Position numbers and translations under genes: made by a program. From Gimesia aquarii (GTDB lineage Bacteria; Planctomycetota; Planctomycetia; Planctomycetales; Planctomycetaceae), in the NCBI RefSeq assembly GCF_007748175.1, contig NZ_CP037422.1:2253231-2317230 (forward strand): DNA of 64,000 nucleotides, written 5' to 3'. The stretch's first letter is position 1. Every line of letters starts with the position of its first letter. Shown here piece by piece: positions 1 through 64,000 of the stretch. The notes under the pieces are model-generated. The model did not search any database and had not been told where the DNA came from. It was given only the letters and a program-made list of their open reading frames with translations.

Positions 1-732
1 GAGGCGGTATCTGTTAAAATGAAGTCTGAAGATTGATTTTCCATCAAATTTATTGCAGCGGTAATAGAATCCATTCAATCAAGCTGATGTTGCCAGTTTA
101 TACTCATCAATCAAATCTTTGTATGAGCGTAATATCGAACGAAGAAGACCGAAGTGGTCAAGTCGAAAGAAAATAGGAACTTGTCGTCAACAGCAAGTGA
201 GAGCGTGCTCATACAATCTGTTGTTTCACCGATGTCATCTGAGAGACAGCCGATACGAATCGATAACAGGAGGACTTATGAGCAGAGTCGGTTCAAATTG
301 CTTTCAAACCAGAGGGTTTCATAGTGAAAAAATCAAGTTGTGAAGAGACCTTCAGTATGTAAAACCATTCTCACGCGCGCGACGCAATTCGTGCAATTTA
401 GTCAATGACATCAGCGAGTCAAGATACAAATCATGCAGTACTGTTTAGGACTTTAACTCCATTTCAAAATTCCTGAAATTGTCAATTTGATTTTTCAGCT
501 AACCTGTTTTGAGGCTACTAGATATTGATTTAGTAAATTAGAAATAGTAGGCGTTTTACCATGCGTTTTGAGAAAATATGGGAACAGAAAGCAAACGATA
601 TTCTACACCTAGAATTCCTAACCGGACCAACCCTGACCAGTGTCAAGATAGTTAATCGTTTCCTAACTAAAATGGATCTAGTAACTGGATCAATCCTGAC
701 GACAGAAGTAGGGGCTCTACACATAAACTGGA
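1..732. other. Leading intergenic region, no protein gene
   Basis: No convincing gene is visible before the beta-helix protein. Short open frames on the plus strand (119-343 and 561-824) have no ribosome binding site or recognisable family, and the second overlaps the start of the next gene in another frame. The one structured signal is the promoter-like element at 317-423 reading leftwards. If it is active, its transcript would run off the window's left edge, so an RNA gene just outside cannot be excluded. Confidence 0.5.
317..423 (-). promoter_or_regulatory. Promoter-like element, copy A (GC-rich 13-mer box)
   Basis: Read on the minus strand from 423, this shows TTGACT, 16 bp, TAAATT, then a GC-rich stretch containing TGCGTCGCGCGCG (386-374). 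The same layout with the identical 13-mer is at 51530-51638 on the plus strand. Over the first 63 columns I count 41 identities without a gap. Similarity seems to continue to a shared TTCACTA-x-GAAA block about 40 bases further on. The -35/-10 spacing and GC-rich discriminator resemble stable-RNA promoters. What it transcribes is unknown. Confidence 0.45.
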
Positions 733-3552
733 ATGGATTCCATGAAACAATACTGTCTGGCTGTCATCATCATTCTGGGTGGAAATTCTTTACTTTTCGC
801 GCAGACAATCGATCAGATACCTGAATTCGATAATGAAAATTATAGTGGTGATGTCTCGGAGCTGTTCGGCGATTCCGCCTGGTTTGGACGCTACCATCCC
901 CATTTCGGTTACAGCTATGAAGCGGGGGACACAATAGGTCGTGTTGGAGGACTTTCCTCCTTCGAAGGCTTCCTTCCCTTGTTTGAGGGATATAATAGCG
1001 ACTGGCTTGCCTTCCTCGATGCACGGTTACTGCTTGATGATGAGAATCATAATCTGGGTTCCAATATCGGGATTGGTGCCCGACAATATTTACCCGAATA
1101 CCAGCGAACCATTGGCGGCTACATTTACTATGACACCCGTGATACGGGCTATGCCAACTTTGGCCAGGTTTCAGGGGGTATCGAAACACTTGGCGATTTT
1201 TGGGATGCACGACTCAACTGGTACATCCCCACCGGAACAAGACGTAAATTGTTAAGAACCACTCATGACCCTACGGGCACGTACACATTTATCGGCCATC
1301 ATCTCTTCGGCGGAACATTTACCAGATTCTACCAAGCCGCGATGACGGGAGTTGATATGGAAGCTGGTCGGAAAATTTATTCCGGCCCCAATACCGATGT
1401 TCGTGCTTTCGCGGGCTGGTATCATTTTCAAGCAAACGGCACTCCACAAGCCTGGGGCTGGAAGTCGCGCATTGAAGGTCGTATTTCCGATGTCGTCGCC
1501 TTGAATCTCAGTATTCAAAATGATCGTGTGTTTGACACAACAGTTAACTTCGCTGTATCGTTTCAGTGGCCTAGTATCACAGGCTTGAGAAATGGACCAC
1601 GATCTAACCTGCCGGCTCGTGATCGACTGGGAGAAGCTCCCGAACGCCTTCGTAATATCGTGGTCACCAACCAGGAAATCCAGGATCCCAATGGTGGTTT
1701 ACTTATTGATCCTTCAACGGGACTGCCTTACTTCTTCATGCATGTCGAAACAGGAGGCAGTGGTGATGGAACATTTGAGGATCCATTTGGAACTTTGGCA
1801 GCCGCCTTTGCAGACACAAGAACACAACAGGGGAATGTTGTCGTGTACGACCATCGGAATGCCGCTGAAGCAGGTAACTTTACACTTGCAACGAATACAC
1901 AGGTACTCTCATCCGGGCCAGCACAATTCATTACCACTCAAGTGGGACAGGTACAACTACCTGATTCGAATACCGGACTGACTCCACAGATTACCGGTAG
2001 CTTCACGCTGAATAACCGCAGTGTGCTTTCCGGATTTGGTATCACAACAACCGGTGCGGGCTCTTCAATTATCTCCAATGGAGTGGGGAACTTGATGGTA
2101 TCCAACAATACCATTAATCATACCGGAGCTGGTACGGCAATCAGCTTGTCAAATTTAACCGGCCCCGCTACGTTCAACCAAACACCTCTCACCAAATCGG
2201 GTGGTCTGGGTGTGCTGATCTCCGGGGGTAATGGGGATGTGACCTTTACCAATAGTTCGAATACAAATACCAACGGCGATGGTATCGATATCCAGAACGC
2301 AGGCGGAACGATTCAGTTCGGACAGGTCACCACAACCAATGGCACAACTTCAGTCAATGTTAACAACGGCACGGCAAATATTACAATTGACAACTTAAGC
2401 AGTACAAATGCGGGCGCTGACTCAGTCCTGATTAACAATCTGACGGGTAGCTTTACACTTAATGGTGGAACTCTCACGAATAGTGGAGCAACCGGCGTTA
2501 CTGCTACCAATTCACAAAATATTACCATTCAAAACACGACTATTGACACCCCCACGACTGAAGGTATCTTCGCACAAAATGTCACGAACTTTAACTTTTC
2601 ATCCAATACCATAGACGATGCAAGCATTGATGGAATTGCAGTACTGAATGGTTCTGGAAACGGCACCATCAGCGGAAACACGATCCGAAGTATTCTGACT
2701 GCATTTGATGATGCGATTGATGTGGAAATTGGCGGTGATGCAACCGTCGAAATTGATAATAACATCATTACCAGTGTGCTTGCTTTAGCTGGTACTGGAA
2801 TCGAAGTATCCACCACCGCGGGTAATGTGACAACACGGATTAGAGGCAACCAGATTACTAGTATCCTGAATGCTTTTGGAGACGGGATTAATTACACAGG
2901 TAATTCAACCGGCGCTATGACAACCACCATTACGGGTAACACAATCCAAAATACCGCAGGCGTATTCGGAGATGGTATTAGTGTGATTTACAATGCAGGA
3001 TCAGCCACAACAACGATCTCTCAAAATACGATCGACTCGGATGATCTGGTGAATCTCTTTGGTACGGGCATTTATCTTGGTCTGAACACGACAGGTACAA
3101 CAGACACTACTATTAACCAAAACACGATTTCGGATGATGTCCTGGCAGCGCTGTTTGATGATGGTATCTCGTTGGACATTGATCGTGGTACAGACCATGA
3201 CGTCTTCGTCACCAATAACTTGATCGCACAAACGGGTGGTCTTTTTAATGATAGTATCGAGGTACTCCTGGATAGTGGCACGGTAAGTGCGGCCCGCATT
3301 CAGGTCAATAGTAACATACTCTTTGGAGCTGGTGGAGGTGGTACCGGACTCGATGTGTTTGTCGGCTCACCTCATCTGCTTTGTGTAGAGGCGACAGGAA
3401 ATACAACTAACACGTCTCTCGATTTCTTTGCTGCCGTGGGTGGTACCATCAATGTGGAAGACCTGCCGAATCTCTCCACGAACAACAATGGTGCGACAGT
3501 CAATACGGCTGGTGGAGGCACGATTCAGAACATTGCCGATTGCTTCCCATAA
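733..3552 (+). CDS. Inverse autotransporter-like protein with beta-helix passenger
   Basis: A 939-residue secreted outer-membrane protein. A signal peptide covers about residues 1-24; the ATG at 742, giving MKQYCLAV, is an equally good start. Residues about 40-300 are rich in aromatic and Gly residues in alternating strands (for example GIGARQYLPEY and GGYIYYDTRDTGYANFG) and resemble the intimin/invasin inverse-autotransporter beta-barrel family. From about 330 to 920 the protein is Asn/Thr/Gly rich with repeated GNTI/NNTI/QNTI turns, typical of right-handed parallel beta-helices. Barrel first and passenger second is the intimin topology. Two cysteines near the C-terminus (LLCVEATGN and IADCFP) may close the helix. 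No partner genes adjoin it. Surface adhesion or exopolymer binding is an inference. Confidence 0.75.
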   Translation: MDSMKQYCLAVIIILGGNSLLFAQTIDQIPEFDNENYSGDVSELFGDSAWFGRYHPHFGYSYEAGDTIGRVGGLSSFEGFLPLFEGYNSDWLAFLDARLLLDDENHNLGSNIGIGARQYLPEYQRTIGGYIYYDTRDTGYANFGQVSGGIETLGDFWDARLNWYIPTGTRRKLLRTTHDPTGTYTFIGHHLFGGTFTRFYQAAMTGVDMEAGRKIYSGPNTDVRAFAGWYHFQANGTPQAWGWKSRIEGRISDVVALNLSIQNDRVFDTTVNFAVSFQWPSITGLRNGPRSNLPARDRLGEAPERLRNIVVTNQEIQDPNGGLLIDPSTGLPYFFMHVETGGSGDGTFEDPFGTLAAAFADTRTQQGNVVVYDHRNAAEAGNFTLATNTQVLSSGPAQFITTQVGQVQLPDSNTGLTPQITGSFTLNNRSVLSGFGITTTGAGSSIISNGVGNLMVSNNTINHTGAGTAISLSNLTGPATFNQTPLTKSGGLGVLISGGNGDVTFTNSSNTNTNGDGIDIQNAGGTIQFGQVTTTNGTTSVNVNNGTANITIDNLSSTNAGADSVLINNLTGSFTLNGGTLTNSGATGVTATNSQNITIQNTTIDTPTTEGIFAQNVTNFNFSSNTIDDASIDGIAVLNGSGNGTISGNTIRSILTAFDDAIDVEIGGDATVEIDNNIITSVLALAGTGIEVSTTAGNVTTRIRGNQITSILNAFGDGINYTGNSTGAMTTTITGNTIQNTAGVFGDGISVIYNAGSATTTISQNTIDSDDLVNLFGTGIYLGLNTTGTTDTTINQNTISDDVLAALFDDGISLDIDRGTDHDVFVTNNLIAQTGGLFNDSIEVLLDSGTVSAARIQVNSNILFGAGGGGTGLDVFVGSPHLLCVEATGNTTNTSLDFFAAVGGTINVEDLPNLSTNNNGATVNTAGGGTIQNIADCFP

Positions 3553-3568
3553 ACCTTATATAAAACAT

Positions 3569-4981
3569 TTAGATATCGTAATACATGGCAAATTCGTAAG
3601 GATGCGGGCGCTCGCGAAGGGCAGCCACTTCCTGACTGGACTTGTACCAGATCCATGTATCGATCACATCTTCTGTAAAGACATCACCCACAAGCAGAAA
3701 CTGATGATCATTGCGTAACGCTTGAAGTGCCTGTTCCAGTGATTCAGGTACAGCGGGTAACTCTGCCAGTTCATCAGGTTTCAGGTCATAGATATCTTTT
3801 TCCAGAGGGTGACCGGGATCAATCTTGTTTTGAATGCCGTCCAGCATCGCCATCAACACAGCTGACATTGCTAAGTAAGGATTCGAAGAAGAATCGGGGC
3901 AGCGGAATTCAAAACGTTTGTTTTCAGGATGAGGACTGTGCACGGGAATCCGAATCGCCGCTGATCGATTTCGATAGCTGTACGTCAAATTGATGGGTGC
4001 TTCATAGCCGGCAATCAAACGTTTATAGCTATTGGTCGTGGGACAACAAAATGCAAATAGAGCAGGCGCGTGTTTGAGAATCCCCCCCATCGCATACATG
4101 CCCATCTCGCTAAGACCTCCATAGCGGGAACCCGCAAACAGCGGTTTGCCCTCTTTCCAAAGCGACATATGCAAATGCAAGCCGGAACCATTATCGTTCC
4201 AGAGTGGCTTCGGCATAAAGGTCGCTGTTTTACCATGTTTGGCAGCCACGTTCTTAACAATGTATTTGTAGCGCAACAGGTTGTCAGCGGTCTTTAACAA
4301 CGGTGCATATTTCATATCGATTTCACACTGGCCGCCCGTTGCGACTTCATGATGCTGCGCTTCGACTTCGACGCCACAATCCATTAATGCCAGCATCATC
4401 TCAGTACGTGCTTCCTGTAAGGTGTCAGCTGGTGGAACGGGGAAATAACCTTCCTTATGCCGGATTTTGTAACCCGCGTTTGGGGTGCTGCCTGCTTTTC
4501 CTCGGTTCCATTGGCCTTCAATACTGTCCACATGGTAATAGCATTCGTGCTCATTTTGGTCGAATTGCACGTCGTCAAAGATAAAGAACTCTGCTTCGGG
4601 CCCGAAATTGGCCACATCAGCGATTTTAGTGGACCGCATATAGCTTTCTGCTTTGCGGGCAACATTGCGCGGATCTTTAGCATAGTCCTCGCGAGTGATC
4701 GGATCCTGAATGTTACAGGTCATCACCAGAGTGTTTGTCATAAAGGGATCAACAAACGCCGTTTCAGGTTGCGGGACGACTAACATATCACTTTCGTTAA
4801 TCGCCTTCCAGCCTCGCATTGAAGAGCCATCAAAGCCGAAGCCATCTTCGAAACTCTTCTCTACCAATATCTTAGCAGGAACTGTGAAATGTTTTTGGGT
4901 ACCAGGAAAATCCATAAATCGAAGGTCTATGGCCTGAATTTCCCGTTCACGGCAGAGGGCGAGCACTTCCCGAGGAGTCAT
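3569..4981 (-). CDS. glnA: Glutamine synthetase, type I
   Basis: ATP-dependent synthesis of glutamine from glutamate and ammonia, in the cytosol. I prefer the ATG at 4981 (470 residues, MTPREVLALCRE), because it has an AGGGA ribosome binding site and matches usual GlnA starts; an upstream in-frame ATG at 5008 would add nine residues without a binding site. Active-site segments such as NGSGLHLHMSLW and SSSNPYLAMSA are present. A tyrosine in KDIYDLKPDE lies at about residue 398, where GSI-beta enzymes are adenylylated, so covalent regulation is plausible. No glnB, amt or glnE lies nearby. A sigma-54-type promoter precedes it at 5048-5063. Confidence 0.96.
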   Translation of the reverse strand: MTPREVLALCREREIQAIDLRFMDFPGTQKHFTVPAKILVEKSFEDGFGFDGSSMRGWKAINESDMLVVPQPETAFVDPFMTNTLVMTCNIQDPITREDYAKDPRNVARKAESYMRSTKIADVANFGPEAEFFIFDDVQFDQNEHECYYHVDSIEGQWNRGKAGSTPNAGYKIRHKEGYFPVPPADTLQEARTEMMLALMDCGVEVEAQHHEVATGGQCEIDMKYAPLLKTADNLLRYKYIVKNVAAKHGKTATFMPKPLWNDNGSGLHLHMSLWKEGKPLFAGSRYGGLSEMGMYAMGGILKHAPALFAFCCPTTNSYKRLIAGYEAPINLTYSYRNRSAAIRIPVHSPHPENKRFEFRCPDSSSNPYLAMSAVLMAMLDGIQNKIDPGHPLEKDIYDLKPDELAELPAVPESLEQALQALRNDHQFLLVGDVFTEDVIDTWIWYKSSQEVAALRERPHPYEFAMYYDI

Positions 4982-5047
4982 TGTAGTTCCCTGATTGGAG
5001 TTTGTCATTTATCAATTATTCTAAGGTAAAACAGAATATCTTAATAA

Positions 5048-5063
5048 TGCAAACCATATACCA
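5048..5063 (-). promoter_or_regulatory. Sigma-54-type promoter of glnA
   Basis: Reading the minus strand gives TGGTATATGGTTTGCA. The invariant GG (-24) and GC (-12) have the canonical ten bases between them, and the downstream half TTGCA matches the RpoN consensus; the upstream half differs at two positions. A start near 5037 would leave a leader of about 57 bases to the preferred glnA start. RpoN control of glnA is common in bacteria. Confidence 0.6.
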
Positions 5064-5263
5064 TTTCAGAAAATTGCTCAAAAAACAGGCAGTGTTACTC
5101 ATAGATTTAAGTGACTTCACCTGTTAATGAGGTGAGAGCTGAAATCATCTCTCTCTCACATCAGAGTTAAGAGATTCTTGATTTCGTAAGATCCAACTTA
5201 AAAGCAGGACTTTATTAACAAAGCATACGAATTTACAAAATCGTTTATTATTGTTTGCGCTAA

Positions 5264-5338
5264 TTGACAGAAGCCTCTGATCAACTATAGACTTAGGATT
5301 AATATTTTTGTATATTAATGAACCAATGTATTAATATA
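5264..5338 (+). promoter_or_regulatory. Promoter and triple ATTAATA operator, copy 1
   Basis: TTGACA at 5264-5269 and TATAGA at 5286-5291 are 16 bp apart. Three heptamers follow, ATTAATA, ATTAATG and ATTAATA, starting at 5298, 5314 and 5330, exactly 16 bp apart. The last two form a 9-bp inverted repeat (TATATTAAT and ATTAATATA, 10-bp spacer). A 27-bp stretch (5310-5336) is identical to 7735-7761 before the second DUF1559 gene. The repeats begin about where transcription should start, as expected for a repressor site. The regulator is unknown. Confidence 0.55.
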
Positions 5339-5522
5339 TAAAATATTATGTTGCCTTAAACATGTCATAAATGAATTCGCAGGATGACACAAGAGAATTC
5401 AACGTCTTTCGCTGTAATCAGCAATCGAATTGAGTTGATCGAAGCAGGTATATCATCATCCAGGATGAGAATTTTTATCTCTACTGTTCTTTTCTTATTC
5501 TTTCTTTTTCGAAGGGAAAAAC

Positions 5523-6494
5523 ATGAAACTGACTCATTCAAAGAAACGCGCTTTTACACTGATTGAGTTGCTGGTTGTGATCGCTATCATAGCCATTTTG
5601 ATCGCCTTACTGTTGCCAGCAGTGCAACAAGCAAGAGAAGCTGCCAGGAGATCAACTTGCAAAAACAACCTGAAGCAAATCGGCCTGGCACATCATAATT
5701 ATCATGATGTCTTTAAATGCTTCCCCCTCGGTGCACGCAGAGACCAATTAGGCGGCTGGGGACAATCCTGGTGGGTCGGCATTCTGCCATATATGGACCA
5801 GGCTCCGCTGTTCAACCAGCTCAATCATGAAGCCAATCACTCCGGCTACGTCGGAAATGGGCTGGTTGCGGATAAGGTAATCATTCCATTGATGCTCTGT
5901 CCATCCAGTCCAATGAAAGCGATTACTCATAATACGGGGGGAGGATCGACTGTCAGGCCACACTATGTAGGGATTTCGGGAGCCACAAACGGAAACGGCT
6001 TCACGAATGCATCAATCCATAATCAATACAATTATACGGGATGTTGCACCTCAGTCACCCCAGGGGGAATTAAAGCGCGTGGGGGCGTCATGCTCCAGAA
6101 CCTGTGCATCAAAATCAAAGATATCTCAGATGGAACAACTAATATCATCGTTGTGAGTGAGTGTTCAAACTATTTTCGAGACGCAGCTGACAATCCAGTT
6201 CAGGTTAACAGCAACCATGGTTGGATGATGGGTACAGCTGACGCTGGCGAAACAGGTCAAAACCGTACATTCAATCTCACAACTATTCGTTATCCACCTA
6301 ATACCGTAGATAACAGTTTACCGGGCACCGGAACAAACGATGGCCCCAACAATGGGATCTACTCTCCACATACGGGAGGAGTTCATGCTTTGCTGGGAGA
6401 TGGTTCAGTCCGGTTTCTCAGCGAAAATATAGATATGCAAACTTTACGGCGTTTAGCAACGCGCGATGATGGACAGCCACTCGGCGAATTCTGA
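5523..6494 (+). CDS. DUF1559 protein with pseudopilin N-terminus (pair 1)
   Basis: A 323-residue member of the planctomycete DUF1559 family. The N-terminus has a basic stretch followed by a type IV pilin-like prepilin motif ([15 protein letters not shown]), which a prepilin peptidase would cleave before Phe. A hydrophobic helix then leads to the conserved [22 protein letters not shown]-terminal [20 protein letters not shown] motif is the usual family ending. An AAGGGAAA ribosome binding site precedes the ATG. The leader is about 220 bases. The lipoprotein gene at 6613 follows after a hairpin. The molecular role of DUF1559 is not established; assembly with secretion pseudopilins is an inference. 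Confidence 0.88.
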
Positions 6495-6503
6495 TATCAA
6501 TCC

Positions 6504-6531
6504 TGTAGGCGGGCAATCCTGTCCGCCTACA
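6504..6531 (+). terminator. Hairpin between DUF1559 and lipoprotein genes, pair 1
   Basis: A perfect 9-bp stem, TGTAGGCGG with CCGCCTACA, and a 10-base loop, beginning 10 bases after the DUF1559 stop. Only a weak pyrimidine tract follows, so it could be a leaky terminator or an RNA-stabilising hairpin. Hairpins occupy the same place in both other DUF1559/lipoprotein pairs. Confidence 0.5.
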
Positions 6532-6612
6532 ATTCTCTTCGAGGCACAATGTCTCATCTGTTTAAATTTCTTTTTCAGACCTCTTTGAATCACATCGAAA
6601 ACAAGGGAAGAA

Positions 6613-7089
6613 ATGCACGAATTATTCATGAGGGATCAACGAAGGCACGTTACTATAATCATAAGCGCGCTCATTTTTGCGATCTTGAGTTTTGCTGGCT
6701 GCAGCGGTGGAAGCAGGTTACCCGAGGGAGACACAGGCACTGTAAAAGGAAAAGTTACTTCCAATGGAAAGCCTGTACCCGATGGTACATCTATTGTCTT
6801 TCTCCACAAAGACAAGGGAATTACTGCATCGAGTGCTATTGCCGCTGATGGAACATATTCACTCCGTATGAGACGTGGTGATGCAATCTTAGTAGGTGAC
6901 TATCAAATTGGCGTTACGCCGCCAACAACTGAAATGACTGCTGCCGAGGCAGACGCAGCAATCACAGGAGAAGCCCCCGCTGCAAAAGAGTGGCCCGAAA
7001 TTCCTAAGAAATACCAAAACCCCGAAACGAGCGAAGTGACTTTCACTGTCAAAGCCGGCGAGAACACATTCGATTTGGACATGAAATAG
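6613..7089 (+). CDS. Transthyretin-like lipoprotein (pair 1)
   Basis: A 158-residue predicted lipoprotein. A basic N-terminus and hydrophobic helix end in a lipobox (LSFAGC), so the mature protein would start at Cys29. The mature part has the small beta-sandwich pattern of carboxypeptidase regulatory-like domains: VKGKVTSNGKPVPDG, IVFL, AADGTYSL, and GDYQIGV, then IPKKYQNPETSEVTFTV near the end. An AGGGAA ribosome binding site lies just upstream of the ATG. It is the downstream partner of the DUF1559 gene and a diverged relative of the lipoproteins at 8966 and 52160. Its function is unknown. Confidence 0.85.
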   Translation: MHELFMRDQRRHVTIIISALIFAILSFAGCSGGSRLPEGDTGTVKGKVTSNGKPVPDGTSIVFLHKDKGITASSAIAADGTYSLRMRRGDAILVGDYQIGVTPPTTEMTAAEADAAITGEAPAAKEWPEIPKKYQNPETSEVTFTVKAGENTFDLDMK

Positions 7090-7689
7090 TCACTTTTGTC
7101 CGATGTAAGTGTCATTGGTAAACTGCCCGTTGATACCCCCCCAAGAATCGTTTTGGAAGGGCTCACGGGCATAAAATCTTGCCAACCAATTTTTCATGCA
7201 AATCACAGTATTTCGCGTGACACTCTCATTCGCAAGCTACTCTTGATTGAGGATTCCGGCTTGACTCCCCCACTTTATTAAAATCGGGGCTAAGTAAATA
7301 TCATGGATTAATTCGTCCCGAATCTTAAATCCTTCCTATGCATTCAAAAAGCCGAACATCAAATGAAAATCCGTTTGTTCCAGGCTGCAAAAGAATTACT
7401 CGATATAAGTCTGCCAGAAGTTTCGAGTGCACTCCCTCTAGATATCGCACACTCAAAGACTTGGGAAGAGCTTACGAGATTGCGGGCAAGGTAATATCGA
7501 AATCACTTTTCGTTCAATTCGGCTGCTTTGTCCGCCCCTTAAGTAACCCTCTGTAAACACTCATGTATTCAGAGTAGAGAACTTCGTCGAGCAACTTATT
7601 CCTTGATACCGTGATCACAAACTCAAAAGCAAGATTTAATTAACAAAGTATACATAGTCTCAAAGCAAGCAGTTTACTAATGGAACCAA
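7090..7689. other. Intergenic spacer between the two DUF1559 units
   Basis: Apart from the moaD-like fragment at 7363-7494, nothing convincing is visible. Overlapping short frames (7096-7281 and 7338-7556) have no ribosome binding site or family resemblance. From about 7575 the sequence resembles the region upstream of the first DUF1559 gene (from about 5150), marking the left edge of the second copy of the duplicated unit. Confidence 0.5.
7363..7494 (+). pseudogene. Possible moaD-like N-terminal fragment
   Basis: A 43-residue frame beginning MKIRLFQAAKELLDI and continuing to TWEELTRLRAR resembles the first half of MoaD, the small ubiquitin-like subunit of molybdopterin synthase, whose members often begin MKxRLFAxARE and later have TVxxLRxxLxxR. 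The frame then stops; the second half and the essential C-terminal Gly-Gly are missing and I could not find them in other frames nearby. No ribosome binding site is evident. It lies between the duplicated DUF1559 units and looks like a broken remnant. Confidence 0.3.
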
Positions 7690-7761
7690 TTGACAGAATA
7701 GAGCTTCAGTTGTAGACTCGAAATTAATACCTATGTATATTAATGAACCAATGTATTAATA
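7690..7761 (+). promoter_or_regulatory. Promoter and triple ATTAATA operator, copy 2
   Basis: TTGACA at 7690-7695 and TGTAGA at 7711-7716 are followed by ATTAATA, ATTAATG and ATTAATA starting at 7723, 7739 and 7755, again exactly 16 bp apart. The spacing is the same as in copy 1 although the bases between differ in places, which points to selection on the array. The leader to the DUF1559 start is again about 220 bases. Confidence 0.55.
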
Positions 7762-7940
7762 GTTTTTTCTCTAACTACTTCATACTCGAATTCTAAAGGC
7801 ACCACAAGTGAACTCAAAGCCCTTTGTTTTAAGCTTTTAGCTCCAAATTCTGCCTGTATGTAAATCAAGCAATTTTACATTTCAAAAATAAGATTTTTGT
7901 CACTTCTATTCTTTATTCTATTTTTTGAAGGAGAAACAAC

Positions 7941-8864
7941 GTGCGAATGAATCATTCACCGAGGCGCGCTTTTACGCTGATTGAGTTGCTGGTCGTCATA
8001 GCCATAATTGCGATCCTCATAGCACTGCTACTCCCGGCCGTACAACAAGCGCGTGAGGCAGCCAGAAGAAGTACATGTAAAAATAACATGAAGCAGATTG
8101 GTTTGGGGCTTCATAACTATCATGAAACACACAGTGTGTTTCCCATGAGCTACAAGCACACTCTCGATGGTGGCTATAACAATACGCAACGAGGAATGAG
8201 CTGGATAGCGTACCTTTTACCCTTTGTCGATCAGGCGAATGTATACAACAGAATTAATCATGGACTACCTCTCTCTGACCCTAATAACACCGAAGTTTCC
8301 AGAACGGTTTTAAAAGTGTTTTTGTGTCCTACCGATACCGGTGTGGAAAGTGGAATTTTACCAGGGCGTTCCAATGTAGGAGATGAAAGGGCTGTTACCA
8401 GCTATAAAGCTGTGTCAGGAAACAACTGGGCCTGGGGTGGGTTTGTGCATTCTGACCCTACTGGGCGCAATGCTGGAAATACCAATGGACTAGACTGGGG
8501 TAACGGTTTTATGTGCCGGAATGGTAGTTCCAAAGTCAACATCACTCGAGTACGTGATGTCACCGATGGAATGAGTGGCACTTTTTTCGTAGGAGAAGCC
8601 CTTCCGAGAGAATGCTCTCACAACTGGTGGTGGTGGTTCAACGGCTCCACGGCAAACTGTGCTGTCCCTTTGAATCACTATATTAATAATACTTTTACAG
8701 CGGGAGACTGGGGACGAAATTATTCATTCGCCAGTCGCCATGAAGGGGGAGCACACTTTTTGATGGGAGATGGAGCTGTCCGTTTTATAAGTGAAAACAT
8801 TGATACCGGGACTTATCGCGCACTGGCTTCTATTCAAAGTGGTGAAACAATTGGAGATTTTTAG
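7941..8864 (+). CDS. DUF1559 protein with pseudopilin N-terminus (pair 2)
   Basis: A 307-residue DUF1559 protein, the duplicate of the one at 5523. It has the same prepilin-like segment ([15 protein letters not shown]), [20 protein letters not shown], and the family ending [20 protein letters not shown]. The start is GTG at 7941 with a GAAGGAGAAA binding site; an ATG at 7947 is also possible. A Trp-rich patch near residues 225-235 (NWWWWFNG) is not in copy 1. A strong terminator separates it from its lipoprotein partner at 8966. It is probably an exported, membrane-anchored pseudopilin-like protein. Confidence 0.88.
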
Positions 8865-8912
8865 CTTTCCATATTCCTAAGGTTTGATATCAATTCCGAT
8901 TCAATGCAATCG

Positions 8913-8953
8913 AATGCAACCTGTTTAGATCAATTTAACAGGTTGCATTTTTT
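8913..8953 (+). terminator. Rho-independent terminator inside pair 2
   Basis: A perfect 13-bp stem, AATGCAACCTGTT with AACAGGTTGCATT, an 11-base loop and a run of T residues. It lies between the DUF1559 stop (8864) and the lipoprotein start (8966), so it should end most transcripts of the first gene and set a high DUF1559-to-lipoprotein ratio unless the second gene has its own promoter. Confidence 0.8.
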
Positions 8954-8965
8954 AAAGGGGCTGAA

Positions 8966-9385
8966 ATGCGAAATCATGTCTTATTTCTTTTCTCTGCGAT
9001 CATTTTATTAGGTACCAGTTGTAATGGAGCACCAGATGATACTCCCAAAACAGTCGAAGTCACCGGAATTATCACTATGAAAGATAAGCCTATATCGGGA
9101 GCTTCTGTCGTGTTTATGCCTGAATCAGGTCCTTCTGCCATTGGCATAACAGATGCATCAGGAGCATATGCACTCAAAACGGGAAAAGTAATCGGAGCAA
9201 CTCCTGGTCAACATGTGGTCACAATTACTTCTGGTGGAGAAACTCCCATGCCTGGAACAGAAGAAGCGAAAAGCGATAAAACGAAACCCGAGATTCCTGT
9301 CGATTATGGAGACCCAAAGAAGTCTGGACTCACCGCCAATGTAAAAGCCAGTGGAAATAATAAGTTCGATTTCAAATTGAATTAA
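8966..9385 (+). CDS. Transthyretin-like lipoprotein (pair 2)
   Basis: A 139-residue predicted lipoprotein with a hydrophobic leader ending in LLGTSC. The mature domain follows the family pattern: VTGIITMKDKPISGASVVF, TDASGAYAL, GATPGQHVVTI, then IPVDYGDPKKSGLTANV and a terminal NKFDFKLN. A GGGG-type ribosome binding site (AAAGGGGCTGAA) precedes the ATG. It lies directly behind the terminator at 8913-8953 and is the paralogue of the lipoprotein at 6613. The sandwich fold suggests a structural or binding role in the periplasm or outer membrane. Confidence 0.85.
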   Translation: MRNHVLFLFSAIILLGTSCNGAPDDTPKTVEVTGIITMKDKPISGASVVFMPESGPSAIGITDASGAYALKTGKVIGATPGQHVVTITSGGETPMPGTEEAKSDKTKPEIPVDYGDPKKSGLTANVKASGNNKFDFKLN

Positions 9386-9557
9386 AGCCACACTTGAGCT
9401 TTTGTGATGCGAGTTATTGCTGATTGAAATTAGATTTCAATCAGTACTCTCAATCCGTCTAGATACATCGATTATTGGTATGGCGCTGCAACTCTTCTCG
9501 ACCGCTTGGATCTGCTTTCAAGTTACTGGTTTTAAAGCCCCACCTTAATCTTCAAAT

Positions 9558-9615
9558 CTTAACGCAGGCTTCATGTCTGGGCTATTTACAAAGCCCGACC
9601 AATTTAGGCTATAAT
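9558..9615 (+). promoter_or_regulatory. Possible promoter and weak Pho-box-like repeat before the phosphatase
   Basis: TATAAT at 9610-9615 is a good -10 candidate. Upstream, CTTAACGCAGG (9558-9568) and CTTCATGTCTG (9569-9579) are 11-bp direct repeats resembling the three repeats before pstS. However, they lie about 30 bp from the -10, further than usual for a Pho box. Treat the -10 as plausible and the Pho box as tentative. Confidence 0.25.
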
Positions 9616-9676
9616 AATATTCTACTTTCTTCTATCCCTCCCGTTTTTACTTCTCACTATATTTACAGAGGATTAA

Positions 9677-11350
9677 ATGAAGCTCGCTGTTTCTTCCAGC
9701 CTGTCAGGGCTGATCTTATTGGCACTTGTCACATCGATCGCAGCAGAAGACCCGGACAAGGATCATATCAGGCAAATCCAGACGTCTGCGATTCAAAAGA
9801 AGAAAAGTCCCGTCGCGCATTGGGGCTTTGAACCTGAAAACTACACACAATGGTCCAACCATTCATTACGTCTGATTCCGGTTTATACTTTTGGCACAAA
9901 AGGAAATATCAAAGGACTCAATCTAAGTTCCTATACCGGGCAGAATAGCCCTTATCGTAACGAAAAATCGTTAGCACAAATCTATGGTTTCCTGCCAACA
10001 AATACCGTGAATCCAGAAGCAGATTATCTGGATCAGACAAATCTCTATGAAATGCAATTAGCGGCTCTCAAAGCTGGCAAGAAGAATATCATTCTCTTCA
10101 TCTTTGATGGGATGGACTGGCAGACCACAAAAGCGGCTGCCCTCTATTATTCAGGTGAAGACAACTATCATTGTGGGCGTGGTACCGGTTTTCACTTTCA
10201 GGACTATCCTGCAGCAGGTACATCTCAATTTGGTTATATGGTCACAGCCCCCCATAATGCCAATACGGATGTGGATGTGGATCAGCAAACAGTTTTGAAT
10301 CCGGGAGGAAAAATCAGGGGTGGTTACAATGCAGCCAAAGGAGGCCCTACTCCCTGGACACCCGGTAATGACAAAAAGTATCTGATTGGAAATTTGAAAA
10401 ACAATTACGGCGAACACGCTTATCCAGACTCTGCTAATACTGCCATGTCGATGACAACCGGCCTGAAATCATATAACAACGCCATAAACGTCGATCCCAC
10501 TGGTGCTCGCGTTCCGACAATTGCCCACATGACTCAACAAAAAGGATATTCGGTCGGCATCGTCACGAGTGTACCCATCACTCATGCGACTCCAGCAGCC
10601 GCCTATGCCCATAATGTCAGTCGCAATGACTATCAGGATCTGGCCAGAGACTTAGTCGGTCTGCCTTCTATTTCGCACCCTGATCATCCTCTGCCTGGAA
10701 TGGATGTCGTTCTGGGAGGTGGTTTTGGCACCATTGCAAAAACTTCTGATGAGAAAGCGCAAGGAAAGAATTTTGAACCTGGTTGGAAATACATTACCGA
10801 AGAAACATTGAAAAAATCCGATATCGAAAATGGGGGACAGTATACAGTCGCCGTACGTACTTCTGATAAAAAAGGAAGTTGTGGACTGAAAGAGGCGACA
10901 AAACACGCCATCCAAAATAAGACACGTCTGTTGGGCGTGTACGGGGTAGGTCAATACTCGGCTCACTTACCCTACCAGACAGCAAATGGAAATTTTCAAC
11001 CTGCTCCAGGAAAGCAGGAAGCCGAAGTTTACTCTGAATCTGATCTGAAAGAGAATCCCAATTTGGCAGAGATGACTGAATCAGCACTCCAGGTTTTGAG
11101 TCAAAATAAAAAAGGGTTTTGGTTAATGGTCGAAGCTGGTGACGTCGACTGGGCAAATCACGATAATAATCTTGATAACGCAATCGGAGCCGTCAAGAGT
11201 GGTGATGCGGCATTCAAAGTGATCACTGAATGGGTAGAAAAAAATAGTAACTGGGACGAATCTGTTATTATTCTCACTGCAGATCACGGCCACTATTTAC
11301 ATATCGACCAACCTCAGGCATTAATCCCACCAAAAGAAAAAACGAAGTAA
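9677..11350 (+). CDS. Alkaline phosphatase (PhoA family), short C-terminus
   Basis: A 557-residue exported phosphomonoesterase. It has a signal peptide (about 1-23) and an AGAGG ribosome binding site. Most PhoA-family active-site groups are visible: metal-ligand Asp in FDGMDW (about 143), catalytic serine in DSANTAMSMTTG (about 250), VPITHATPAAA, the E-x4-D-x3-H set in EAGDVDWANHDNN (about 484-495) and the Asp-His in TADHGHY (about 535). The protein ends about 20 residues later, so the region holding the last zinc histidine of E. coli PhoA (His412) is absent. The stop lies 12 bp from the end of mrdA on the other strand. Phosphate scavenging is likely. Confidence 0.85.
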   Translation: MKLAVSSSLSGLILLALVTSIAAEDPDKDHIRQIQTSAIQKKKSPVAHWGFEPENYTQWSNHSLRLIPVYTFGTKGNIKGLNLSSYTGQNSPYRNEKSLAQIYGFLPTNTVNPEADYLDQTNLYEMQLAALKAGKKNIILFIFDGMDWQTTKAAALYYSGEDNYHCGRGTGFHFQDYPAAGTSQFGYMVTAPHNANTDVDVDQQTVLNPGGKIRGGYNAAKGGPTPWTPGNDKKYLIGNLKNNYGEHAYPDSANTAMSMTTGLKSYNNAINVDPTGARVPTIAHMTQQKGYSVGIVTSVPITHATPAAAYAHNVSRNDYQDLARDLVGLPSISHPDHPLPGMDVVLGGGFGTIAKTSDEKAQGKNFEPGWKYITEETLKKSDIENGGQYTVAVRTSDKKGSCGLKEATKHAIQNKTRLLGVYGVGQYSAHLPYQTANGNFQPAPGKQEAEVYSESDLKENPNLAEMTESALQVLSQNKKGFWLMVEAGDVDWANHDNNLDNAIGAVKSGDAAFKVITEWVEKNSNWDESVIILTADHGHYLHIDQPQALIPPKEKTK

Positions 11351-11361
11351 TCCTGTTAGAA

Positions 11362-13611
11362 TCAGTTCGCCTGTAGCTTCACTTGCGTTGAAGTCAAGAA
11401 GCCCGCCTTGAGTAACAATTGAATCAGTGTTTTGGCAACAGGCCCAGCAACTTTACTTCCTGAACCACCATGCTCAATTACAACCGCAAATGCGTACTTC
11501 GGTCGCTCTACTGGTACAAAACCAGCAAACCAGGCGTGATCATTTTTTCCACCTCCGGTCTCTGCGGTCCCCGTTTTGCCAGCAATAGTAATCTCTTTCA
11601 TCCGCACGGTTTTATAACCAGTTCCTTGAGGATGCGCAACAACATTGATCAGGCCTTCACGCACACGCTGTAACGTTCCGGGATGAATGCCACTCACATA
11701 ACGTCTTGGATACGAGATCATCTTGCGTCTTGTAGTAGAAGATTCAGCGGAAGGAACGATACTTTGTGCTAAATGCGGCACGATCAGTTCACCATTATTG
11801 GCGACAACGGCCATTAGGCGTGCAATCTGTAAAGGGGTGACCGTCAAACGGGATTGACCGATGGCAATTCCTAACGTATCTCCAGGATACCAGGGAGATT
11901 TCTTTTTCTTATTTGATGGTTTGGGATCCGGTAAATGCCCACCGCGTTCACCGGGAATATCAATCCCCGTAGGTTTGCCAAATCCCAGTTGGTCTGCCCA
12001 ATGATAAATAGTTTGTGGTCCTATTTTTCGTGCTGCTTGAAAGAAGTAAACATTGCAGGACTGAGTTAGAGCTTGAGTCAAATTAATGTCGTGGTGCCCC
12101 ACTCCAAAATGACGATAGATATAATCTCGATGTCGATCAGGTCGATCCAAATATCCTCGGCAACTGAAAAATTCATCGGGGTCAACTTTACCACTCTCCA
12201 GTAACGCAATCGAGGTTAACGTTTTAAATGTCGATCCGGGAGGGAGCATCATCTGAGTCGCCCGCGGAAAAAGTGGGCGTTTTGGATCATTAAGTACCGC
12301 CTGCCACTCGTCTGGGGAAGGATTTAATAACAAATTCAGATCGTAGCGCGGTGCGGAAGCCATAGCAATAATCGCCCCCGTTCGGACATCTAATACCACA
12401 ACACAACCACCGGCAGAGACATGATGTGGGCTTCCTGTTTGATCCACATTCTGTTGTAATCTCTGCAAGGTTTGATCAAGCAGATGCTGTACCTGTTCCT
12501 GTATTTGAGTACTTAACGTAAGGACAACATCATCACCCGATTTTGGCTCGCGAATAATTTCAGTACGAACAATTTCACCCTGACGATCTTTAACAACGCG
12601 TTTTAAACCACGTAATCCGCGCAAATAACGATCATAAGACCGTTCGATTCCTGTTTTACCAATACGATCTCCTTCGCGATAATCAAGCGGATCGCCTTCA
12701 GGGAATCGCTGTTTACGTGCTACCAATATCTTATCATCAATGCGATGGCGAATTCCAATCTCATGAGGGGCAATGGTCTTTTTTGGGTACTCTCTCAGTG
12801 TGGCGATTTCAATATTGATACCAGGAAACCGCTCTGGATGGGCCGAGATGGCTAACGCAATTTCTCGTGGAATGTCTGATTTGAGCGTGTGATAGTCAAG
12901 CTCTTCACGTACTACAATCCGTTCTTTTTGAGGACGTCGTGGAGGTTTGGTTAACGTTTCTTTCAAGAGCTCCCAGACCGCTGATAAGTGATTTTGACTG
13001 CGTGGCTCTTTTGAATCAGAAAACGATTCTTCTATTTGAATTTCAGACGGCACTTTCGCAGCTCTCTGGTTCACATTCTCAATAATCGTCTCGACCCGTT
13101 GTTGCGTTTTTCGACATAGCACTTTCAATTCATCAGGATTCATTCGCACAACGACTGCTAAATCTTCCCAGAGTCGCCGACGACGGGCTAAAATCTGCTG
13201 TTTCGCCGCCTCTACTTTTTCCTGATTTCGACGATCTATTGGTTCCAGCAACTTTAACGCCTGCTTCTTTAACCAACGTGAATTCGGTGGTTCTTCAAGC
13301 CAACGATAATGTGCCTGTAAGTCAAAGCGTTCCACATCAATCGCCAGTATTTGACCATCGACAGAGATAATACGTCCATCCCGACTGGGAATCGGTTCAA
13401 TTGATTCTGTTGTCCGACCAAACTGAGAATAAAAGTACTCTGCATTCATATATTGAATAAAGAGTAAGCGTCCACTGACTGCCAGCAAAGGGATCATCAA
13501 CATTAATCCCAACAAGAAAACACGCACACCGGGCATACGATCTACCTGAAACGAATGCCCCATAGCATCAGTTTCTGAATTCAGGTGATCAATACCAGGC
13601 TGGTTTAGCAT
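11362..13611 (-). CDS. mrdA: Penicillin-binding protein 2 (elongation transpeptidase)
   Basis: A class B PBP cross-linking sidewall peptidoglycan. It is 749 residues, longer than the E. coli enzyme, with a basic insertion after the first dimerisation segment (about 85-245). One membrane segment lies at about 30-50. Catalytic motifs are PPGSTFKT (SxxK, about 458), TQSCNVYFF (SxN, about 515) and AGKTGTAE (KTG, about 680). It is the last gene of mreB-mreC-mreD-mrdA, 54 bp after mreD. The usual partner rodA is not present: the next gene is the phosphatase on the other strand. Confidence 0.93.
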   Translation of the reverse strand: MLNQPGIDHLNSETDAMGHSFQVDRMPGVRVFLLGLMLMIPLLAVSGRLLFIQYMNAEYFYSQFGRTTESIEPIPSRDGRIISVDGQILAIDVERFDLQAHYRWLEEPPNSRWLKKQALKLLEPIDRRNQEKVEAAKQQILARRRRLWEDLAVVVRMNPDELKVLCRKTQQRVETIIENVNQRAAKVPSEIQIEESFSDSKEPRSQNHLSAVWELLKETLTKPPRRPQKERIVVREELDYHTLKSDIPREIALAISAHPERFPGINIEIATLREYPKKTIAPHEIGIRHRIDDKILVARKQRFPEGDPLDYREGDRIGKTGIERSYDRYLRGLRGLKRVVKDRQGEIVRTEIIREPKSGDDVVLTLSTQIQEQVQHLLDQTLQRLQQNVDQTGSPHHVSAGGCVVVLDVRTGAIIAMASAPRYDLNLLLNPSPDEWQAVLNDPKRPLFPRATQMMLPPGSTFKTLTSIALLESGKVDPDEFFSCRGYLDRPDRHRDYIYRHFGVGHHDINLTQALTQSCNVYFFQAARKIGPQTIYHWADQLGFGKPTGIDIPGERGGHLPDPKPSNKKKKSPWYPGDTLGIAIGQSRLTVTPLQIARLMAVVANNGELIVPHLAQSIVPSAESSTTRRKMISYPRRYVSGIHPGTLQRVREGLINVVAHPQGTGYKTVRMKEITIAGKTGTAETGGGKNDHAWFAGFVPVERPKYAFAVVIEHGGSGSKVAGPVAKTLIQLLLKAGFLTSTQVKLQAN

Positions 13612-13665
13612 GACGACAGTACTTCGTTTATGTTATGAGTGGTAAATGACCATCCTGAAGTTGAT

Positions 13666-14220
13666 TCAATGTGTAAATCGGGAATTATAAACCGTTTTGT
13701 TTCCCAAATTCTGCTGCAGGCCAACAGGGATGAGTCTCCAAATCGTGTTAAACGCCATCAGCAAACCAGCGCCCACCACAGCCGTATACAAGGCATTGCC
13801 GGCTGATTGTTGAGCCAATGTACTCAAGTCAGATAACACTTTAGCATCCCATTGATTCAGGACTTGAAAGAAACCATCGAAGAGGAAAGCTGTTACCGCT
13901 ATCAAGATAAAGCGGCTCAACAGCGAACGAATTTCAAAATGAGTTTGAATGCGATACGCGATCCAGCTCAAGCAGGTCAAAAGTAGAATCCCCATGCCAG
14001 GAATTGAAGAATCGAAGGTTTCACAGATGAGTCCTATAATGATGGCCCAAAGGAAAATTTTTGTATCACGATGCCAAAACAATCCGAAACATAATATAAG
14101 CAGAATAAGGTTAGGTCGGCTATCTGCCACAATTGCATCAGGCACAAAACTAATCTGGACGATCAAAAAGAGATAGCAAAGCAATAATAAACAGAAAAAT
14201 TTCACAACACTCTTCCTCAC
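13666..14220 (-). CDS. mreD: Rod shape-determining protein MreD
   Basis: A 184-residue polytopic inner-membrane protein with about five hydrophobic segments. It starts with GTG immediately after the mreC stop, so the two are probably translationally coupled. MreD sequences are poorly conserved; the assignment rests on length, membrane profile and position between mreC and mrdA. The LILLILCFGLFW and ISFVPDAIVADSRPNL segments fit the family pattern of a first helix followed by RPNL. It links MreC and the PBP2 complex to the cytoskeleton. Confidence 0.8.
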   Translation of the reverse strand: MRKSVVKFFCLLLLCYLFLIVQISFVPDAIVADSRPNLILLILCFGLFWHRDTKIFLWAIIIGLICETFDSSIPGMGILLLTCLSWIAYRIQTHFEIRSLLSRFILIAVTAFLFDGFFQVLNQWDAKVLSDLSTLAQQSAGNALYTAVVGAGLLMAFNTIWRLIPVGLQQNLGNKTVYNSRFTH

Positions 14221-15186
14221 TCAATTTGTCAGCATTCGCCGAGGATTAATAATCTGTCTCAGTACATTAACTTGCTTGATCTCAGAAAGTTCGACAACAG
14301 GCTTTACGATGATCTTCCAATAAGGGGCGCCTCTGGGAAGTTCAGCTTCAATCACGCGACCGTAATACATGGGCTGTCTTAAAGTCGATTGCATGCTCAG
14401 TGGGAGTTCACGGTCAACTTCCCCCGTGTAAACTTCTTGTCCCACCTGAATTGATTCCGTGGGAGGTATCTGTAACAACTGACACTTCCCTTCACCGATT
14501 CCCACTAAAATCCCATCTGTTCCCAACTGTAAACCGTCCTTTGTCTTTCGAGCGATTCGCGCCGACCCTCGATATTTAACTGAAGCAATGGGAATAAAGC
14601 TGCTAGTCCAGTGCCCTACCTCACTAATTTTTCCGATCACAGCCTGCCCGGCATATAGTGAATAGCCCATTTTGATTCCCTGCTTCTCTCCCAGATCAAT
14701 CAACGGTAAATCAGACTGCAACACAAAAGACGATTCAGTGACCCCCTGCTCCCGTCCCTGATTGAGTAATCGACCTTCTTTCAATAATGCGATAGCTGAC
14801 TCACCAAGTAATTGTGCTTCAACTAGATCAGGTATGAGTAGATCTTCTTCAGACTGTGCCTGATAAGAGGAAACGCCCGTTTGTTTTAATGTTTGCAGCT
14901 GGTCAGATAACTGCAGCGCATGTAATTCGAGACGTCTGATTTCGAAAGCTTTTTCAGATAATTCTGCTTCAAGTTTTTTTACGAGCGACTGCTGTTGAAG
15001 TTTCTGATCTGATTGATGCTGCCATCCTTTGAACTGTTGGACCAGCACTAATCCTGGTTTGGCGGCATCGCGAATTAAATTGAATACACGATCTGAATAG
15101 TCAGTCGGAATTACATAAAGACACACGCTTGTCAAAATCGCAAACAAAACGAGTTTAATCTCCGATGAACGCGTCTCACGTTTCAT
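14221..15186 (-). CDS. mreC: Rod shape-determining protein MreC
   Basis: A 321-residue periplasmic scaffold of the elongation complex. There is one N-terminal membrane helix (about 10-27), a coiled coil rich in Leu, Gln and Glu (about 55-105), and then two beta domains with conserved GYSLYAGQAVIGKISEVG and SVKYRGSARIA, typical of MreC. It lies 18 bp after mreB and directly abuts mreD. MreC positions PBP2 relative to MreB filaments. Confidence 0.9.
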   Translation of the reverse strand: MKRETRSSEIKLVLFAILTSVCLYVIPTDYSDRVFNLIRDAAKPGLVLVQQFKGWQHQSDQKLQQQSLVKKLEAELSEKAFEIRRLELHALQLSDQLQTLKQTGVSSYQAQSEEDLLIPDLVEAQLLGESAIALLKEGRLLNQGREQGVTESSFVLQSDLPLIDLGEKQGIKMGYSLYAGQAVIGKISEVGHWTSSFIPIASVKYRGSARIARKTKDGLQLGTDGILVGIGEGKCQLLQIPPTESIQVGQEVYTGEVDRELPLSMQSTLRQPMYYGRVIEAELPRGAPYWKIIVKPVVELSEIKQVNVLRQIINPRRMLTN

Positions 15187-15204
15187 TGCACTTAAGCCCG
15201 TCCC

Positions 15205-16254
15205 TTAAAAATCGCCTTCACCATTGTCGAAAGCATGCCTCCATTGCCCCAGATGCTCCAGACAAATTGCAGTTCCCCGTGCCACCGTACGAAGCGGATC
15301 TTCATCTATGCGTACCGGAATTCCCAGTTGTTCGCTCATATAATATTCGAGCCCTCGCAACAATGCGCCACCTCCCGTTAAAACCATCCCATTGTCTGCG
15401 AGATCCGCTACAAGCTCTGGCTTGCACTGTTCGATCGTTTGCTTGCAACAGTTTAAAATTGCTTCGAGAGGTCCATGCAATGCATCGCGGAGTTCTTCGC
15501 TAGTCACTATGGCTTTGCGGGGAATACTACTAATCGTATCCAGGCCTTTGACTTCTCCTGTCAATTCCTGTTCCAAAGGATATGCACTGCCTAATTCCAT
15601 TTTGAGATCTTCTGCCGTCTGAACTCCAATACGCAGTGAAAAGTGCTGCTTCATATATTCCACAATTGCTTCATCGCATCTATCACCGCCAATACGTACA
15701 GAATTACTGACTACCGTATCCCCCAAACTCATAATAGCGACTTCACTGGTCCCTCCCCCAATGTCGCAAACCATACTCGCCATCGGTTCTGAAATCGGTA
15801 ACCCCGCACCAATCCCAGCCGCCTTTGATTCTTCGATCAGATACACACGGCCTGCTCCAGCGCGCTCTGCACTGTTAAATACAGCTCGTTTCTCGACTGG
15901 TGTGATGCTCCCGGGTACAGCAATCACAACCCGTGGTCGCAGTCCGCGCGAATGGTGACGGGCCTTGTGGATGAAATAGCGCAACATCGACTCACAGAGT
16001 TCAAAGTCTGTGATCACTCCTTCTTTGAGAGGACGGACTGCAATAATACTATCTGGCGTGCGGCCCAGCATTTGTTTGGCCAATTTGCCAACCGCTGTTC
16101 CTTTTCCCAGAATTTTACGGCTTCCCTTATGCAGCGCGACAACCGAAGGTTCATCAAGCGCAATCCCCTCACCCTGGATAGCCACAATGGTATTTGCGGT
16201 TCCCAGATCTATCGCCAGATCAGGACAGAGCCATTGACGTAAACGGTGCAGCAT
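15205..16254 (-). CDS. mreB: Rod shape-determining actin homologue MreB
   Basis: A 349-residue actin-fold ATPase forming membrane-associated filaments that guide sidewall synthesis. The phosphate-1 loop DLGTANTIVAI, phosphate-2 DIGGGTSEVAIMSLG and adenosine-binding TGGGALLRGL are all present, and the length is normal. An N-terminal LHRLRQWL may be an amphipathic membrane anchor. It is the first gene of the operon; the promoter should lie in the 270-bp gap shared with the divergent CPBP gene. Confidence 0.95.
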   Translation of the reverse strand: MLHRLRQWLCPDLAIDLGTANTIVAIQGEGIALDEPSVVALHKGSRKILGKGTAVGKLAKQMLGRTPDSIIAVRPLKEGVITDFELCESMLRYFIHKARHHSRGLRPRVVIAVPGSITPVEKRAVFNSAERAGAGRVYLIEESKAAGIGAGLPISEPMASMVCDIGGGTSEVAIMSLGDTVVSNSVRIGGDRCDEAIVEYMKQHFSLRIGVQTAEDLKMELGSAYPLEQELTGEVKGLDTISSIPRKAIVTSEELRDALHGPLEAILNCCKQTIEQCKPELVADLADNGMVLTGGGALLRGLEYYMSEQLGIPVRIDEDPLRTVARGTAICLEHLGQWRHAFDNGEGDF

Positions 16255-16528
16255 CCTTGCACTACCGCTTCTTCAAAAAAAGAATAAAACGATCGGAAAA
16301 TAGCAAACAATTGGCACTCTCTCTCGTCAGTAAAAGAGAAGCCTACTATTCATAGAACATCCTGTTAAGATTGGGAAAATGTATTCGAGATGGTGATTTT
16401 CTGCAAGATGCAGTTAGGATCGAGTAAAAAAACAATAAAACAGGAAGACCGAGCAACTTAGGATGCAAGTTATTGGTTTGGCTCCAGAGATCGCCTTGAT
16501 ATAATCAGTCATATTTCAGGAATAGAGA

Positions 16529-17179
16529 GTGAACAAATTTCCCATGTTTAATTCGGATGACGAAGAAGAATTAGAAGAAACCTTTGTGCAAGAACAACAA
16601 TTCTTCATCCTGGGAGGTTCTCTCTTTTCCATTGGATTTATCCTGATTGCATTCGCATTAGGCTGGTTGCTAGGCGTGAGTCCCATTCAGTATCTTAACT
16701 GGAGTTGGCCTGATCTAGTAATTGGCATTCTGGGAGCCTTGCCTCTGTTTCTGTTTTTTCTGTTTGCTTGTCGCGTTCAGATTAAAGCGTTTCAACAAAT
16801 CAAGCAATTTCTGCTTGACGAGTTGGGTCCACGCATAGAAAAGGGCTCGATTTTAGAGTTGTTCATTCTCTCAATCTTCATCGGCCTGGGAGAAGAGATG
16901 TTGTTTCGCGGAGTCTTACAAGCATGGGCGACTCAATATGGAGTTGTAGTCGCGATCATTTTTACGAATGTGCTATTTGGTATCGTGCATTCGGTCACGC
17001 GGCTGTATGTCATTATCGCAACTTTGATGGGCGTTTATTTAAGTCTGCTGCTCGTCACTTTTTCTCCACAGAATCTACTGATCCCAATTGTGACACACAC
17101 GATTTATGATTTCCTGTGTTTCTTATACATCATCCGTATTTACCGTCAGCAAGTCACGACCGATCAGTCGGAAGCCTAG
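16529..17179 (+). CDS. CPBP-family intramembrane protease
   Basis: A 216-residue polytopic protein of the CPBP (CAAX protease/bacteriocin-processing, Abi) family. The catalytic signatures are GLGEEMLFRG (EExxxR, about 118-125), FGIVH (FxxxH, about 150) and a third His in PIVTHTIYD (about 190). Start is GTG with an AGGAAT binding site. The N-terminus is acidic (DDEEELEETF), then about six membrane segments. Divergent from mreB and convergent with the thioredoxin gene. Substrate unknown. Confidence 0.85.
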   Translation: MNKFPMFNSDDEEELEETFVQEQQFFILGGSLFSIGFILIAFALGWLLGVSPIQYLNWSWPDLVIGILGALPLFLFFLFACRVQIKAFQQIKQFLLDELGPRIEKGSILELFILSIFIGLGEEMLFRGVLQAWATQYGVVVAIIFTNVLFGIVHSVTRLYVIIATLMGVYLSLLLVTFSPQNLLIPIVTHTIYDFLCFLYIIRIYRQQVTTDQSEA

Positions 17180-17195
17180 TTCATTTTAGAGTGAG

Positions 17196-18374
17196 CTACT
17201 TTTTTTCCTTAATCAGTTGCCTCAATTTGTCGCGATCTGCTTTTACTCTCAGACGGAATTTACCCACAACGTTGCCTTTTCGATCAATGACAATTGAACT
17301 TGGAAAACCATCGATACCATAGTCGACGCACATCTTTGAATTTGCAACCGGCTCTCCGCCAGCAAGATAAGGTAACTTTCGATATTGTGTGAGTGCTACT
17401 GGAAAATCAATCGTTTTCCCTTTCCACATGTTCTTTTGCACTTGATTTAATTTCTTATCCAATTCTTTCACCGAAGTCACTTCATCCTTCTCGCTATATG
17501 GTGTGTGGATGCCAACGATCACCAGGTCCTCAGTTGAAAACTCATCTTGGAGCTGGAAGATTGAAGGAATACCAGTAAGAACACAAGGGCTACACCACCA
17601 GCCCCAGAACTCTAAAATGACGACTTTCCCACGAAACTGGGAAATTTTGACAGGGGGCCCATTTTTCCATTCACGAACATCGGTAATTTTCGGTGCAGGC
17701 TTGCCTTCAAGTAGAATCCATTTCTTGGCATCGGCGTTGGTTACCCCTGCATTAAATTCTTTTTGCCCCTCTTTGATGACGATCTTCTTTTCTACCGGAC
17801 TAATATACTCTCCTGAACTAACCAATGTGAACTCGCCCGGTGGTAGAAAAAAATGAAGTTTTGAGCCCATATCGTTACACCATTGGCAGGATATATTCTG
17901 AGAACCGCTGAGTCCCCGAATTAGACCGATTTTTTTTCCTATCTGATTAAGCTGCTTACTCTTGATCTGCCAAGTGACATGGCATTCGGGATACATCGTT
18001 AGCAAAAGTGGATCCTCTTTTTCTTTTAAGAGATCCGTGCGTTTCACAGCAACAAGGCGTCTTCCAGCATGACGCGCAAATACCAAGCCACGATATTTGT
18101 CAGGATCACGAAAATGAATGAGGCCATTGGAATCTGACTTGAGTCCGAAATGCCCGAAACTCCAGTTAGCACCATTCTCTTCATCATATCCATTGATAAG
18201 AGCAATCATTCCTGTTTGTGCACCCACGACAGGCTTGCCTTGCAAATCAATTAGACATACTGTCAGAAATGGCTTTTTTTCTGACGGTGTCTTCTTGTTT
18301 GCATCGTCCGCTTGAACGACATTCAACGAAAGCAACAAAGACGCAAACAATATCACTTGTAATACTAACCGCAT
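17196..18374 (-). CDS. Exported thioredoxin-like (TlpA/AhpC-TSA) protein
   Basis: A periplasmic redox protein of about 392 residues. The ATG at 18374 has a GGAG binding site at good spacing and begins MRLVLQVILF; a GTG at 18386 would add four residues. After the signal peptide (to about 22), residues 35-210 contain beta-sandwich-like sequence. The C-terminal half is a TlpA fold with the redox motif WWCSPC (about 250) and the cis-Pro region GFPSSIVIDRKGNVVGKF. An extra CQWC pair lies near residue 165. It could reduce secreted disulfides or cytochrome apoproteins. Confidence 0.8.
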   Translation of the reverse strand: MRLVLQVILFASLLLSLNVVQADDANKKTPSEKKPFLTVCLIDLQGKPVVGAQTGMIALINGYDEENGANWSFGHFGLKSDSNGLIHFRDPDKYRGLVFARHAGRRLVAVKRTDLLKEKEDPLLLTMYPECHVTWQIKSKQLNQIGKKIGLIRGLSGSQNISCQWCNDMGSKLHFFLPPGEFTLVSSGEYISPVEKKIVIKEGQKEFNAGVTNADAKKWILLEGKPAPKITDVREWKNGPPVKISQFRGKVVILEFWGWWCSPCVLTGIPSIFQLQDEFSTEDLVIVGIHTPYSEKDEVTSVKELDKKLNQVQKNMWKGKTIDFPVALTQYRKLPYLAGGEPVANSKMCVDYGIDGFPSSIVIDRKGNVVGKFRLRVKADRDKLRQLIKEKK

Positions 18375-18435
18375 ACAATTCTCCACTAATCATCAAGTTG
18401 CTAACAGAAATCACACTTTAGAAAGGGACAATCGC

Positions 18436-18462
18436 AAACTTTTGTTTATTAAACAAAAGTTT
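18436..18462. promoter_or_regulatory. 12-bp palindrome upstream of the thioredoxin-like gene
   Basis: AAACTTTTGTTT and AAACAAAAGTTT form perfect 12-bp arms around a 3-base centre, about 60 bp before the thioredoxin-like gene. It is followed by T residues on the plus strand, but no plus-strand gene ends nearby, so an operator is more likely than a terminator. Confidence 0.4.
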
Positions 18463-18493
18463 TTGCAAATAAATCATTGAAAAATTAGCTCAT

Positions 18494-18530
18494 AAAAAAA
18501 CAGGGCAATCCTAAATGGATTGCCCTGTTT
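18494..18530 (-). terminator. Rho-independent terminator after the oxidoreductase gene
   Basis: An 11-bp perfect stem, CAGGGCAATCC with GGATTGCCCTG, a 5-base loop and a run of seven T residues on the minus strand. It lies 24 bp downstream of the oxidoreductase stop codon. Confidence 0.85.
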
Positions 18531-18553
18531 ATTAAGTCGAATATCTTGAAATT

Positions 18554-19636
18554 TTATTTCTTCTTCTGATTTGGAATTTTGGGATCTCTCTTGAGTGGCA
18601 GGGAAACCTGCTTACCAGTCCATGAAGATTGATAGATGGCCAGAATGATTTCCACACTCTTACGACCATCGTTACCATCAACCAATGGTTTTTTTCCGGT
18701 CTTGATCGATTTGATAAAGTCCTTCAACTGTTCCATATGGCCCGCATAGGAAATAGCAGAAGGGTCACTTGCGCCGCCTGTATTTCCACTTTTCTTAGCG
18801 AGTTCCGTACGAATTTTTTGATCACGGGCATTCTTTTTCGCAAATTCCCAATGCAGGACATCATCCTGTTCAATAATCACAGTCCCCTCTGTACCGGAGA
18901 TTTCTGTTTTCTTGAGCAGACCTGGATAAACGCTGGTCGTCGCTTCGATGACCCCCAGTGCCCCGTTTTTGAACCGGATTGTGGCGACTCCTGTATCTTC
19001 CACTTCGATCCGTTTATGGGCCAATGTTCCGGTCATTCCATTCACGTCAGCAACTTCCCCCATGAACCAATACAAGAGGTCAACATTATGGATCGCCTGA
19101 TTCATATAGGCACCGCCCCCATCCAATTGCCAGGTCCCACGCCATCCGCCGCTGTCATAGTATTCCTGAGTGCGCCACCATTTCACATAAGTATCGCCTA
19201 ATGTTAGTTTTCCAAAGCGTCCCTTCTCAATCGCTTTTTTTAGTTCCTGATTAGCGGCTCCGAAGCGAGATGGCATAATGGTTGCAAGCTGAACTTTATT
19301 CTTCTTACAGGCATTGATGATCGCATCACATCGTTTGAGGGTAATTTCCAAGGGCTTTTCGACCACAACATGCTTGCCCGCCTTCGCGGCGGCTACTGCC
19401 GGATCCATATGCGCACCACTGGGAGTGCAAATCGTGACAACATCCACTTTCGGATCTGCCAGCATTTCGTCCAAATCATGATAGGCCGTGCAACCATTCG
19501 CTTCCGCAAACTTATCAGCCGATCCCGCAAACCGATCAAAGCAGGCGACTAGTTTAACTCCCCGAATTTCTGCGAGAGCCATTGCATGAAAGTTCGAAAT
19601 CATGCCACAGCCGACAATTCCAAAACCTGTTGCCAT
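18554..19636 (-). CDS. Gfo/Idh/MocA-family oxidoreductase
   Basis: An NAD(P)-dependent sugar or cyclitol dehydrogenase-like protein, about 360 residues. I chose the ATG at 19636 (MATGFGIVGCG) because it has an AGGAAA binding site; an upstream in-frame codon at 19663 adds nine unlikely residues. The Rossmann GxGxxG is near the N-terminus (GIVGCGMIS). The family motif EKPLEI (about 93-98) supplies the conserved lysine, and the putative catalytic segment GGGAYMNQAIHNVDLLYW holds the conserved His. Substrate cannot be deduced. It is monocistronic with its own terminator. Confidence 0.87.
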   Translation of the reverse strand: MATGFGIVGCGMISNFHAMALAEIRGVKLVACFDRFAGSADKFAEANGCTAYHDLDEMLADPKVDVVTICTPSGAHMDPAVAAAKAGKHVVVEKPLEITLKRCDAIINACKKNKVQLATIMPSRFGAANQELKKAIEKGRFGKLTLGDTYVKWWRTQEYYDSGGWRGTWQLDGGGAYMNQAIHNVDLLYWFMGEVADVNGMTGTLAHKRIEVEDTGVATIRFKNGALGVIEATTSVYPGLLKKTEISGTEGTVIIEQDDVLHWEFAKKNARDQKIRTELAKKSGNTGGASDPSAISYAGHMEQLKDFIKSIKTGKKPLVDGNDGRKSVEIILAIYQSSWTGKQVSLPLKRDPKIPNQKKK

Positions 19637-19826
19637 AACTGTTATTTCCTGTAGTTCATTCAAAAGGTGGAGTTTTCGCCAGAAGAAACTCTGAAGCTGG
19701 CGGACAGTACTGCCGTTTCAAGCGGCTAAGACCACGTTTTACGAAGTATTAACGATGATTGCAATGAGCGCGGAATTTTTTCTTTTGATTGTTAAAAAAC
19801 CAAGCCCGTTCCACATCAATTGTTTT

Positions 19827-21050
19827 TTACTCGACTAATTCAATCTGACAGAATCGCTTCTTGCCCACCCAGAGCAACAAACCCGATTCCACACGAATCG
19901 CCTGATCATGGGTTTCGATTTTCGACTTCTCTTCCCCCATTTTGGCCCCACCCTGTTGAATCGACCGCCGGGCATCACTGGTAGAGGCACATAATCCAAC
20001 CTGCTTCAGTAAATTCGCTGCAGGTAAAGTGGCATCTTCATTGAGTTCCGATTTTGATACTTTCACAACAGGAATTTCAGATGGTAAACCTCCTGATCCG
20101 ATTTCACGTTGCCAGCGTTCGGCTGCTTCGTCAGCTGCAGAAGCACTGTGGTATTCGGTGATAATCGTTTTCGCCAAGCGTACTTTGGCTTCTTTGGGAT
20201 GACCTTGCAAGATCGAGGTCACTTCATCCAAAGGAAAATCGGTCAGCAATTCAAAAAACATCTGCATACTGTCATCAGAAAGTTGCATGAACTTTTTCAT
20301 CATGTCGTAGGGAGATTCACTAATCCCAATATAGTTCCCCAGACTTTTTCCCATTCGACGAACGCCATCCGTACCCACTAGAATCGGCGACATCACACTG
20401 ACCTGCTGATGCAATCCCTGATCTTTTTGCAAATCACGTGCTAACATAAAGGAGTAAAGCTGTTCGGTTCCGCCTAATTCAATGTCTGCTTTGATCTCAA
20501 CGGAATCCCAGGCCTGCATAATAGGATAAAGACACTCATGCAGATAAATCGCTGCTTCTTCACGATACCGCTTCGAAAAATCATCTCGGGTCAGTAACTG
20601 GGCCACTGTGACTTTACTACAGAGTTCCAAAATTTCCGCAAAGCTCATTTTACTGAACCAGTCGCCATTCCGAACGACTTCTGCATGTTCCAGATCAATT
20701 ACTTTGCCCACCTGATTCAGGTAATCAATCGCATTCGCTTCTACCTGTTCGGTTGTCAGACGTGCCCGTGTTTCGTCCCTGCCGCTGGGGTCTCCTACCA
20801 GAGCAGTATAATTACCGATAATTATGACGGCTTGATGTCCCAATTCCTGAAATTGTCGCATCTTCCGCATCGGAACAGTGTGCCCCAGATGTAGGTCAAT
20901 GCCTGTGGGATCAATCCCATATTTGACGCGTAACGGAGTACCTGTTTCTCGACTCCATTTCAGTTTTTCCGCCAGTTCCTGCTCAGGGACAATCTTTTCG
21001 ACACCGCGACGGATTACAGCCAATTGCTCTTCAACAGGCAAAAATTGCAT
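19827..21050 (-). CDS. tyrS: Tyrosyl-tRNA synthetase
   Basis: Class I aminoacyl-tRNA synthetase charging tRNA-Tyr, about 407 residues. The ATP-binding signature appears as DLHLGHTVPM (HxGH) near residue 42, and the KMSKS loop as RMGKSLGNY (about 230). The C-terminal S4-like RNA-binding domain spans about 335-400 (LPAANLLKQVGL through DARRSIQQGGAKMG). The start is probably the ATG at 21050; a TTG at 21062 is also in frame behind a GAGATGAGAG sequence. It stands alone. Confidence 0.95.
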   Translation of the reverse strand: MQFLPVEEQLAVIRRGVEKIVPEQELAEKLKWSRETGTPLRVKYGIDPTGIDLHLGHTVPMRKMRQFQELGHQAVIIIGNYTALVGDPSGRDETRARLTTEQVEANAIDYLNQVGKVIDLEHAEVVRNGDWFSKMSFAEILELCSKVTVAQLLTRDDFSKRYREEAAIYLHECLYPIMQAWDSVEIKADIELGGTEQLYSFMLARDLQKDQGLHQQVSVMSPILVGTDGVRRMGKSLGNYIGISESPYDMMKKFMQLSDDSMQMFFELLTDFPLDEVTSILQGHPKEAKVRLAKTIITEYHSASAADEAAERWQREIGSGGLPSEIPVVKVSKSELNEDATLPAANLLKQVGLCASTSDARRSIQQGGAKMGEEKSKIETHDQAIRVESGLLLWVGKKRFCQIELVE

Positions 21051-21062
21051 GAAACGTACCAA

Positions 21063-21490
21063 ACTCTCATCTCAAAGAAGTAAATCTGACAAATAAGGTC
21101 TCGCCCATTTTGTCGACTCACACTACTAGCGTCAATCGAACTCGCTGATTGACAGCCTGTTATTTGATACGATTTAACCAATTGATGTCTGCTGAGATAA
21201 TATTTGGTTTCATTCGTGTTAGTGAGTCTCGAAATCTCATTAATAAACATCGATTTTAGTCTATTTGCGCTCACTCGCTCTGCGCGTGAGTTAATCAAAT
21301 TATAGGAATTCATGATTGATTCGAGCTTATTTGACTTGCAAAAAACTCGAAGTTTTCACCTGTACAGAGAATTTAATCGCTTCTTGCTCTTTTGCAAAAC
21401 TCGATTCAAAAATAGAATACGTGCAATCCCTCTATCTCCATATTACATAACGACCAGTATACGATCTCTCCAAAACAAAGCCTGCCCTTA
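21063..21490. other. Intergenic region upstream of tyrS and the SirB1-like gene
   Basis: Divergent promoter region of about 430 bp with no convincing gene. A minus-strand open frame (21014-21313) overlaps tyrS and resembles nothing known. I looked for a T-box-like leader before tyrS and saw none. Confidence 0.4.
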
Positions 21491-22336
21491 ATGGACACTT
21501 CCGATTTATTTGAATTCAAGCAGGATCAAGAATTTTCAAAACTCCTGCACCACGATAATTATATCGACCTCACAACTGCGGCTCTCGAAATAGCCCGTGA
21601 TGACCAACCTGACTTGGTGTTTGATTCGGTTCATACTTGGATTCGACAACGGGCCAGCGAGCTTTCCAGCCGAGTTGCACTGGCTGAGGACGATCGATCT
21701 CTCATCCAAGCTGTTGTGGAATGCCTCGCCAAAGAACACGGGTTAATGGGAAATAACATCTGCTATCATCGAGCAGAAGGAAGTTACCTAAATCATGTTA
21801 TTGAAAATAAACAAGGGCTCCCAATTTCTCTGTCTTTAATCTATATGGCTGTCGGCAAAGAACTGGGTATTGAGATCCAGGGAGTCGCCGCCCCAATGCA
21901 ATTCATACTGCGATATGAAACACAGGCGGGACCACTCTTCATTGACCCTTATTTGAAAGGTGCCGTTTATAATGAGGAGGAATGCCTGATCCGGCTGGCA
22001 GAATTAACAGATCTTTCCAAGAAGGAACTAAGCAGACTTTTAAAACCAGCCACCCACCGAGAGATTATCATTCGTATGCTCATGAACCTCAAACGAATTC
22101 ATGAAGAACAGCAGGATTATCAGAAAGCATGGAATGTACAACGCAGGCTATTTGCACTAAGCCCTCTTTCAAATGCACATAAAAAAGACCTGGCAGCTTA
22201 CAGCTTTAAAATAAAACAACTAAGCCTATCAATCGAGTTACTCGAAAGCTGCCTCAAAAGCTGTCCTGAATCTGAGTGGAATTCTATCAAATTGATGCTG
22301 CAAAAAGCACACTCTGAACTCGCACAATGGAACTGA
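21491..22336 (+). CDS. SirB1-like transglutaminase-fold protein with TPR tail
   Basis: A 281-residue protein of the SirB1 family. The N-terminal half (about 30-165) has transglutaminase-like features, with conserved segments GNNICYHRAEGSYLNHVIENK, GLPISLSLIYMAVGKELGI and FIDPYLKGA. The C-terminal part (about 180-275) looks like tetratricopeptide helices. SirB1-type proteins are widespread and poorly characterised; the classical Cys-His-Asp triad is not clearly complete here, so catalysis is uncertain. No obvious ribosome binding site precedes the ATG. Confidence 0.8.
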   Translation: MDTSDLFEFKQDQEFSKLLHHDNYIDLTTAALEIARDDQPDLVFDSVHTWIRQRASELSSRVALAEDDRSLIQAVVECLAKEHGLMGNNICYHRAEGSYLNHVIENKQGLPISLSLIYMAVGKELGIEIQGVAAPMQFILRYETQAGPLFIDPYLKGAVYNEEECLIRLAELTDLSKKELSRLLKPATHREIIIRMLMNLKRIHEEQQDYQKAWNVQRRLFALSPLSNAHKKDLAAYSFKIKQLSLSIELLESCLKSCPESEWNSIKLMLQKAHSELAQWN

Positions 22337-22346
22337 CATCCGTCGT

Positions 22347-22862
22347 TCAAAGTTCGAAATGAGACTTATCGACTTCAACCTGTCGAATAAATTTACCACC
22401 ACTCTGGAATAATTGCGCTTCCGAAAAACGGCTCCATGCCAGACGTGTGACGAGAAATTCCAACGTCGGCTTTTCTAAGTCGAGTGCAATCGCAACTTCG
22501 CGCGAATAAATCGGCTCAGAATGTGCAAATGAAATACCCTCGATAGATAGATTTCTGCCCTCAACCGTCTGCAGTTCACTTTCCAGTTGCTTTGTTTTCT
22601 CATCAACAAATGCCAGTCCAATCGGCCGCTCGAATGAAATCCGATGCCAGGCACGGCTACTGGTCAATGTCGGTTCAAGGTACCAACTGGCGACAACTGC
22701 TTCAGCAAGCTTGCATAATTCAGGAATTTGACGCAAACACGGAAACTGTTTTGTTTCGCGCAGAAAAATCCCTTTTTTGTCGAACTTAAAATCTGGAGTT
22801 TCGAGATTCAAAGCACCGTCTAAGCGAGGCCCTCTCTCGTACTCTTCCACTATTTGACCCAT
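22347..22862 (-). CDS. PilZ-like domain protein (tentative)
   Basis: A 171-residue cytosolic protein. The C-terminal half has the layout of a PilZ cyclic-di-GMP-binding domain: an Arg-containing stretch (HRISFERPIG), then NLSIEGISF matching the [D/N]xSxxG signature, EVAIAL, and a last strand containing GGKFIRQV. The RxxxR element is imperfect, so ligand binding is not assured. It ends 11 bp from the convergent SirB1-like gene. If PilZ, it would be a second-messenger effector. Confidence 0.5.
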   Translation of the reverse strand: MGQIVEEYERGPRLDGALNLETPDFKFDKKGIFLRETKQFPCLRQIPELCKLAEAVVASWYLEPTLTSSRAWHRISFERPIGLAFVDEKTKQLESELQTVEGRNLSIEGISFAHSEPIYSREVAIALDLEKPTLEFLVTRLAWSRFSEAQLFQSGGKFIRQVEVDKSHFEL

Positions 22863-23236
22863 ATTTTAGCTCTTATCAAAGTAACACAACTGACAACAGA
22901 CACATTGATTAGTAATTCACGGAGTCAGATTTCAGTATTTTTGCCGGAAAGCACTTGCTCGGGAAATGCCGTCGAAGGGAGAGTTCAGGGAGAGAGATAT
23001 TGGTAATCTAGTTCGAAAGGTCTTCCGCGTCAAATTTTTCTGAATTCAGAAACGAATTCAAAATCAGCCAATCCAGAAATAATCACTTTAGACTGTATAG
23101 TCGGTAAAACTGCGACAATAGAAAAGGAGGCTCATGCTCATAAAAAGCAATAGCTTATCGCCATTAAAGTACATTTTGAAAACAAAGAGAGGCTTTGCCC
23201 TCATTTAATAATTCTGAGAAAAAAATTGAGTCAAAC
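22863..23236. other. Intergenic region with possible weak terminator
   Basis: No gene is visible. At 23189-23202 a bulged hairpin (GAGGC-TTT-GCCCTC) is followed on the minus strand by TCTTTGTTTTC, a plausible terminator for the TPR/glycosyltransferase gene ending at 23237. Confidence 0.35.
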
Positions 23237-25006
23237 CTACTGGAATTGCCGTTCCAGCTCTGATTTCATTTCGTTAATGACTGGTTCCCATTCTCCCAGG
23301 TGAATTTGTCGAAACAAACGGGCTGTCGGATACCAGGGGCTGTCAGTTCGGTTCAAAAACCAGCGCCATTCAGGAAGTGGTGAAATCAAGATCCAAACGG
23401 GAACTCCGAGAGATCCTGCAAGATGAGCCAAAGCTGTATCACTGGTAATCACCAAATCCAGATTCTGAATCAAGGCCGCCGCTTCCATAAAAGATCCCAT
23501 CTCCGCCTGATATTCGGCTCCCGGTTGCCACAAATTTTCTGACGATTTTAAGGGCTGGATCTGTTCCAATCCATTTACCTGCTGCAGGCTAACGAGTTTC
23601 ACACCCTCTACTTCACCAAGAGGCATTAAGGTCTCTAAGGCAACAGACCGAAATTCATTCTTGGGAAAATTAGTATTGCCACTCCAGTTTAAGCCAACTT
23701 TCTTTCCATCTATACCTGACAGCATATTTCGCCAGTGTTCTTTCCTTTCCAGTGCGGGCACAAAAAACGGTATCTCAGTAGGTATCGTTTCCAAACTGGT
23801 TGCCAGATAGTGAGGTACGCTCAATAAAGAACTTTGATAGTCGTATTGGGGTATCTCATCGCCTTCTATTAAAACCTGATCAATCTCTGGAATAGTTTTT
23901 AGCAATTCGGCTAATTCTGTCTGACAGAGTAACAAAACTTTAGCTGCGCCCTGTTTCCTTAGTTCTATAGCAAAGCGGATAAACAACAGTGTGTCACCAA
24001 ACCCTTGTTCGCACCATAAAAAGATGGTTTTTCCATCTAAAGGTTCTCCCTGCCAACACGGACCAGAATGATTCTGCTGAGCTGCTGGATCAATGTCTGT
24101 GCGCCGCTCGTAACCTCGCCAGCCTGCGGCTAAATCTCCATTCAACATATGTGTTGTTGCAAGATTGAATTCGGCCATTGGAAATTCAGGACGCAAACTC
24201 AACGCTTTTTGGAAATTTTCACAAGCTCCATCGATATCATGTTTGAGCTTTAAGGCATTACCCAAATTGTTATAGCCTTCGGGTTGATCGGGTGCTGCTT
24301 GAATTGAACGCTGCGCTGTTTCAATCGCTGCAGTCGTATCGCCCATTTGCTCATACACATAACTCAAACTTACCAAAATCTGATAATGCTCGGGATTCGA
24401 TTGCAATATTGTTTTATACAACTGAATGGCTTCTGAGAACTGGCGTTGTAAGACAAGCACGTAAGCCAGTTTCATTGCGACATTAAAATTGGCTGGAGTC
24501 TTTTCCAACAGCTCCCGATAAATACTCTCAGCCTGTTTTTGCTCTCCCGTCAACTTCAAAACATCGGCCAACTTCTCGTAGGTTTCCAAATTTTCTTTGT
24601 TCAATTCATATGATTTTCTATAACACTTTGCTGCCTCTTCCAACAACCCACGACTTTCCAGTAATGAACCCAGGTTGAAATAAGCACGCTCATAATGAGG
24701 ATGAATCCGAATTGCTTGCTCAAACGATTGGCCCGCTTCATCCCATTTGCCGGCTGCATGGTATGCGACCCCGAGGTTATTATGCACATCTGGCATTTCG
24801 GGTTGTAATTGAACCACCTTAAGAAAATTTTCAATACTCCGGTCCAAATCACCTCGCTGCAGTTGTAGTGTCCCCAGATAATACAGCGCCTCCCACTGCC
24901 GGGCGTCCGATTCAAGAATACTCTGATAGATTTGCTCTGCTTGATCCAAATCCCCTGCTTGATGGAGCGATAACGCCGTTTTCAGCTGTTCCTGTGTCTC
25001 AACCAT
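23237..25006 (-). CDS. TPR protein with C-terminal glycosyltransferase-9-like domain
   Basis: A 589-residue cytosolic protein. Residues 1-290 are about eight tetratricopeptide repeats with typical PEMPDVHNNLGVAYHAAGKWDEA-like spacing. Residues about 310-585 match the usual C-terminal partner in such proteins, a GT-B glycosyltransferase 9-like domain, with WCEQGFGDTLLFIRF (about 330), KVGLNWSGN and SDTALAHLAGSLGVPVWIL near the end. The TPR part resembles O-GlcNAc-transferase-type scaffolds; donor and acceptor are unknown. It is monocistronic. Confidence 0.85.
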   Translation of the reverse strand: MVETQEQLKTALSLHQAGDLDQAEQIYQSILESDARQWEALYYLGTLQLQRGDLDRSIENFLKVVQLQPEMPDVHNNLGVAYHAAGKWDEAGQSFEQAIRIHPHYERAYFNLGSLLESRGLLEEAAKCYRKSYELNKENLETYEKLADVLKLTGEQKQAESIYRELLEKTPANFNVAMKLAYVLVLQRQFSEAIQLYKTILQSNPEHYQILVSLSYVYEQMGDTTAAIETAQRSIQAAPDQPEGYNNLGNALKLKHDIDGACENFQKALSLRPEFPMAEFNLATTHMLNGDLAAGWRGYERRTDIDPAAQQNHSGPCWQGEPLDGKTIFLWCEQGFGDTLLFIRFAIELRKQGAAKVLLLCQTELAELLKTIPEIDQVLIEGDEIPQYDYQSSLLSVPHYLATSLETIPTEIPFFVPALERKEHWRNMLSGIDGKKVGLNWSGNTNFPKNEFRSVALETLMPLGEVEGVKLVSLQQVNGLEQIQPLKSSENLWQPGAEYQAEMGSFMEAAALIQNLDLVITSDTALAHLAGSLGVPVWILISPLPEWRWFLNRTDSPWYPTARLFRQIHLGEWEPVINEMKSELERQFQ

Positions 25007-25154
25007 GTATCACACTCTTCCATTTTCCTAATGAGGAAGCTCAGATCAAAAGCTTTCGCCAGTTGGCTTTGAATTTGTCGCTGGCTCAAAGTAACATCCT
25101 GTTAGCAGTACTGCAATAACGGTTCGTGGATCCTTGACATAGAAAGTAAAATGG

Positions 25155-25991
25155 ATGGCCGCTCTTGTCTCTTGCCTGACAAACTCATATGGTCGCTTTG
25201 GCCCTATCGCCGCGATGGAACATATTCGCGATGCCGGTCTCGAACACCTGGAACTCAATATCAAAAATCATGGTGTCCCTTCGTTCTTTAAAGAAACTCC
25301 GATCTTAACAAATGGCTCAGTACAGAGTGATATAGACCGAGTCAAAGACCTCCTGAAACAACATCGGGTACAGCTCTCCAGTTGTAATATTACGAGTGGA
25401 AACCCGCTTGACCCTGAAATTGTTGTGATCACAAAACAAAAGCTTGATCTCGTACACCAATTAGAAGTAAGTCTGGTTGTGGGGGGAGCAGGTGAAATCG
25501 AAGACGAATCACAAAGAAAGACCCTCTATCAACACTTGCAGGACATCGGAGACTACGCAGCTGAAAGAGGAATTACCTATTGTTTTGAAACACATCCTGG
25601 TATTTGCGTCAATGCGGCCGGAATGTTGCGTACGATGACTGATCTAAATCACCCACAGCTAAGACTCAACTTCGACACAGGCAATATTAATTATTACAAC
25701 GAGCATGCTAACGTTGTGGAAGAATTACGCGAGGTCATTCCATTCGTGAAGCACGTTCATCTGAAAGACTCTTACTGTAAATATAAGGATTGGCATTTTA
25801 CCACCCTTGGCGAAGCTGGTGGCGTGGACTTTCTTAAAATCCGTTTTCTCTTGGAAGATCAGAACTTCGAAGGCCCTTACAGCCTGGAAATCGAAGGAAT
25901 CGAAGGTGAAGATGATCCCACACTGGAAGAACACCATAAGCGTGTAAAACAAAGTATACAATATTTGAAAGAGTGCGGATTCTTTGATTGA
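25155..25991 (+). CDS. Sugar phosphate isomerase/epimerase family protein
   Basis: A 278-residue TIM barrel of the AP-endonuclease-2-like (IolE/xylose isomerase-like) family. Typical metal-ligand strands are present: CFETHPG (about 143), NFDTGNINYY (about 177), HVHLKDS (about 200) and SLEIEG (about 240). A DinB-like gene follows, its open frame overlapping the stop codon, so the two are likely cotranscribed. The substrate is not deducible; the nearby oxidoreductase and sugar-type regulator suggest carbohydrate or cyclitol catabolism. Confidence 0.85.
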   Translation: MAALVSCLTNSYGRFGPIAAMEHIRDAGLEHLELNIKNHGVPSFFKETPILTNGSVQSDIDRVKDLLKQHRVQLSSCNITSGNPLDPEIVVITKQKLDLVHQLEVSLVVGGAGEIEDESQRKTLYQHLQDIGDYAAERGITYCFETHPGICVNAAGMLRTMTDLNHPQLRLNFDTGNINYYNEHANVVEELREVIPFVKHVHLKDSYCKYKDWHFTTLGEAGGVDFLKIRFLLEDQNFEGPYSLEIEGIEGEDDPTLEEHHKRVKQSIQYLKECGFFD

Positions 25992-26005
25992 AAGGTTATG
26001 GCAAC

Positions 26006-26509
26006 ATGATTGAATATTTAAAGAAAATCATCTCAGATCAATTTGAAGCATCACTCTGTATGCTGGGGGATTGTATTCACTACTGCCCACAAAATCATTG
26101 GCACGAAAAAAATGTTAATATGGAGTTTGGCTATGTTGCCTATCATACATTGTGTTTCGTCGATCTTTATCTTTCACCAGACGAAGCTTCTTTTCAACTC
26201 CGTGATTTTCACAATGAACAAGATGAAGATCCATTCAAGCCAAAATTGGATTATCCTTTAACACAAGAGATCGTTTCTAACTACCTGAAGACATGTCGAA
26301 AGAAAGCACTTGATACGGTTGCAGAAGAAACGGAGATCTCACTCAAAAAAGAATCTGGTTTTGATTGGTTACCAATCACGCGTGGTGAATTACACATCTA
26401 TAATATTCGGCATATTCAACATCATACCGGACAACTCAGTGCCTACTTACGCCGAATTGATATAAATACAAAATGGGTGTCCACAGGCTGGAATTCCAGT
26501 GTGATTTAA
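26006..26509 (+). CDS. DinB-like (YfiT-fold) protein
   Basis: A four-helix-bundle protein of about 167 residues. The ATG at 26006 has an AAGG binding site; a TTG at 25988 overlapping the preceding stop is an alternative start. A metal-site pattern is visible: HTLCFVDLYL early (about 45-55) and the C-terminal IRHIQHHTGQLSAYLRRI, typical of the DinB superfamily. Members are nickel- or zinc-binding thiol transferases or have no known role. It probably forms a two-gene operon with the isomerase. Confidence 0.75.
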   Translation: MIEYLKKIISDQFEASLCMLGDCIHYCPQNHWHEKNVNMEFGYVAYHTLCFVDLYLSPDEASFQLRDFHNEQDEDPFKPKLDYPLTQEIVSNYLKTCRKKALDTVAEETEISLKKESGFDWLPITRGELHIYNIRHIQHHTGQLSAYLRRIDINTKWVSTGWNSSVI

Positions 26510-26530
26510 TGCGTTCGGGAACACAATTGT

Positions 26531-29500
26531 TTAATCGGCAACAGGCCCCAAGCGCAATTCAAGATCTTTAAAGCGCACTTCCATTGGCCCACCAGAGTGA
26601 ATCTGAAAGGCGATGATTCCTGATTTTGCTCCTTTGGTATCATTTAAATCTGTGCATAGATTTCCGTTGATATAGGTCTGAACTTGCGAACCAACGGCCA
26701 CGATTCGATACTCGTTCCATTCATTCTCACGAACAAATTCCTCGCCGGACTCTTTAAACAAGAGGCCACGGCCATGTTCTTCATATAGTTTGCCCCACCA
26801 ACCTTTACCGATATCTGCCTGATATCCTTTCACATGACCATTAGGTTGAAGAGAACTGCGAAATTGAATTCCGCTGTTGCCTGCATCAGGCGATAGTTTG
26901 ACTTTGGCTTTCAGCTCAAAGTCACCCACGAGTAAATCACTCACCAGGAACTCATTCCGCTTGATCCCCGGTGAACGTCCCACAATTTCACCATTCTCAA
27001 CAGACCAGAGTTGGCTATTACCAGTCCAACCTGTTAGATCCTGCCCATTGAAAAACAATTTCAAATTGTCATTCGTCGCTTTCATGGGAACCTGTTTTGA
27101 ACTGGCCAGATAAGCAACCAATGATCGAATTTCATGGCTATTCAATTGCTTCCATAAGTTGTCAGGCATCATCGATTTATCACTCAGGCTCATCTCATCA
27201 ATTTCATCGCGAGGGATGATGACTGTTTCATTGGCTGTTGCCACAGTCACTGCATTCTTATTTTCTTTCTTAATGATCCCGGTCACGATTCGTCCGGACT
27301 CAGTTACAATCACGACAGGCTGGTAGTCCTTCGCCATGACAGCACTGGGATCAATCACATTTGACAAAAGGTAATCCAAATTTGCACGATTGGAACCTGT
27401 TAACTCTGGACCAATGATTGCTCCCGTTCCAAATAGCTTATGACATTGCTGACAGGTCTTCGCAAATACTGCTCTTCCCAAATGTAAGTCCGTTTTAGGT
27501 CGACTTCGAGAAAGCATATTTTTATAACTGGCGATCAATTTCTTCTTATCTGCCGCCGTCTCACGGACAATTCCCCAGACCTTGCCGATTCTTTTATTGA
27601 GACTTTTATCTTTCAAGTTACCCAGCTGACGTACAATTTCAGCCGAGAGGTCTTTGGAAGGAATCTGTTTTGCTTCAACCGCAGCCATTAATTGATGCGC
27701 GTAATCAGCTCGGCTCGCCAGCGTGTTGAGGGCGTCTCGTTTTTCATTCGGATCAAACTGAGAATAACGTCTCAAAATCGCTGGAGCGATTTCTCCGTCG
27801 GCATATTCTGCTAAACCTCGTATCGCTTCGCGGCGTAAGTTTTTTTCGTCGAGTAACGTGATCAAAATCGGAACCAATTTAGGATCCTGTACGCCCAACA
27901 AGGAAGACATCGCAGATTTTCTACCCGACATTTCATGTTTCCGGTCAACGAGAATCTCGCGCAACGTTTGCATTGCCTGAGGGTCACCAAAAGTGACTGC
28001 CAGAGCCAATGTTTGAGATTTTACCGTCGGATCCTTGCTGGTAATTAACTTCTTCCCCACGAAAGTCCAAGGCTCGGGCATCGGAAATTTACGACGCCCA
28101 CGCAGTGCTTTATTGATTGAATCCAGGAAAACTTTTTGACGTTCTGCTGTCTTTGCCTGCCCCAGTTGTTGCACTAAAAAGGCAACCGCTTCCTCACTAC
28201 CGATGTCAGCAATACGACGTAATATATACGATTCGATCAACGGAATATTAGATTTTTTCGCCAGTTCAAACGAGCGGTGCATGTTATGGGTGGCCAGAGG
28301 TTCGACCGCATACCAGTAAAGTAACGGAAGGTTATGATCGCTTTGATCTTCTGCATGGCTGACGAGGCCAGCAAGAATCTCCCAGCGTTGATCCAGGGGT
28401 AACCGATTCGCGGCTGACCCCAAATACAATCGCACGACAGGCGAAGGATCTTGAACCGCTAATTCAGCCAACTTTGACAGTAGTTTCGCAGAAGGGATTC
28501 CTATTTCAAGTGCCAGCTGTATTGCCCAACCCCTCATAAATTCACTCGGGTCATTCAGAGCTTGCATGATTTTTGATTCCGAGAGACCTCCTGTGACATG
28601 CAACGCCCACAACCCACGTAAACGTCGAGTCACGTCTTCATGTTTATACGCGATCTCCGCCAGTTGCGCGTGAACTTCTGGGTCTGGACCTCGCTCTTGT
28701 AGAATTCTACGAGATTGTCTCACATACCAGTCATTTTTGTGCAATTGCAGTTTAACCAATTCGTCGCTGGATAATTTTTGCAGATCAACCTTGACTGGTT
28801 TGGCATTCTGATACGCAACACGAAAGATTCGTCCGTTGGAACGATCATGCTTCTGAAATTCGCGATGGTGACATTGGTTTGTATCATACCAGTCAATAAA
28901 ATAAACCTGCCCGTCTGGCCCGTATCGCAGGTAGAGAATCTGTGAGGAGCGATCATTGGCGAGCAAAAAATCAGGGGCATAATTTCCGGTATAGCCCGAC
29001 CCAGACCGAGTCAGGACATCCTGGTTGAGTCGGGCACCGTGAATGTTATTCATAAACAATTGGTTACGGTACTTTTTCGGCCAACTTCCACCTAAGTAAA
29101 TCATCGCTCCTGCATGAGCATGTCCCCCCCCTACTAAATCCGATGCAACTCGATCAGACTGATTCCATTGGCCGCCGGTCCAGTGCCGGTGTTTAGCGAT
29201 AGTTTTAATATCATTGTAGGTATAATTATTAAAATGTCGTCCGGCTTGCCTGCGATAGCGTGCATTTTGTACGATATGAAACAGGTGAGGAATCACGCAG
29301 CAAGTCAAAAAACATTGTCCCTGATCATTAAAGTCAACCCCCCAGGGATTGCTGGTACCGTGTGCAAAAACTTCAAATTCGTGCCGTGTCGGATGATAGC
29401 GCCAGATGCCAGCGTTAATCGGTTGACGATCTTTGTCGGGTGTTCCTGGTTTGCCAACGCGAGAGTGTGTAAACACACCATGACAACCATAGAGCCAGCC

Positions 29501-31756
29501 ATCGGGTCCCCAGATAAATGAATTTAATGTTTCATGTGTATCTTCATAGTGCCAACCATCCAGTAAAACCTGAGGTTCGGCGTCTGGTACATCATCACCG
29601 TTTTTATCGGGAATGAATAAGAGATACGGAGCCTGCCCTACCCACACACCTCCAAAACCGACTTCCATCCCACTGACCAGATTCAATTTATCCTTGAAAA
29701 TTTTGCGAGATTCAAATTTTCCATCTGCGTCCTTATCTTCAAAAATTAAAATCCGATCTTTCCCCTTACCCTCAGGTTGTTTGCTGGGATAAGCATAGGA
29801 TTCGGCGACCCATAAACGTCCACGATCATCGATGGTCATCGCAATCGGTTGTTGCACATCAGGCTCGGCGGCAATCAATGAAACCGAAAACCCTTCTGGT
29901 ACTATCATTACTTCCGCTGCCTTGGCCCCGGGCAAGCCATCGTATTTTTGTGCATGTTTTTTAGGGGGAGCACTACTATTGATCGCAGTTAACGCTGCTG
30001 GCTTCTTATCATGAAAACGAAAGTGATCGAAGTTTATATGCCCCCAGCCACCACGGTGTTGATCGACAAGGCGAATCAAAATTTCTTTGCCTTGGTATTT
30101 GGAAAGATCGACAAGTTGCTGATGCATTCGCTCATGGTTGCGTCCGCTGGCTTTAGCGATCACTTTATTCGTTGCTTGATCCACAATTTCGACACGCGTA
30201 GATTCATGCGCACCACCACCCACGTAAAACGAAGCGAAAGGTTGAGTTACTTTAATTGACGCCGACGTTAACGTTCCGACAGGCTTGTCTCCCAGAAACT
30301 CATATGTTCCCACCCAGAACTGCCCCTGATGATTACTCCGCATGTCATTACGACGAGAATAGACTGTGTCTCCCTTTGCAGGTTGCCGTTGAAAAGCTTC
30401 ACCCTCGGAAGTCCAGTCTTTCAGATTCCCTGATTCAAAGTCGACATTGACACGTTTGCCTTTAGCATTCGTCGCAAAAAACTCACCTGGCTTCAGTTCA
30501 TTTTTCAAGGAAACTTTTTTGGGGACATACGGTTTCGGCTGTGCCTTGTTCCAGGCTTCCTTCCCCACCTTCACCTTTTTGTGAACGAGAAGGTATATTC
30601 CAGACTTATTACCAACCACCACATCAGGTAGCTTATCCCCTGTTACATCACCAACCACAACCTGTGTCCCTACCCCCGATTGATCGTTGATTTGATAAGG
30701 CAGAAAATCAACACCTTTTTTTGTGCGTACGGTTTTGAACCAGTAATTCACAGACGGTTGTCTGGCACCGGGGTCATGCCCCTGATGCGCCCAATAGCGT
30801 TTACCTGTGATGATATCTTTAATGCCATCGCCATCCATATCTTCCAGTGCAACAGCGTGTAACTGAGAGAAGACCACACCATATTTATTCTCTTCGGGTC
30901 TGCTGCCCATGATTTGATGTTCAACAAATGTGATTTCCCCGTTCTGTTTCACATTCTCAAACCAGGATAAGCCATAAGCGTGTGCAGCTTTACTGGTAAT
31001 GACATCCTGGTCCCCGTCCCCGTCTACATCGTAGACATACATCTGGGCGCCTCCCGGACCTGTAAATCTGAAAGAATGACGTGTCCAAAATCCAGGTTTA
31101 CTGACATCAGCCGGTTGTTCCCACCAACCATTTTTTTCAAGGATGTCCAGCTTTCCATCACTGTTGACATCTCCTACACCCAAACCGTGAGTAAATCGAC
31201 CGTATTTCAAGTTGGGAGAGATGGCATGAAATTGCCAGGGTTGTGTCGGATCTTTCCCTGGCCCCGCAAAACCTAGCTGCCCTCCTGTATGAAAGACCAA
31301 CTCTGGTTCGCCATCACCGGTGATGTCAATATAGGTCGGTGATTCATTATCGACGGCTGGATGTGCTAAATATTTTTTCCAGTGTCCGGGTTTGTTCTGT
31401 GGATTGGCATACCAGAACGCTTCCTTACCAGGAAAACCGATAATCACAATATCCAGCCAGTTGTCTTTATTGACGTCGTGTACAAAAGCGAAAAAATTGT
31501 CCGAATACCCTTTGATATTCCATTCTTTTACCGGGTAATATTCGTGCTTCGTTTTGAAATCAGGACCTTGATACCAATACGGCCCCGAAATCAGATCCTG
31601 ATGACCATCACCATTGATATCACCGAAAGTGGCACCCTCTGCATAGAAATCTTTCCCCAATTGTAAACGCTCAAACTGATGAATCGTGAAATCTTCAGCA
31701 GCCAGGAGTGGAGATGCCAACATCACAAGTATCAAAAACAGGGAGTTTCGAGCCAT
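26531..31756 (-). CDS. Giant PVC-type cytochrome c / FG-GAP / DUF1080 fusion protein
   Basis: A 1741-residue exported protein, signal peptide about 1-20, behind a GAGGG binding site. Domains in order: seven FG-GAP/VCBS-type calcium motifs such as DINGDGHQDL and DVDGDGDQDV (about 25-410); a galactose-binding-like region (about 430-600); a PVC-type dehydrogenase beta-propeller starting GFSVSLIAAEPDVQQPIAM (about 622-1000); HEAT-like helices (about 1040-1400); a c-type heme motif CQQCH (about 1434); and a DUF1080 domain (LFFNGQDLTGW, about 1560 to the end). Single parts occur in many planctomycete proteins; all together is unusual. Periplasmic oxidation or binding of polysaccharide-derived sugars is an inference. 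Confidence 0.85.
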   Translation of the reverse strand: MARNSLFLILVMLASPLLAAEDFTIHQFERLQLGKDFYAEGATFGDINGDGHQDLISGPYWYQGPDFKTKHEYYPVKEWNIKGYSDNFFAFVHDVNKDNWLDIVIIGFPGKEAFWYANPQNKPGHWKKYLAHPAVDNESPTYIDITGDGEPELVFHTGGQLGFAGPGKDPTQPWQFHAISPNLKYGRFTHGLGVGDVNSDGKLDILEKNGWWEQPADVSKPGFWTRHSFRFTGPGGAQMYVYDVDGDGDQDVITSKAAHAYGLSWFENVKQNGEITFVEHQIMGSRPEENKYGVVFSQLHAVALEDMDGDGIKDIITGKRYWAHQGHDPGARQPSVNYWFKTVRTKKGVDFLPYQINDQSGVGTQVVVGDVTGDKLPDVVVGNKSGIYLLVHKKVKVGKEAWNKAQPKPYVPKKVSLKNELKPGEFFATNAKGKRVNVDFESGNLKDWTSEGEAFQRQPAKGDTVYSRRNDMRSNHQGQFWVGTYEFLGDKPVGTLTSASIKVTQPFASFYVGGGAHESTRVEIVDQATNKVIAKASGRNHERMHQQLVDLSKYQGKEILIRLVDQHRGGWGHINFDHFRFHDKKPAALTAINSSAPPKKHAQKYDGLPGAKAAEVMIVPEGFSVSLIAAEPDVQQPIAMTIDDRGRLWVAESYAYPSKQPEGKGKDRILIFEDKDADGKFESRKIFKDKLNLVSGMEVGFGGVWVGQAPYLLFIPDKNGDDVPDAEPQVLLDGWHYEDTHETLNSFIWGPDGWLYGCHGVFTHSRVGKPGTPDKDRQPINAGIWRYHPTRHEFEVFAHGTSNPWGVDFNDQGQCFLTCCVIPHLFHIVQNARYRRQAGRHFNNYTYNDIKTIAKHRHWTGGQWNQSDRVASDLVGGGHAHAGAMIYLGGSWPKKYRNQLFMNNIHGARLNQDVLTRSGSGYTGNYAPDFLLANDRSSQILYLRYGPDGQVYFIDWYDTNQCHHREFQKHDRSNGRIFRVAYQNAKPVKVDLQKLSSDELVKLQLHKNDWYVRQSRRILQERGPDPEVHAQLAEIAYKHEDVTRRLRGLWALHVTGGLSESKIMQALNDPSEFMRGWAIQLALEIGIPSAKLLSKLAELAVQDPSPVVRLYLGSAANRLPLDQRWEILAGLVSHAEDQSDHNLPLLYWYAVEPLATHNMHRSFELAKKSNIPLIESYILRRIADIGSEEAVAFLVQQLGQAKTAERQKVFLDSINKALRGRRKFPMPEPWTFVGKKLITSKDPTVKSQTLALAVTFGDPQAMQTLREILVDRKHEMSGRKSAMSSLLGVQDPKLVPILITLLDEKNLRREAIRGLAEYADGEIAPAILRRYSQFDPNEKRDALNTLASRADYAHQLMAAVEAKQIPSKDLSAEIVRQLGNLKDKSLNKRIGKVWGIVRETAADKKKLIASYKNMLSRSRPKTDLHLGRAVFAKTCQQCHKLFGTGAIIGPELTGSNRANLDYLLSNVIDPSAVMAKDYQPVVIVTESGRIVTGIIKKENKNAVTVATANETVIIPRDEIDEMSLSDKSMMPDNLWKQLNSHEIRSLVAYLASSKQVPMKATNDNLKLFFNGQDLTGWTGNSQLWSVENGEIVGRSPGIKRNEFLVSDLLVGDFELKAKVKLSPDAGNSGIQFRSSLQPNGHVKGYQADIGKGWWGKLYEEHGRGLLFKESGEEFVRENEWNEYRIVAVGSQVQTYINGNLCTDLNDTKGAKSGIIAFQIHSGGPMEVRFKDLELRLGPVAD

Positions 31757-31830
31757 AATCTTTTCCCTCGGAAATCGGTTTTATTTCGACGATATAATAT
31801 TGATTTAAAAATCGTAATTCAGTTACTGGT

Positions 31831-32946
31831 CTATTCTAAAGTGAAGGCAGGCAGTTTTTTGATTTCGCCTCCCTCCAACGCTGATTCATGCGCTAAAATG
31901 CCAACACTGGTCCAGTTTGCAGACAGCGGTGCATTCGGCCAGGGTTCACAATCTTCAACCAAGGATTTAAGAAACGCATTTACCAGATGTGGATGCGAAC
32001 CACCATGACCTGCTCCCTGTAAGAATGAAAGATGCTCCTCATCATGAATCGCACGGGTAAATACTTGAATTTCCTCCGGTAACAGATGCGCGTAATCGGG
32101 CACTTCTACACGCTCGGGAATTTCTGGTTCCGGCTGCTTCGCCGTATGTAAGACCGGATTTTCTCCCTCAATTAAAGGCCATTCAAATGACTTTTTTGTA
32201 CCATACACGTCAACAGATTCACGATATTGACGTGCCGTATCAAACAAGAATCGCCAGATATGGGCTGCGATGTCGGAATCTTTGATTTTAATATGACACG
32301 TCTCAACGGCAAATCGGTTACCCGACTTCTCAGCAATATCATCATTCACAGTTCCCGAACCGAAACAGCTTACATACTCGGCGCGACCATTGACCATTCC
32401 CAACACAGGACTCACCACATGTGTGGCATAATGCATGGGAATCATCCGTTCCCAATATTCGGGCCACCCCTCCATATCTTGTGGATGACTGGCCTGCATG
32501 TATTGAATCTTGCCCAACTCACCTTTGTCATACATCTCCTTGATGAATAGAAACTCTCGGCTGTAAACCACCGTTTCCATCATCATATATTTTAGGCCTG
32601 TTTCATTCACTGTGTTAACAATTTGCTCGCACTCAGCAACTGTGGTCGCCATAGGCACTGTGCATGCAACATGCTTATCAGCTTTCAACGCTTTGATTGA
32701 CTGTGGCGCATGGTCGGGAATTGGTGTGTTGATATGAACGGCATCTACATCTGGGTCAGCCAGCAATTCATCATAAGAGGTATAACGCTTCTCAATCTCA
32801 AAGCGATCACCAATCTCGTTCAAATGTTCTTCTGACCGTTGACAAATAGCATACATATTTGCGTTAGGATGTGCCTGGTAGATTGGGATAAATTCCGCGC
32901 CAAAACCAAGGCCTACAATTGCGATATTGATTTTCTTCTGACTCAT
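31831..32946 (-). CDS. Gfo/Idh/MocA-family oxidoreductase
   Basis: A 371-residue NAD(P)-dependent dehydrogenase-like protein with an AAGGA binding site. The Rossmann motif is GLGFGAEF near residue 12. The family EKP is replaced by CTVPMAT (about 95), so the conserved catalytic lysine is not at its usual place. It lies 75 bp downstream of the giant cytochrome gene's start and is read in the same direction ahead of it, so they may be cotranscribed. The divergent XylR-type regulator starts 262 bp away, suggesting shared control. Confidence 0.82.
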   Translation of the reverse strand: MSQKKINIAIVGLGFGAEFIPIYQAHPNANMYAICQRSEEHLNEIGDRFEIEKRYTSYDELLADPDVDAVHINTPIPDHAPQSIKALKADKHVACTVPMATTVAECEQIVNTVNETGLKYMMMETVVYSREFLFIKEMYDKGELGKIQYMQASHPQDMEGWPEYWERMIPMHYATHVVSPVLGMVNGRAEYVSCFGSGTVNDDIAEKSGNRFAVETCHIKIKDSDIAAHIWRFLFDTARQYRESVDVYGTKKSFEWPLIEGENPVLHTAKQPEPEIPERVEVPDYAHLLPEEIQVFTRAIHDEEHLSFLQGAGHGGSHPHLVNAFLKSLVEDCEPWPNAPLSANWTSVGILAHESALEGGEIKKLPAFTLE

Positions 32947-33174
32947 GACATTCCTTCTACGCTGCTAGTTTCCCCAATGTTTGCTGCTATCTGATGGCCC
33001 AACACAATGAATAAGTAACAATCTATTTTAAAAGGTAGCCAACCAGGTACCATGTAATCTTGCGCATAATAAATTGTGATATTTCACCAGACAAAAACTC
33101 ATAATATTCTATATTTACAGTATGATTAAGCGATTCTACTTGAGTGAGCTGCTTAAACACCTTAATAATATTAC

Positions 33175-33186
33175 ATTTACGTAAAT
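33175..33186. promoter_or_regulatory. 12-bp palindrome before the XylR-type regulator
   Basis: ATTTACGTAAAT, a perfect palindrome, ends 22 bp before the regulator's ATG in the divergent intergenic region. It is a candidate operator for autoregulation or for control of the oxidoreductase, but no second copy was identified. Confidence 0.35.
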
Positions 33187-33208
33187 AAACTTTTGCCGCT
33201 GGTAGAAA

Positions 33209-34378
33209 ATGAAACAACGCCCCTCAATTGCCTTACTGATTGAATCTTCGAATTCTTATGCTCGGGGGTTATTACGTGGGATTATGTCTTACATCCATGA
33301 ACATCAACCCTGGTCGATTTACCTTCCTGAGCATGGAAGAGGTAACGTTCCCGCGAACTGGCTCAACAATTGGCACGGTGATGGGATTATTGCCAGGATT
33401 GAAAATAGTAAAATTGCTGATGCAGTTGTCAAAAGTAGCGTGCCCGCTGTCGATGTGAGCGCTGCCCGTTTGGCACCTTCACTTCCCTGGGTTGAAACTG
33501 ATGATCATGCAATTGCGACTCTGGCTGCTCAACATTTGATCGAACGGGGCTTTCAACACTATGCCTATTGTGGCGACCACCGTTTCAACTGGTCTTGCTG
33601 GCGGGAAGAACATTTTCACCAATCGATCAATAATGCAGGTTTTGACTGCCACGTCTATCCTCAGTCAACAAGACGCCAAAAAGCGATTCCCTGGGAGCGA
33701 GAACAGCAGCGGCTCTCTGAATGGATTCTTCAACTCCCCAAACCAGTGGGGGTGATGGCATGTTACGATATCAAAGCGCAACAGCTACTCGATGTGTGTC
33801 GCACGATCAATGTTTCTGTACCTGAAGAAGTTGCTATCCTTGGCGTGGATAATGATGAGATTCTCTGTAACCTTTCAGAGCCTCCGCTTTCCAGTATCAT
33901 TCCGAATACACATCAAACTGGCTATGAAGCTGCAGCCTTACTGGATCAGATGATTTCCGGCCATATCGTTTCTTCAGAAGCACATTTGATTAAACCACTA
34001 GGCATTGCGACGCGACAATCTACAGATATTCAAGCCATTGATGATAAGTTTATTTCCGATGCCGTCCGGTTCATTCGTCATCATGCTTGTGATGGTATCA
34101 ATGTGCAAGATGTTCTTAAATCAATTCCTCTTTCCCGCCGTGTACTGGAAAGCCGCTTTCAAAAAATAATTGGTCGATCACCTCACGAAGAAATCATGCG
34201 TATTAGACTCGACCGAGTCAAACAACTTTTAGAAGAGACTGATTTGTCATTGATCAAAATCGCAGAAAGAACTGGGTTTCAACATCCCGAGTATCTGAAT
34301 GTGGCATTTAAAAAACAGACGGACATCACTCCAGGAATGTATCGTCGTAATCAGAAAACACAAGAAAAGAATCATTGA
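33209..34378 (+). CDS. XylR-type AraC-family transcriptional regulator
   Basis: A 389-residue activator. Residues about 1-270 resemble LacI/periplasmic-binding-protein sugar sensors (for example VGVMACYDIKAQQLLDVC and VAILGVDNDEILCNL), and 285-385 form an AraC double helix-turn-helix with SLIKIAERTGFQHPEYLNVAFK. This sensor-plus-AraC layout is that of XylR. The N-terminus lacks the LacI DNA-binding domain, as expected. Divergent from the oxidoreductase and cytochrome genes and near a sugar isomerase, it probably responds to a monosaccharide. Confidence 0.88.
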   Translation: MKQRPSIALLIESSNSYARGLLRGIMSYIHEHQPWSIYLPEHGRGNVPANWLNNWHGDGIIARIENSKIADAVVKSSVPAVDVSAARLAPSLPWVETDDHAIATLAAQHLIERGFQHYAYCGDHRFNWSCWREEHFHQSINNAGFDCHVYPQSTRRQKAIPWEREQQRLSEWILQLPKPVGVMACYDIKAQQLLDVCRTINVSVPEEVAILGVDNDEILCNLSEPPLSSIIPNTHQTGYEAAALLDQMISGHIVSSEAHLIKPLGIATRQSTDIQAIDDKFISDAVRFIRHHACDGINVQDVLKSIPLSRRVLESRFQKIIGRSPHEEIMRIRLDRVKQLLEETDLSLIKIAERTGFQHPEYLNVAFKKQTDITPGMYRRNQKTQEKNH

Positions 34379-34582
34379 ACCGTCAAATCAGATCACAGGT
34401 TGACCATTCGATTCATAACAAACATCGAAACTTGATCAGTTGCTCTTTGAAATACATTGAATATTTAACAGAATTCACGCAGTCACGTTTCATTTCCAGC
34501 ATCAACTCGTATATTAATTAACAGAGACTAACAATACCTCCTTCACTTTTTCCTTTAACTCATCTGAAAAAGTTCAAAAAGT

Positions 34583-35815
34583 ATGGCGAACACAGCCTCT
34601 ACCCATACGGCGTCTTCTAGTGCAAACAAGCGTATCATTTCATTGGATCAGTTTCGCGGCTACACGATTGCCGGTATGTTCCTGGTGAACTATATGGGAT
34701 TTTTTGTTGTTTGTCCGGTTGTATTGAAACACCACAACACATACTGCAGCTATGCTGACACAATTATGCCTCACTTCCTGTTTGCAGTCGGCTTTGCGTT
34801 TCGACTGACATTCGGGAGACGTGTGAGAACAGAAGGATCATTCTCTGCATATATGCGGGTTGTAAGGCGATTACTCGGGCTGGTATTGGTATCACTGATT
34901 ATTTACCGAGTCTCTCCCATTGCCAAAACTTGGACCGAGCTGCAATCAATCGGAATCTGGGGCGCAATCGCAGGCCCCTTGAAGCGAACCTGGTTTCAAA
35001 CGCTGATGCATATCGCAGTAACCTCACTCTGGATCGTGCCTGTCATTCGAGCGCGGGCATCCGTCAGAATCGCATACATGATCTTCTCTGCAGCGGCACA
35101 TCTCGTCCTTTCCTATTACTTCTACTTCACGTGGGTTAATTCTCCACCAAACGGAATCGATGGGGGACCACTAGGTTTTCTAACCTGGACCATCCCAGCA
35201 ATCATTGGTACATTAGCGTGCGACTGGGTTGTTGAAGCCAAAGATTTGCCGCGCGTGAAACCAATTTTGTTCTGGTCAATCGTGTTAATGCTATTGGGCT
35301 GGATCATCTCGTGCGGTACCCGTTTCTATGATGTTCCCCTGGCAGAACAAGCAAACCCTGTTTTTCAAAAGCAGAAGCTGGCAACACACCCAGTAGTTCC
35401 AGACAAAGCGCAATTCAAAGCCAAACAAGGAAATCCAATCACTGCTTATCTGGCTGAGCCTCCCTTCGTCAAACCACCCGGACAGGAGCAGAGAAAGTGG
35501 AACTACTGGATGATGAGTCAGCGCGCGGGTACGCTCTCATATCTGTTCTTTGCAGCGGGTTTGTCATTGTTTGTGTATCTGCTGTTCCATCTGGCCTGTG
35601 ATCGGCGAGGCTGGGAATTGTCTCTATTCAGAACACTAGGCACCAATGCATTAGTCGCTTACATTCTGCATGATCTTGTAATGGAAGCGGTCAAACCATT
35701 CGCTACGAAAGACTCTCCTGCCTGGTACGCCTGGGGCAGTTTTGTTCTGTTCTTCTGGATCACCTGGCTTATCGTTCGTCATCTGGAGAAAAACGAAATC
35801 CATTTGAAACTATGA
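34583..35815 (+). CDS. HGSNAT-like (DUF1624/DUF5009) membrane acyltransferase
   Basis: A 410-residue polytopic inner-membrane protein with about ten hydrophobic segments. The N-terminus SLDQFRGYTIAGMFLVNYMG matches the heparan-alpha-glucosaminide N-acetyltransferase-like family, which often begins S-L-D-x-x-R-G. A long loop (about 255-310) is probably periplasmic. No clear ribosome binding site precedes the ATG. It follows the XylR-type regulator at 200 bp in the same direction and may acylate sugars. Confidence 0.72.
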   Translation: MANTASTHTASSSANKRIISLDQFRGYTIAGMFLVNYMGFFVVCPVVLKHHNTYCSYADTIMPHFLFAVGFAFRLTFGRRVRTEGSFSAYMRVVRRLLGLVLVSLIIYRVSPIAKTWTELQSIGIWGAIAGPLKRTWFQTLMHIAVTSLWIVPVIRARASVRIAYMIFSAAAHLVLSYYFYFTWVNSPPNGIDGGPLGFLTWTIPAIIGTLACDWVVEAKDLPRVKPILFWSIVLMLLGWIISCGTRFYDVPLAEQANPVFQKQKLATHPVVPDKAQFKAKQGNPITAYLAEPPFVKPPGQEQRKWNYWMMSQRAGTLSYLFFAAGLSLFVYLLFHLACDRRGWELSLFRTLGTNALVAYILHDLVMEAVKPFATKDSPAWYAWGSFVLFFWITWLIVRHLEKNEIHLKL

Positions 35816-35824
35816 AAGTTTCTC

Positions 35825-37069
35825 TCAGTTAGAACGAATGGTGGCCAGAAATTGATTGACTGCGCTGTTTAAGCTTTCGGACTGTTGTGAAATATCGTTG
35901 GCCGCACACAATAGATCTCGAGTCGAATGGCTTGTTTCGTCTGCAGTTGCTGAAACATTCTGGATACTATCAGTTGTTTGAGCCGTCTTCTCTGCAGCAT
36001 TTTCTACGTTTTGATGAATTGTAGAAATAACTTGACTTTGCTCTGAAATCGAAGTGGAAATTGAGTCACTGATTTCATCTACTTTTCGAATTGTGCTACT
36101 GACAGTCGAAATATTCGAAACCGCGTCATCAACAATTCCCTGAATATGACGAATCTGATCTGTGATATGATCGGTTGCTTTTGCAGTATCTTGAGCCAGG
36201 ACTTTGACCTCCGATGCTACAACAGCAAAACCAGCGCCCGCTTCGCCTGCACGTGCTGCTTCAATGGTGGCATTCAACGCCAATAAGTTAGTCTGTTTGG
36301 CAATATCAGCGATCATTTTTGCCGCTGAGCCAATGCCACCGGTTGCTTCCACCAAACCCGACATGAACTCTTTCGCATGCTCACTTTCGTTGACCGCTTG
36401 TTGCACTACTTCTGTCGATTCTTTGACTCTAGAATCAATCTCTTGAATCGAGTGATTCAACTGGACGGTAGATTCTGCGACGACATTGACATTTTGGCTG
36501 GTTTGATTTACAGATTCTACTGCATCTGTTGTTTCCTGGCTCGCTCTTTCCGTGACCTCTTTCAATGATTGAACGGTCGCATGTAATTGTGTTGCTGCGG
36601 CTGAAACAATCGTCGATATCCCTTGAACTTCCTTCTCAAACGCGTCTGCCATCTCCAGTCGCCTGACACCAGCCTGCTCGATCTCATCTGCCTGATGCTT
36701 CATTTTATCACCTGCAGAGTTAATCACCTCTGAGGCCTGTTTGAAACTTCCCCGCATACCTTTCAAAAGGACTTTGCGGAAAAATTTACCATTCGCAGAT
36801 GCTGTGAGAGATGCTTTTGATTCTCTTACAAATGCATCGGTGTAATCGAGCAACCCATTGATAGAACGGATTGCGCGCTCTAAATCACCATCAACATCAA
36901 CATGTAACAAACGTGCTTCCAAATTTCCCTGCGAAGCAGATTCACAGACATCCGCTAAATTTTTAATCCAGTGTCTGTATTGTTCCAGTTCTGCTCTCTC
37001 ATCCCCCGAGACGGATAGTGCCATATTACCGGCATCGGAATTCAGTTCTGGAGTATCCAGTTTTAACAT
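35825..37069 (-). CDS. Soluble methyl-accepting chemotaxis protein
   Basis: A 414-residue chemoreceptor without a membrane segment or periplasmic domain. An N-terminal HAMP-like/coiled-coil region (about 25-130) is followed by a signalling domain with the conserved hairpin tip [18 protein letters not shown] (about 260). It lies 101 bp downstream of a PAS protein whose sequence is of the Aer type, usually fused to such a receptor. The pair probably forms a two-protein aerotaxis receptor in the cytosol. The binding site is AGAGGTGACAG. Confidence 0.92.
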
Positions 37070-37169
37070 CTGTCACCTCTGTTAAATCAAACAGAATTGA
37101 TCTGTTTTGTTCATCACCATAGCAATTCGGTTCAACTGCCTCACTTGAACTGATTAAAATAACATATTC

Positions 37170-37688
37170 TCAAAGTGCGAAGAGATATTCATCGTATTCA
37201 ATTCCTGCCTCTTCTAATTGAGCAAGCAAAGAGTCCGTTGCATTCTGCATACCAACACGCCAATTCGATGCAGAATCTTCAATGTGTTTGAGAGATTGAT
37301 AAAGAGTTTTGACTTTTGAAATGGCCGCAGACTCAGGAACGCGACGGCTGGAATGGTAACCAATGATGTTTCCCAAGCCGTCAAAGCTGGGTGTCACATG
37401 CGCGAGTACCCAATAGTGATCTCCGTTTTTACAAAGATTAATGACGTAGGCAAAGATTTCATTTCCTGCTTCAAGTGTGTCCCAAAGTAACTTAAACACA
37501 CAGCGGGGCATATCAGGATGCCGAATCAGGTTATGAGGTTTTCCCAGTAACTCCGCTTCTGTGTAACCCGAGACCTCCATAAAAGTGTGATTCGCGTAGG
37601 TTATGAGGCCTTTCAGATCTGTTTTGCTGACAATGATATCGTCGTCTGCAAAAGTCCTCTCAAAACCTGTAGGGGCAGGGCGTTCCAT
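37170..37688 (-). CDS. Aer-type PAS domain protein
   Basis: A 172-residue cytosolic protein made of one PAS domain (about 15-120) and a helical tail. The sequence (VSKTDLKGLITYANHTFMEV, KPHNLIRHPDMP, VFKLLWDTL) closely matches the PAS module of Aer-like aerotaxis receptors. In those proteins it binds FAD, occasionally heme, and is fused to the signalling domain. Here it is a separate gene before a soluble chemoreceptor, so it probably transmits redox or oxygen state to its neighbour. The binding site AGGAATCGAGATAA precedes the ATG. Confidence 0.85.
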   Translation of the reverse strand: MERPAPTGFERTFADDDIIVSKTDLKGLITYANHTFMEVSGYTEAELLGKPHNLIRHPDMPRCVFKLLWDTLEAGNEIFAYVINLCKNGDHYWVLAHVTPSFDGLGNIIGYHSSRRVPESAAISKVKTLYQSLKHIEDSASNWRVGMQNATDSLLAQLEEAGIEYDEYLFAL

Positions 37689-37755
37689 TTATCTCGATTC
37701 CTGATTGAAATTCAGAATTGACTGAGTCAGAAGAACATAACATCAACCAAAGATT

Positions 37756-37780
37756 TGTCCGAATGTCCACATATCGGACA
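37756..37780. promoter_or_regulatory. Inverted repeat upstream of the PAS/chemoreceptor genes
   Basis: TGTCCGA (37756-37762) and TCGGACA (37774-37780) form a 7-bp inverted repeat with an 11-bp spacer, 68 bp before the PAS gene. It is a candidate regulator site; the protein that would bind it is unknown. Confidence 0.3.
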
Positions 37781-38161
37781 CCGGAGTCATTATTCATTTT
37801 CGAACCAGAACAAGGTTTTAGAACAATAAAAAAGAATATATTCTGCGTGATTTATATTTAAAAAACCTACTTTTAAGGTTTAGGCTGATTTATAGATCAG
37901 AATATCTGAAAAGAAGACCAGTTTAGCAAATAAAACAGAGAATCTTTAACCACAATTAAATTCAGATCAATCTGCACGAATCACGACTTAAGTGATATCA
38001 CTCGTTTGACCGCAGATCATGAATTCAGAGGCCCGGCTTGTTCTGTGCTCACACAATTGAACAAAAGATGCAAAGTTGAGTTTACCGCACCGCACATCAG
38101 TAAGTCCTTTAAAAACATAGAGAGCGCAAGACTAGATTGTAACTCTAAAAAGAATCTGAGA
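37781..38161. other. Intergenic region between taxis genes and purM
   Basis: No gene is visible. It contains a perfect 12-bp palindrome AGTGATATCACT at 37991-38002. A short open frame (38006-38206) overlaps the end of purM and looks spurious. Confidence 0.35.
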
Positions 38162-39238
38162 TCAGACGAGTGTCACTACTTTTTCGCCTTCAGTCACTTT
38201 ACCTAGCACGTGCACCGGGAATTGACTGGCCTGCAACTTTTCTTGGACAGCCTTGGCATGTTCTGCACGCACGATGGCGACCATACCAATACCCATATTA
38301 AAAACCCGGAACATTTCTTCTTCATCAATGCCGCCTAAAGATTGCAGCCACTTGAAAGAATCTGGTACTTCCCAAGCCGACTTTTTCATCTCGACTCGTC
38401 GATTTGCTGGTAAAATGCGTTCGACATTTTCTACCAACCCTCCACCAGTGATGTGTGCTAAACCACTGAAGACAATCTGATCCGGATAATCTTGAGCCAC
38501 CGAATCGATGGCGGAGACATAAATGCGTGTCGGCTCCAACAACAAGTTAGCGACAGTGCGTTGATTCAGCTCTTCAATCGGATCATTGATCCCCATATCT
38601 GCTATCTCAAACACGACTTTGCGAATCAGGCTATAACCATTTGAGTGAAAGCCACTCGATTCCAGACCAAGCACTACGTCTCCCGCTTGAATCGCATGGC
38701 CATCCAGTATCAGGTTGCGTTCAACTACTCCTACACAAAAACCGGCCATATCAAAATCGCCATCATCATACAAATCAGGCATGATCGCAGTTTCGCCACC
38801 TAACAGGGCTGCTTTGGAAAGAACGCATCCTTTAGTAACACCATCCATCAACTCGACCAGTCGTTCAGGATCATCTTTGCCGAGTGCAATATAATCCAGG
38901 AAAAACAAAGGCTCTGCCCCCAGACAGAGACAATCATTCACGCACATTGCAACCAGATCGATGCCAATGGTATTATAAATTTCCGCTTCAAGTGCAACTT
39001 TGATTTTCGTTCCAACACCATCTGTTCCAGACACTAAGACAGGATCTTGATAATTGCGTCCCGCCTTTCCTGATTCCGGATTATTCAGACGAAACAAGCC
39101 TGCAAATCCACCGGGCAAATCCATCACACGCGATTTTTGTGCTAGATGTGTCTTGGCAAGCATTGGATGAATGGAAGACATTGCTTTCTGATAGAGATCC
39201 AGGTCAACGCCAGCATCTTTATAAGTCGCTTTAGTCAT
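38162..39238 (-). CDS. purM: Phosphoribosylformylglycinamidine cyclo-ligase (AIR synthetase)
   Basis: The fifth step of de novo purine synthesis, in the cytosol: ATP-dependent ring closure of FGAM to AIR. It is 358 residues, of normal length. Motifs include the N-terminal DAGVDLD, the VSGTDGVGTKIKVA segment and VNDCLCLGAEPLFFLDYIA around residue 100, plus GGETAIMPDLY. A glycine-rich GLAHITGGGLVENVERILP precedes the C-terminal domain. Solitary, with no other pur genes nearby. Confidence 0.96.
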   Translation of the reverse strand: MTKATYKDAGVDLDLYQKAMSSIHPMLAKTHLAQKSRVMDLPGGFAGLFRLNNPESGKAGRNYQDPVLVSGTDGVGTKIKVALEAEIYNTIGIDLVAMCVNDCLCLGAEPLFFLDYIALGKDDPERLVELMDGVTKGCVLSKAALLGGETAIMPDLYDDGDFDMAGFCVGVVERNLILDGHAIQAGDVVLGLESSGFHSNGYSLIRKVVFEIADMGINDPIEELNQRTVANLLLEPTRIYVSAIDSVAQDYPDQIVFSGLAHITGGGLVENVERILPANRRVEMKKSAWEVPDSFKWLQSLGGIDEEEMFRVFNMGIGMVAIVRAEHAKAVQEKLQASQFPVHVLGKVTEGEKVVTLV

Positions 39239-39525
39239 GATGTCATCCAGAAATGAACCAGGAAATGTTTTTAAACTTCACCCCTTTCCAGCAGAGGCAT
39301 TTGATTTCCTCCAGCATAGCAATCCATAGATCAGATGAAAATCTTACCTATCAGTTATTTGATAGCCAGACAGGGAAAACCTTTTCTGATGCAGATTCTT
39401 CTAAAACTCTTTGATATGATCCTGACGTTCACTACTTGGATTGAGGTTCTCAGAATAAGATTTCTGCAATCCAACCGAGTCTAATTGTGTTTCACGCATA
39501 TGATTGATATGAGGAGAAAGCCTGC

Positions 39526-40398
39526 ATGAAGTTGGCAACTCTACAAACGGAACAAGGGGTAACTGTCGTTTCGGTAATGGACCGCGCCAACGAACTGATG
39601 TTCTTTGATATTCGTGCCATTGATGAAAGTCTCCCGCGTTCTCTTAAAGGAATACTCTCACTAGAAGATGGATTGGATCGTGCCAGACAAGCGGCGTTAC
39701 AGGCTGAACAGGCCCGAAAACAGATCTCAGGGACCCTACTGGCACCAATTCCGAGTCCAGGAAAAGTACTTTGCATTGGTTTAAACTATCGGGACCATGC
39801 AGAAGAAACCGGAATGCCATTTCCTGATGAACCAGTTTGTTTCAGCAAATTTTCCAGTTCAGTCATCGGACCTCACCAGCCAATTCGTATTCCAGAAATT
39901 GCCAAAGAGGTCGATTATGAAGCGGAACTCGTAGTTGTGATAGGTAAAACGTGCCGTAATGTGAGTAAGACGGATGCGTCACAATACATCGCCGGCTATA
40001 TGAACGGCCATGATGTTTCAGCGCGCGACTGGCAAATAGGACGACCGGGCGGACAGTGGCTGTTGGGAAAAACAGCAGACACATTTGCCCCGACTGGCCC
40101 TTACCTCGTAACGGCAGATGAAATCCAAAATGCAAACAGTCTCCCCATTAAATTGACACTTAATGGAGAGGTAATGCAAAACTCCAATACCGATAAATTT
40201 ATCTTTACCGTGGAAGAGGTAATCCAATTCGTGTCTCAGTTCCTGACACTCGAACCGGGCGATATTATCTTCACCGGTACGCCTCCTGGAGTTGGAATGG
40301 CCCGTAAGCCCCCTGTATACCTTCAGCCTGGAGACCAAGCCGTTATTGAAATACCGGGGCTAGGAATATTACACAATCCCGTTGAGACGTGGAATTGA
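39526..40398 (+). CDS. Fumarylacetoacetate hydrolase-family protein
   Basis: A 290-residue cytosolic hydrolase, isomerase or decarboxylase. The C-terminal FAH domain (about 75-285) has the metal-binding acidic residues in DYEAELVVVIGK (about 127-138), GYMNGHDVSARDWQ and FTGTPPGVGMARKPP (about 254-268). The short N-terminal domain is typical of bacterial 2-hydroxyhepta-2,4-diene-1,7-dioate isomerase or acylpyruvase relatives. A GAGGAGAAAG binding site precedes the ATG. No aromatic-degradation genes adjoin it. Confidence 0.9.
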   Translation: MKLATLQTEQGVTVVSVMDRANELMFFDIRAIDESLPRSLKGILSLEDGLDRARQAALQAEQARKQISGTLLAPIPSPGKVLCIGLNYRDHAEETGMPFPDEPVCFSKFSSSVIGPHQPIRIPEIAKEVDYEAELVVVIGKTCRNVSKTDASQYIAGYMNGHDVSARDWQIGRPGGQWLLGKTADTFAPTGPYLVTADEIQNANSLPIKLTLNGEVMQNSNTDKFIFTVEEVIQFVSQFLTLEPGDIIFTGTPPGVGMARKPPVYLQPGDQAVIEIPGLGILHNPVETWN

Positions 40399-40408
40399 AA
40401 TGTAATGC

Positions 40409-40606
40409 CTACTCGGAAGTAGATACTCGAACTGCACGCAAACCGCGATCGCTCTTTTCAGTTTCAAACTCAACAGTTTGACCTTCTACGAGCTGATCGA
40501 ATGTGACACCATCCAGTGATGAAAGATGAAAAAAGATGTCCTGCTGGCCATCGTTAATGAAACCAAACCCTTTTTCAGTAATTTTTTTGATTGTTCCTGT
40601 GGCCAT
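40409..40606 (-). CDS. Cold shock domain protein
   Basis: A 65-residue single-stranded RNA/DNA-binding OB-fold protein. RNP1 KGFGFIN and RNP2 DIFFHLSSL are present, and the length is typical of CspA-like proteins. It lies convergent with the FAH-family gene. The 640-bp region upstream contains two hairpins that could belong to a long structured leader, as is common for cold shock genes, or to other RNAs. The paralogue type cannot be decided. Confidence 0.93.
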   Translation of the reverse strand: MATGTIKKITEKGFGFINDGQQDIFFHLSSLDGVTFDQLVEGQTVEFETEKSDRGLRAVRVSTSE

Positions 40607-41249
40607 GTGAAGCCCATCCTCTAATCTTAAAAGTCTCTCGACAATAAAACGGAGTTTATTGTCACTCTGTAACTGATCATCACTTGAATTCAGTTAGAAA
40701 TTCAAATGATGACACACTAAAAAATACGCATAGCGTATTAGAACACAAGAATAATGAAAATGATTGGGATAACGAACTGGCTCAACAAAAAGAATATTTT
40801 GAAAAAGCAAAATTCCTCAATCTGAAATTAGTGTGACAAACCCGAATCGAATTAGCAAACTGTTATATGGAAGTTTCTCATAAAAATTTTGAGAATTCTA
40901 AATATCCCGTCTACATTAATTCTTCCATAAATCTCTTGTTTTTAGAGATTTATGCTTGATCTTTACTATACTTTTTGGCACTCCACGATCAACTATTTTT
41001 TTAGCCAATTTAAACACCTTAAACCACTTATTTCCCATAATCATAAGAAAACATGTAGTGAAATCACTCATGTTAAAGTGAAAAAGCCCATTCGTTTACT
41101 ATTTTCAAAATGAATTCTGACTTTAAATACTTTATGACTCTTGAAATCTGGTGAGTCTCATTTTTTAATGCTTCTAGACCTTTGCCTGTTTTTAAAAGCA
41201 GGAAACGCTTGACTTAGTTTTTTAACAACAATTCAGAAGGGACAATACA
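40607..41249. other. Long intergenic region with two hairpins
   Basis: No protein gene is visible in 640 bp. AATACGC/GCGTATT (40723-40739, 3-base loop) is followed by a T run on the minus strand and looks like a short terminator upstream of the cold shock gene. CATAAATCTCT/AGAGATTTATG (40926-40954) is a perfect 11-bp stem with a 7-base loop. A small RNA or a structured cold shock leader is possible. Confidence 0.4.
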
Positions 41250-41474
41250 ATGTCTTTCACAAAATGGGGTCGGCTTTGCGCCGTGCTCGTTACTGTAAGT
41301 ATTTCAGCATGGGCCGTCGGATGCGGCAAACCTGCTTCTAACACAGCTGACAAACCTGCAGCTGATACGCCCGCCGCAGATGCCCCTGCAGAAGCTGGCT
41401 CAACAACCGGTGGTGCTGGAGCTGAAGTACCAGAAGGTGGTGAAGAGCCTAAAAAAGAAGAATCTGGTAGCTAA
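41250..41474 (+). CDS. Small lipoprotein, Ala/Pro/Glu-rich
   Basis: A 74-residue predicted lipoprotein. A hydrophobic signal ends in a lipobox (SAWAVGC), leaving a mature peptide of about 50 residues rich in Ala, Pro, Glu and Gly (for example DTPAADAPAEAG and EVPEGGEEPKKEE) and probably disordered. An AGAAGGGACA binding site precedes the ATG and a strong terminator follows, so it is an independent gene. Function unknown; such small lipoproteins are common in planctomycetes. Confidence 0.75.
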   Translation: MSFTKWGRLCAVLVTVSISAWAVGCGKPASNTADKPAADTPAADAPAEAGSTTGGAGAEVPEGGEEPKKEESGS

Positions 41475-41481
41475 GCTTCCA

Positions 41482-41550
41482 GTCACCAGTGATCTGGTGA
41501 CAAAGAAAATTCACTTAAAAACGCCCGTTTCTGAAAACGGGCGTTTTTTG
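41482..41550 (+). terminator. Hairpin and rho-independent terminator of the small lipoprotein gene
   Basis: First GTCACCAG-TGAT-CTGGTGAC (41482-41501), a perfect 8-bp stem. Then AAACGCCCGTTT-CTG-AAAACGGGCGTTTTTT (41517-41550), a textbook terminator with a T run. The first stem lies just behind the stop codon and may protect the transcript's 3' end. Confidence 0.88.
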
Positions 41551-41739
41551 TTAGATTAATAATCCACGCGATAGTGCTTCCCATCGAATTCCAGAAAGTT
41601 CGCTCACAAAACCGTGCTATTTCCCAGGCTACGGATTATAATGTGCATTAGAACCCTGTGGGCATTACGATGTTCTTCCCTTTCTGTGAAATTATCTTTC
41701 ACCCCTGAAATCCATCTTTGATGTTAAAGGAAACCATTC

Positions 41740-42540
41740 GTGAAATCATTATCCTTTCTTATATTTTGTTGGTGTTTATGTTTGAGCACTTGCCTTCCGA
41801 CAACCATACCAGCAGAAGAAACGAAGACACAGGAAGAATGGATTCCGTTATTCAATGGGAAAAATCTTGATGGCTGGAATGTGAAGATTCGCGGCTATGA
41901 TTTGAATGAAAACTTCGGGCATACGTTTCGTGTGGAAGATGGCTTACTGAAAGTCTCCTATGATCAATATGATGAGTTCGCAGAAAAATTTGGCCATCTT
42001 TTTTACAAAGATCCATTTTCTCATTATATCATCCGTGTTGAATATCGTTTCACAGGAGAGCAATCCAAAGGTGGACCTGGCTGGGCATTTCGTAATAGCG
42101 GGATCATGGTTCATGGACAGACACCAGAAACCATGACCAAAGACCAGCGTTTCCCCGTTTCCATTGAAGTTCAATTACTCGGAGGCAAAGGGACTGGAAA
42201 ACGGCCGACGGCTAATCTGTGCACTCCAGGTACGCACGTTGTAATGAACGACAAGTTGTTTAAACCACATTGTACGAGCTCTCATTCTCAAACCTACCAC
42301 GGGGATCAATGGGTCACAGTGGAAGTCGAAGTGCGCGGAAATGAAATCATTAATCATCGGGTGAATGGCAAAACTGTGCTTTCATACACGAAGCCTCAGT
42401 TAGACAAAAAAGATGCAGATGCCCAAAAGCTCATTCAGAATGGGGCACCAATCATGCTGGAAAAAGGAACGATTTCGCTTCAGTCCGAAAGCCACCCAAT
42501 TGAATTTCGCAAAGTAGAACTATTAAAGCTCAAGCCATAA
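41740..42540 (+). CDS. DUF1080 (3-keto-disaccharide hydrolase-like) secreted protein
   Basis: A 266-residue secreted protein. GTG start with an AAAGGAAA binding site, signal peptide to about 25, then one DUF1080 domain starting WIPLFNGKNLDGWNVK and continuing with GGPGWAFRNSGIMVHGQ. It has the concanavalin-like sandwich pattern. Family members act on, or bind, sugars; the same domain is the C-terminus of the giant cytochrome protein at 26531. It stands alone. Confidence 0.85.
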   Translation: MKSLSFLIFCWCLCLSTCLPTTIPAEETKTQEEWIPLFNGKNLDGWNVKIRGYDLNENFGHTFRVEDGLLKVSYDQYDEFAEKFGHLFYKDPFSHYIIRVEYRFTGEQSKGGPGWAFRNSGIMVHGQTPETMTKDQRFPVSIEVQLLGGKGTGKRPTANLCTPGTHVVMNDKLFKPHCTSSHSQTYHGDQWVTVEVEVRGNEIINHRVNGKTVLSYTKPQLDKKDADAQKLIQNGAPIMLEKGTISLQSESHPIEFRKVELLKLKP

Positions 42541-42556
42541 CCATTCTGCCTGCGAT

Positions 42557-42571
42557 TGAGAATCGGTATCA
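42557..42571. promoter_or_regulatory. Fur-box-like site upstream of bacterioferritin
   Basis: TGAGAATCGGTATCA has a 7-1-7 layout with TGA...TCA ends and matches the classic Fur 7-1-7 consensus at 11 of 14 positions. It also shares 12 of 15 bases with the palindrome upstream of bfd at 43679-43693. It lies about 200 bp before bfr. Confidence 0.3.
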
Positions 42572-42769
42572 GTTAAGAACTGCCTAATTGGTGAATAGAG
42601 TGGAGATCTCGTTTCAATACTCAGAAATAGCTGATTTTGATCAACTTCAGTCTGGAAGAAGCATGCTGATTTACGAATACTATTTCAGGTCAGCAAAAAG
42701 AATCAATTCTGCTCGAGCCTTTGAAATATAAATACCAGCATTACAAAAAAACGAAAGAAAGTAGTACCA

Positions 42770-43240
42770 ATGAAGGGTAGCCAGAAAATCATCGATGCCT
42801 TAAACAGTGGATTAACTATCGAATTGACAGCAATCAATTTGTATTTTATCTCATCAAAGATGTGTAAAGACTGGGGCTTCGACAAGTTGGCCAAGCATTT
42901 CTATGATGAATCAATTGAAGAAATGAAACACGCCGATCAAGTCATTGACAGAATTCTTTATTTGGATGGCGTTCCTGAAATAGCACGTTACGATGTGATC
43001 CGCGTAGGGCAAAATGTGGAAGAACAAATTCAAAACAGCCTGGAACTGGAAACAAAAGGCGTTGCCACCTATAACGAAGCTATCGAGCTTTGCCACCAGG
43101 AAAAAGATGCTGGCAGCCGTGAATTGATGGATCAGATGGTTGTTGAATCTGAAGAAAGCATTGACTGGTGTGAGTCACAGCTTGAATTGATCAAGCAGGT
43201 CGGGCTTCAGAACTACCTTGCAGAGCAGATCAGAGAATAA
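42770..43240 (+). CDS. bfr: Bacterioferritin with altered ferroxidase ligands
   Basis: A 156-residue ferritin-like subunit that should assemble into a 24-mer iron-storage shell. It aligns with E. coli Bfr without gaps: Glu18, Glu51, the heme-ligand Met52, His54 and Glu94 are all kept. The second half of the di-iron centre is not: positions 127 and 130, Glu and His in E. coli, are both Ser (VESEESIDW). The C-terminal GLQNYLAEQIRE is typical. Heme binding is likely, but ferroxidase activity may be weak or need a partner subunit. It is tail to tail with bfd. Confidence 0.9.
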   Translation: MKGSQKIIDALNSGLTIELTAINLYFISSKMCKDWGFDKLAKHFYDESIEEMKHADQVIDRILYLDGVPEIARYDVIRVGQNVEEQIQNSLELETKGVATYNEAIELCHQEKDAGSRELMDQMVVESEESIDWCESQLELIKQVGLQNYLAEQIRE

Positions 43241-43246
43241 GTGAGA

Positions 43247-43534
43247 TTAACCAGCCTGAACGGTGCAGAGGCAGCGTCGTTTAGATTGGCCGCAATCATC
43301 GCATGATCCAGCAAGCAAGTCTTTAATCCGGCAATGACAGGCAGTGCAGCCTTTTCCTGCACCACAGCCACGCATCACCTCATGCACAGATTCCGCACTC
43401 GTATCAGTGATACATTGACGGACAACTTCATGTGTAACTTTGAGGCAATGACAGAGTAATCGCTGGCGCGGTACAGATTCCTTGATCTGTTCTACTGAAG
43501 ATTGTTTGAACTTGCTCTCTGTAACGATTGACAT
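43247..43534 (-). CDS. bfd: Bacterioferritin-associated ferredoxin (Bfd-like)
   Basis: A 95-residue [2Fe-2S] protein that would reduce bacterioferritin iron or heme. The cluster ligands are CHC (about 28-30) and the C-x2-C pair in GCTACHC (about 60-63). The C-terminus adds another cysteine-rich stretch, CDDCGQSKRRCLC, with four cysteines not present in typical short Bfd proteins. It ends 6 bp from the bfr stop on the opposite strand. Confidence 0.82.
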   Translation of the reverse strand: MSIVTESKFKQSSVEQIKESVPRQRLLCHCLKVTHEVVRQCITDTSAESVHEVMRGCGAGKGCTACHCRIKDLLAGSCDDCGQSKRRCLCTVQAG

Positions 43535-43550
43535 ATCACTTAATACCCAG

Positions 43551-43585
43551 GCGTTTGTGGCACTTTGTGTAACAAACGCTTTTTT
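43551..43585 (+). terminator. Plus-strand terminator upstream of bfd
   Basis: GCGTTTGT and ACAAACGC form an 8-bp stem with a 13-base loop followed by TTTTTT on the plus strand. The nearest plus-strand gene ending upstream is bfr at 43240, so a bfr transcript ending here would be antisense to all of bfd. Confidence 0.5.
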
Positions 43586-43678
43586 GATTTTAGGTTTATC
43601 TCTTGGTTACCAAAGGGTTATGTAGGCAGGTGACTCTATAACCCTGTTTTTAGGTTTGACCTTGTGGCAAGTAGAGTA

Positions 43679-43693
43679 TGAGACTCAGTCTCA
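43679..43693. promoter_or_regulatory. Fur-box-like palindrome upstream of bfd
   Basis: TGAGACTCAGTCTCA is a perfect 7-1-7 palindrome about 145 bp before bfd. It shares TGAGAxTCxGTxTCA with the site upstream of bfr. It is a candidate Fur-family operator; an iron-responsive role is inferred from the adjacent genes. Confidence 0.4.
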
Positions 43694-43921
43694 ACTAAAA
43701 TTAGTATATCGGTTTTTGCAAAGCTGTCAACTATAGTCAAAGAAGATTTTTTCTCTAAGGAGGGTTTTACCACCTGAAACAGCGCACAAAAAGTACCTAT
43801 CAAAAGAAAAGGCAGACATGGCAAATACGGAAAAATCACGCAAACCGTTTAGGAACACAAATTAGAGCCCACAGCCGAATCCAGTCGGTCCATAAAGCAT
43901 GCTGAAGCTTGAAAGCCGGTC
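43694..43921. other. Intergenic remainder between bfd and phoB
   Basis: No gene is visible. A minus-strand open frame (43636-43839) has no ribosome binding site and no family resemblance. Confidence 0.35.
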
Positions 43922-44635
43922 TTATGTTGTCTGCTTTTTGAAAGCCGTATCAGGATCTCGGAATCGGTAGCCTACGCCACGGACGGTCTCGATGAGTTCG
44001 GAATGTTTATCCAATTTTTGACGCAATGCGCGGATATGAACATCGATTGTCCGTTCCAAAACCAACGCATCATCACCTAAGGCTGCGTCAATTAACTCAG
44101 CTCGTGAGAAAACACGCCCTGGTTGCCTGACGAGTGCTTCCAGTAATTCAAATTCACTCCGCGTCAGAGAAATCGGTGCGTCGTCAATCATGACTCGATG
44201 CCGTCGCCGATCAATCATGACACCTTGGCTCACAATCGTATCAGATGCTTCTCCATTGCTTTCGCGACGCCTGAGCAAAGCTTTAATTCGCTCCAGCAGA
44301 ATCTTTACGCTGAATGGCTTGGGAACATAGTCATCTGCCCCCAGTGTAAAACCAACAACCTGATCCGTTTCTTCTGACTTTGCAGTTAGCATGAGAATCA
44401 ACACATTACTGGTCACTGGGTCAGAACGTAATCTACGACAAACTTCCAAACCATCCATTTGCGGAAGCATCAAGTCCAAGATAATCAAATCCGGCGTTTT
44501 GAGTTGTGCCTGTCGAAGCCCATCCATTCCATCCAAGGCAACAACAGCATCATATTTCTCCTGTCGCAGGTTATATGCGAGAACTTCAGAGAGAGAACGA
44601 TCATCTTCAATTACAAGTATGCGTTTCTTTGACAT
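43922..44635 (-). CDS. phoB: Phosphate response regulator PhoB
   Basis: An OmpR-type response regulator activating phosphate-starvation genes. Receiver domain with acidic pocket EDD near residue 10, phospho-acceptor Asp54 in LIILDLMLPQMDG and Lys in PKPF; a winged-helix DNA-binding domain covers about 130-235 (LTRSEFELLEALVRQPGRVFSR and RALRQKL). I start it at the ATG at 44635 (MSKKRILVIEDD); a GTG at 44653 adds six residues. It is the last gene of the phosphate locus, 36 bp after phoU. Confidence 0.92.
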   Translation of the reverse strand: MSKKRILVIEDDRSLSEVLAYNLRQEKYDAVVALDGMDGLRQAQLKTPDLIILDLMLPQMDGLEVCRRLRSDPVTSNVLILMLTAKSEETDQVVGFTLGADDYVPKPFSVKILLERIKALLRRRESNGEASDTIVSQGVMIDRRRHRVMIDDAPISLTRSEFELLEALVRQPGRVFSRAELIDAALGDDALVLERTIDVHIRALRQKLDKHSELIETVRGVGYRFRDPDTAFKKQTT

Positions 44636-44670
44636 ATCTTTTTGTTTCACCACTTATAAGTTAAAACGAA

Positions 44671-45342
44671 TCAGGTAGAAAATGTTTCTTTGTGACGATG
44701 ACGAATAATTTCGCCTTCCGTTAAATAAATCACATCTTCGGCAATATTAGTAGTATGGTCGGCAATACGTTCGATGTGGCGAGCTGAAGAGAAAAAATGT
44801 AATGCTGGCTTGATGATTTCAGAATCGGATTGCATCAACACATAAATCTCATTGATAATTTCCCGATTATACTCATCAACGATATCATCTCGTTTACAAA
44901 CATCGCGTGCTTTATCTGTATCAAAATCGATAAACGCATCAATTGCATCACGAAGCATGGAAACGGTCACTTTTGTCATTGGCTCAAGTGCAGGAGGAAT
45001 GCGAAAATTTGGATAATGCGAGAGCCCGATAGTACGTTCTGCAATATTCACAGCTAAGTCTGCGATCCGCTCCAGATCATTGTTAATTTTAAGCACAGTA
45101 GCTGTTTCGCGCAAATCGACAGCCACAGGTTGATGCAGCGCCAATATTTTCAAGCAGTCCTCTTCAATTTTGACTTCACTTTCGTTGATGGCATGCTCTT
45201 TTTCAATGACTTCATTCGCCAGATCAACTTGTACCTCAAATAGTGCGCGGCTTGCCTTAGAGATCATTTCTTCCACAAGCGAAGATTGGGTAATAATCTC
45301 CCTTTCAAGCGATTCCATGTCACGCTGTAAGTGTTTCGTCAT
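44671..45342 (-). CDS. phoU: Phosphate uptake regulator PhoU
   Basis: A 223-residue all-helical protein that links the PstSCAB transporter to PhoR and keeps the Pho response off in high phosphate. It has two three-helix PhoU repeats (about 5-100 and 115-210) with conserved DLERIADLAVNIAER and HIERIADHTTNIAED metal-binding segments. It begins 3 bp after pstB. Length and motifs are normal. Confidence 0.94.
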   Translation of the reverse strand: MTKHLQRDMESLEREIITQSSLVEEMISKASRALFEVQVDLANEVIEKEHAINESEVKIEEDCLKILALHQPVAVDLRETATVLKINNDLERIADLAVNIAERTIGLSHYPNFRIPPALEPMTKVTVSMLRDAIDAFIDFDTDKARDVCKRDDIVDEYNREIINEIYVLMQSDSEIIKPALHFFSSARHIERIADHTTNIAEDVIYLTEGEIIRHRHKETFST

Positions 45343-45345
45343 GGT

Positions 45346-46236
45346 TTATCCAAACCTGCCAGTAATATAGTCTTCGGTTTGCTGCTTTTTGGGATTTGTA
45401 AAAAGCTCTTCCGTCGCTCCAGATTCCACCAACAAACCTTGATAGAAAAACGCAGCCTGATCTGAAACCCGTGCTGCCTGTTGCATATTATGCGTCACAA
45501 TTACAATGGTATATTGTTCTTTCAGCTCAAAAATCAAATCTTCAATGCGAGCTGTGGAAGCAGGATCTAAAGCAGATGCCGGCTCATCCATTAACAGGAT
45601 GTCTGGATCATTCGCTAAAGCACGAGCAATACATAATCGCTGCTGTTGTCCACCAGATAAATTCAGAGCTGATTCACTTAAACGGTCTTTCACTTCGTCC
45701 CAGAGGGCCGACCGCTGTAATGACCGTTCTACAATTTCGTATAAATCTTTCTTTTTCTTGATACCCGCAATTTTAGGCCCGAAGGAAACATTATCAAAGA
45801 TCGACTTGGGAAACGGCGTTGACTTCTGAAACACCATTCCAATTCGCTTTCGCAGAGTAACAATATCAGTTTTGGATGAGTAAATATCCTGCCCTTCCAA
45901 CAATATTTTTCCCTCGACCCGTGTTCCTTCAATCATATCATTCATACGATTGAGACATCGCAAAAATGTTGACTTACCGCAACCAGAAGGACCAATAAAT
46001 GCGGTAACACAACGTTCAGGAATGGAAAGCGAAATATCTGTTAAAGCACGGTTGTCCGAGTAATAAAATGATAAATCGCGCACACTGATTTTTTCAGTAG
46101 CCTGCGCTAATTCATCGGCAGTCCGCATACTCTTTCCTTCTGGTATTGAAGGACGGACCATTGGAGCCGAGGAATAACCAGATGTCGCCTTTTCGGATGG
46201 TTGCATAATTTTTTTAACCGAAGGTGTAGAAGCCAT
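45346..46236 (-). CDS. pstB: Phosphate ABC transporter ATP-binding protein PstB
   Basis: The ATPase of the high-affinity phosphate importer, at the inner membrane. Walker [10 protein letters not shown] (about 82-90), signature LSGGQQQR (about 195), Walker [13 protein letters not shown]. It is 296 residues, with an N-terminal tail of about 45 residues before the ABC core ([16 protein letters not shown]) that most PstB proteins lack; a shorter start is possible. The pstA stop lies 98 bp upstream. Confidence 0.95.
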
Positions 46237-46334
46237 GGATTGAAAATCCTTGCTGAGTCCAATTATAGATGTTTGTCATCAAATATATGTCGAACATTTT
46301 TCGAATTTATTACTACTATTAAAAACTCAAAGCA

Positions 46335-47213
46335 TTACCAGCGAATCTTTTTCCCATATTTGTGGCGGACAAAAATTGCCACAGCATTCATGCTGACTAA
46401 TACTATGAGAAGCACCAAAATCCCTGCAGCAGCAAGGTGATGAAAATCTTCTTGTGGCCGTGCAGACCAATTGAATATTTGTATCGGTAGCGCTGTAAAT
46501 TCATCTGAAAGTTTTTCAGGTACGAATGGCACGTAAGCCGCCGCCCCTACTATAAGTAAAGGTGCCGCCTCTCCTAAGGCACGGGAAAGTGACAAAATGA
46601 CGCCGGTCATAATTCCCGGTAGAGAAGCCGGTAAAACCTGATACCAGACTGTTTGCCAACGTGTGGCCCCTAAAGCATAAGCAGAGCGACGAATTGAATC
46701 TGGTACTGCCCTTAGTGCTTCCTGAGAAGCCATAATGATAATCGGTAGAACAACCAGTGTCAGAGTCAACGCCCCAGAGAGAATACTCCGTTCAAAAGCC
46801 AGGGCCCGTACAAACAAACCCAGCCCGAGAATTCCATAGACAATAGAAGGCACACCTGCCAGATTAGAAATATTCAATTGAATTAATTTGCGCCAGCGAC
46901 TTTTGGGTGCATATTCTTCAAGATAAACTGCTGCCCCCACTCCCAGAGGAACAGAAAACAAAGCAGTCAGGCTGATCAGCCAGATACTTCCATATAAAGC
47001 AGTCTTAATCCCCGCTTTCTGAGGAAAACGGGAAGGAAGCCGTTCGATAAAGTCCCAGCTCAACCAACCCTTCCCCTGGATAATGATATTCCATATCAAT
47101 ACCAACAACATGAGCACACAGGTAATCGTTGCCAGAAAGCAGATCGAAGTGAATAAAAAGTTAGCGATCCGGCCACGACGTTTGGTTGTGTAGATATCCA
47201 GTTTTGTACTCAT
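46335..47213 (-). CDS. pstA: Phosphate ABC transporter permease PstA
   Basis: A 292-residue inner-membrane permease with about six helices and the EAA-loop [19 protein letters not shown] that contacts PstB. The start ATGA overlaps the pstC stop by 4 bp, so the genes are translationally coupled. Normal length for the family. Confidence 0.94.
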
Positions 47214-48205
47214 TCGTATTTTTCCCCTACACGGGAGAGAATGTATTGAGCCATAATATTCATCGTCATTGTGGTGATAAACAACATTAACCCCACGGCA
47301 AAAATGGTCCGATATTCAACCGTTCCCGTAGGGGTATCTCCCAGACTGACTTGTACGATATAAGCAGTCATCGTCTGAATACTTTCCAAAGGGTTTAACG
47401 TCAGTTTAGGAGTTGCTCCGGCAGCCAGAGTCACAGCCATTGTTTCTCCAATCGCACGTGAAATTGCTAATAGAAAACTGGCAATGATTCCAGATAAAGC
47501 AGCAGGAACAACCACACGCACAGTCACTTCAAACTTGTTAGCCCCCAAAGCAAATGCAGCACCTCGCAGCGATAAGGGAACGGACTGCAAAATATCTTCA
47601 CTTAGAGAAATGATCATAGGCAAAATCATTATACCCACAACAATACAGGCGCTAGCAGCATTAAAGACCCCGGCACTGGGAAACAAGTAGCGTATGATTG
47701 GTGAAACAAAGACAATCGCCAAATATCCGTAAACAACAGAAGGAATACCTGCGAGAACTTCTAAAAGTGGCTTGACGATATCACGAAAACGGGGAGACGC
47801 ATATTCACTGAGATAGATGGCGGTTCCCAAGCCAATCGGTACAGCAACAATTGCTGCTCCACCGGCAACCAACATCGTCCCACACAATAAAGGTAAAATT
47901 CCAAAATGTTGGGGCTTTAAGAGAGGCGTCCATTTCGTTCCAGTCAAAAATTCAATAATCGACACATCAAAGAAAAATTGAACCGATTCATATAATAAGA
48001 CAACTACAATACCTACGGTCACCAGCACAGAGACACTGGCGCAAACAAATAGGCTGAAATGAATGAAACCTTCATAGAAAGGACGCAGGCGACCCCATAA
48101 ACCGCCAGCGCTTTCTAAAGAAGTAGAGCGAGGTAGCTTGATTGCAGCTACCTCGCTGAGTTCCATCTCTATTGGTTGTTCTTCGTTGGAACGTTTTTCT
48201 GTCAC
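47210..48205 (-). CDS. pstC: Phosphate ABC transporter permease PstC
   Basis: A 331-residue inner-membrane permease, slightly longer than usual because of a 45-residue cytosolic N-terminus. It has six or so helices and the EAA-loop [17 protein letters not shown]. The start (GTG) overlaps the pstS stop by 4 bp and its own stop overlaps the pstA start by 4 bp, a tightly coupled operon. Confidence 0.94.
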
Positions 48206-49209
48206 TTAGACAATGCTCCCTTAAGGGCATCCTGGTTCTGTTTTTCAACTTCATCAGACACAGGTACATAACCTACTTCTTTGGCAAGTTGCGCTGCGTT
48301 TTCAAGATAAAATTTCACGAAAGCTACAACTTCAGGTCGTTCTAAAGCAGACTTTCGAACATAGATAAACAAAGGGCGAGAAAGAGGAGCGTAAGAGTTA
48401 TCACGCACAGTTTCCAAAGAGGGCTTTGTGCAACCTTTTCCACCATCCACGGCTAATAATTTCAGCTTGTCTTTGTTCTCTTCGTAATAAGCGTATCCAA
48501 AATAACCTAGAGCATTTTCATCTGACTGAACTCCAGTCACCAGGACGTTATCATCTTCGCTAGCGGTATAATCTGCACGACTCGCTTTTTCTTCGCCTAC
48601 GATTGCTTCTGTAAAGTAATCAAAAGTTCCGGAATCAGTACCTGGTCCATATAACTTGATCTCTTTTGCAGGCCATTTGGGATCAAGGTCTTTCCACTGC
48701 TTTACTCCACTTTCAGGTCGCCATAATTCTTTAAGTTGACCAACTGTTAAACAGTCACACCAGGTATTTTTAGGATTTGCAATCACAGCCAAACCATCGA
48801 ATGCAACAGAGAGTTCTATAAATTCAATCCCTTTTTCTTTACAGGCGGCAGCTTCTTTCTCTTTCATTCCACGTGAGGCATCACAGATGTCGATTTCGCC
48901 GGCAATAAACTTTTTCATCCCGCCACCGGTACCCGAAATACCAACAATCGGACGCACTTTGGGATGCACATTACGGAACTCTTCAGCGACCGCTTCACTA
49001 ATAGGGTACACAGTACTGGAACCGTCAATTTTTACACTACCAGAGAGTGCTTCACCTGTACCACCGGCAGGCTCAGTTTCTGTACCTGCTTTTTTTGCAG
49101 CGGGCTCAGTTCCAGTCTCACTTTTCCCATTACAGCCAGCCCCAACCAGGGAAACACTAACCGCCAAGCAGAGCAGTCCCAATACTTTCCCTATATTTGT
49201 TGTGATCAT
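48202..49209 (-). CDS. pstS: Phosphate-binding lipoprotein PstS
   Basis: The periplasmic phosphate receptor, about 335 residues. I prefer the ATG at 49209 because GGGAGA lies 9 bp upstream; a TTG at 49227 adds six residues. A lipobox (SLVGAGC) anchors the protein. Phosphate-contact segments typical of the family are present: [40 protein letters not shown]. It starts the pstSCAB-phoU-phoB operon behind a candidate Pho box. Confidence 0.94.
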
Positions 49210-49342
49210 TTCGCGTGTCTCTCCCAATTTGGTACGTTAATAAACAAGTTTGAAATTTGAGTTGATTGAGGGCTTTTAAGAAACCAGATCAGAGCGACCC
49301 AATGCCAAAACACCTTTTTCAGATGCTGGCTACCATACCCAT

Positions 49343-49375
49343 TAATTATTAAGACAATATTAAGAAACGATGAAG
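49343..49375 (-). promoter_or_regulatory. Candidate Pho box before pstS
   Basis: On the minus strand, from 49375, three direct repeats follow each other at an exact 11-bp period: CTTCATCGTTT, CTTAATATTGT and CTTAATAATTA. Period and layout match Pho boxes; the CTTAA core resembles the cyanobacterial form. It ends about 133 bp before the pstS start. Confidence 0.5.
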
Positions 49376-49462
49376 TGCTTAATCTTTTTGGAACATTGAA
49401 TCAAAGACCAAAAACATCGTAAGCCTTTTATAAATAACAACTTAAAACAAAACACACTGTTT

Positions 49463-51241
49463 TTAGCCTCTGGGAAGCCGAACGGTAAAGGTGGTGCCTT
49501 CACCAACTTTACTGGTCACGCCAATAGTACCATTGAAGGACTGAACCAGATGCTTAACAATGGAAAGCCCGAGCCCGGTTCCACCAAGTTCACGCGAACG
49601 AGCTTTATCAACGCGGAAGAACCGTTCGAACAGTCGCGCCTGGTGTTTTTCCTCAATCCCGATTCCTGTGTCTTCCACTTCCAGAAGTACCATATTGGGA
49701 TCATCCCATTCCCAGCGAATCGTAATCCGCCCCTGATCGGGAGTGTATTTAATCGCATTATTAATCAAGTTGCCTAAAATTTGATGCAAGCCTTCTTCAT
49801 CCGCTTTCACTTTAATGCCATGCTCTTTTTCTTCGACTATCAATTCGATGTTTTTAGCTTCGGCAACTTTCTGCTGGTCAACGAGGCATATTTCAACAAA
49901 GGGCCTTAATTCGATGTCAACAATGTCAAAGACCTGATTTCCTGATTCAATACTCGCTAAGCTAATCAGGTCCATGATTAATTCATGTAGACGCTCAGCC
50001 TGTTCTTCAATTCGCATTAAAAATGTCTGACTGATTTCCGGATCGTCCTTCGCCCCTCGAATAAGCGTTTCCGTATAGGCTTTGATGGAGCTTAAGGGAG
50101 TTTTCAATTCATGCGAGACATTCGCCACAAACTCTTGTCTTAATGACTCCAACCTCCGTAGCTCGGTCATATCGAACAATACAATGACTAAGCCAGGACA
50201 AGGTTCTCCCGGCAAAGGTGTCGTCGTCACCCCTAAAATTCGATCACTGGTACTCTCCAGTTCGACTTCCATGCGTTGAGGTTCTAAAGTATTCAGTACT
50301 TCCGTCACCGCTTTTTGCAGTTGATGATTGCGAACCGATTCAAATAATGGCTTTCCCTCAGCCTCTTCTGGAGAGAAAAACAGAAGTCGACCGGCAGATT
50401 CGTTCGCAAATAATACATGCTGACGTTCATTGATCGCGATCACTCCCTCTACCATACCTTCCAGCACAGTTCCCAAACGGTCCCCACTCGCCTGCAGCTG
50501 TCTCACTCGTTCTGCCATCTCCTGGCTCATATGATTGAAAGACTGCGCCAGAATCCCCAGTTCATCATGTTGTGGAAAATAGAGCTTTTGATCATATTCT
50601 CCCCCGGCAATCGATTCGGCAGCGTTTGTCAAAATGGTCAAAGGTCGAATCATTCGCGCTACAACCCAGTAAGTCAGTAGCATCACCGTAAAACTGACTA
50701 CTAAAGCAATGCCCCAAATCAGCTTTTCAACGGCAGAAACTTCTTCCTGGATTTTCGCCATCGTAATCGCAACGCGCACCACACCTTCGGGCTGCTCCTC
50801 TTCTTTAAATAGAACAGCATAATACAGCATCGGCTCACTCAAAGTCGGACTCATTCGTTTAGAACTACCAGAGCCGGTAGAAATCGCCTGAATAATTTCA
50901 ACGCGGTTTTTGTGATTTTCCATGTCTTGAACCAACTTCAAGGTATCCTGGTCAGAGTCGGCAATGACAACACCATCCATATCAATCAAAGTCAGCCGCG
51001 TCCCTGTCTCCTTCCCAAGTTTTTTGACTTTTTTTTGCAGACTTTCCGTAGGCCCCTGTTGGAAAACACCCTCCAAGCTGCTCCCCATAATGACAGCTGA
51101 ATCATGCAGGCGTTGTCGAACCTGCTCATCAACCTGAGTTTGCTGACGCCCGGAAACAATCAAAGCAAACACGATCGCAGACGCAATATTTAAACCGGCA
51201 TAAACCAGAAACAGCTTCCAGAACAATCGCGAAGACCACAT
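49463..51241 (-). CDS. phoR: Phosphate sensor histidine kinase PhoR
   Basis: A 592-residue inner-membrane sensor kinase that phosphorylates PhoB. I start at the ATG at 51241 (MWSSRLFWKLF) with a GGTGG binding site; an open frame upstream adds 31 doubtful residues. Order: membrane helix, periplasmic sensor domain (about 30-155), second helix, HAMP (about 190-240), PAS (about 245-360), H-box NVSHELKTPLSSIKAY (His near 375), then ATPase motifs NLINNAIKYTP, DTGIGI and GGTGLGLSIVKH. It lies upstream of pstS in the same direction. Confidence 0.9.
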   Translation of the reverse strand: MWSSRLFWKLFLVYAGLNIASAIVFALIVSGRQQTQVDEQVRQRLHDSAVIMGSSLEGVFQQGPTESLQKKVKKLGKETGTRLTLIDMDGVVIADSDQDTLKLVQDMENHKNRVEIIQAISTGSGSSKRMSPTLSEPMLYYAVLFKEEEQPEGVVRVAITMAKIQEEVSAVEKLIWGIALVVSFTVMLLTYWVVARMIRPLTILTNAAESIAGGEYDQKLYFPQHDELGILAQSFNHMSQEMAERVRQLQASGDRLGTVLEGMVEGVIAINERQHVLFANESAGRLLFFSPEEAEGKPLFESVRNHQLQKAVTEVLNTLEPQRMEVELESTSDRILGVTTTPLPGEPCPGLVIVLFDMTELRRLESLRQEFVANVSHELKTPLSSIKAYTETLIRGAKDDPEISQTFLMRIEEQAERLHELIMDLISLASIESGNQVFDIVDIELRPFVEICLVDQQKVAEAKNIELIVEEKEHGIKVKADEEGLHQILGNLINNAIKYTPDQGRITIRWEWDDPNMVLLEVEDTGIGIEEKHQARLFERFFRVDKARSRELGGTGLGLSIVKHLVQSFNGTIGVTSKVGEGTTFTVRLPRG

Positions 51242-51529
51242 CGTTACATCCACCCTGATGAAAACAAAAAAGAATTCGCCTATTTTGAACCTGACCCTGG
51301 TTAATCTGCAAGGGCTGCCCCTCATTTTCATCAAGAGTTCATGAGAACAGAAAAGAAATCGAATGCCTCTCAGACTGCTTACACCTTATTTACAAATAAC
51401 ATTTACCTCACAACTTCAATATTTGATTGAATAAACCATGTCGCAATTCCTGCTGAACAAAATCCTCTGGACAAATACAATAACTTTGTAAATTCATTTT
51501 TCTCCATGAATTAAAGGTTTTTTATTCTG

Positions 51530-51638
51530 CTTGACACAGAACTGCCCTCTCTTAAACTGCGCAATCTGCGTCGCGCGCGCGAAAGATGTTTTCCTCCAGT
51601 GAATCGATTACTCCCTCTACTTCTTATTCACTACGAAA
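51530..51638 (+). promoter_or_regulatory. Promoter-like element, copy B (GC-rich 13-mer box)
   Basis: TTGACA (51531-51536), 16 bp, TAAACT (51553-51558), then TGCGTCGCGCGCG (51567-51579), all at the same relative positions as in copy A at 317-423. Ungapped identity is 41 of 63 over 51530-51592, and a shared TTCACTA-x-GAAA block ends the similarity near 51638. The downstream stretch to 52159 holds no convincing protein, so it may drive an RNA. Confidence 0.45.
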
Positions 51639-52159
51639 AACGAGCCCTTTTTTATGATTTTACAAAAAATACCACTCTGGTAGTTCTCGATGTTTACGCT
51701 CATTTCACGCCTGTCAAACAAGTTCGCGACATGTTCATTCCGTTATCAAAACAGATCGCTTTACTATCAAAGCATTTCACGCTATCACCGCTTGACACTC
51801 TCACGCCGATCAACAAAATCATAAGTCTCAGGAGATGTGCTTATAGAGCACTCAAGATCTTAATTGAAATTGATATGTGTCTCTCTCAATCTGCAGAAAA
51901 ACACCTGTCACAAACCCAGGTGGAACTAAAATATGATCCCGCCCTGGTACTGCTAAAGGAAAGCCGCGCAATGTGAGACTCGTTTATTTTACCGGATGTT
52001 GTATAAAGCAGCGTAGCTGAATATTCAGCAGCAGTCTGCAAGTTTGATCAACGGTAAGCAACCATTGTGGGACAGGAGTTAAGCATTATAGAACGAACCA
52101 AAAACGTCAGGCTGGTAACATTAAATAGCACTCCATCCGATGCACATTTCAGCCAGTCT
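51639..52159. other. Intergenic region, possible RNA gene, no convincing protein
   Basis: An open frame from GTG at 51599 to 51976 codes for 125 residues with no glycine or tryptophan and no ribosome binding site, which argues against a real protein. CATTTCACGC occurs twice, 72 bp apart (51701 and 51773). CACCTG/CAGGTG (51902-51922) and GCTGAATATTCAGC (52016-52029) could form hairpins. The content fits a non-coding transcript from the element at 51530, but this is unproven. Confidence 0.3.
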
Positions 52160-52606
52160 CTATTTTTTGCTCTTGAGGTCGAACTTGAACTCGCCCCCCT
52201 CTTGAGGTACGACGGCTGTCAATTTTGTTTTGGTTACGTCACTATAACGGCGTGAAAGAGTTTCCGTTGCGATTCCCCCTGCTCCCGCACCTTCCTTAGG
52301 AAGTGGCGTTCCATCCCCCCGTAATAGACGGCTGACGACTACTTTGTAATTCCCGGGAGGCGCTCCCTCTGTCCCATGCTGTTGTTTGAGTGTGTACTGC
52401 CCTGATTCATCGGTCGTCCCCTGACACTCAATCCCCTTTGTCTGTCCATCGGGAATAAACGTTACTGTGGCAGATGCCAGAGGTTGACCATTCAAAGTCA
52501 CGACACCAGAAACAGGAACTGTTTTGGGCAATGGTTTTGCTTCGACGCCTCCACCACAACCAGTGGTCATTACAACGAGAATTGTACCTAAAATGGAACG
52601 TAACAT
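52160..52606 (-). CDS. Transthyretin-like lipoprotein (pair 3)
   Basis: A 148-residue predicted lipoprotein. Lipobox MTTGC after a hydrophobic signal, so mature from Cys17. The beta-sandwich pattern matches the other two lipoproteins: VSGVVTLNGQPLASATVTFIP, TTDESGQYTL, GAPPGNYKVVV, then LSRRYSDVTKTKLTAVV and a terminal FKFDLKSKK. It follows a DUF1559 gene across a 100-bp gap with a hairpin. Function unknown. Confidence 0.85.
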   Translation of the reverse strand: MLRSILGTILVVMTTGCGGGVEAKPLPKTVPVSGVVTLNGQPLASATVTFIPDGQTKGIECQGTTDESGQYTLKQQHGTEGAPPGNYKVVVSRLLRGDGTPLPKEGAGAGGIATETLSRRYSDVTKTKLTAVVPQEGGEFKFDLKSKK

Positions 52607-52634
52607 ACTTCGGGGCTCCCATCAGAGTTGAACC

Positions 52635-52680
52635 GTTGATGAGGAAAGGGAATACAACAGATAACCCTCACCTCATCAAC
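52635..52680 (-). terminator. Hairpin between DUF1559 and lipoprotein genes, pair 3
   Basis: GTTGATGAGG (52635-52644) and CCTCATCAAC (52671-52680) form a perfect 10-bp stem around a 26-base loop that can extend with AGGG/CCCT. There is no T run, so RNA processing or stability is more likely than strong termination. Confidence 0.5.
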
Positions 52681-52708
52681 TCAGTATCGCTGAACACATC
52701 TCAATAAA

Positions 52709-53671
52709 TTAGAATTCACCTAAGACTTGACCGTCAGCCATTCTTGATAAATTAATCCTGGTCGTTGTATCGATGTTCTCACTAAGGAAACGGACTGCAC
52801 CATCTCCCATCAGAATATGGATCCCTCCTGTGTGAAGGCTTCCTGCATATCCCCAGCTGTCCAATTTTCCTGTACTAGCTTCACCAGCAGCAAAGATGTT
52901 TATGCCTCGATGCTGGAGGCTGATTCCCAGCATCACGTGCCCTCGATAACCCCAGGCAGTCGAATTACCATTTCGTACAGACCGCGTTGTTTCAGCCATG
53001 GCAATCGTGTTGCTGGTGCCGTCTACAACATCACGCACACTGCAAAAACTGTTGTCACCGAACATAGCACGTGTAGAAAGTCCGATTGAATTCCACTCAG
53101 CGCAATTTTGCCAATTCGTAATATTCGAAATGAAATCATAGTTAGTTCTACCCGCACCACTGTGGGTGGTATCGAGGGATGTGGGAGCATAACAACTTTG
53201 CCCAGGTGGAATTCGAGTAGGATTCGGGTCTGTGGGACACAGAAACGCCGGCAATACTTCTTGTACTGGAGCCAGATTGCCGTTTGTTGAGGGGTCATCG
53301 GCATGCGTACCGATTAAACCACTATTACATCCAGAGACTTCCCATGTATACATCGTTCCGTTGAAATTGAACTGGTTGTAAAGTGGCGCCTGATCAATAA
53401 AAGGCAGTAACATCACCAACCCCGAGCTGTTCAAATCTGGTGTGGTACAACGACCAATGTTACCGGGAGGAAAGACTCGATGTATGTCAAGGTAGTTGTG
53501 TAGTGCCAATCCCAACTGTTTCAGATTATTTTTACACGTAGAACGCCGCGCCGCTTCCCGCGCCTGCTGAACTGCGGGAAGCAATAATGCAATCAAAATT
53601 GCGATAATTGCAATGACTACTAATAATTCGATGAGTGTAAATCCGCGCCTCCGCATATGGCCCCAATTCAT
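52709..53671 (-). CDS. DUF1559 protein with pseudopilin N-terminus (pair 3)
   Basis: A 320-residue DUF1559 protein. A GGAGAAGAAAC binding site precedes the ATG. Prepilin motif [36 protein letters not shown], and the family ending [18 protein letters not shown]. The mid region is Cys-containing and Asn-rich and differs from the pair at 5.5-8.9 kb. Its upstream region does not carry the triple ATTAATA array, so it is regulated differently. Confidence 0.88.
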
Positions 53672-54265
53672 GTTTCTTCTCCTTCATAAAAAAATGTATG
53701 AAAAATACGAGTTGCAACAAAAGCTCATCCCAGAGAAGAGACGCAAGTCGATCCCATCAACTCACAGCGTTCGTTGACCGAAATTCAAATCGAAGAAGCA
53801 CCTGCAATAAGAAATAGCAAGCGCTGTTTATCGAAATTTTTTATGACAATATGGCGAACTAATGTTGCCAAGATTCGAAAGAAAATCGATAGAATGATGA
53901 TACGCCCATAGATTACGGTCGTTTCGATTTCTGATCTTTATTTAGTTATGTTACAAACTAAATGAAACGCAACAGATTCCAATTCGGACCGAAATATATC
54001 ACTATCAGACATCATCTGAGTTGTGAGAAATTCTACCTCAGTTCGCTGAAATCTCGCGCAACAATCTATTTGATTCCGTAGTGCGCACAACAATGGAATA
54101 GAGGGAGTAGGAAGGGTTGTCTAATCGGCTAAGGAGGATGAGTGGGTGCGTGTCAGAGAACACTGGAGCAGTCTAAGCTGAGTAAGATGATCACAACTCA
54201 TTCTTCAGAAATTTAGTTAAGGCAGACCGATACGAGAACCAGTTCTCTCGAATGAAACTGATCCA
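53672..54265. other. Intergenic region upstream of the third DUF1559 gene
   Basis: About 590 bp with no convincing gene, repeat or hairpin. It probably contains the promoter of the DUF1559 gene; no clear box was identified. Confidence 0.35.
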
Positions 54266-55597
54266 CTATTTTTGCCGTGGTAGTGGCAGGTCAATTCGTT
54301 TTTTTCCCCGAAGAACAGTGACGTCAAATTTTTGTCCCGGCTTTAATTCATTCACTCCATACGCGAGAATGTCGGTTTCACGGTATAAATCATTTTTCCC
54401 ATTGAACGAAATGATAATATCGCCTTTTTGGAAGCCTGCCCGCTTTGCAGTCGCGTGCAATCCATACTGACCAAGATGGCGTATCCTAAGTGCCATCGAC
54501 TTTCCATCTGGAGGAAGTCCAACCTCTTTACGTTCATCTGGAGTTAATTCTTCTAAAACGGCTCCCCCCAGAACCATTCTACGAAGAGGCCAACTGCTGA
54601 CCCGCCAGGAAAGATCATCTTTTCGTTTCCAGCCTGTGGGGAGTGAGAGTGTCAGGTCGCGTTTTTGTCCCTTTCGATCAATTTCAGCTGTCAGACGATC
54701 TTGAGGTTGCGCATGATGGAGTACCCATTGAACGTCTGCAATCGAGAGCATCGGTTGACCCTCCAGCGTTAAAATCTGATCCCCTTTCTGAAAGCCGGAT
54801 TGAGCGGCGATCGAATCAGGAATAATCTCTTTTACTACCGCTTTTTCTTTTGGGTCTAATATCAGCCCCAAAATTTTCGGATGTGGATACTGAAACAAGA
54901 TTCGCTCAGGAATTGATTTTTGATTTCTCAGAAAAAAGTCGCGCTGTGCATCTCCAATCTGGTGGCAGTGAATACAACTCTTGACGACATTCTTTTTCTT
55001 GTTAATCGTTGATCTGTACTTTCCGGCAAGTAAGGGATACCGCTCAGGAGAAGCCACATCAGGCTGTTTTCCTTGTTTTCCTTTGAGTGATGATTTAATC
55101 GCAGTGTAATCTGCATGTAAATTCAAAGCACCTTGCATCGCTTTATTCAGAGCTTCAATCGAAACATCTTCGGCCCAAAGGGTATGATGCGAGCGGGTAC
55201 CAAATCGCCCGTAAACGGTTCGATCTGCATTCAGCATGAATACGGCAAACGACTGGTCGTAATCGTATTGAAAAAGAGACAGGTCCAGGCCATTTGTCGA
55301 AATGAGTCGCACTCGAACGAACTGATCCATCAGTGGCTTGAGATGCTCATCTTTCTCCATCAAATCCTCATCCAGTTTCACACACTCTTCGCAAGGAATG
55401 CAACGCAAAACGATCAACATCGGTTTCTTCGTCTGTCGTGCTTGCTCAAAACCTTTCTGGAGATCGTTGTAAATCCAATATCCACTTGACTCCACCTTTT
55501 CTCGATCCTGTCGAACTTTTTCTTCACGAGTTTGTGCGAAAGAAAAAGTTGTTGACGTCATCAAGAGTAAAGTAAATATGAAAACAGTTCTCAGCAT
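54266..55597 (-). CDS. Thioredoxin-like, c-heme-motif, double-PDZ exported protein
   Basis: A 443-residue periplasmic protein with an AAGGA binding site and a signal peptide (about 1-21). Residues 40-160 look thioredoxin-like, with the cysteine cluster CIPCEEC (about 64-70). A c-type heme motif CIHCH lies at about 206. Two PDZ domains follow, about 240-315 (SIAAQSGFQKGDQILTLEGQ) and 360-430 (HATAKRAGFQKGDIIISFNG). Redox sensing or delivery coupled to PDZ-mediated binding is an inference. No partner gene adjoins it. Confidence 0.75.
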   Translation of the reverse strand: MLRTVFIFTLLLMTSTTFSFAQTREEKVRQDREKVESSGYWIYNDLQKGFEQARQTKKPMLIVLRCIPCEECVKLDEDLMEKDEHLKPLMDQFVRVRLISTNGLDLSLFQYDYDQSFAVFMLNADRTVYGRFGTRSHHTLWAEDVSIEALNKAMQGALNLHADYTAIKSSLKGKQGKQPDVASPERYPLLAGKYRSTINKKKNVVKSCIHCHQIGDAQRDFFLRNQKSIPERILFQYPHPKILGLILDPKEKAVVKEIIPDSIAAQSGFQKGDQILTLEGQPMLSIADVQWVLHHAQPQDRLTAEIDRKGQKRDLTLSLPTGWKRKDDLSWRVSSWPLRRMVLGGAVLEELTPDERKEVGLPPDGKSMALRIRHLGQYGLHATAKRAGFQKGDIIISFNGKNDLYRETDILAYGVNELKPGQKFDVTVLRGKKRIDLPLPRQK

Positions 55598-55762
55598 GAT
55601 TCTGATTCCTTGTACGGTCGAGTAATCGGAGGTGACAACTCCTCATTCTACCGCTTTACAGAATTCGAGTGCAAATGAAAAGAGATGCAATCACACCAAA
55701 GATCACGTTACCCCTCGCCGACTCAGCCCAACAAATCACCTGGATATCTATAAATACAAACA

Positions 55763-55790
55763 CCCTCGGTCTGAATCTTCAGACCGAGGG
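55763..55790. terminator. Strong GC hairpin between two minus-strand genes
   Basis: CCCTCGGTCTGA and TCAGACCGAGGG form a perfect 12-bp stem with a 4-base loop. On the minus strand it is followed by a T-rich stretch (TGTTTGTATTTAT), so it may terminate the ExeA-type gene 195 bp upstream, or an RNA in between. Confidence 0.6.
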
Positions 55791-55984
55791 GCAGGCATCA
55801 GGTAATCACTATTGTAACCACACCTGGCAGCGCCATGTCTGCATTACAGAGTACCGTTGTCGCTTCAGTTCCATCAACCGTTGAAGAACTTGTTGGAAGT
55901 CAGATACACAGAATAGAATTAGTTTCAGAAATTTTTCCGAAATCAATTTGTTTCCATAAAACAAGAGTTACTACAAAGAGTTGG

Positions 55985-56812
55985 TTAGTCAGGAATCGAA
56001 GTCACCAACTCTTCTGCCACTGCTCCAAGTATATCTGAAGAAATCAGAGGTAATTCATCTGCATAGCCGACCAGCAGTGCTAAATCACAAAGACGGTTGA
56101 TTTTGCGTGGATTCCCTTGCGTCAGCTCGAACAGAGTCTGAAAGCCATCCTCTTCAAAAATGGGTTCATTTCGACCGGCCACTTCCAATCGGTGCTCGAC
56201 ATAACCACGCGTATCTTCAATCGAAAATGGTTTTAGAAGACAGCGAACAGCGATCCGATCATCAAGTTGTGCGGATCGTTGTAGATGGCTTAAGAGGAGT
56301 TGATCGCCTACCAGCAGTAAAGTAAAGTCGATTTCAGAAGTCTGTTGAAAATTCAAGAGCTGATGTAGTGTCTCAAAAATTCGCTGATCGACAATCAAAT
56401 GTGCTTCATCAATGACGATCACAGGCTTGCGGCCCTGTTCACAAAGTAACAGAAGCTGTCTGTGTAATGCCCGGATAATTCGATCTTTCCCGGGCGCACT
56501 TGGCTCAATATTGGCTTCTTCTGCGCCTAACTCGACAGCGAGATACGAAATCAATTCAATCGGCGATAGTTGCGGAAACACCAGATGCACAAAAGGCTGA
56601 TTGACATCAGCCAATTGACTTTTCAACACATGACACAGATAAGACTTACCAATCCCGGAACCACCGACAAGAAGACCTGCGCCTTTGCTGTTCTCAATGA
56701 GGTATTGAAGCTTCAACAACCCTGCCTGATGTGGGTGACTTTCGTAAAAAAAAGTGGCTTCCATTTTTTCTTCGAAAGGACCACTCTGTAAATTCCAGTA
56801 ACTCTGATACAT
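55985..56812 (-). CDS. ExeA-type AAA ATPase
   Basis: A 275-residue cytosolic ATPase of the ExeA/general-secretion family. Start MYQSYWNLQSGPFEEKME is typical (the Y-x-L-x-x-x-P-F motif). Walker A GGSGIGKSY (about 50), Walker B VIVIDEAHL (about 138), arginine-rich sensor segments and a C-terminal winged-helix-like GNPRKINRLCDLALL. In Aeromonas, ExeA works with ExeB to assemble the type II secretin in peptidoglycan. The upstream membrane protein gene ends 52 bp before it and could be an ExeB-like partner. Confidence 0.82.
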   Translation of the reverse strand: MYQSYWNLQSGPFEEKMEATFFYESHPHQAGLLKLQYLIENSKGAGLLVGGSGIGKSYLCHVLKSQLADVNQPFVHLVFPQLSPIELISYLAVELGAEEANIEPSAPGKDRIIRALHRQLLLLCEQGRKPVIVIDEAHLIVDQRIFETLHQLLNFQQTSEIDFTLLLVGDQLLLSHLQRSAQLDDRIAVRCLLKPFSIEDTRGYVEHRLEVAGRNEPIFEEDGFQTLFELTQGNPRKINRLCDLALLVGYADELPLISSDILGAVAEELVTSIPD

Positions 56813-56864
56813 AAACTCTCATTCCCGGGAATTGTTAAACGGACGGCATCCTAACTAACATGTA

Positions 56865-57494
56865 TTATCTTTGATTCCTATAACGACGATATGAGCCATC
56901 CACGGGCAGGTCGTGCACCTCTTCGATTTCTCCAGTCAACCAGACCGCGGCCTGTTTGTCTTTGGTCCTGATTTGATGATTCTGTTGCCCCGATTTCGAA
57001 ACATAAACGGGACTTTCACCTGTGATGTGTTGAACCCGACCTTGATTTCTCTGCTGACCAATCTCGAGGCCGACAGCGTGATAGACACTCCCATCATTCC
57101 GATCAGTGCCTGTCTTCTGTTCCACTGAAACTGTTCTAATGACAGCTTTTGCATTTGTGGAATCCTGGTTTGGAACATCCGTCGTCTGAAATTCAGGTTC
57201 GTGGATCGGCAACGAGGCATCCAGACCAAATTCCTTGAACAAGTCATCGCTGGCGCCTAATTGTGGTTCCAGATTTTCTGCTTTGGATGGCGACTGATCG
57301 ACAGATGATTCTTCCAATGACTCAAAAAAAGAAATGAGAATCACCATGGAAACAACGCTTGCTACCACCCCCACCAAAATCTTCTGGGTCTGATTCCAGC
57401 GAAAAACTAACAAAAAGCCATTTTTAGCTAGAGTAAAATCTGGTTTGACTCGTTTCGAAAAGCGTTTGTAAATGAAAGTCTTGAGCCAACTCAT
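56865..57494 (-). CDS. Single-pass membrane protein next to the ExeA-type ATPase
   Basis: A 209-residue protein starting at the ATG at 57494 (MSWLKTFIYKRF) with an AAGGA binding site; a longer open frame to 57533 is less likely. A basic cytosolic N-terminus, one membrane helix (about 40-56), then a Ser/Thr/Gln-rich periplasmic linker and a short C-terminal segment QAAVWLTGEIEEVHDL. I do not recognise a family. Its position and topology resemble ExeB/GspB partners of ExeA, an inference. Confidence 0.6.
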   Translation of the reverse strand: MSWLKTFIYKRFSKRVKPDFTLAKNGFLLVFRWNQTQKILVGVVASVVSMVILISFFESLEESSVDQSPSKAENLEPQLGASDDLFKEFGLDASLPIHEPEFQTTDVPNQDSTNAKAVIRTVSVEQKTGTDRNDGSVYHAVGLEIGQQRNQGRVQHITGESPVYVSKSGQQNHQIRTKDKQAAVWLTGEIEEVHDLPVDGSYRRYRNQR

Positions 57495-57705
57495 CTCTCG
57501 TTCCTTCGAGGGGTGAATATTTTTTGACACCAAAATACGAGTTCAATCCCTGAATTGTTCGTAGCAGAAAACACCACTGCCTTCCAAAGAGAAACCCACT
57601 TTGTCGATAGACAACAAGCGCTTTTCAATTATCGGTTTCCGGGTGTATGAATCTTGACTATTTCACAGGCTTGGTAAAACAGGAAAACCTGCAAGAATAC
57701 GTCGT

Positions 57706-58509
57706 CTAATTTAAGCCCAAAACGTCGGCCATAGAATACAGCCCGGGGCGTTGTGCAGCCAAATATTTAGCAGCAGCCAGAGCACCGTAGACATAACTAT
57801 CCCTGGTATGGCCGCGAACCGTTAAATCAATGGTTTCCCCCATCATACCGAACACGATTGTATGTTCCCCGACATTATCACCAGTTCGCAATGCGTGATA
57901 GCCAATCTCACTGATCGATCTAGCTCCCGGCCGACCTTGCCGACCGTGAACATGATCGGTCTGTCCCATTTCTTCAGCAATGATTTCGCCAAAATGCAGC
58001 GCCGTTCCACTGGGAGCATCTTCCTTAAAACGGTGATGGCGTTCGATCACTTCTACATCCACACCACTGGGAGAATTTTTCAACGAATGAGCTGCTTCAC
58101 GCACCAGCTTCATCATCAAATTAACGGCCAGACTCATATTTGGTGCCAGAATTAATGGCGTAGTTTGTGAAGCAGAGAGCACTTCGTCACGTTGTTCCGG
58201 TGTTAAACCGGTCGTCGCCGCCACTAAACCAATCTGTCGCTCCGCACAGACCTTGGCAACGCTCAATAGCCCCGATGGCATGGAGAAATCGATCATGACA
58301 TCAACACGGTCCGTCAATTCCGATTGAATCTCCACTCCTACTGAACCAGTACCAGCCACTTCTCCAGCGTCTTTACCCAGCGCAGGAGAATTCTCTGAAT
58401 CGAGTGCCGAACCCAGCTTCAAATCCGGATCTTGACACACCAGAACAACCACGCGCTGTCCCATACGGCCAGCGGCACCATTCACCCCAACGAGAAGTTG
58501 ATCACCCAT
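57706..58509 (-). CDS. dapB: 4-hydroxy-tetrahydrodipicolinate reductase
   Basis: An NAD(P)H-dependent step of lysine and meso-diaminopimelate synthesis, feeding peptidoglycan precursors. It is 267 residues. N-terminal nucleotide loop GVNGAAGRMGQR, catalytic segment EVIERHHRFKEDAPSGTAL with the paired His and the KxDAPSGTA signature. A GGGAG binding site precedes the ATG. It is alone; queG lies 135 bp upstream on the same strand. Confidence 0.95.
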   Translation of the reverse strand: MGDQLLVGVNGAAGRMGQRVVVLVCQDPDLKLGSALDSENSPALGKDAGEVAGTGSVGVEIQSELTDRVDVMIDFSMPSGLLSVAKVCAERQIGLVAATTGLTPEQRDEVLSASQTTPLILAPNMSLAVNLMMKLVREAAHSLKNSPSGVDVEVIERHHRFKEDAPSGTALHFGEIIAEEMGQTDHVHGRQGRPGARSISEIGYHALRTGDNVGEHTIVFGMMGETIDLTVRGHTRDSYVYGALAAAKYLAAQRPGLYSMADVLGLN

Positions 58510-58644
58510 CTCTCACTCCCACTTGCTGAATCTTATTGCATTCATACGATTGAATTGTCGCGGATCCACCGCTCTCTTTGATCGTAATACACTCACTACC
58601 ACTTTTCCATAAGTGCCTGCGACAATCTAGCTGCATTTTTGACA

Positions 58645-59814
58645 TTATTCACTTCGGTTTTTGATTTCGGTCATCGCCTGCTTTAATTCCTGAATTACAT
58701 CAGGCTCCACCTCGACAGCAAGTCGCTGATTGAGTAACGCAAAGACTGCTTCATCTCCCAGATTACCGAGTGCCCAGGCTGCGGCTCCACGAATCAGGGC
58801 TTCAGAATCATGCAAAGCCTTTAATAAAGCAGGAACTGCTGAGGAATCTCCCAAATTTCCCAAGACAATTGCCGCATTCCGTAATAACCCGGCTCGTCGA
58901 GGTCTCGACATGGGTGTGCTCCGAAATCGTTCTTCGAAGGCTGTTTTATCCAAAGACAACAACTCGACTGCGTCCACGGGAGTAAACCGTTCATCAGGTC
59001 GAAAGGCGGGTTCGTGACTGAGGGGGGCTTTATGGTTCCAGGGGCAAACATCCTGACACACATCGCAACCAAACATCCATTCCTGCATACCTGCCCGTAA
59101 CTCACCTGGGATCGGCTGATCACGGAGTTCTATCGTCAAATAGGAAATACACTTCCGCGCATCTAAAGTCCCCGCTTCAATAAACGCATCCGTGGGACAT
59201 GCATCCAGACAACGTGTGCAAGTCCCACAATGTGACGTTTGATGTGGGGCATCGTATTCCAATTCGTAACTCAGTAACATCCCCGCCAGAAAAAACCAGC
59301 TTCCTTCTGATTTGCTCAGGAGCAAAGTATTTTTGCCAATCCAACCCATGCCTGCGAGTTGCGCAAAATCCCGTTCTAATAATGGCGCAGTGTCTACAAC
59401 ACCCCGAGTTTCGCAGTCTGGCAAATGCTCACGTATTCGCTTTGAAAGTTCTTTCAATTTTTTGCGAATGACATTGTGATAATCGTCATTGCCCCAGGCA
59501 TAACGCGAAATCCGGGCCTGCGTGCCGGAAAGCGATGGTGGCTCGTCAGTCCGATAGTTGAGTGCCAGCATCAAGACACTCCTGACGGAACCCATTACAG
59601 TTCGGGGATGTTCATAGACGTCTTTACGACGCTCCAGATAGCTCATCTCACCCGCATAACCTTGATCAAGCCAATCCAGGAATCGATGATAGCCTTCCGG
59701 AGACACAGCCGGCGCAATGCCCGCCAGATCGAAACCCACTTCATAAGCCATTTGCTTGATTAGTGTGCTCTGTTGGCTCTGATCCCGTTCCAGGGGGGCT
59801 GATTCTTCGGCCAT
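58645..59814 (-). CDS. queG: Epoxyqueuosine reductase
   Basis: A 389-residue cobalamin- and iron-sulphur-dependent enzyme that makes queuosine in tRNA. It carries two 4Fe-4S motifs: CGTCTRCLDACPTDAF (about 195-210) and CDVCQDVCPWN (about 250). The N-terminal part has GWIGKNTLLL and the family region GSVRSVLMLALNY. HEAT-like repeats occupy the C-terminus (about 315-385), as in the longer members of this family. An AGGGAATT binding site precedes the ATG. Confidence 0.92.
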   Translation of the reverse strand: MAEESAPLERDQSQQSTLIKQMAYEVGFDLAGIAPAVSPEGYHRFLDWLDQGYAGEMSYLERRKDVYEHPRTVMGSVRSVLMLALNYRTDEPPSLSGTQARISRYAWGNDDYHNVIRKKLKELSKRIREHLPDCETRGVVDTAPLLERDFAQLAGMGWIGKNTLLLSKSEGSWFFLAGMLLSYELEYDAPHQTSHCGTCTRCLDACPTDAFIEAGTLDARKCISYLTIELRDQPIPGELRAGMQEWMFGCDVCQDVCPWNHKAPLSHEPAFRPDERFTPVDAVELLSLDKTAFEERFRSTPMSRPRRAGLLRNAAIVLGNLGDSSAVPALLKALHDSEALIRGAAAWALGNLGDEAVFALLNQRLAVEVEPDVIQELKQAMTEIKNRSE

Positions 59815-59839
59815 AATTCCCTAATACAGATGATTCAAA

Positions 59840-60637
59840 TCATATCGACGGATGCGACTGCATCTGTTCCCATTGAACACGACCGACTTTCAAAACATCC
59901 GCATCATTGCGTTTCACTAAAGGTGTATAACGGGGATGGCGCGATTCTTTGTAAGGATCATTGTGCCGTGTATTATAACAGCATATAAAACCCCAGCGCG
60001 GCAGCTCGCTTTTGTTTTGATCAGAACGATGTAAAAGGTTTGAATGAAAAAAGATGACCGACCCTGGTTCCAAAGTACAATAGACTAGTTTAAATCGTTC
60101 CAGAGCTGCTTCTACCCGTTCCGGATCAGCGCCTGTCTGATCACCTACCGGTCCATGCTCGATACGTCCCATCAAATGACTTCCCTTCAGCACCTGCAAA
60201 CAACCATTTTCGACCGTCGCACGATCAACGGCAATCATACAGCTTGCCATATCGGGTAACAGGCAACCATTGTTGTACCAGTAGCCATAGTCCTGATGCC
60301 AGGCCCAGGCCCCCCCTACCTTTGCTTCCTTTTGAATCATTTTATGATGGTAATGATAGACCTCGTCATCCAGTAACTCTTCCATTCGGTTTACGACGCG
60401 CTCACTACTGGCGATGGCACCATAAATATCATCATGAACTTCATTCTCAATATTCAGCTTAACCGCGCCCCCTTCGCCGTCAGCCCGACTGTATGTCGAT
60501 TGCTGAATTGCTAAATCGGCGCGTCCAATCTGACCTAATAAAGTGACCTCTTCCTCACTAAAGAGTCCTTCAACAACCAGAAAACCATTCTGCTGAAACT
60601 GAGTGATTTGCTCTACGGTGAATAAAGCGGTGGTCAT
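59840..60637 (-). CDS. Phytanoyl-CoA dioxygenase-family protein
   Basis: A 265-residue Fe(II)/2-oxoglutarate dioxygenase fold. Iron ligands are HQD in WAWHQDYGYW (about 118) and a distal His in SNLLHRSDQN (about 200), with the downstream Arg near it. The substrate is unknown; in planctomycetes such proteins are numerous. GGGAATTAGATC binding site. It is 26 bp ahead of queG on the same strand, so cotranscription is possible. Confidence 0.87.
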   Translation of the reverse strand: MTTALFTVEQITQFQQNGFLVVEGLFSEEEVTLLGQIGRADLAIQQSTYSRADGEGGAVKLNIENEVHDDIYGAIASSERVVNRMEELLDDEVYHYHHKMIQKEAKVGGAWAWHQDYGYWYNNGCLLPDMASCMIAVDRATVENGCLQVLKGSHLMGRIEHGPVGDQTGADPERVEAALERFKLVYCTLEPGSVIFFHSNLLHRSDQNKSELPRWGFICCYNTRHNDPYKESRHPRYTPLVKRNDADVLKVGRVQWEQMQSHPSI

Positions 60638-60733
60638 GATCTAATTCCCATCTCAATTTAATAATGAGTTGAAACCTGACACCTAGTTTAACGTATTTGA
60701 GGATTTGTTTCGAGTATCAACACGATTCAAAAC

Positions 60734-60768
60734 AAAAACACAGCCGACTTGTGAGGGGCTGTGTTTTT
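60734..60768. terminator. Terminator downstream of pgk
   Basis: AAAAACACAGCC and GGCTGTGTTTTT form a perfect 12-bp stem with an 11-base loop, ending in T runs on both strands. It lies 35 bp after the pgk stop and is probably its terminator. Confidence 0.85.
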
Positions 60769-60802
60769 GATTTCGTTTCTATATTGTCATTCCGAACAGA
60801 CT

Positions 60803-61990
60803 TTATGCCTCATCCAGAAGATTGACAGCCGCGAATTCCTGGCCTTCCAGCATTGCCAGACTAGCCCCCCCACCGGTACTGACGTGAGAAACCTGATCGG
60901 CAAACCCGAGTTGCTGTACCGCAGCGGCACTATCACCGCCACCAATAATACTAGTCGAATTGCTATCGGCGATTGCCTGCGCGACTGCTTTTGTCCCTTC
61001 ATCGAAGGGTGCCATTTCGAAGACTCCCATCGGGCCATTCCAGACAACGGTCTTGGCAGATTTGACGGTTTCTGCATACAGCTTTGCAGTTTCCGGTCCG
61101 ATATCTAGTCCTTCAAAACCATCGGGAATCGCACCTGCTTTTACAACCTGTTTATTACAGTCGCCGCTGAAGTCGTCGCCACAATGGGTATCAACGGGCA
61201 GCATTAATTTATCGCCCCCCTTCTGAATTAATTCGCTGGCCAAATCGACTTTGTCTTTTTCGACCAGACTGTCACCGACCTGCCCCCCCTCTGCAAGCGC
61301 AAAGGTATAAGCCATGGCTCCACCGATCAGCACTTTGTCACAAATTCCCAGCAAATTATCGATAACTTTGATTTTATCAGAAACTTTAGCCCCACCCAAT
61401 ATGGCGACAAAGGGACGTTCCGGATTTGCAATCACATCCGTCAGATACTGAATCTCTTTGGCAACCAGAAAACCAACGACTTTCGGTTTGCCTGCCATCG
61501 CTTCCGGCACAGCGACCATCGAAGCATCTGTGCGGTGGCAAGTCCCGAAGGCGTCGTTGCAATAAATATCAGCAAAGGCCGCTAACTCGCTTGCGAATGC
61601 GGCATCGCCTTTTTTCTCACCGGGATTGAAACGCAGATTTTCCAGAATCAACACCTGTCCTGATTCCAAACCTGCCACTTTGGCTTTCGCATCATCACCT
61701 ATCGTATCAGTAGCAAATGCCACATCCTGACCCAATAACTCACCCAGGCAGGAGGCAGTCGGTTTCAAACTGAACTTCGCATCTCCACCATCACCTTTCG
61801 GACGACCAAGATGACTCATTAATATCACACGTCCCCCACGATCAACGACCGATTTTATAGATGGGAGTGCCATCCGGACACGACGATCATCCGTAATTTT
61901 CAGATTATCATCCAGTGGAACATTAAAGTCCACTCGCATTAATACAGCCTTACCTGCAACGTCTACATTTTCGATTGTCTTCTTTGCCAT
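60803..61990 (-). CDS. pgk: Phosphoglycerate kinase
   Basis: Glycolytic and gluconeogenic ATP-generating kinase, 395 residues, of normal length. Signatures include [28 protein letters not shown], the hinge NGPMGVFE (about 330) and the nucleotide loop [13 protein letters not shown] (about 358). No clear ribosome binding site is visible before the ATG. It is followed by a strong terminator; frr lies upstream on the same strand at 150 bp. Confidence 0.96.
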
Positions 61991-62142
61991 GGAAACTTGA
62001 ACCAGTCTCTTTCAATACAGAGTTAGAGAGATAACGATCTTGTTCTGAATACTTTTGTTCTAAAAGCATTCCTGATGATGTTTTTTTACGAACGACAGAA
62101 TCAGGCCATTTCTGCGACGACTCACAGTAAACCGTTAATAGA

Positions 62143-62703
62143 CTAGTCGTCCATAACGTCTTTTTCTTTTGCACCTGCGATGCTGTTGACCTTGCCTTCG
62201 TATTTTTTGGTCAGGTCCTGCACATCGGACTTCGTATTATCGCGTTCGTCTTCACCCATCAACTTATCTTTTTCTGCCTGGTCAGCATGCTTATTCGCAT
62301 CGCGACGGATGTTTCTGATCGAAACACGGGCCTCTTCTGCTAATTCTTTCACACGCGAGACAAGCTGACGGCGACGTTCAGTAGAGAGTGGGGGAATATT
62401 TAATCGAACCACACGCCCGTCACTATTTGGTGCCAATCCGATGTTGCTGGCTTGAATGGCTTTGGAAATCTCTCCCACCATTTGCGCGTCGAAAGGACGA
62501 ATCAGAATCTGTTGAGGCTCTGGAACACTGACGTTCGCCATTTGCTTTAATGGAGTCGGTGAACCGTAATAATCTACACGAATCGAATCCACAAGCCCTG
62601 GTGTCGCACGACCTGTTCGAATGCCTTGTAACTGACCTTGCAAAACGTGAACCGCTTTGTCCATTCTCTCTTCAGCATCGAGTAAAATTTCGTCTTGGTC
62701 CAT
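62143..62703 (-). CDS. frr: Ribosome recycling factor
   Basis: Splits post-termination ribosomes with EF-G. The ATG at 62703 with AAGGA eight bases upstream gives 186 residues, the usual family length; an earlier codon at 62730 adds nine unlikely residues. Motifs RTGRATPGLVDSIRVDYYGS and PPLSTERRRQLV are diagnostic, and the C-terminal helix with DKLMGEDE is present. It stands alone, not next to pyrH or tsf. Confidence 0.95.
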   Translation of the reverse strand: MDQDEILLDAEERMDKAVHVLQGQLQGIRTGRATPGLVDSIRVDYYGSPTPLKQMANVSVPEPQQILIRPFDAQMVGEISKAIQASNIGLAPNSDGRVVRLNIPPLSTERRRQLVSRVKELAEEARVSIRNIRRDANKHADQAEKDKLMGEDERDNTKSDVQDLTKKYEGKVNSIAGAKEKDVMDD

Positions 62704-63001
62704 GCCACAAATCCTTCGTAGAGCCAGCATTTCTGAGTTAAATTTTCAGGTGATGTTTTATCTTAGCCTTAAAAAATAACGGTATTTCCCAATTAACTAA
62801 GATATCATTAAACACCACGCTTAATTCAAAAAGGGTCCTGAGTTCTCTGTACGAGAACAGGTACCGGCCCGATTTTAGTTAAACAGGAGATAAAATCAAA
62901 CCGTCAGGAACGAGAAAAACCAGCCGAAACGGGTCCGACTGGTTTTTAAGAGTATTTTGCTCAATTCTTACTGGAAAATCACCATCTCCATGAATGTGAC
63001 A
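62704..63001. terminator. Gap between frr and CBS gene, with terminator at 62915-62947
   Basis: AAAAACCAG (62915-62923) and CTGGTTTTT (62939-62947) make a 9-bp stem with a T run on the minus strand, about 55 bp after the CBS-domain stop. No gene is visible in the rest. Confidence 0.65.
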
Positions 63002-63481
63002 TCAGGAAATGGGAGACTCGGCCCGCTCAATAATTCCACTTAGGTAAAGCAGATTAATTTCAGCAGACTCAGTTGATTCAAATCGTAAATTTTTGTTTTC
63101 AGCCTGTAACAGATCACGACGACTGATTTGGCCTACCAGATAGCGATCATCGCGTACCACAGGCAGCCGGCGCGTTGCAGTGCTGAGAAAGATTTGGGCA
63201 ATTGTTAGTAAATCAGTATCTTCTGTAATAACTCTTGCTTCGGTATCCACGAAAGGAAAAATCTGCGAAGAGGGAAGCTGTTCGTAATTCGCTTTAATCA
63301 AAACTTCCATGCAACAGCGTTCAGAGAACACTCCCAACACTCTATTTTCTGCATCAACTACGGGAGCTCCTGAAATACGATGGCTCAATAACAACCCGAT
63401 TGCTTCGAGAACATCCATGTCCGGAGTTAAAGTGATTAACTTCGTTACCATAATGTCTTTTGCAAGCATTGGTTTGTTCAT
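63002..63481 (-). CDS. CBS-domain pair protein
   Basis: A 159-residue cytosolic protein with two tandem CBS domains: MVTKLITLTPDMDVLEAIGLLLSHRISGAPVVD (first) and a second that ends RRLPVVRDDRYLVGQISRRDLL. I start at the ATG at 63481 (MNKPMLAKDIMV) with GGGAG upstream; an earlier codon at 63514 adds 11 residues. CBS pairs sense adenosine nucleotides; no attached enzyme domain is present, so it probably regulates a partner protein. Confidence 0.88.
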   Translation of the reverse strand: MNKPMLAKDIMVTKLITLTPDMDVLEAIGLLLSHRISGAPVVDAENRVLGVFSERCCMEVLIKANYEQLPSSQIFPFVDTEARVITEDTDLLTIAQIFLSTATRRLPVVRDDRYLVGQISRRDLLQAENKNLRFESTESAEINLLYLSGIIERAESPIS

Positions 63482-64000
63482 CGCGACACTCCCTGTAAAA
63501 ATGATTTTAATCACACATGAAAATGAGACACACTACTAAAGAAATGAATTCCAAACGACTGAGAACGTGTGATCTCACTTTTAGAAATGAAATAACGCCA
63601 AATTGCGTTATTGAAAAATCGAATGTGGGAAACCTGTGTATTCTAACAGGAATTTAATGTAATCTCAAAAAGAATTCTGAAAACCAAGTATGAAGATACT
63701 GATTATCAAACACACTATCTTCTTCTAAAACAACAACTTAATGAATTCATAAAAAAACGGCACGAACGACGTTTTTTATCAGTTTTCTGAATCATACAGC
63801 AAGAGATAGAATGTCAGATCTATGAGAAGTCTGCTCAGGTGCCTATAATCTGAGCTTATGATGATTAAGAGAAACTTCTTCAGAAATTCTCCAGCTAAAA
63901 CGGAAATGCTGCCAGCTGACCAAATAATAGAAAATAGATTCAATGTCAAATAGAGTGGAAATAGATGGGGTTGGTTTACACCTGGGCCGTGCTGACCAGA
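63482..64000. other. Terminal intergenic region with two hairpins
   Basis: No gene to the window end. AATAACGC/GCGTTATT (63591-63612) is a perfect 8-bp inverted repeat about 110 bp before the CBS gene, a candidate operator. AAAAAACG/CGTTTTTT (63752-63777) could be a weak terminator for a minus-strand gene beyond the right edge. Confidence 0.35.

Follow-up and report, generated by a model that had tools for sequence, protein, structure and literature searches.

A window of 64,000 nucleotides of the Gimesia aquarii chromosome (the whole stretch of DNA analysed here) contains two promoter-like sites about 51 kb apart, and the question that they raise is what such a pair could serve for. The first-pass annotation offered two answers, a promoter family for unknown RNAs or a dispersed regulatory element. 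The observations on which it relied were confirmed: copy A (minus strand, from position 423) and copy B (plus strand, from 51530) both start with CTTGAC, followed after a 16-bp spacer by TAAA-x-T, and carry the identical 13-mer TGCGTCGCGCGCG 31 bp past CTTGAC; their ungapped identity is 41/63, and TTCACTA-x-GAAA is found in both (317-328, minus; 51627-51638, plus). On the other hand, the GC-rich stretch had been placed right behind the -10 and likened to the discriminators of stable-RNA promoters, and this analogy was not supported. The GC block begins 8 nt past the -10 hexamer, so that with a conventional start it would fall in the first transcribed bases and not in a discriminator. No tRNA or Rfam family was detected within the 64-kb window.

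The two sites turned out to be a sample of a much larger set. In the 7.2 Mb genome that includes the window (G000) the 13-mer occurs 44 times, 22 on each strand, and the reversed pattern used as control is absent; 30 copies read together have the same surrounding blocks in common. A sequence-only profile built from 28 copies, with E < 1e-8 taken as a strong copy, recovered 53 strong copies and five half-elements without box 1. These half-elements (L164-L168) keep the downstream part and start near GCGCGAAAACCGTTTTTCTC. In the genus, 14 of the 17 genomes were positive by profile, 13 of them with 18-65 copies each. It should be noted that copies without the exact 13-mer mostly have in that position the palindrome CTCGCGCGCGAG or a sequence close to it, which indicates that the constrained core is TCGCGCGCG and not the 13-mer used in the search. 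The existence of a dispersed element family is thus virtually certain, and the original observation was correct but understated. We found no report of this family in our literature searches and no match of element DNA in the phage and plasmid collections; when a loose box pattern was compared with viral contigs, all hits among the matches listed were judged to be chance.

Each copy is an intergenic element of 0.5-0.9 kb with a constant order: a TTGACnCCnnCGCGCC box with a -10-like hexamer, the GC-rich TCGCGCGCG block, about 200 bp of common non-coding DNA, a second box and a common 3' end. Box 1 has the form TTGACnCCnnCGCGCC-N-GAAACT, with the -10-like variants TAAACT or, in G146, GATAAG, and lies 8-9 nt from the GC block; its spacer is also conserved (CGCGCC). 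Most copies present TTGAC-N16-GAAACT or TAAACT, which as predicted from the sequence agrees with a sigma-70-type layout of -35 and -10 hexamers separated by 15-19 bp, GAAACT and GATAAG being weak -10 matches. The box with at most one mismatch gives 20 matches in the whole genome, nearly all of them within elements. About 60 nt beyond the GC block there is a TCACTATAAAA block, and box 2 (TTGACCnCnnCACGCC...CATGAT) follows mostly 261-266 bp past box 1 in G000 and 269-273 bp in G146. Immediately before box 2 and about 200 bp past the 13-mer, a block of about 24 bp (L031-L074) presents two main forms, CTCAGACAAAACTGCGCAAAT and CGAGACATTAAGGCGCATAAG. The pairs L137/L031, L141/L065, L142/L054 and L152/L035 are orthologous copies of two species, with flanks that agree, and several have different forms of this block, which look as if a short cassette had been swapped between copies.

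The in-window part of copy A, delimited by comparison with other copies, occupies 1-490 on the minus strand, and its 3' end (GAACTGAAAAATGAGAAGT) lies about 25 bp beyond window position 1. A third TTGACA motif (P1, 480-485), followed by TTTCAGGAA, precedes box 1 (P2, CTTGACT-N16-TAAATT, 387-423); many G000 copies have this motif at about 60 bp before P2, and it is conserved in G153. Next come the GC block TGCGTCGCGCGCG (374-386), the TTCACTATGAAA block (317-328), followed by CCCTCTGGTTT, and, 261 bp from box 1, box 2 (P3, CTTGACCACTTCGGTCTTCTTCGTTCGAT, 126-162; row L052), all on the minus strand. Copy B, on the plus strand, presents box 1 (P2, CTTGACA-N16-TAAACT, 51530-51566), the GC block TGCGTCGCGCGCG (51567-51579), the TTCACTACGAAA block (51627-51638) and, also 261 bp from box 1, box 2 (P3, CTTGACACTCTCACGCCGATCAACAAAATC, 51791-51820). 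Its probable 3' end (TACCGGAT...AGCTGAATATTCAGCAGCAGT, 51988-52035), placed by comparison with other 3' ends, is weak here.

One possible reading of this layout is that the genome contains some 53 paralogous small-RNA genes, in which box 1 would drive an RNA from the GC block to near an AAAA...TTTT block and box 2 may drive a second one. Promoter-like hexamers with a 16-bp spacer are present in nearly all copies, AAAA/TTTT arms are found about 60-90 nt past the GC block, and the boxes are retained even in a copy without an ORF. However, the predicted RNAs did not fold better than shuffled sequences (z-scores 0.06-0.50), only one of 27 pairs in the alignment was compensatory, and the best local hairpin near the AAAA/TTTT block reached at least 5 pairs in only 42 of 79 copies; we did not find the conserved secondary structure with covariation that characterizes a structured non-coding RNA. 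Furthermore, the conserved unit is far longer than a promoter, it has two boxes, and full-length copies carry a gene that resembles that of the terminase small subunit (TerS). From the idea of a promoter family for unknown RNAs, the sigma-70-like boxes remain and the RNAs gained no support from folding or covariation; we consider small-RNA genes an unlikely explanation. As for coding capacity, minus-strand frames between the boxes are often open over long stretches, and a coding sequence there was rejected, since no codon periodicity was found in the G146 subfamily. A 125-aa ORF behind copy B was also discarded: its frame is broken in G038 and contains stop codons in G155, G136 and G119.

The position of the elements relative to genes is informative as well. 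Fifty-one of the 53 do not overlap any ORF of at least 200 aa, whereas random segments of the same flanking DNA overlap one in 80% of cases. The neighbouring genes are divergent around 14 copies, convergent around 14 and in tandem around 25, with no preferred orientation. It could be thought that the elements are ordinary promoters of the genes downstream, as promoter-like hexamers do lie upstream of some of them; nevertheless, a same-strand downstream gene exists for only 26 of the 53 copies, 14 copies lie between convergent genes, and the 290-bp core is separated from the next long ORF by a median of 555 bp, all of which makes this explanation extremely unlikely. Near-identical L026 and L027, at the same loci as L056 and L057, are located directly 3' of a tRNA-like sequence end (GGTCAGTGGTTCGAATCCAC).

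The copies are vertically inherited, many of them at orthologous loci. All 18 G038 copies tested against G000 were syntenic. Among the 31 copies of G146, which were compared against the 12.7% of the G000 genome around its elements, 8 occupy the exact orthologous site, 5 are displaced by 0.7-4 kb, and the remaining ones are further off or unmatched in the compared DNA. Both window copies are conserved in close relatives, a point that the first-pass annotation had left to be checked: copy A is found at the same locus in G038 (95% identical) and G153 (78%), and copy B in G038 (97%) and, strongly diverged but recognisable, in G155, G136 and G119. The comparison of copy B among G000, G155 and G136 gave 69% identity for box 1 plus the GC block and 71% for box 2, against 42% for the other 499 positions. 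At this one old locus, where the footprint was measured, both boxes are kept by selection. Since copies A and B both are without the TerS-like ORF, the conservation of box 2 in copy B shows that this box is not kept merely as a promoter of the ORF. With 53 copies, conservation in close relatives and a selection footprint over both copy-B boxes, the proposal of a dispersed regulatory element is strongly supported.

A dispersed set of short copies also brings to mind a non-autonomous, MITE-like mobile family with no host function, in which the TerS-like ORF would be the residue of a former mobiliser or a passenger. Copies are intergenic, in both orientations and mostly without an ORF, there are species-specific subfamilies, and copy turnover is seen between G000 and G146. 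Among these subfamilies, that of G146 (L178-L194) is homogeneous and presents GTTTACAGTGCACTGAAAC and TATGCCTGCGGGTCGCCGCAC blocks, which suggests recent amplification or concerted evolution. Against a mobile family stand the conservation of both boxes at an old locus amid a diverged background and the fixation of 18 of 18 tested copies between two species. In addition, terminal inverted repeats and target-site duplications were not evident by eye in the alignments and read-outs, and no clear empty site was found; the candidate for copy B, in G131 versus G146, was not clean; instead, a copy lies about 2 kb from there in G131. Finally, comparisons with Pfam and PHROGs gave no transposase match of convincing score for the ORF. 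Taking these facts together, we regard a MITE-like family as unlikely.

Another aspect to mention is the spacing of the elements, which was more even than that of random points, the null used here, in four of the five genomes analyzed; a candidate control repeat had too few copies. The coefficient of variation of the gaps was 0.66 in G000 (p 4e-4), 0.61 in G038 (p 2e-4), 0.59 in G146 (p 1e-4) and 0.59 in G131 (0/20000 simulations), while in G136 it was 0.81-0.83 and not significant (p 0.05-0.14). As G000/G038 and G146/G131 are related pairs, these results represent about two independent lineages. The effect remained when a hard-core distance of 20 kb was imposed (p 0.012 in G000; 0.001 in G146), and with 50 kb G000 no longer showed it (p 0.25) and G146 showed it weakly (p 0.027), so it is mainly a repulsion below about 50 kb. 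Target immunity, which would fit a MITE-like family, loss of close pairs or functional spacing could each be its cause. The last of these corresponds to sites for chromosome organisation or segregation, needed at a given density and bound by the TerS-like or another protein. The low gap variation in G000, G038, G146 and G131 and the fact that some G146 copies have moved by only 0.7-4 kb relative to the site in G000 speak for it. However, G136 was not significant, the lineages are about two, no strand bias of the copies was found along the chromosome, and copies are nearly absent by profile in some species; such a role seems to us very unlikely.

What distinguishes the family is the gene that a few copies carry. 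Four G000 copies (L059, L040, L071 and L047) run, about 300 bp past the GC block, into an ORF of 153-167 aa (167 aa in L059) with a probable helix-turn-helix, intact in all four. Relatives of this ORF, many of them intact, are present in 11 of the genus genomes searched, and dN/dS for close pairs is 0.02-0.25; the ORF is under purifying selection. A separate repeat with GGGCGACACATGGGTCGCCC adjoins several ORF-bearing copies, downstream of the ORF in L059, L040 and L071, and sequence related to it clusters at about 2.98 Mb (G000:C1:2980992-2982166). In G110, G141 and G126 the ORF is kept, yet the profile gave 0-1 matches, which means that gene and copy number are not strictly coupled unless the copies have diverged beyond the profile; variant elements lie upstream of some of the ORFs in these genomes.

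Beyond the genus, a search of 150 genomes of the family yielded only two distant relatives; each has a tyrosine integrase gene beside it, and one also lies near a DUF3987 gene. A further relative is encoded on a viral contig (L221, 4716-5177; 41% identity over 61 residues), directly upstream of a Terminase_6C large-subunit (TerL) gene (5134-6546), which is followed by Phage_portal_3 and Phage_Mu_F. The position directly upstream of terL is the usual place of terS. The alignment by hhalign of the element protein, with a profile that includes two distant planctomycete sequences, to the L221 ORF gave a probability of 99.2 and an E-value of 1.5e-19. From the location of this relative next to the TerL, portal and Mu-F genes, we infer that the element ORF very probably encodes a protein of the TerS type. 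By itself, the element protein has weak HTH/sigma-r4 matches in Pfam; no terminase model of Pfam or PHROGs matched it, although such a match is a customary rather than a defining trait in so diverse a family, a sequence search of solved structures gave nothing relevant, and no relatives were found in annotated phages. The protein does have hits in MAGs of Planctomycetaceae, in line with a planctomycete source. The viral relative from L221, modelled from its single sequence with AlphaFold, is predicted to be all-helical (pLDDT 73). Foldseek found no significant match to this model in the PDB and one match, unnamed, at E 3.6e-5 among viral models (BFVD), where most others were weak; about one third of the first 50 viral structure matches are annotated as terminase small subunit, mostly with weak E-values. 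No TerL of the Terminase_6C family was found in G000.

There is good support for the conclusion that the sites belong to a dispersed element with two boxes, that this element is linked to a gene of the TerS type and that selection acts on it at one old locus. To explain it, we propose that the two sites in the window are copies, without the ORF, of a single intergenic element that is dispersed and inherited vertically and that may descend from the packaging module of a phage or phage satellite. In such modules the DNA bound by TerS adjoins the terS gene. By analogy with terminases, which bind close to the genes that encode them, the few full-length copies would supply a TerS-like protein that still binds in trans the boxes or the GC block of every copy and probably also controls the promoter-like boxes, and the ORF-less copies would act as its chromosomal sites. 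That the boxes are binding sites of this protein is a tentative proposal, rather less than an even bet; that the elements as a whole are domesticated and phage-satellite-like, with boxes serving as such sites, comes close to an even chance without reaching it. A more far-reaching version, in which a domesticated small terminase would read evenly spaced packaging-derived sites in trans for chromosome organisation or packaging-based gene transfer, is quite unlikely. Dispersed repeats of bacteria are usually tied to transposases. In this family a single kind of gene is linked to the repeats, and its product resembles a packaging protein of phages; few copies have this gene, on which purifying selection is strong, and ORF-less copies keep two specific boxes, in copy B across a long divergence, with even spacing in four of the five genomes analyzed. 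If the protein does bind the boxes, the family would be a packaging module that has been domesticated and whose sites extend over the whole genome, a type of system of which we found no report in the literature searched. In any case, the family offers about 53 testable sites for promoter mapping in planctomycetes.

The elements can be compared with several known systems. They resemble stable-RNA (rRNA/tRNA) promoters in the TTGAC -35, the 16-bp spacer and a GC-rich stretch downstream, but differ from them in the position of that stretch and in the conserved spacer; no stable RNA was found downstream of the elements, and the box is nearly confined to the family. REP sequences and their RAYT genes offer another parallel: in both systems numerous dispersed non-coding copies go with a handful of linked genes that encode a DNA-binding protein, inheritance is vertical and there are species-specific subfamilies. 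However, RAYT belongs to the HUH/Y1 enzymes and REPs form short hairpins, whereas here the protein is a probable HTH protein of the TerS type and the unit measures 0.5-0.9 kb. The Correia repeat enclosed elements (PMC5039591), like other MITEs of bacteria, also have many short intergenic copies in both orientations, with internal promoter-like sequences and most copies without a gene. Unlike them, the elements described here are longer, showed neither terminal inverted repeats nor a target duplication clearly when inspected by eye, carry a TerS-like gene instead of a transposase in their full-length copies and occupy many orthologous loci across species. A last comparison is with phage satellites of the PICI type that encode their own TerS (PMC11389934, PMC10111431); the elements likewise present a TerS-type gene without TerL, the distant relatives of which lie by integrase genes and, in one case, also near DUF3987. 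PICIs are islands that combine genes for an integrase, replication and packaging hijack, and the elements are not; they have no integrase, replication or capsid gene and at most the TerS-like ORF. In further contrast with PICIs, they are present in about 53 copies per genome, with copies common to two close species.
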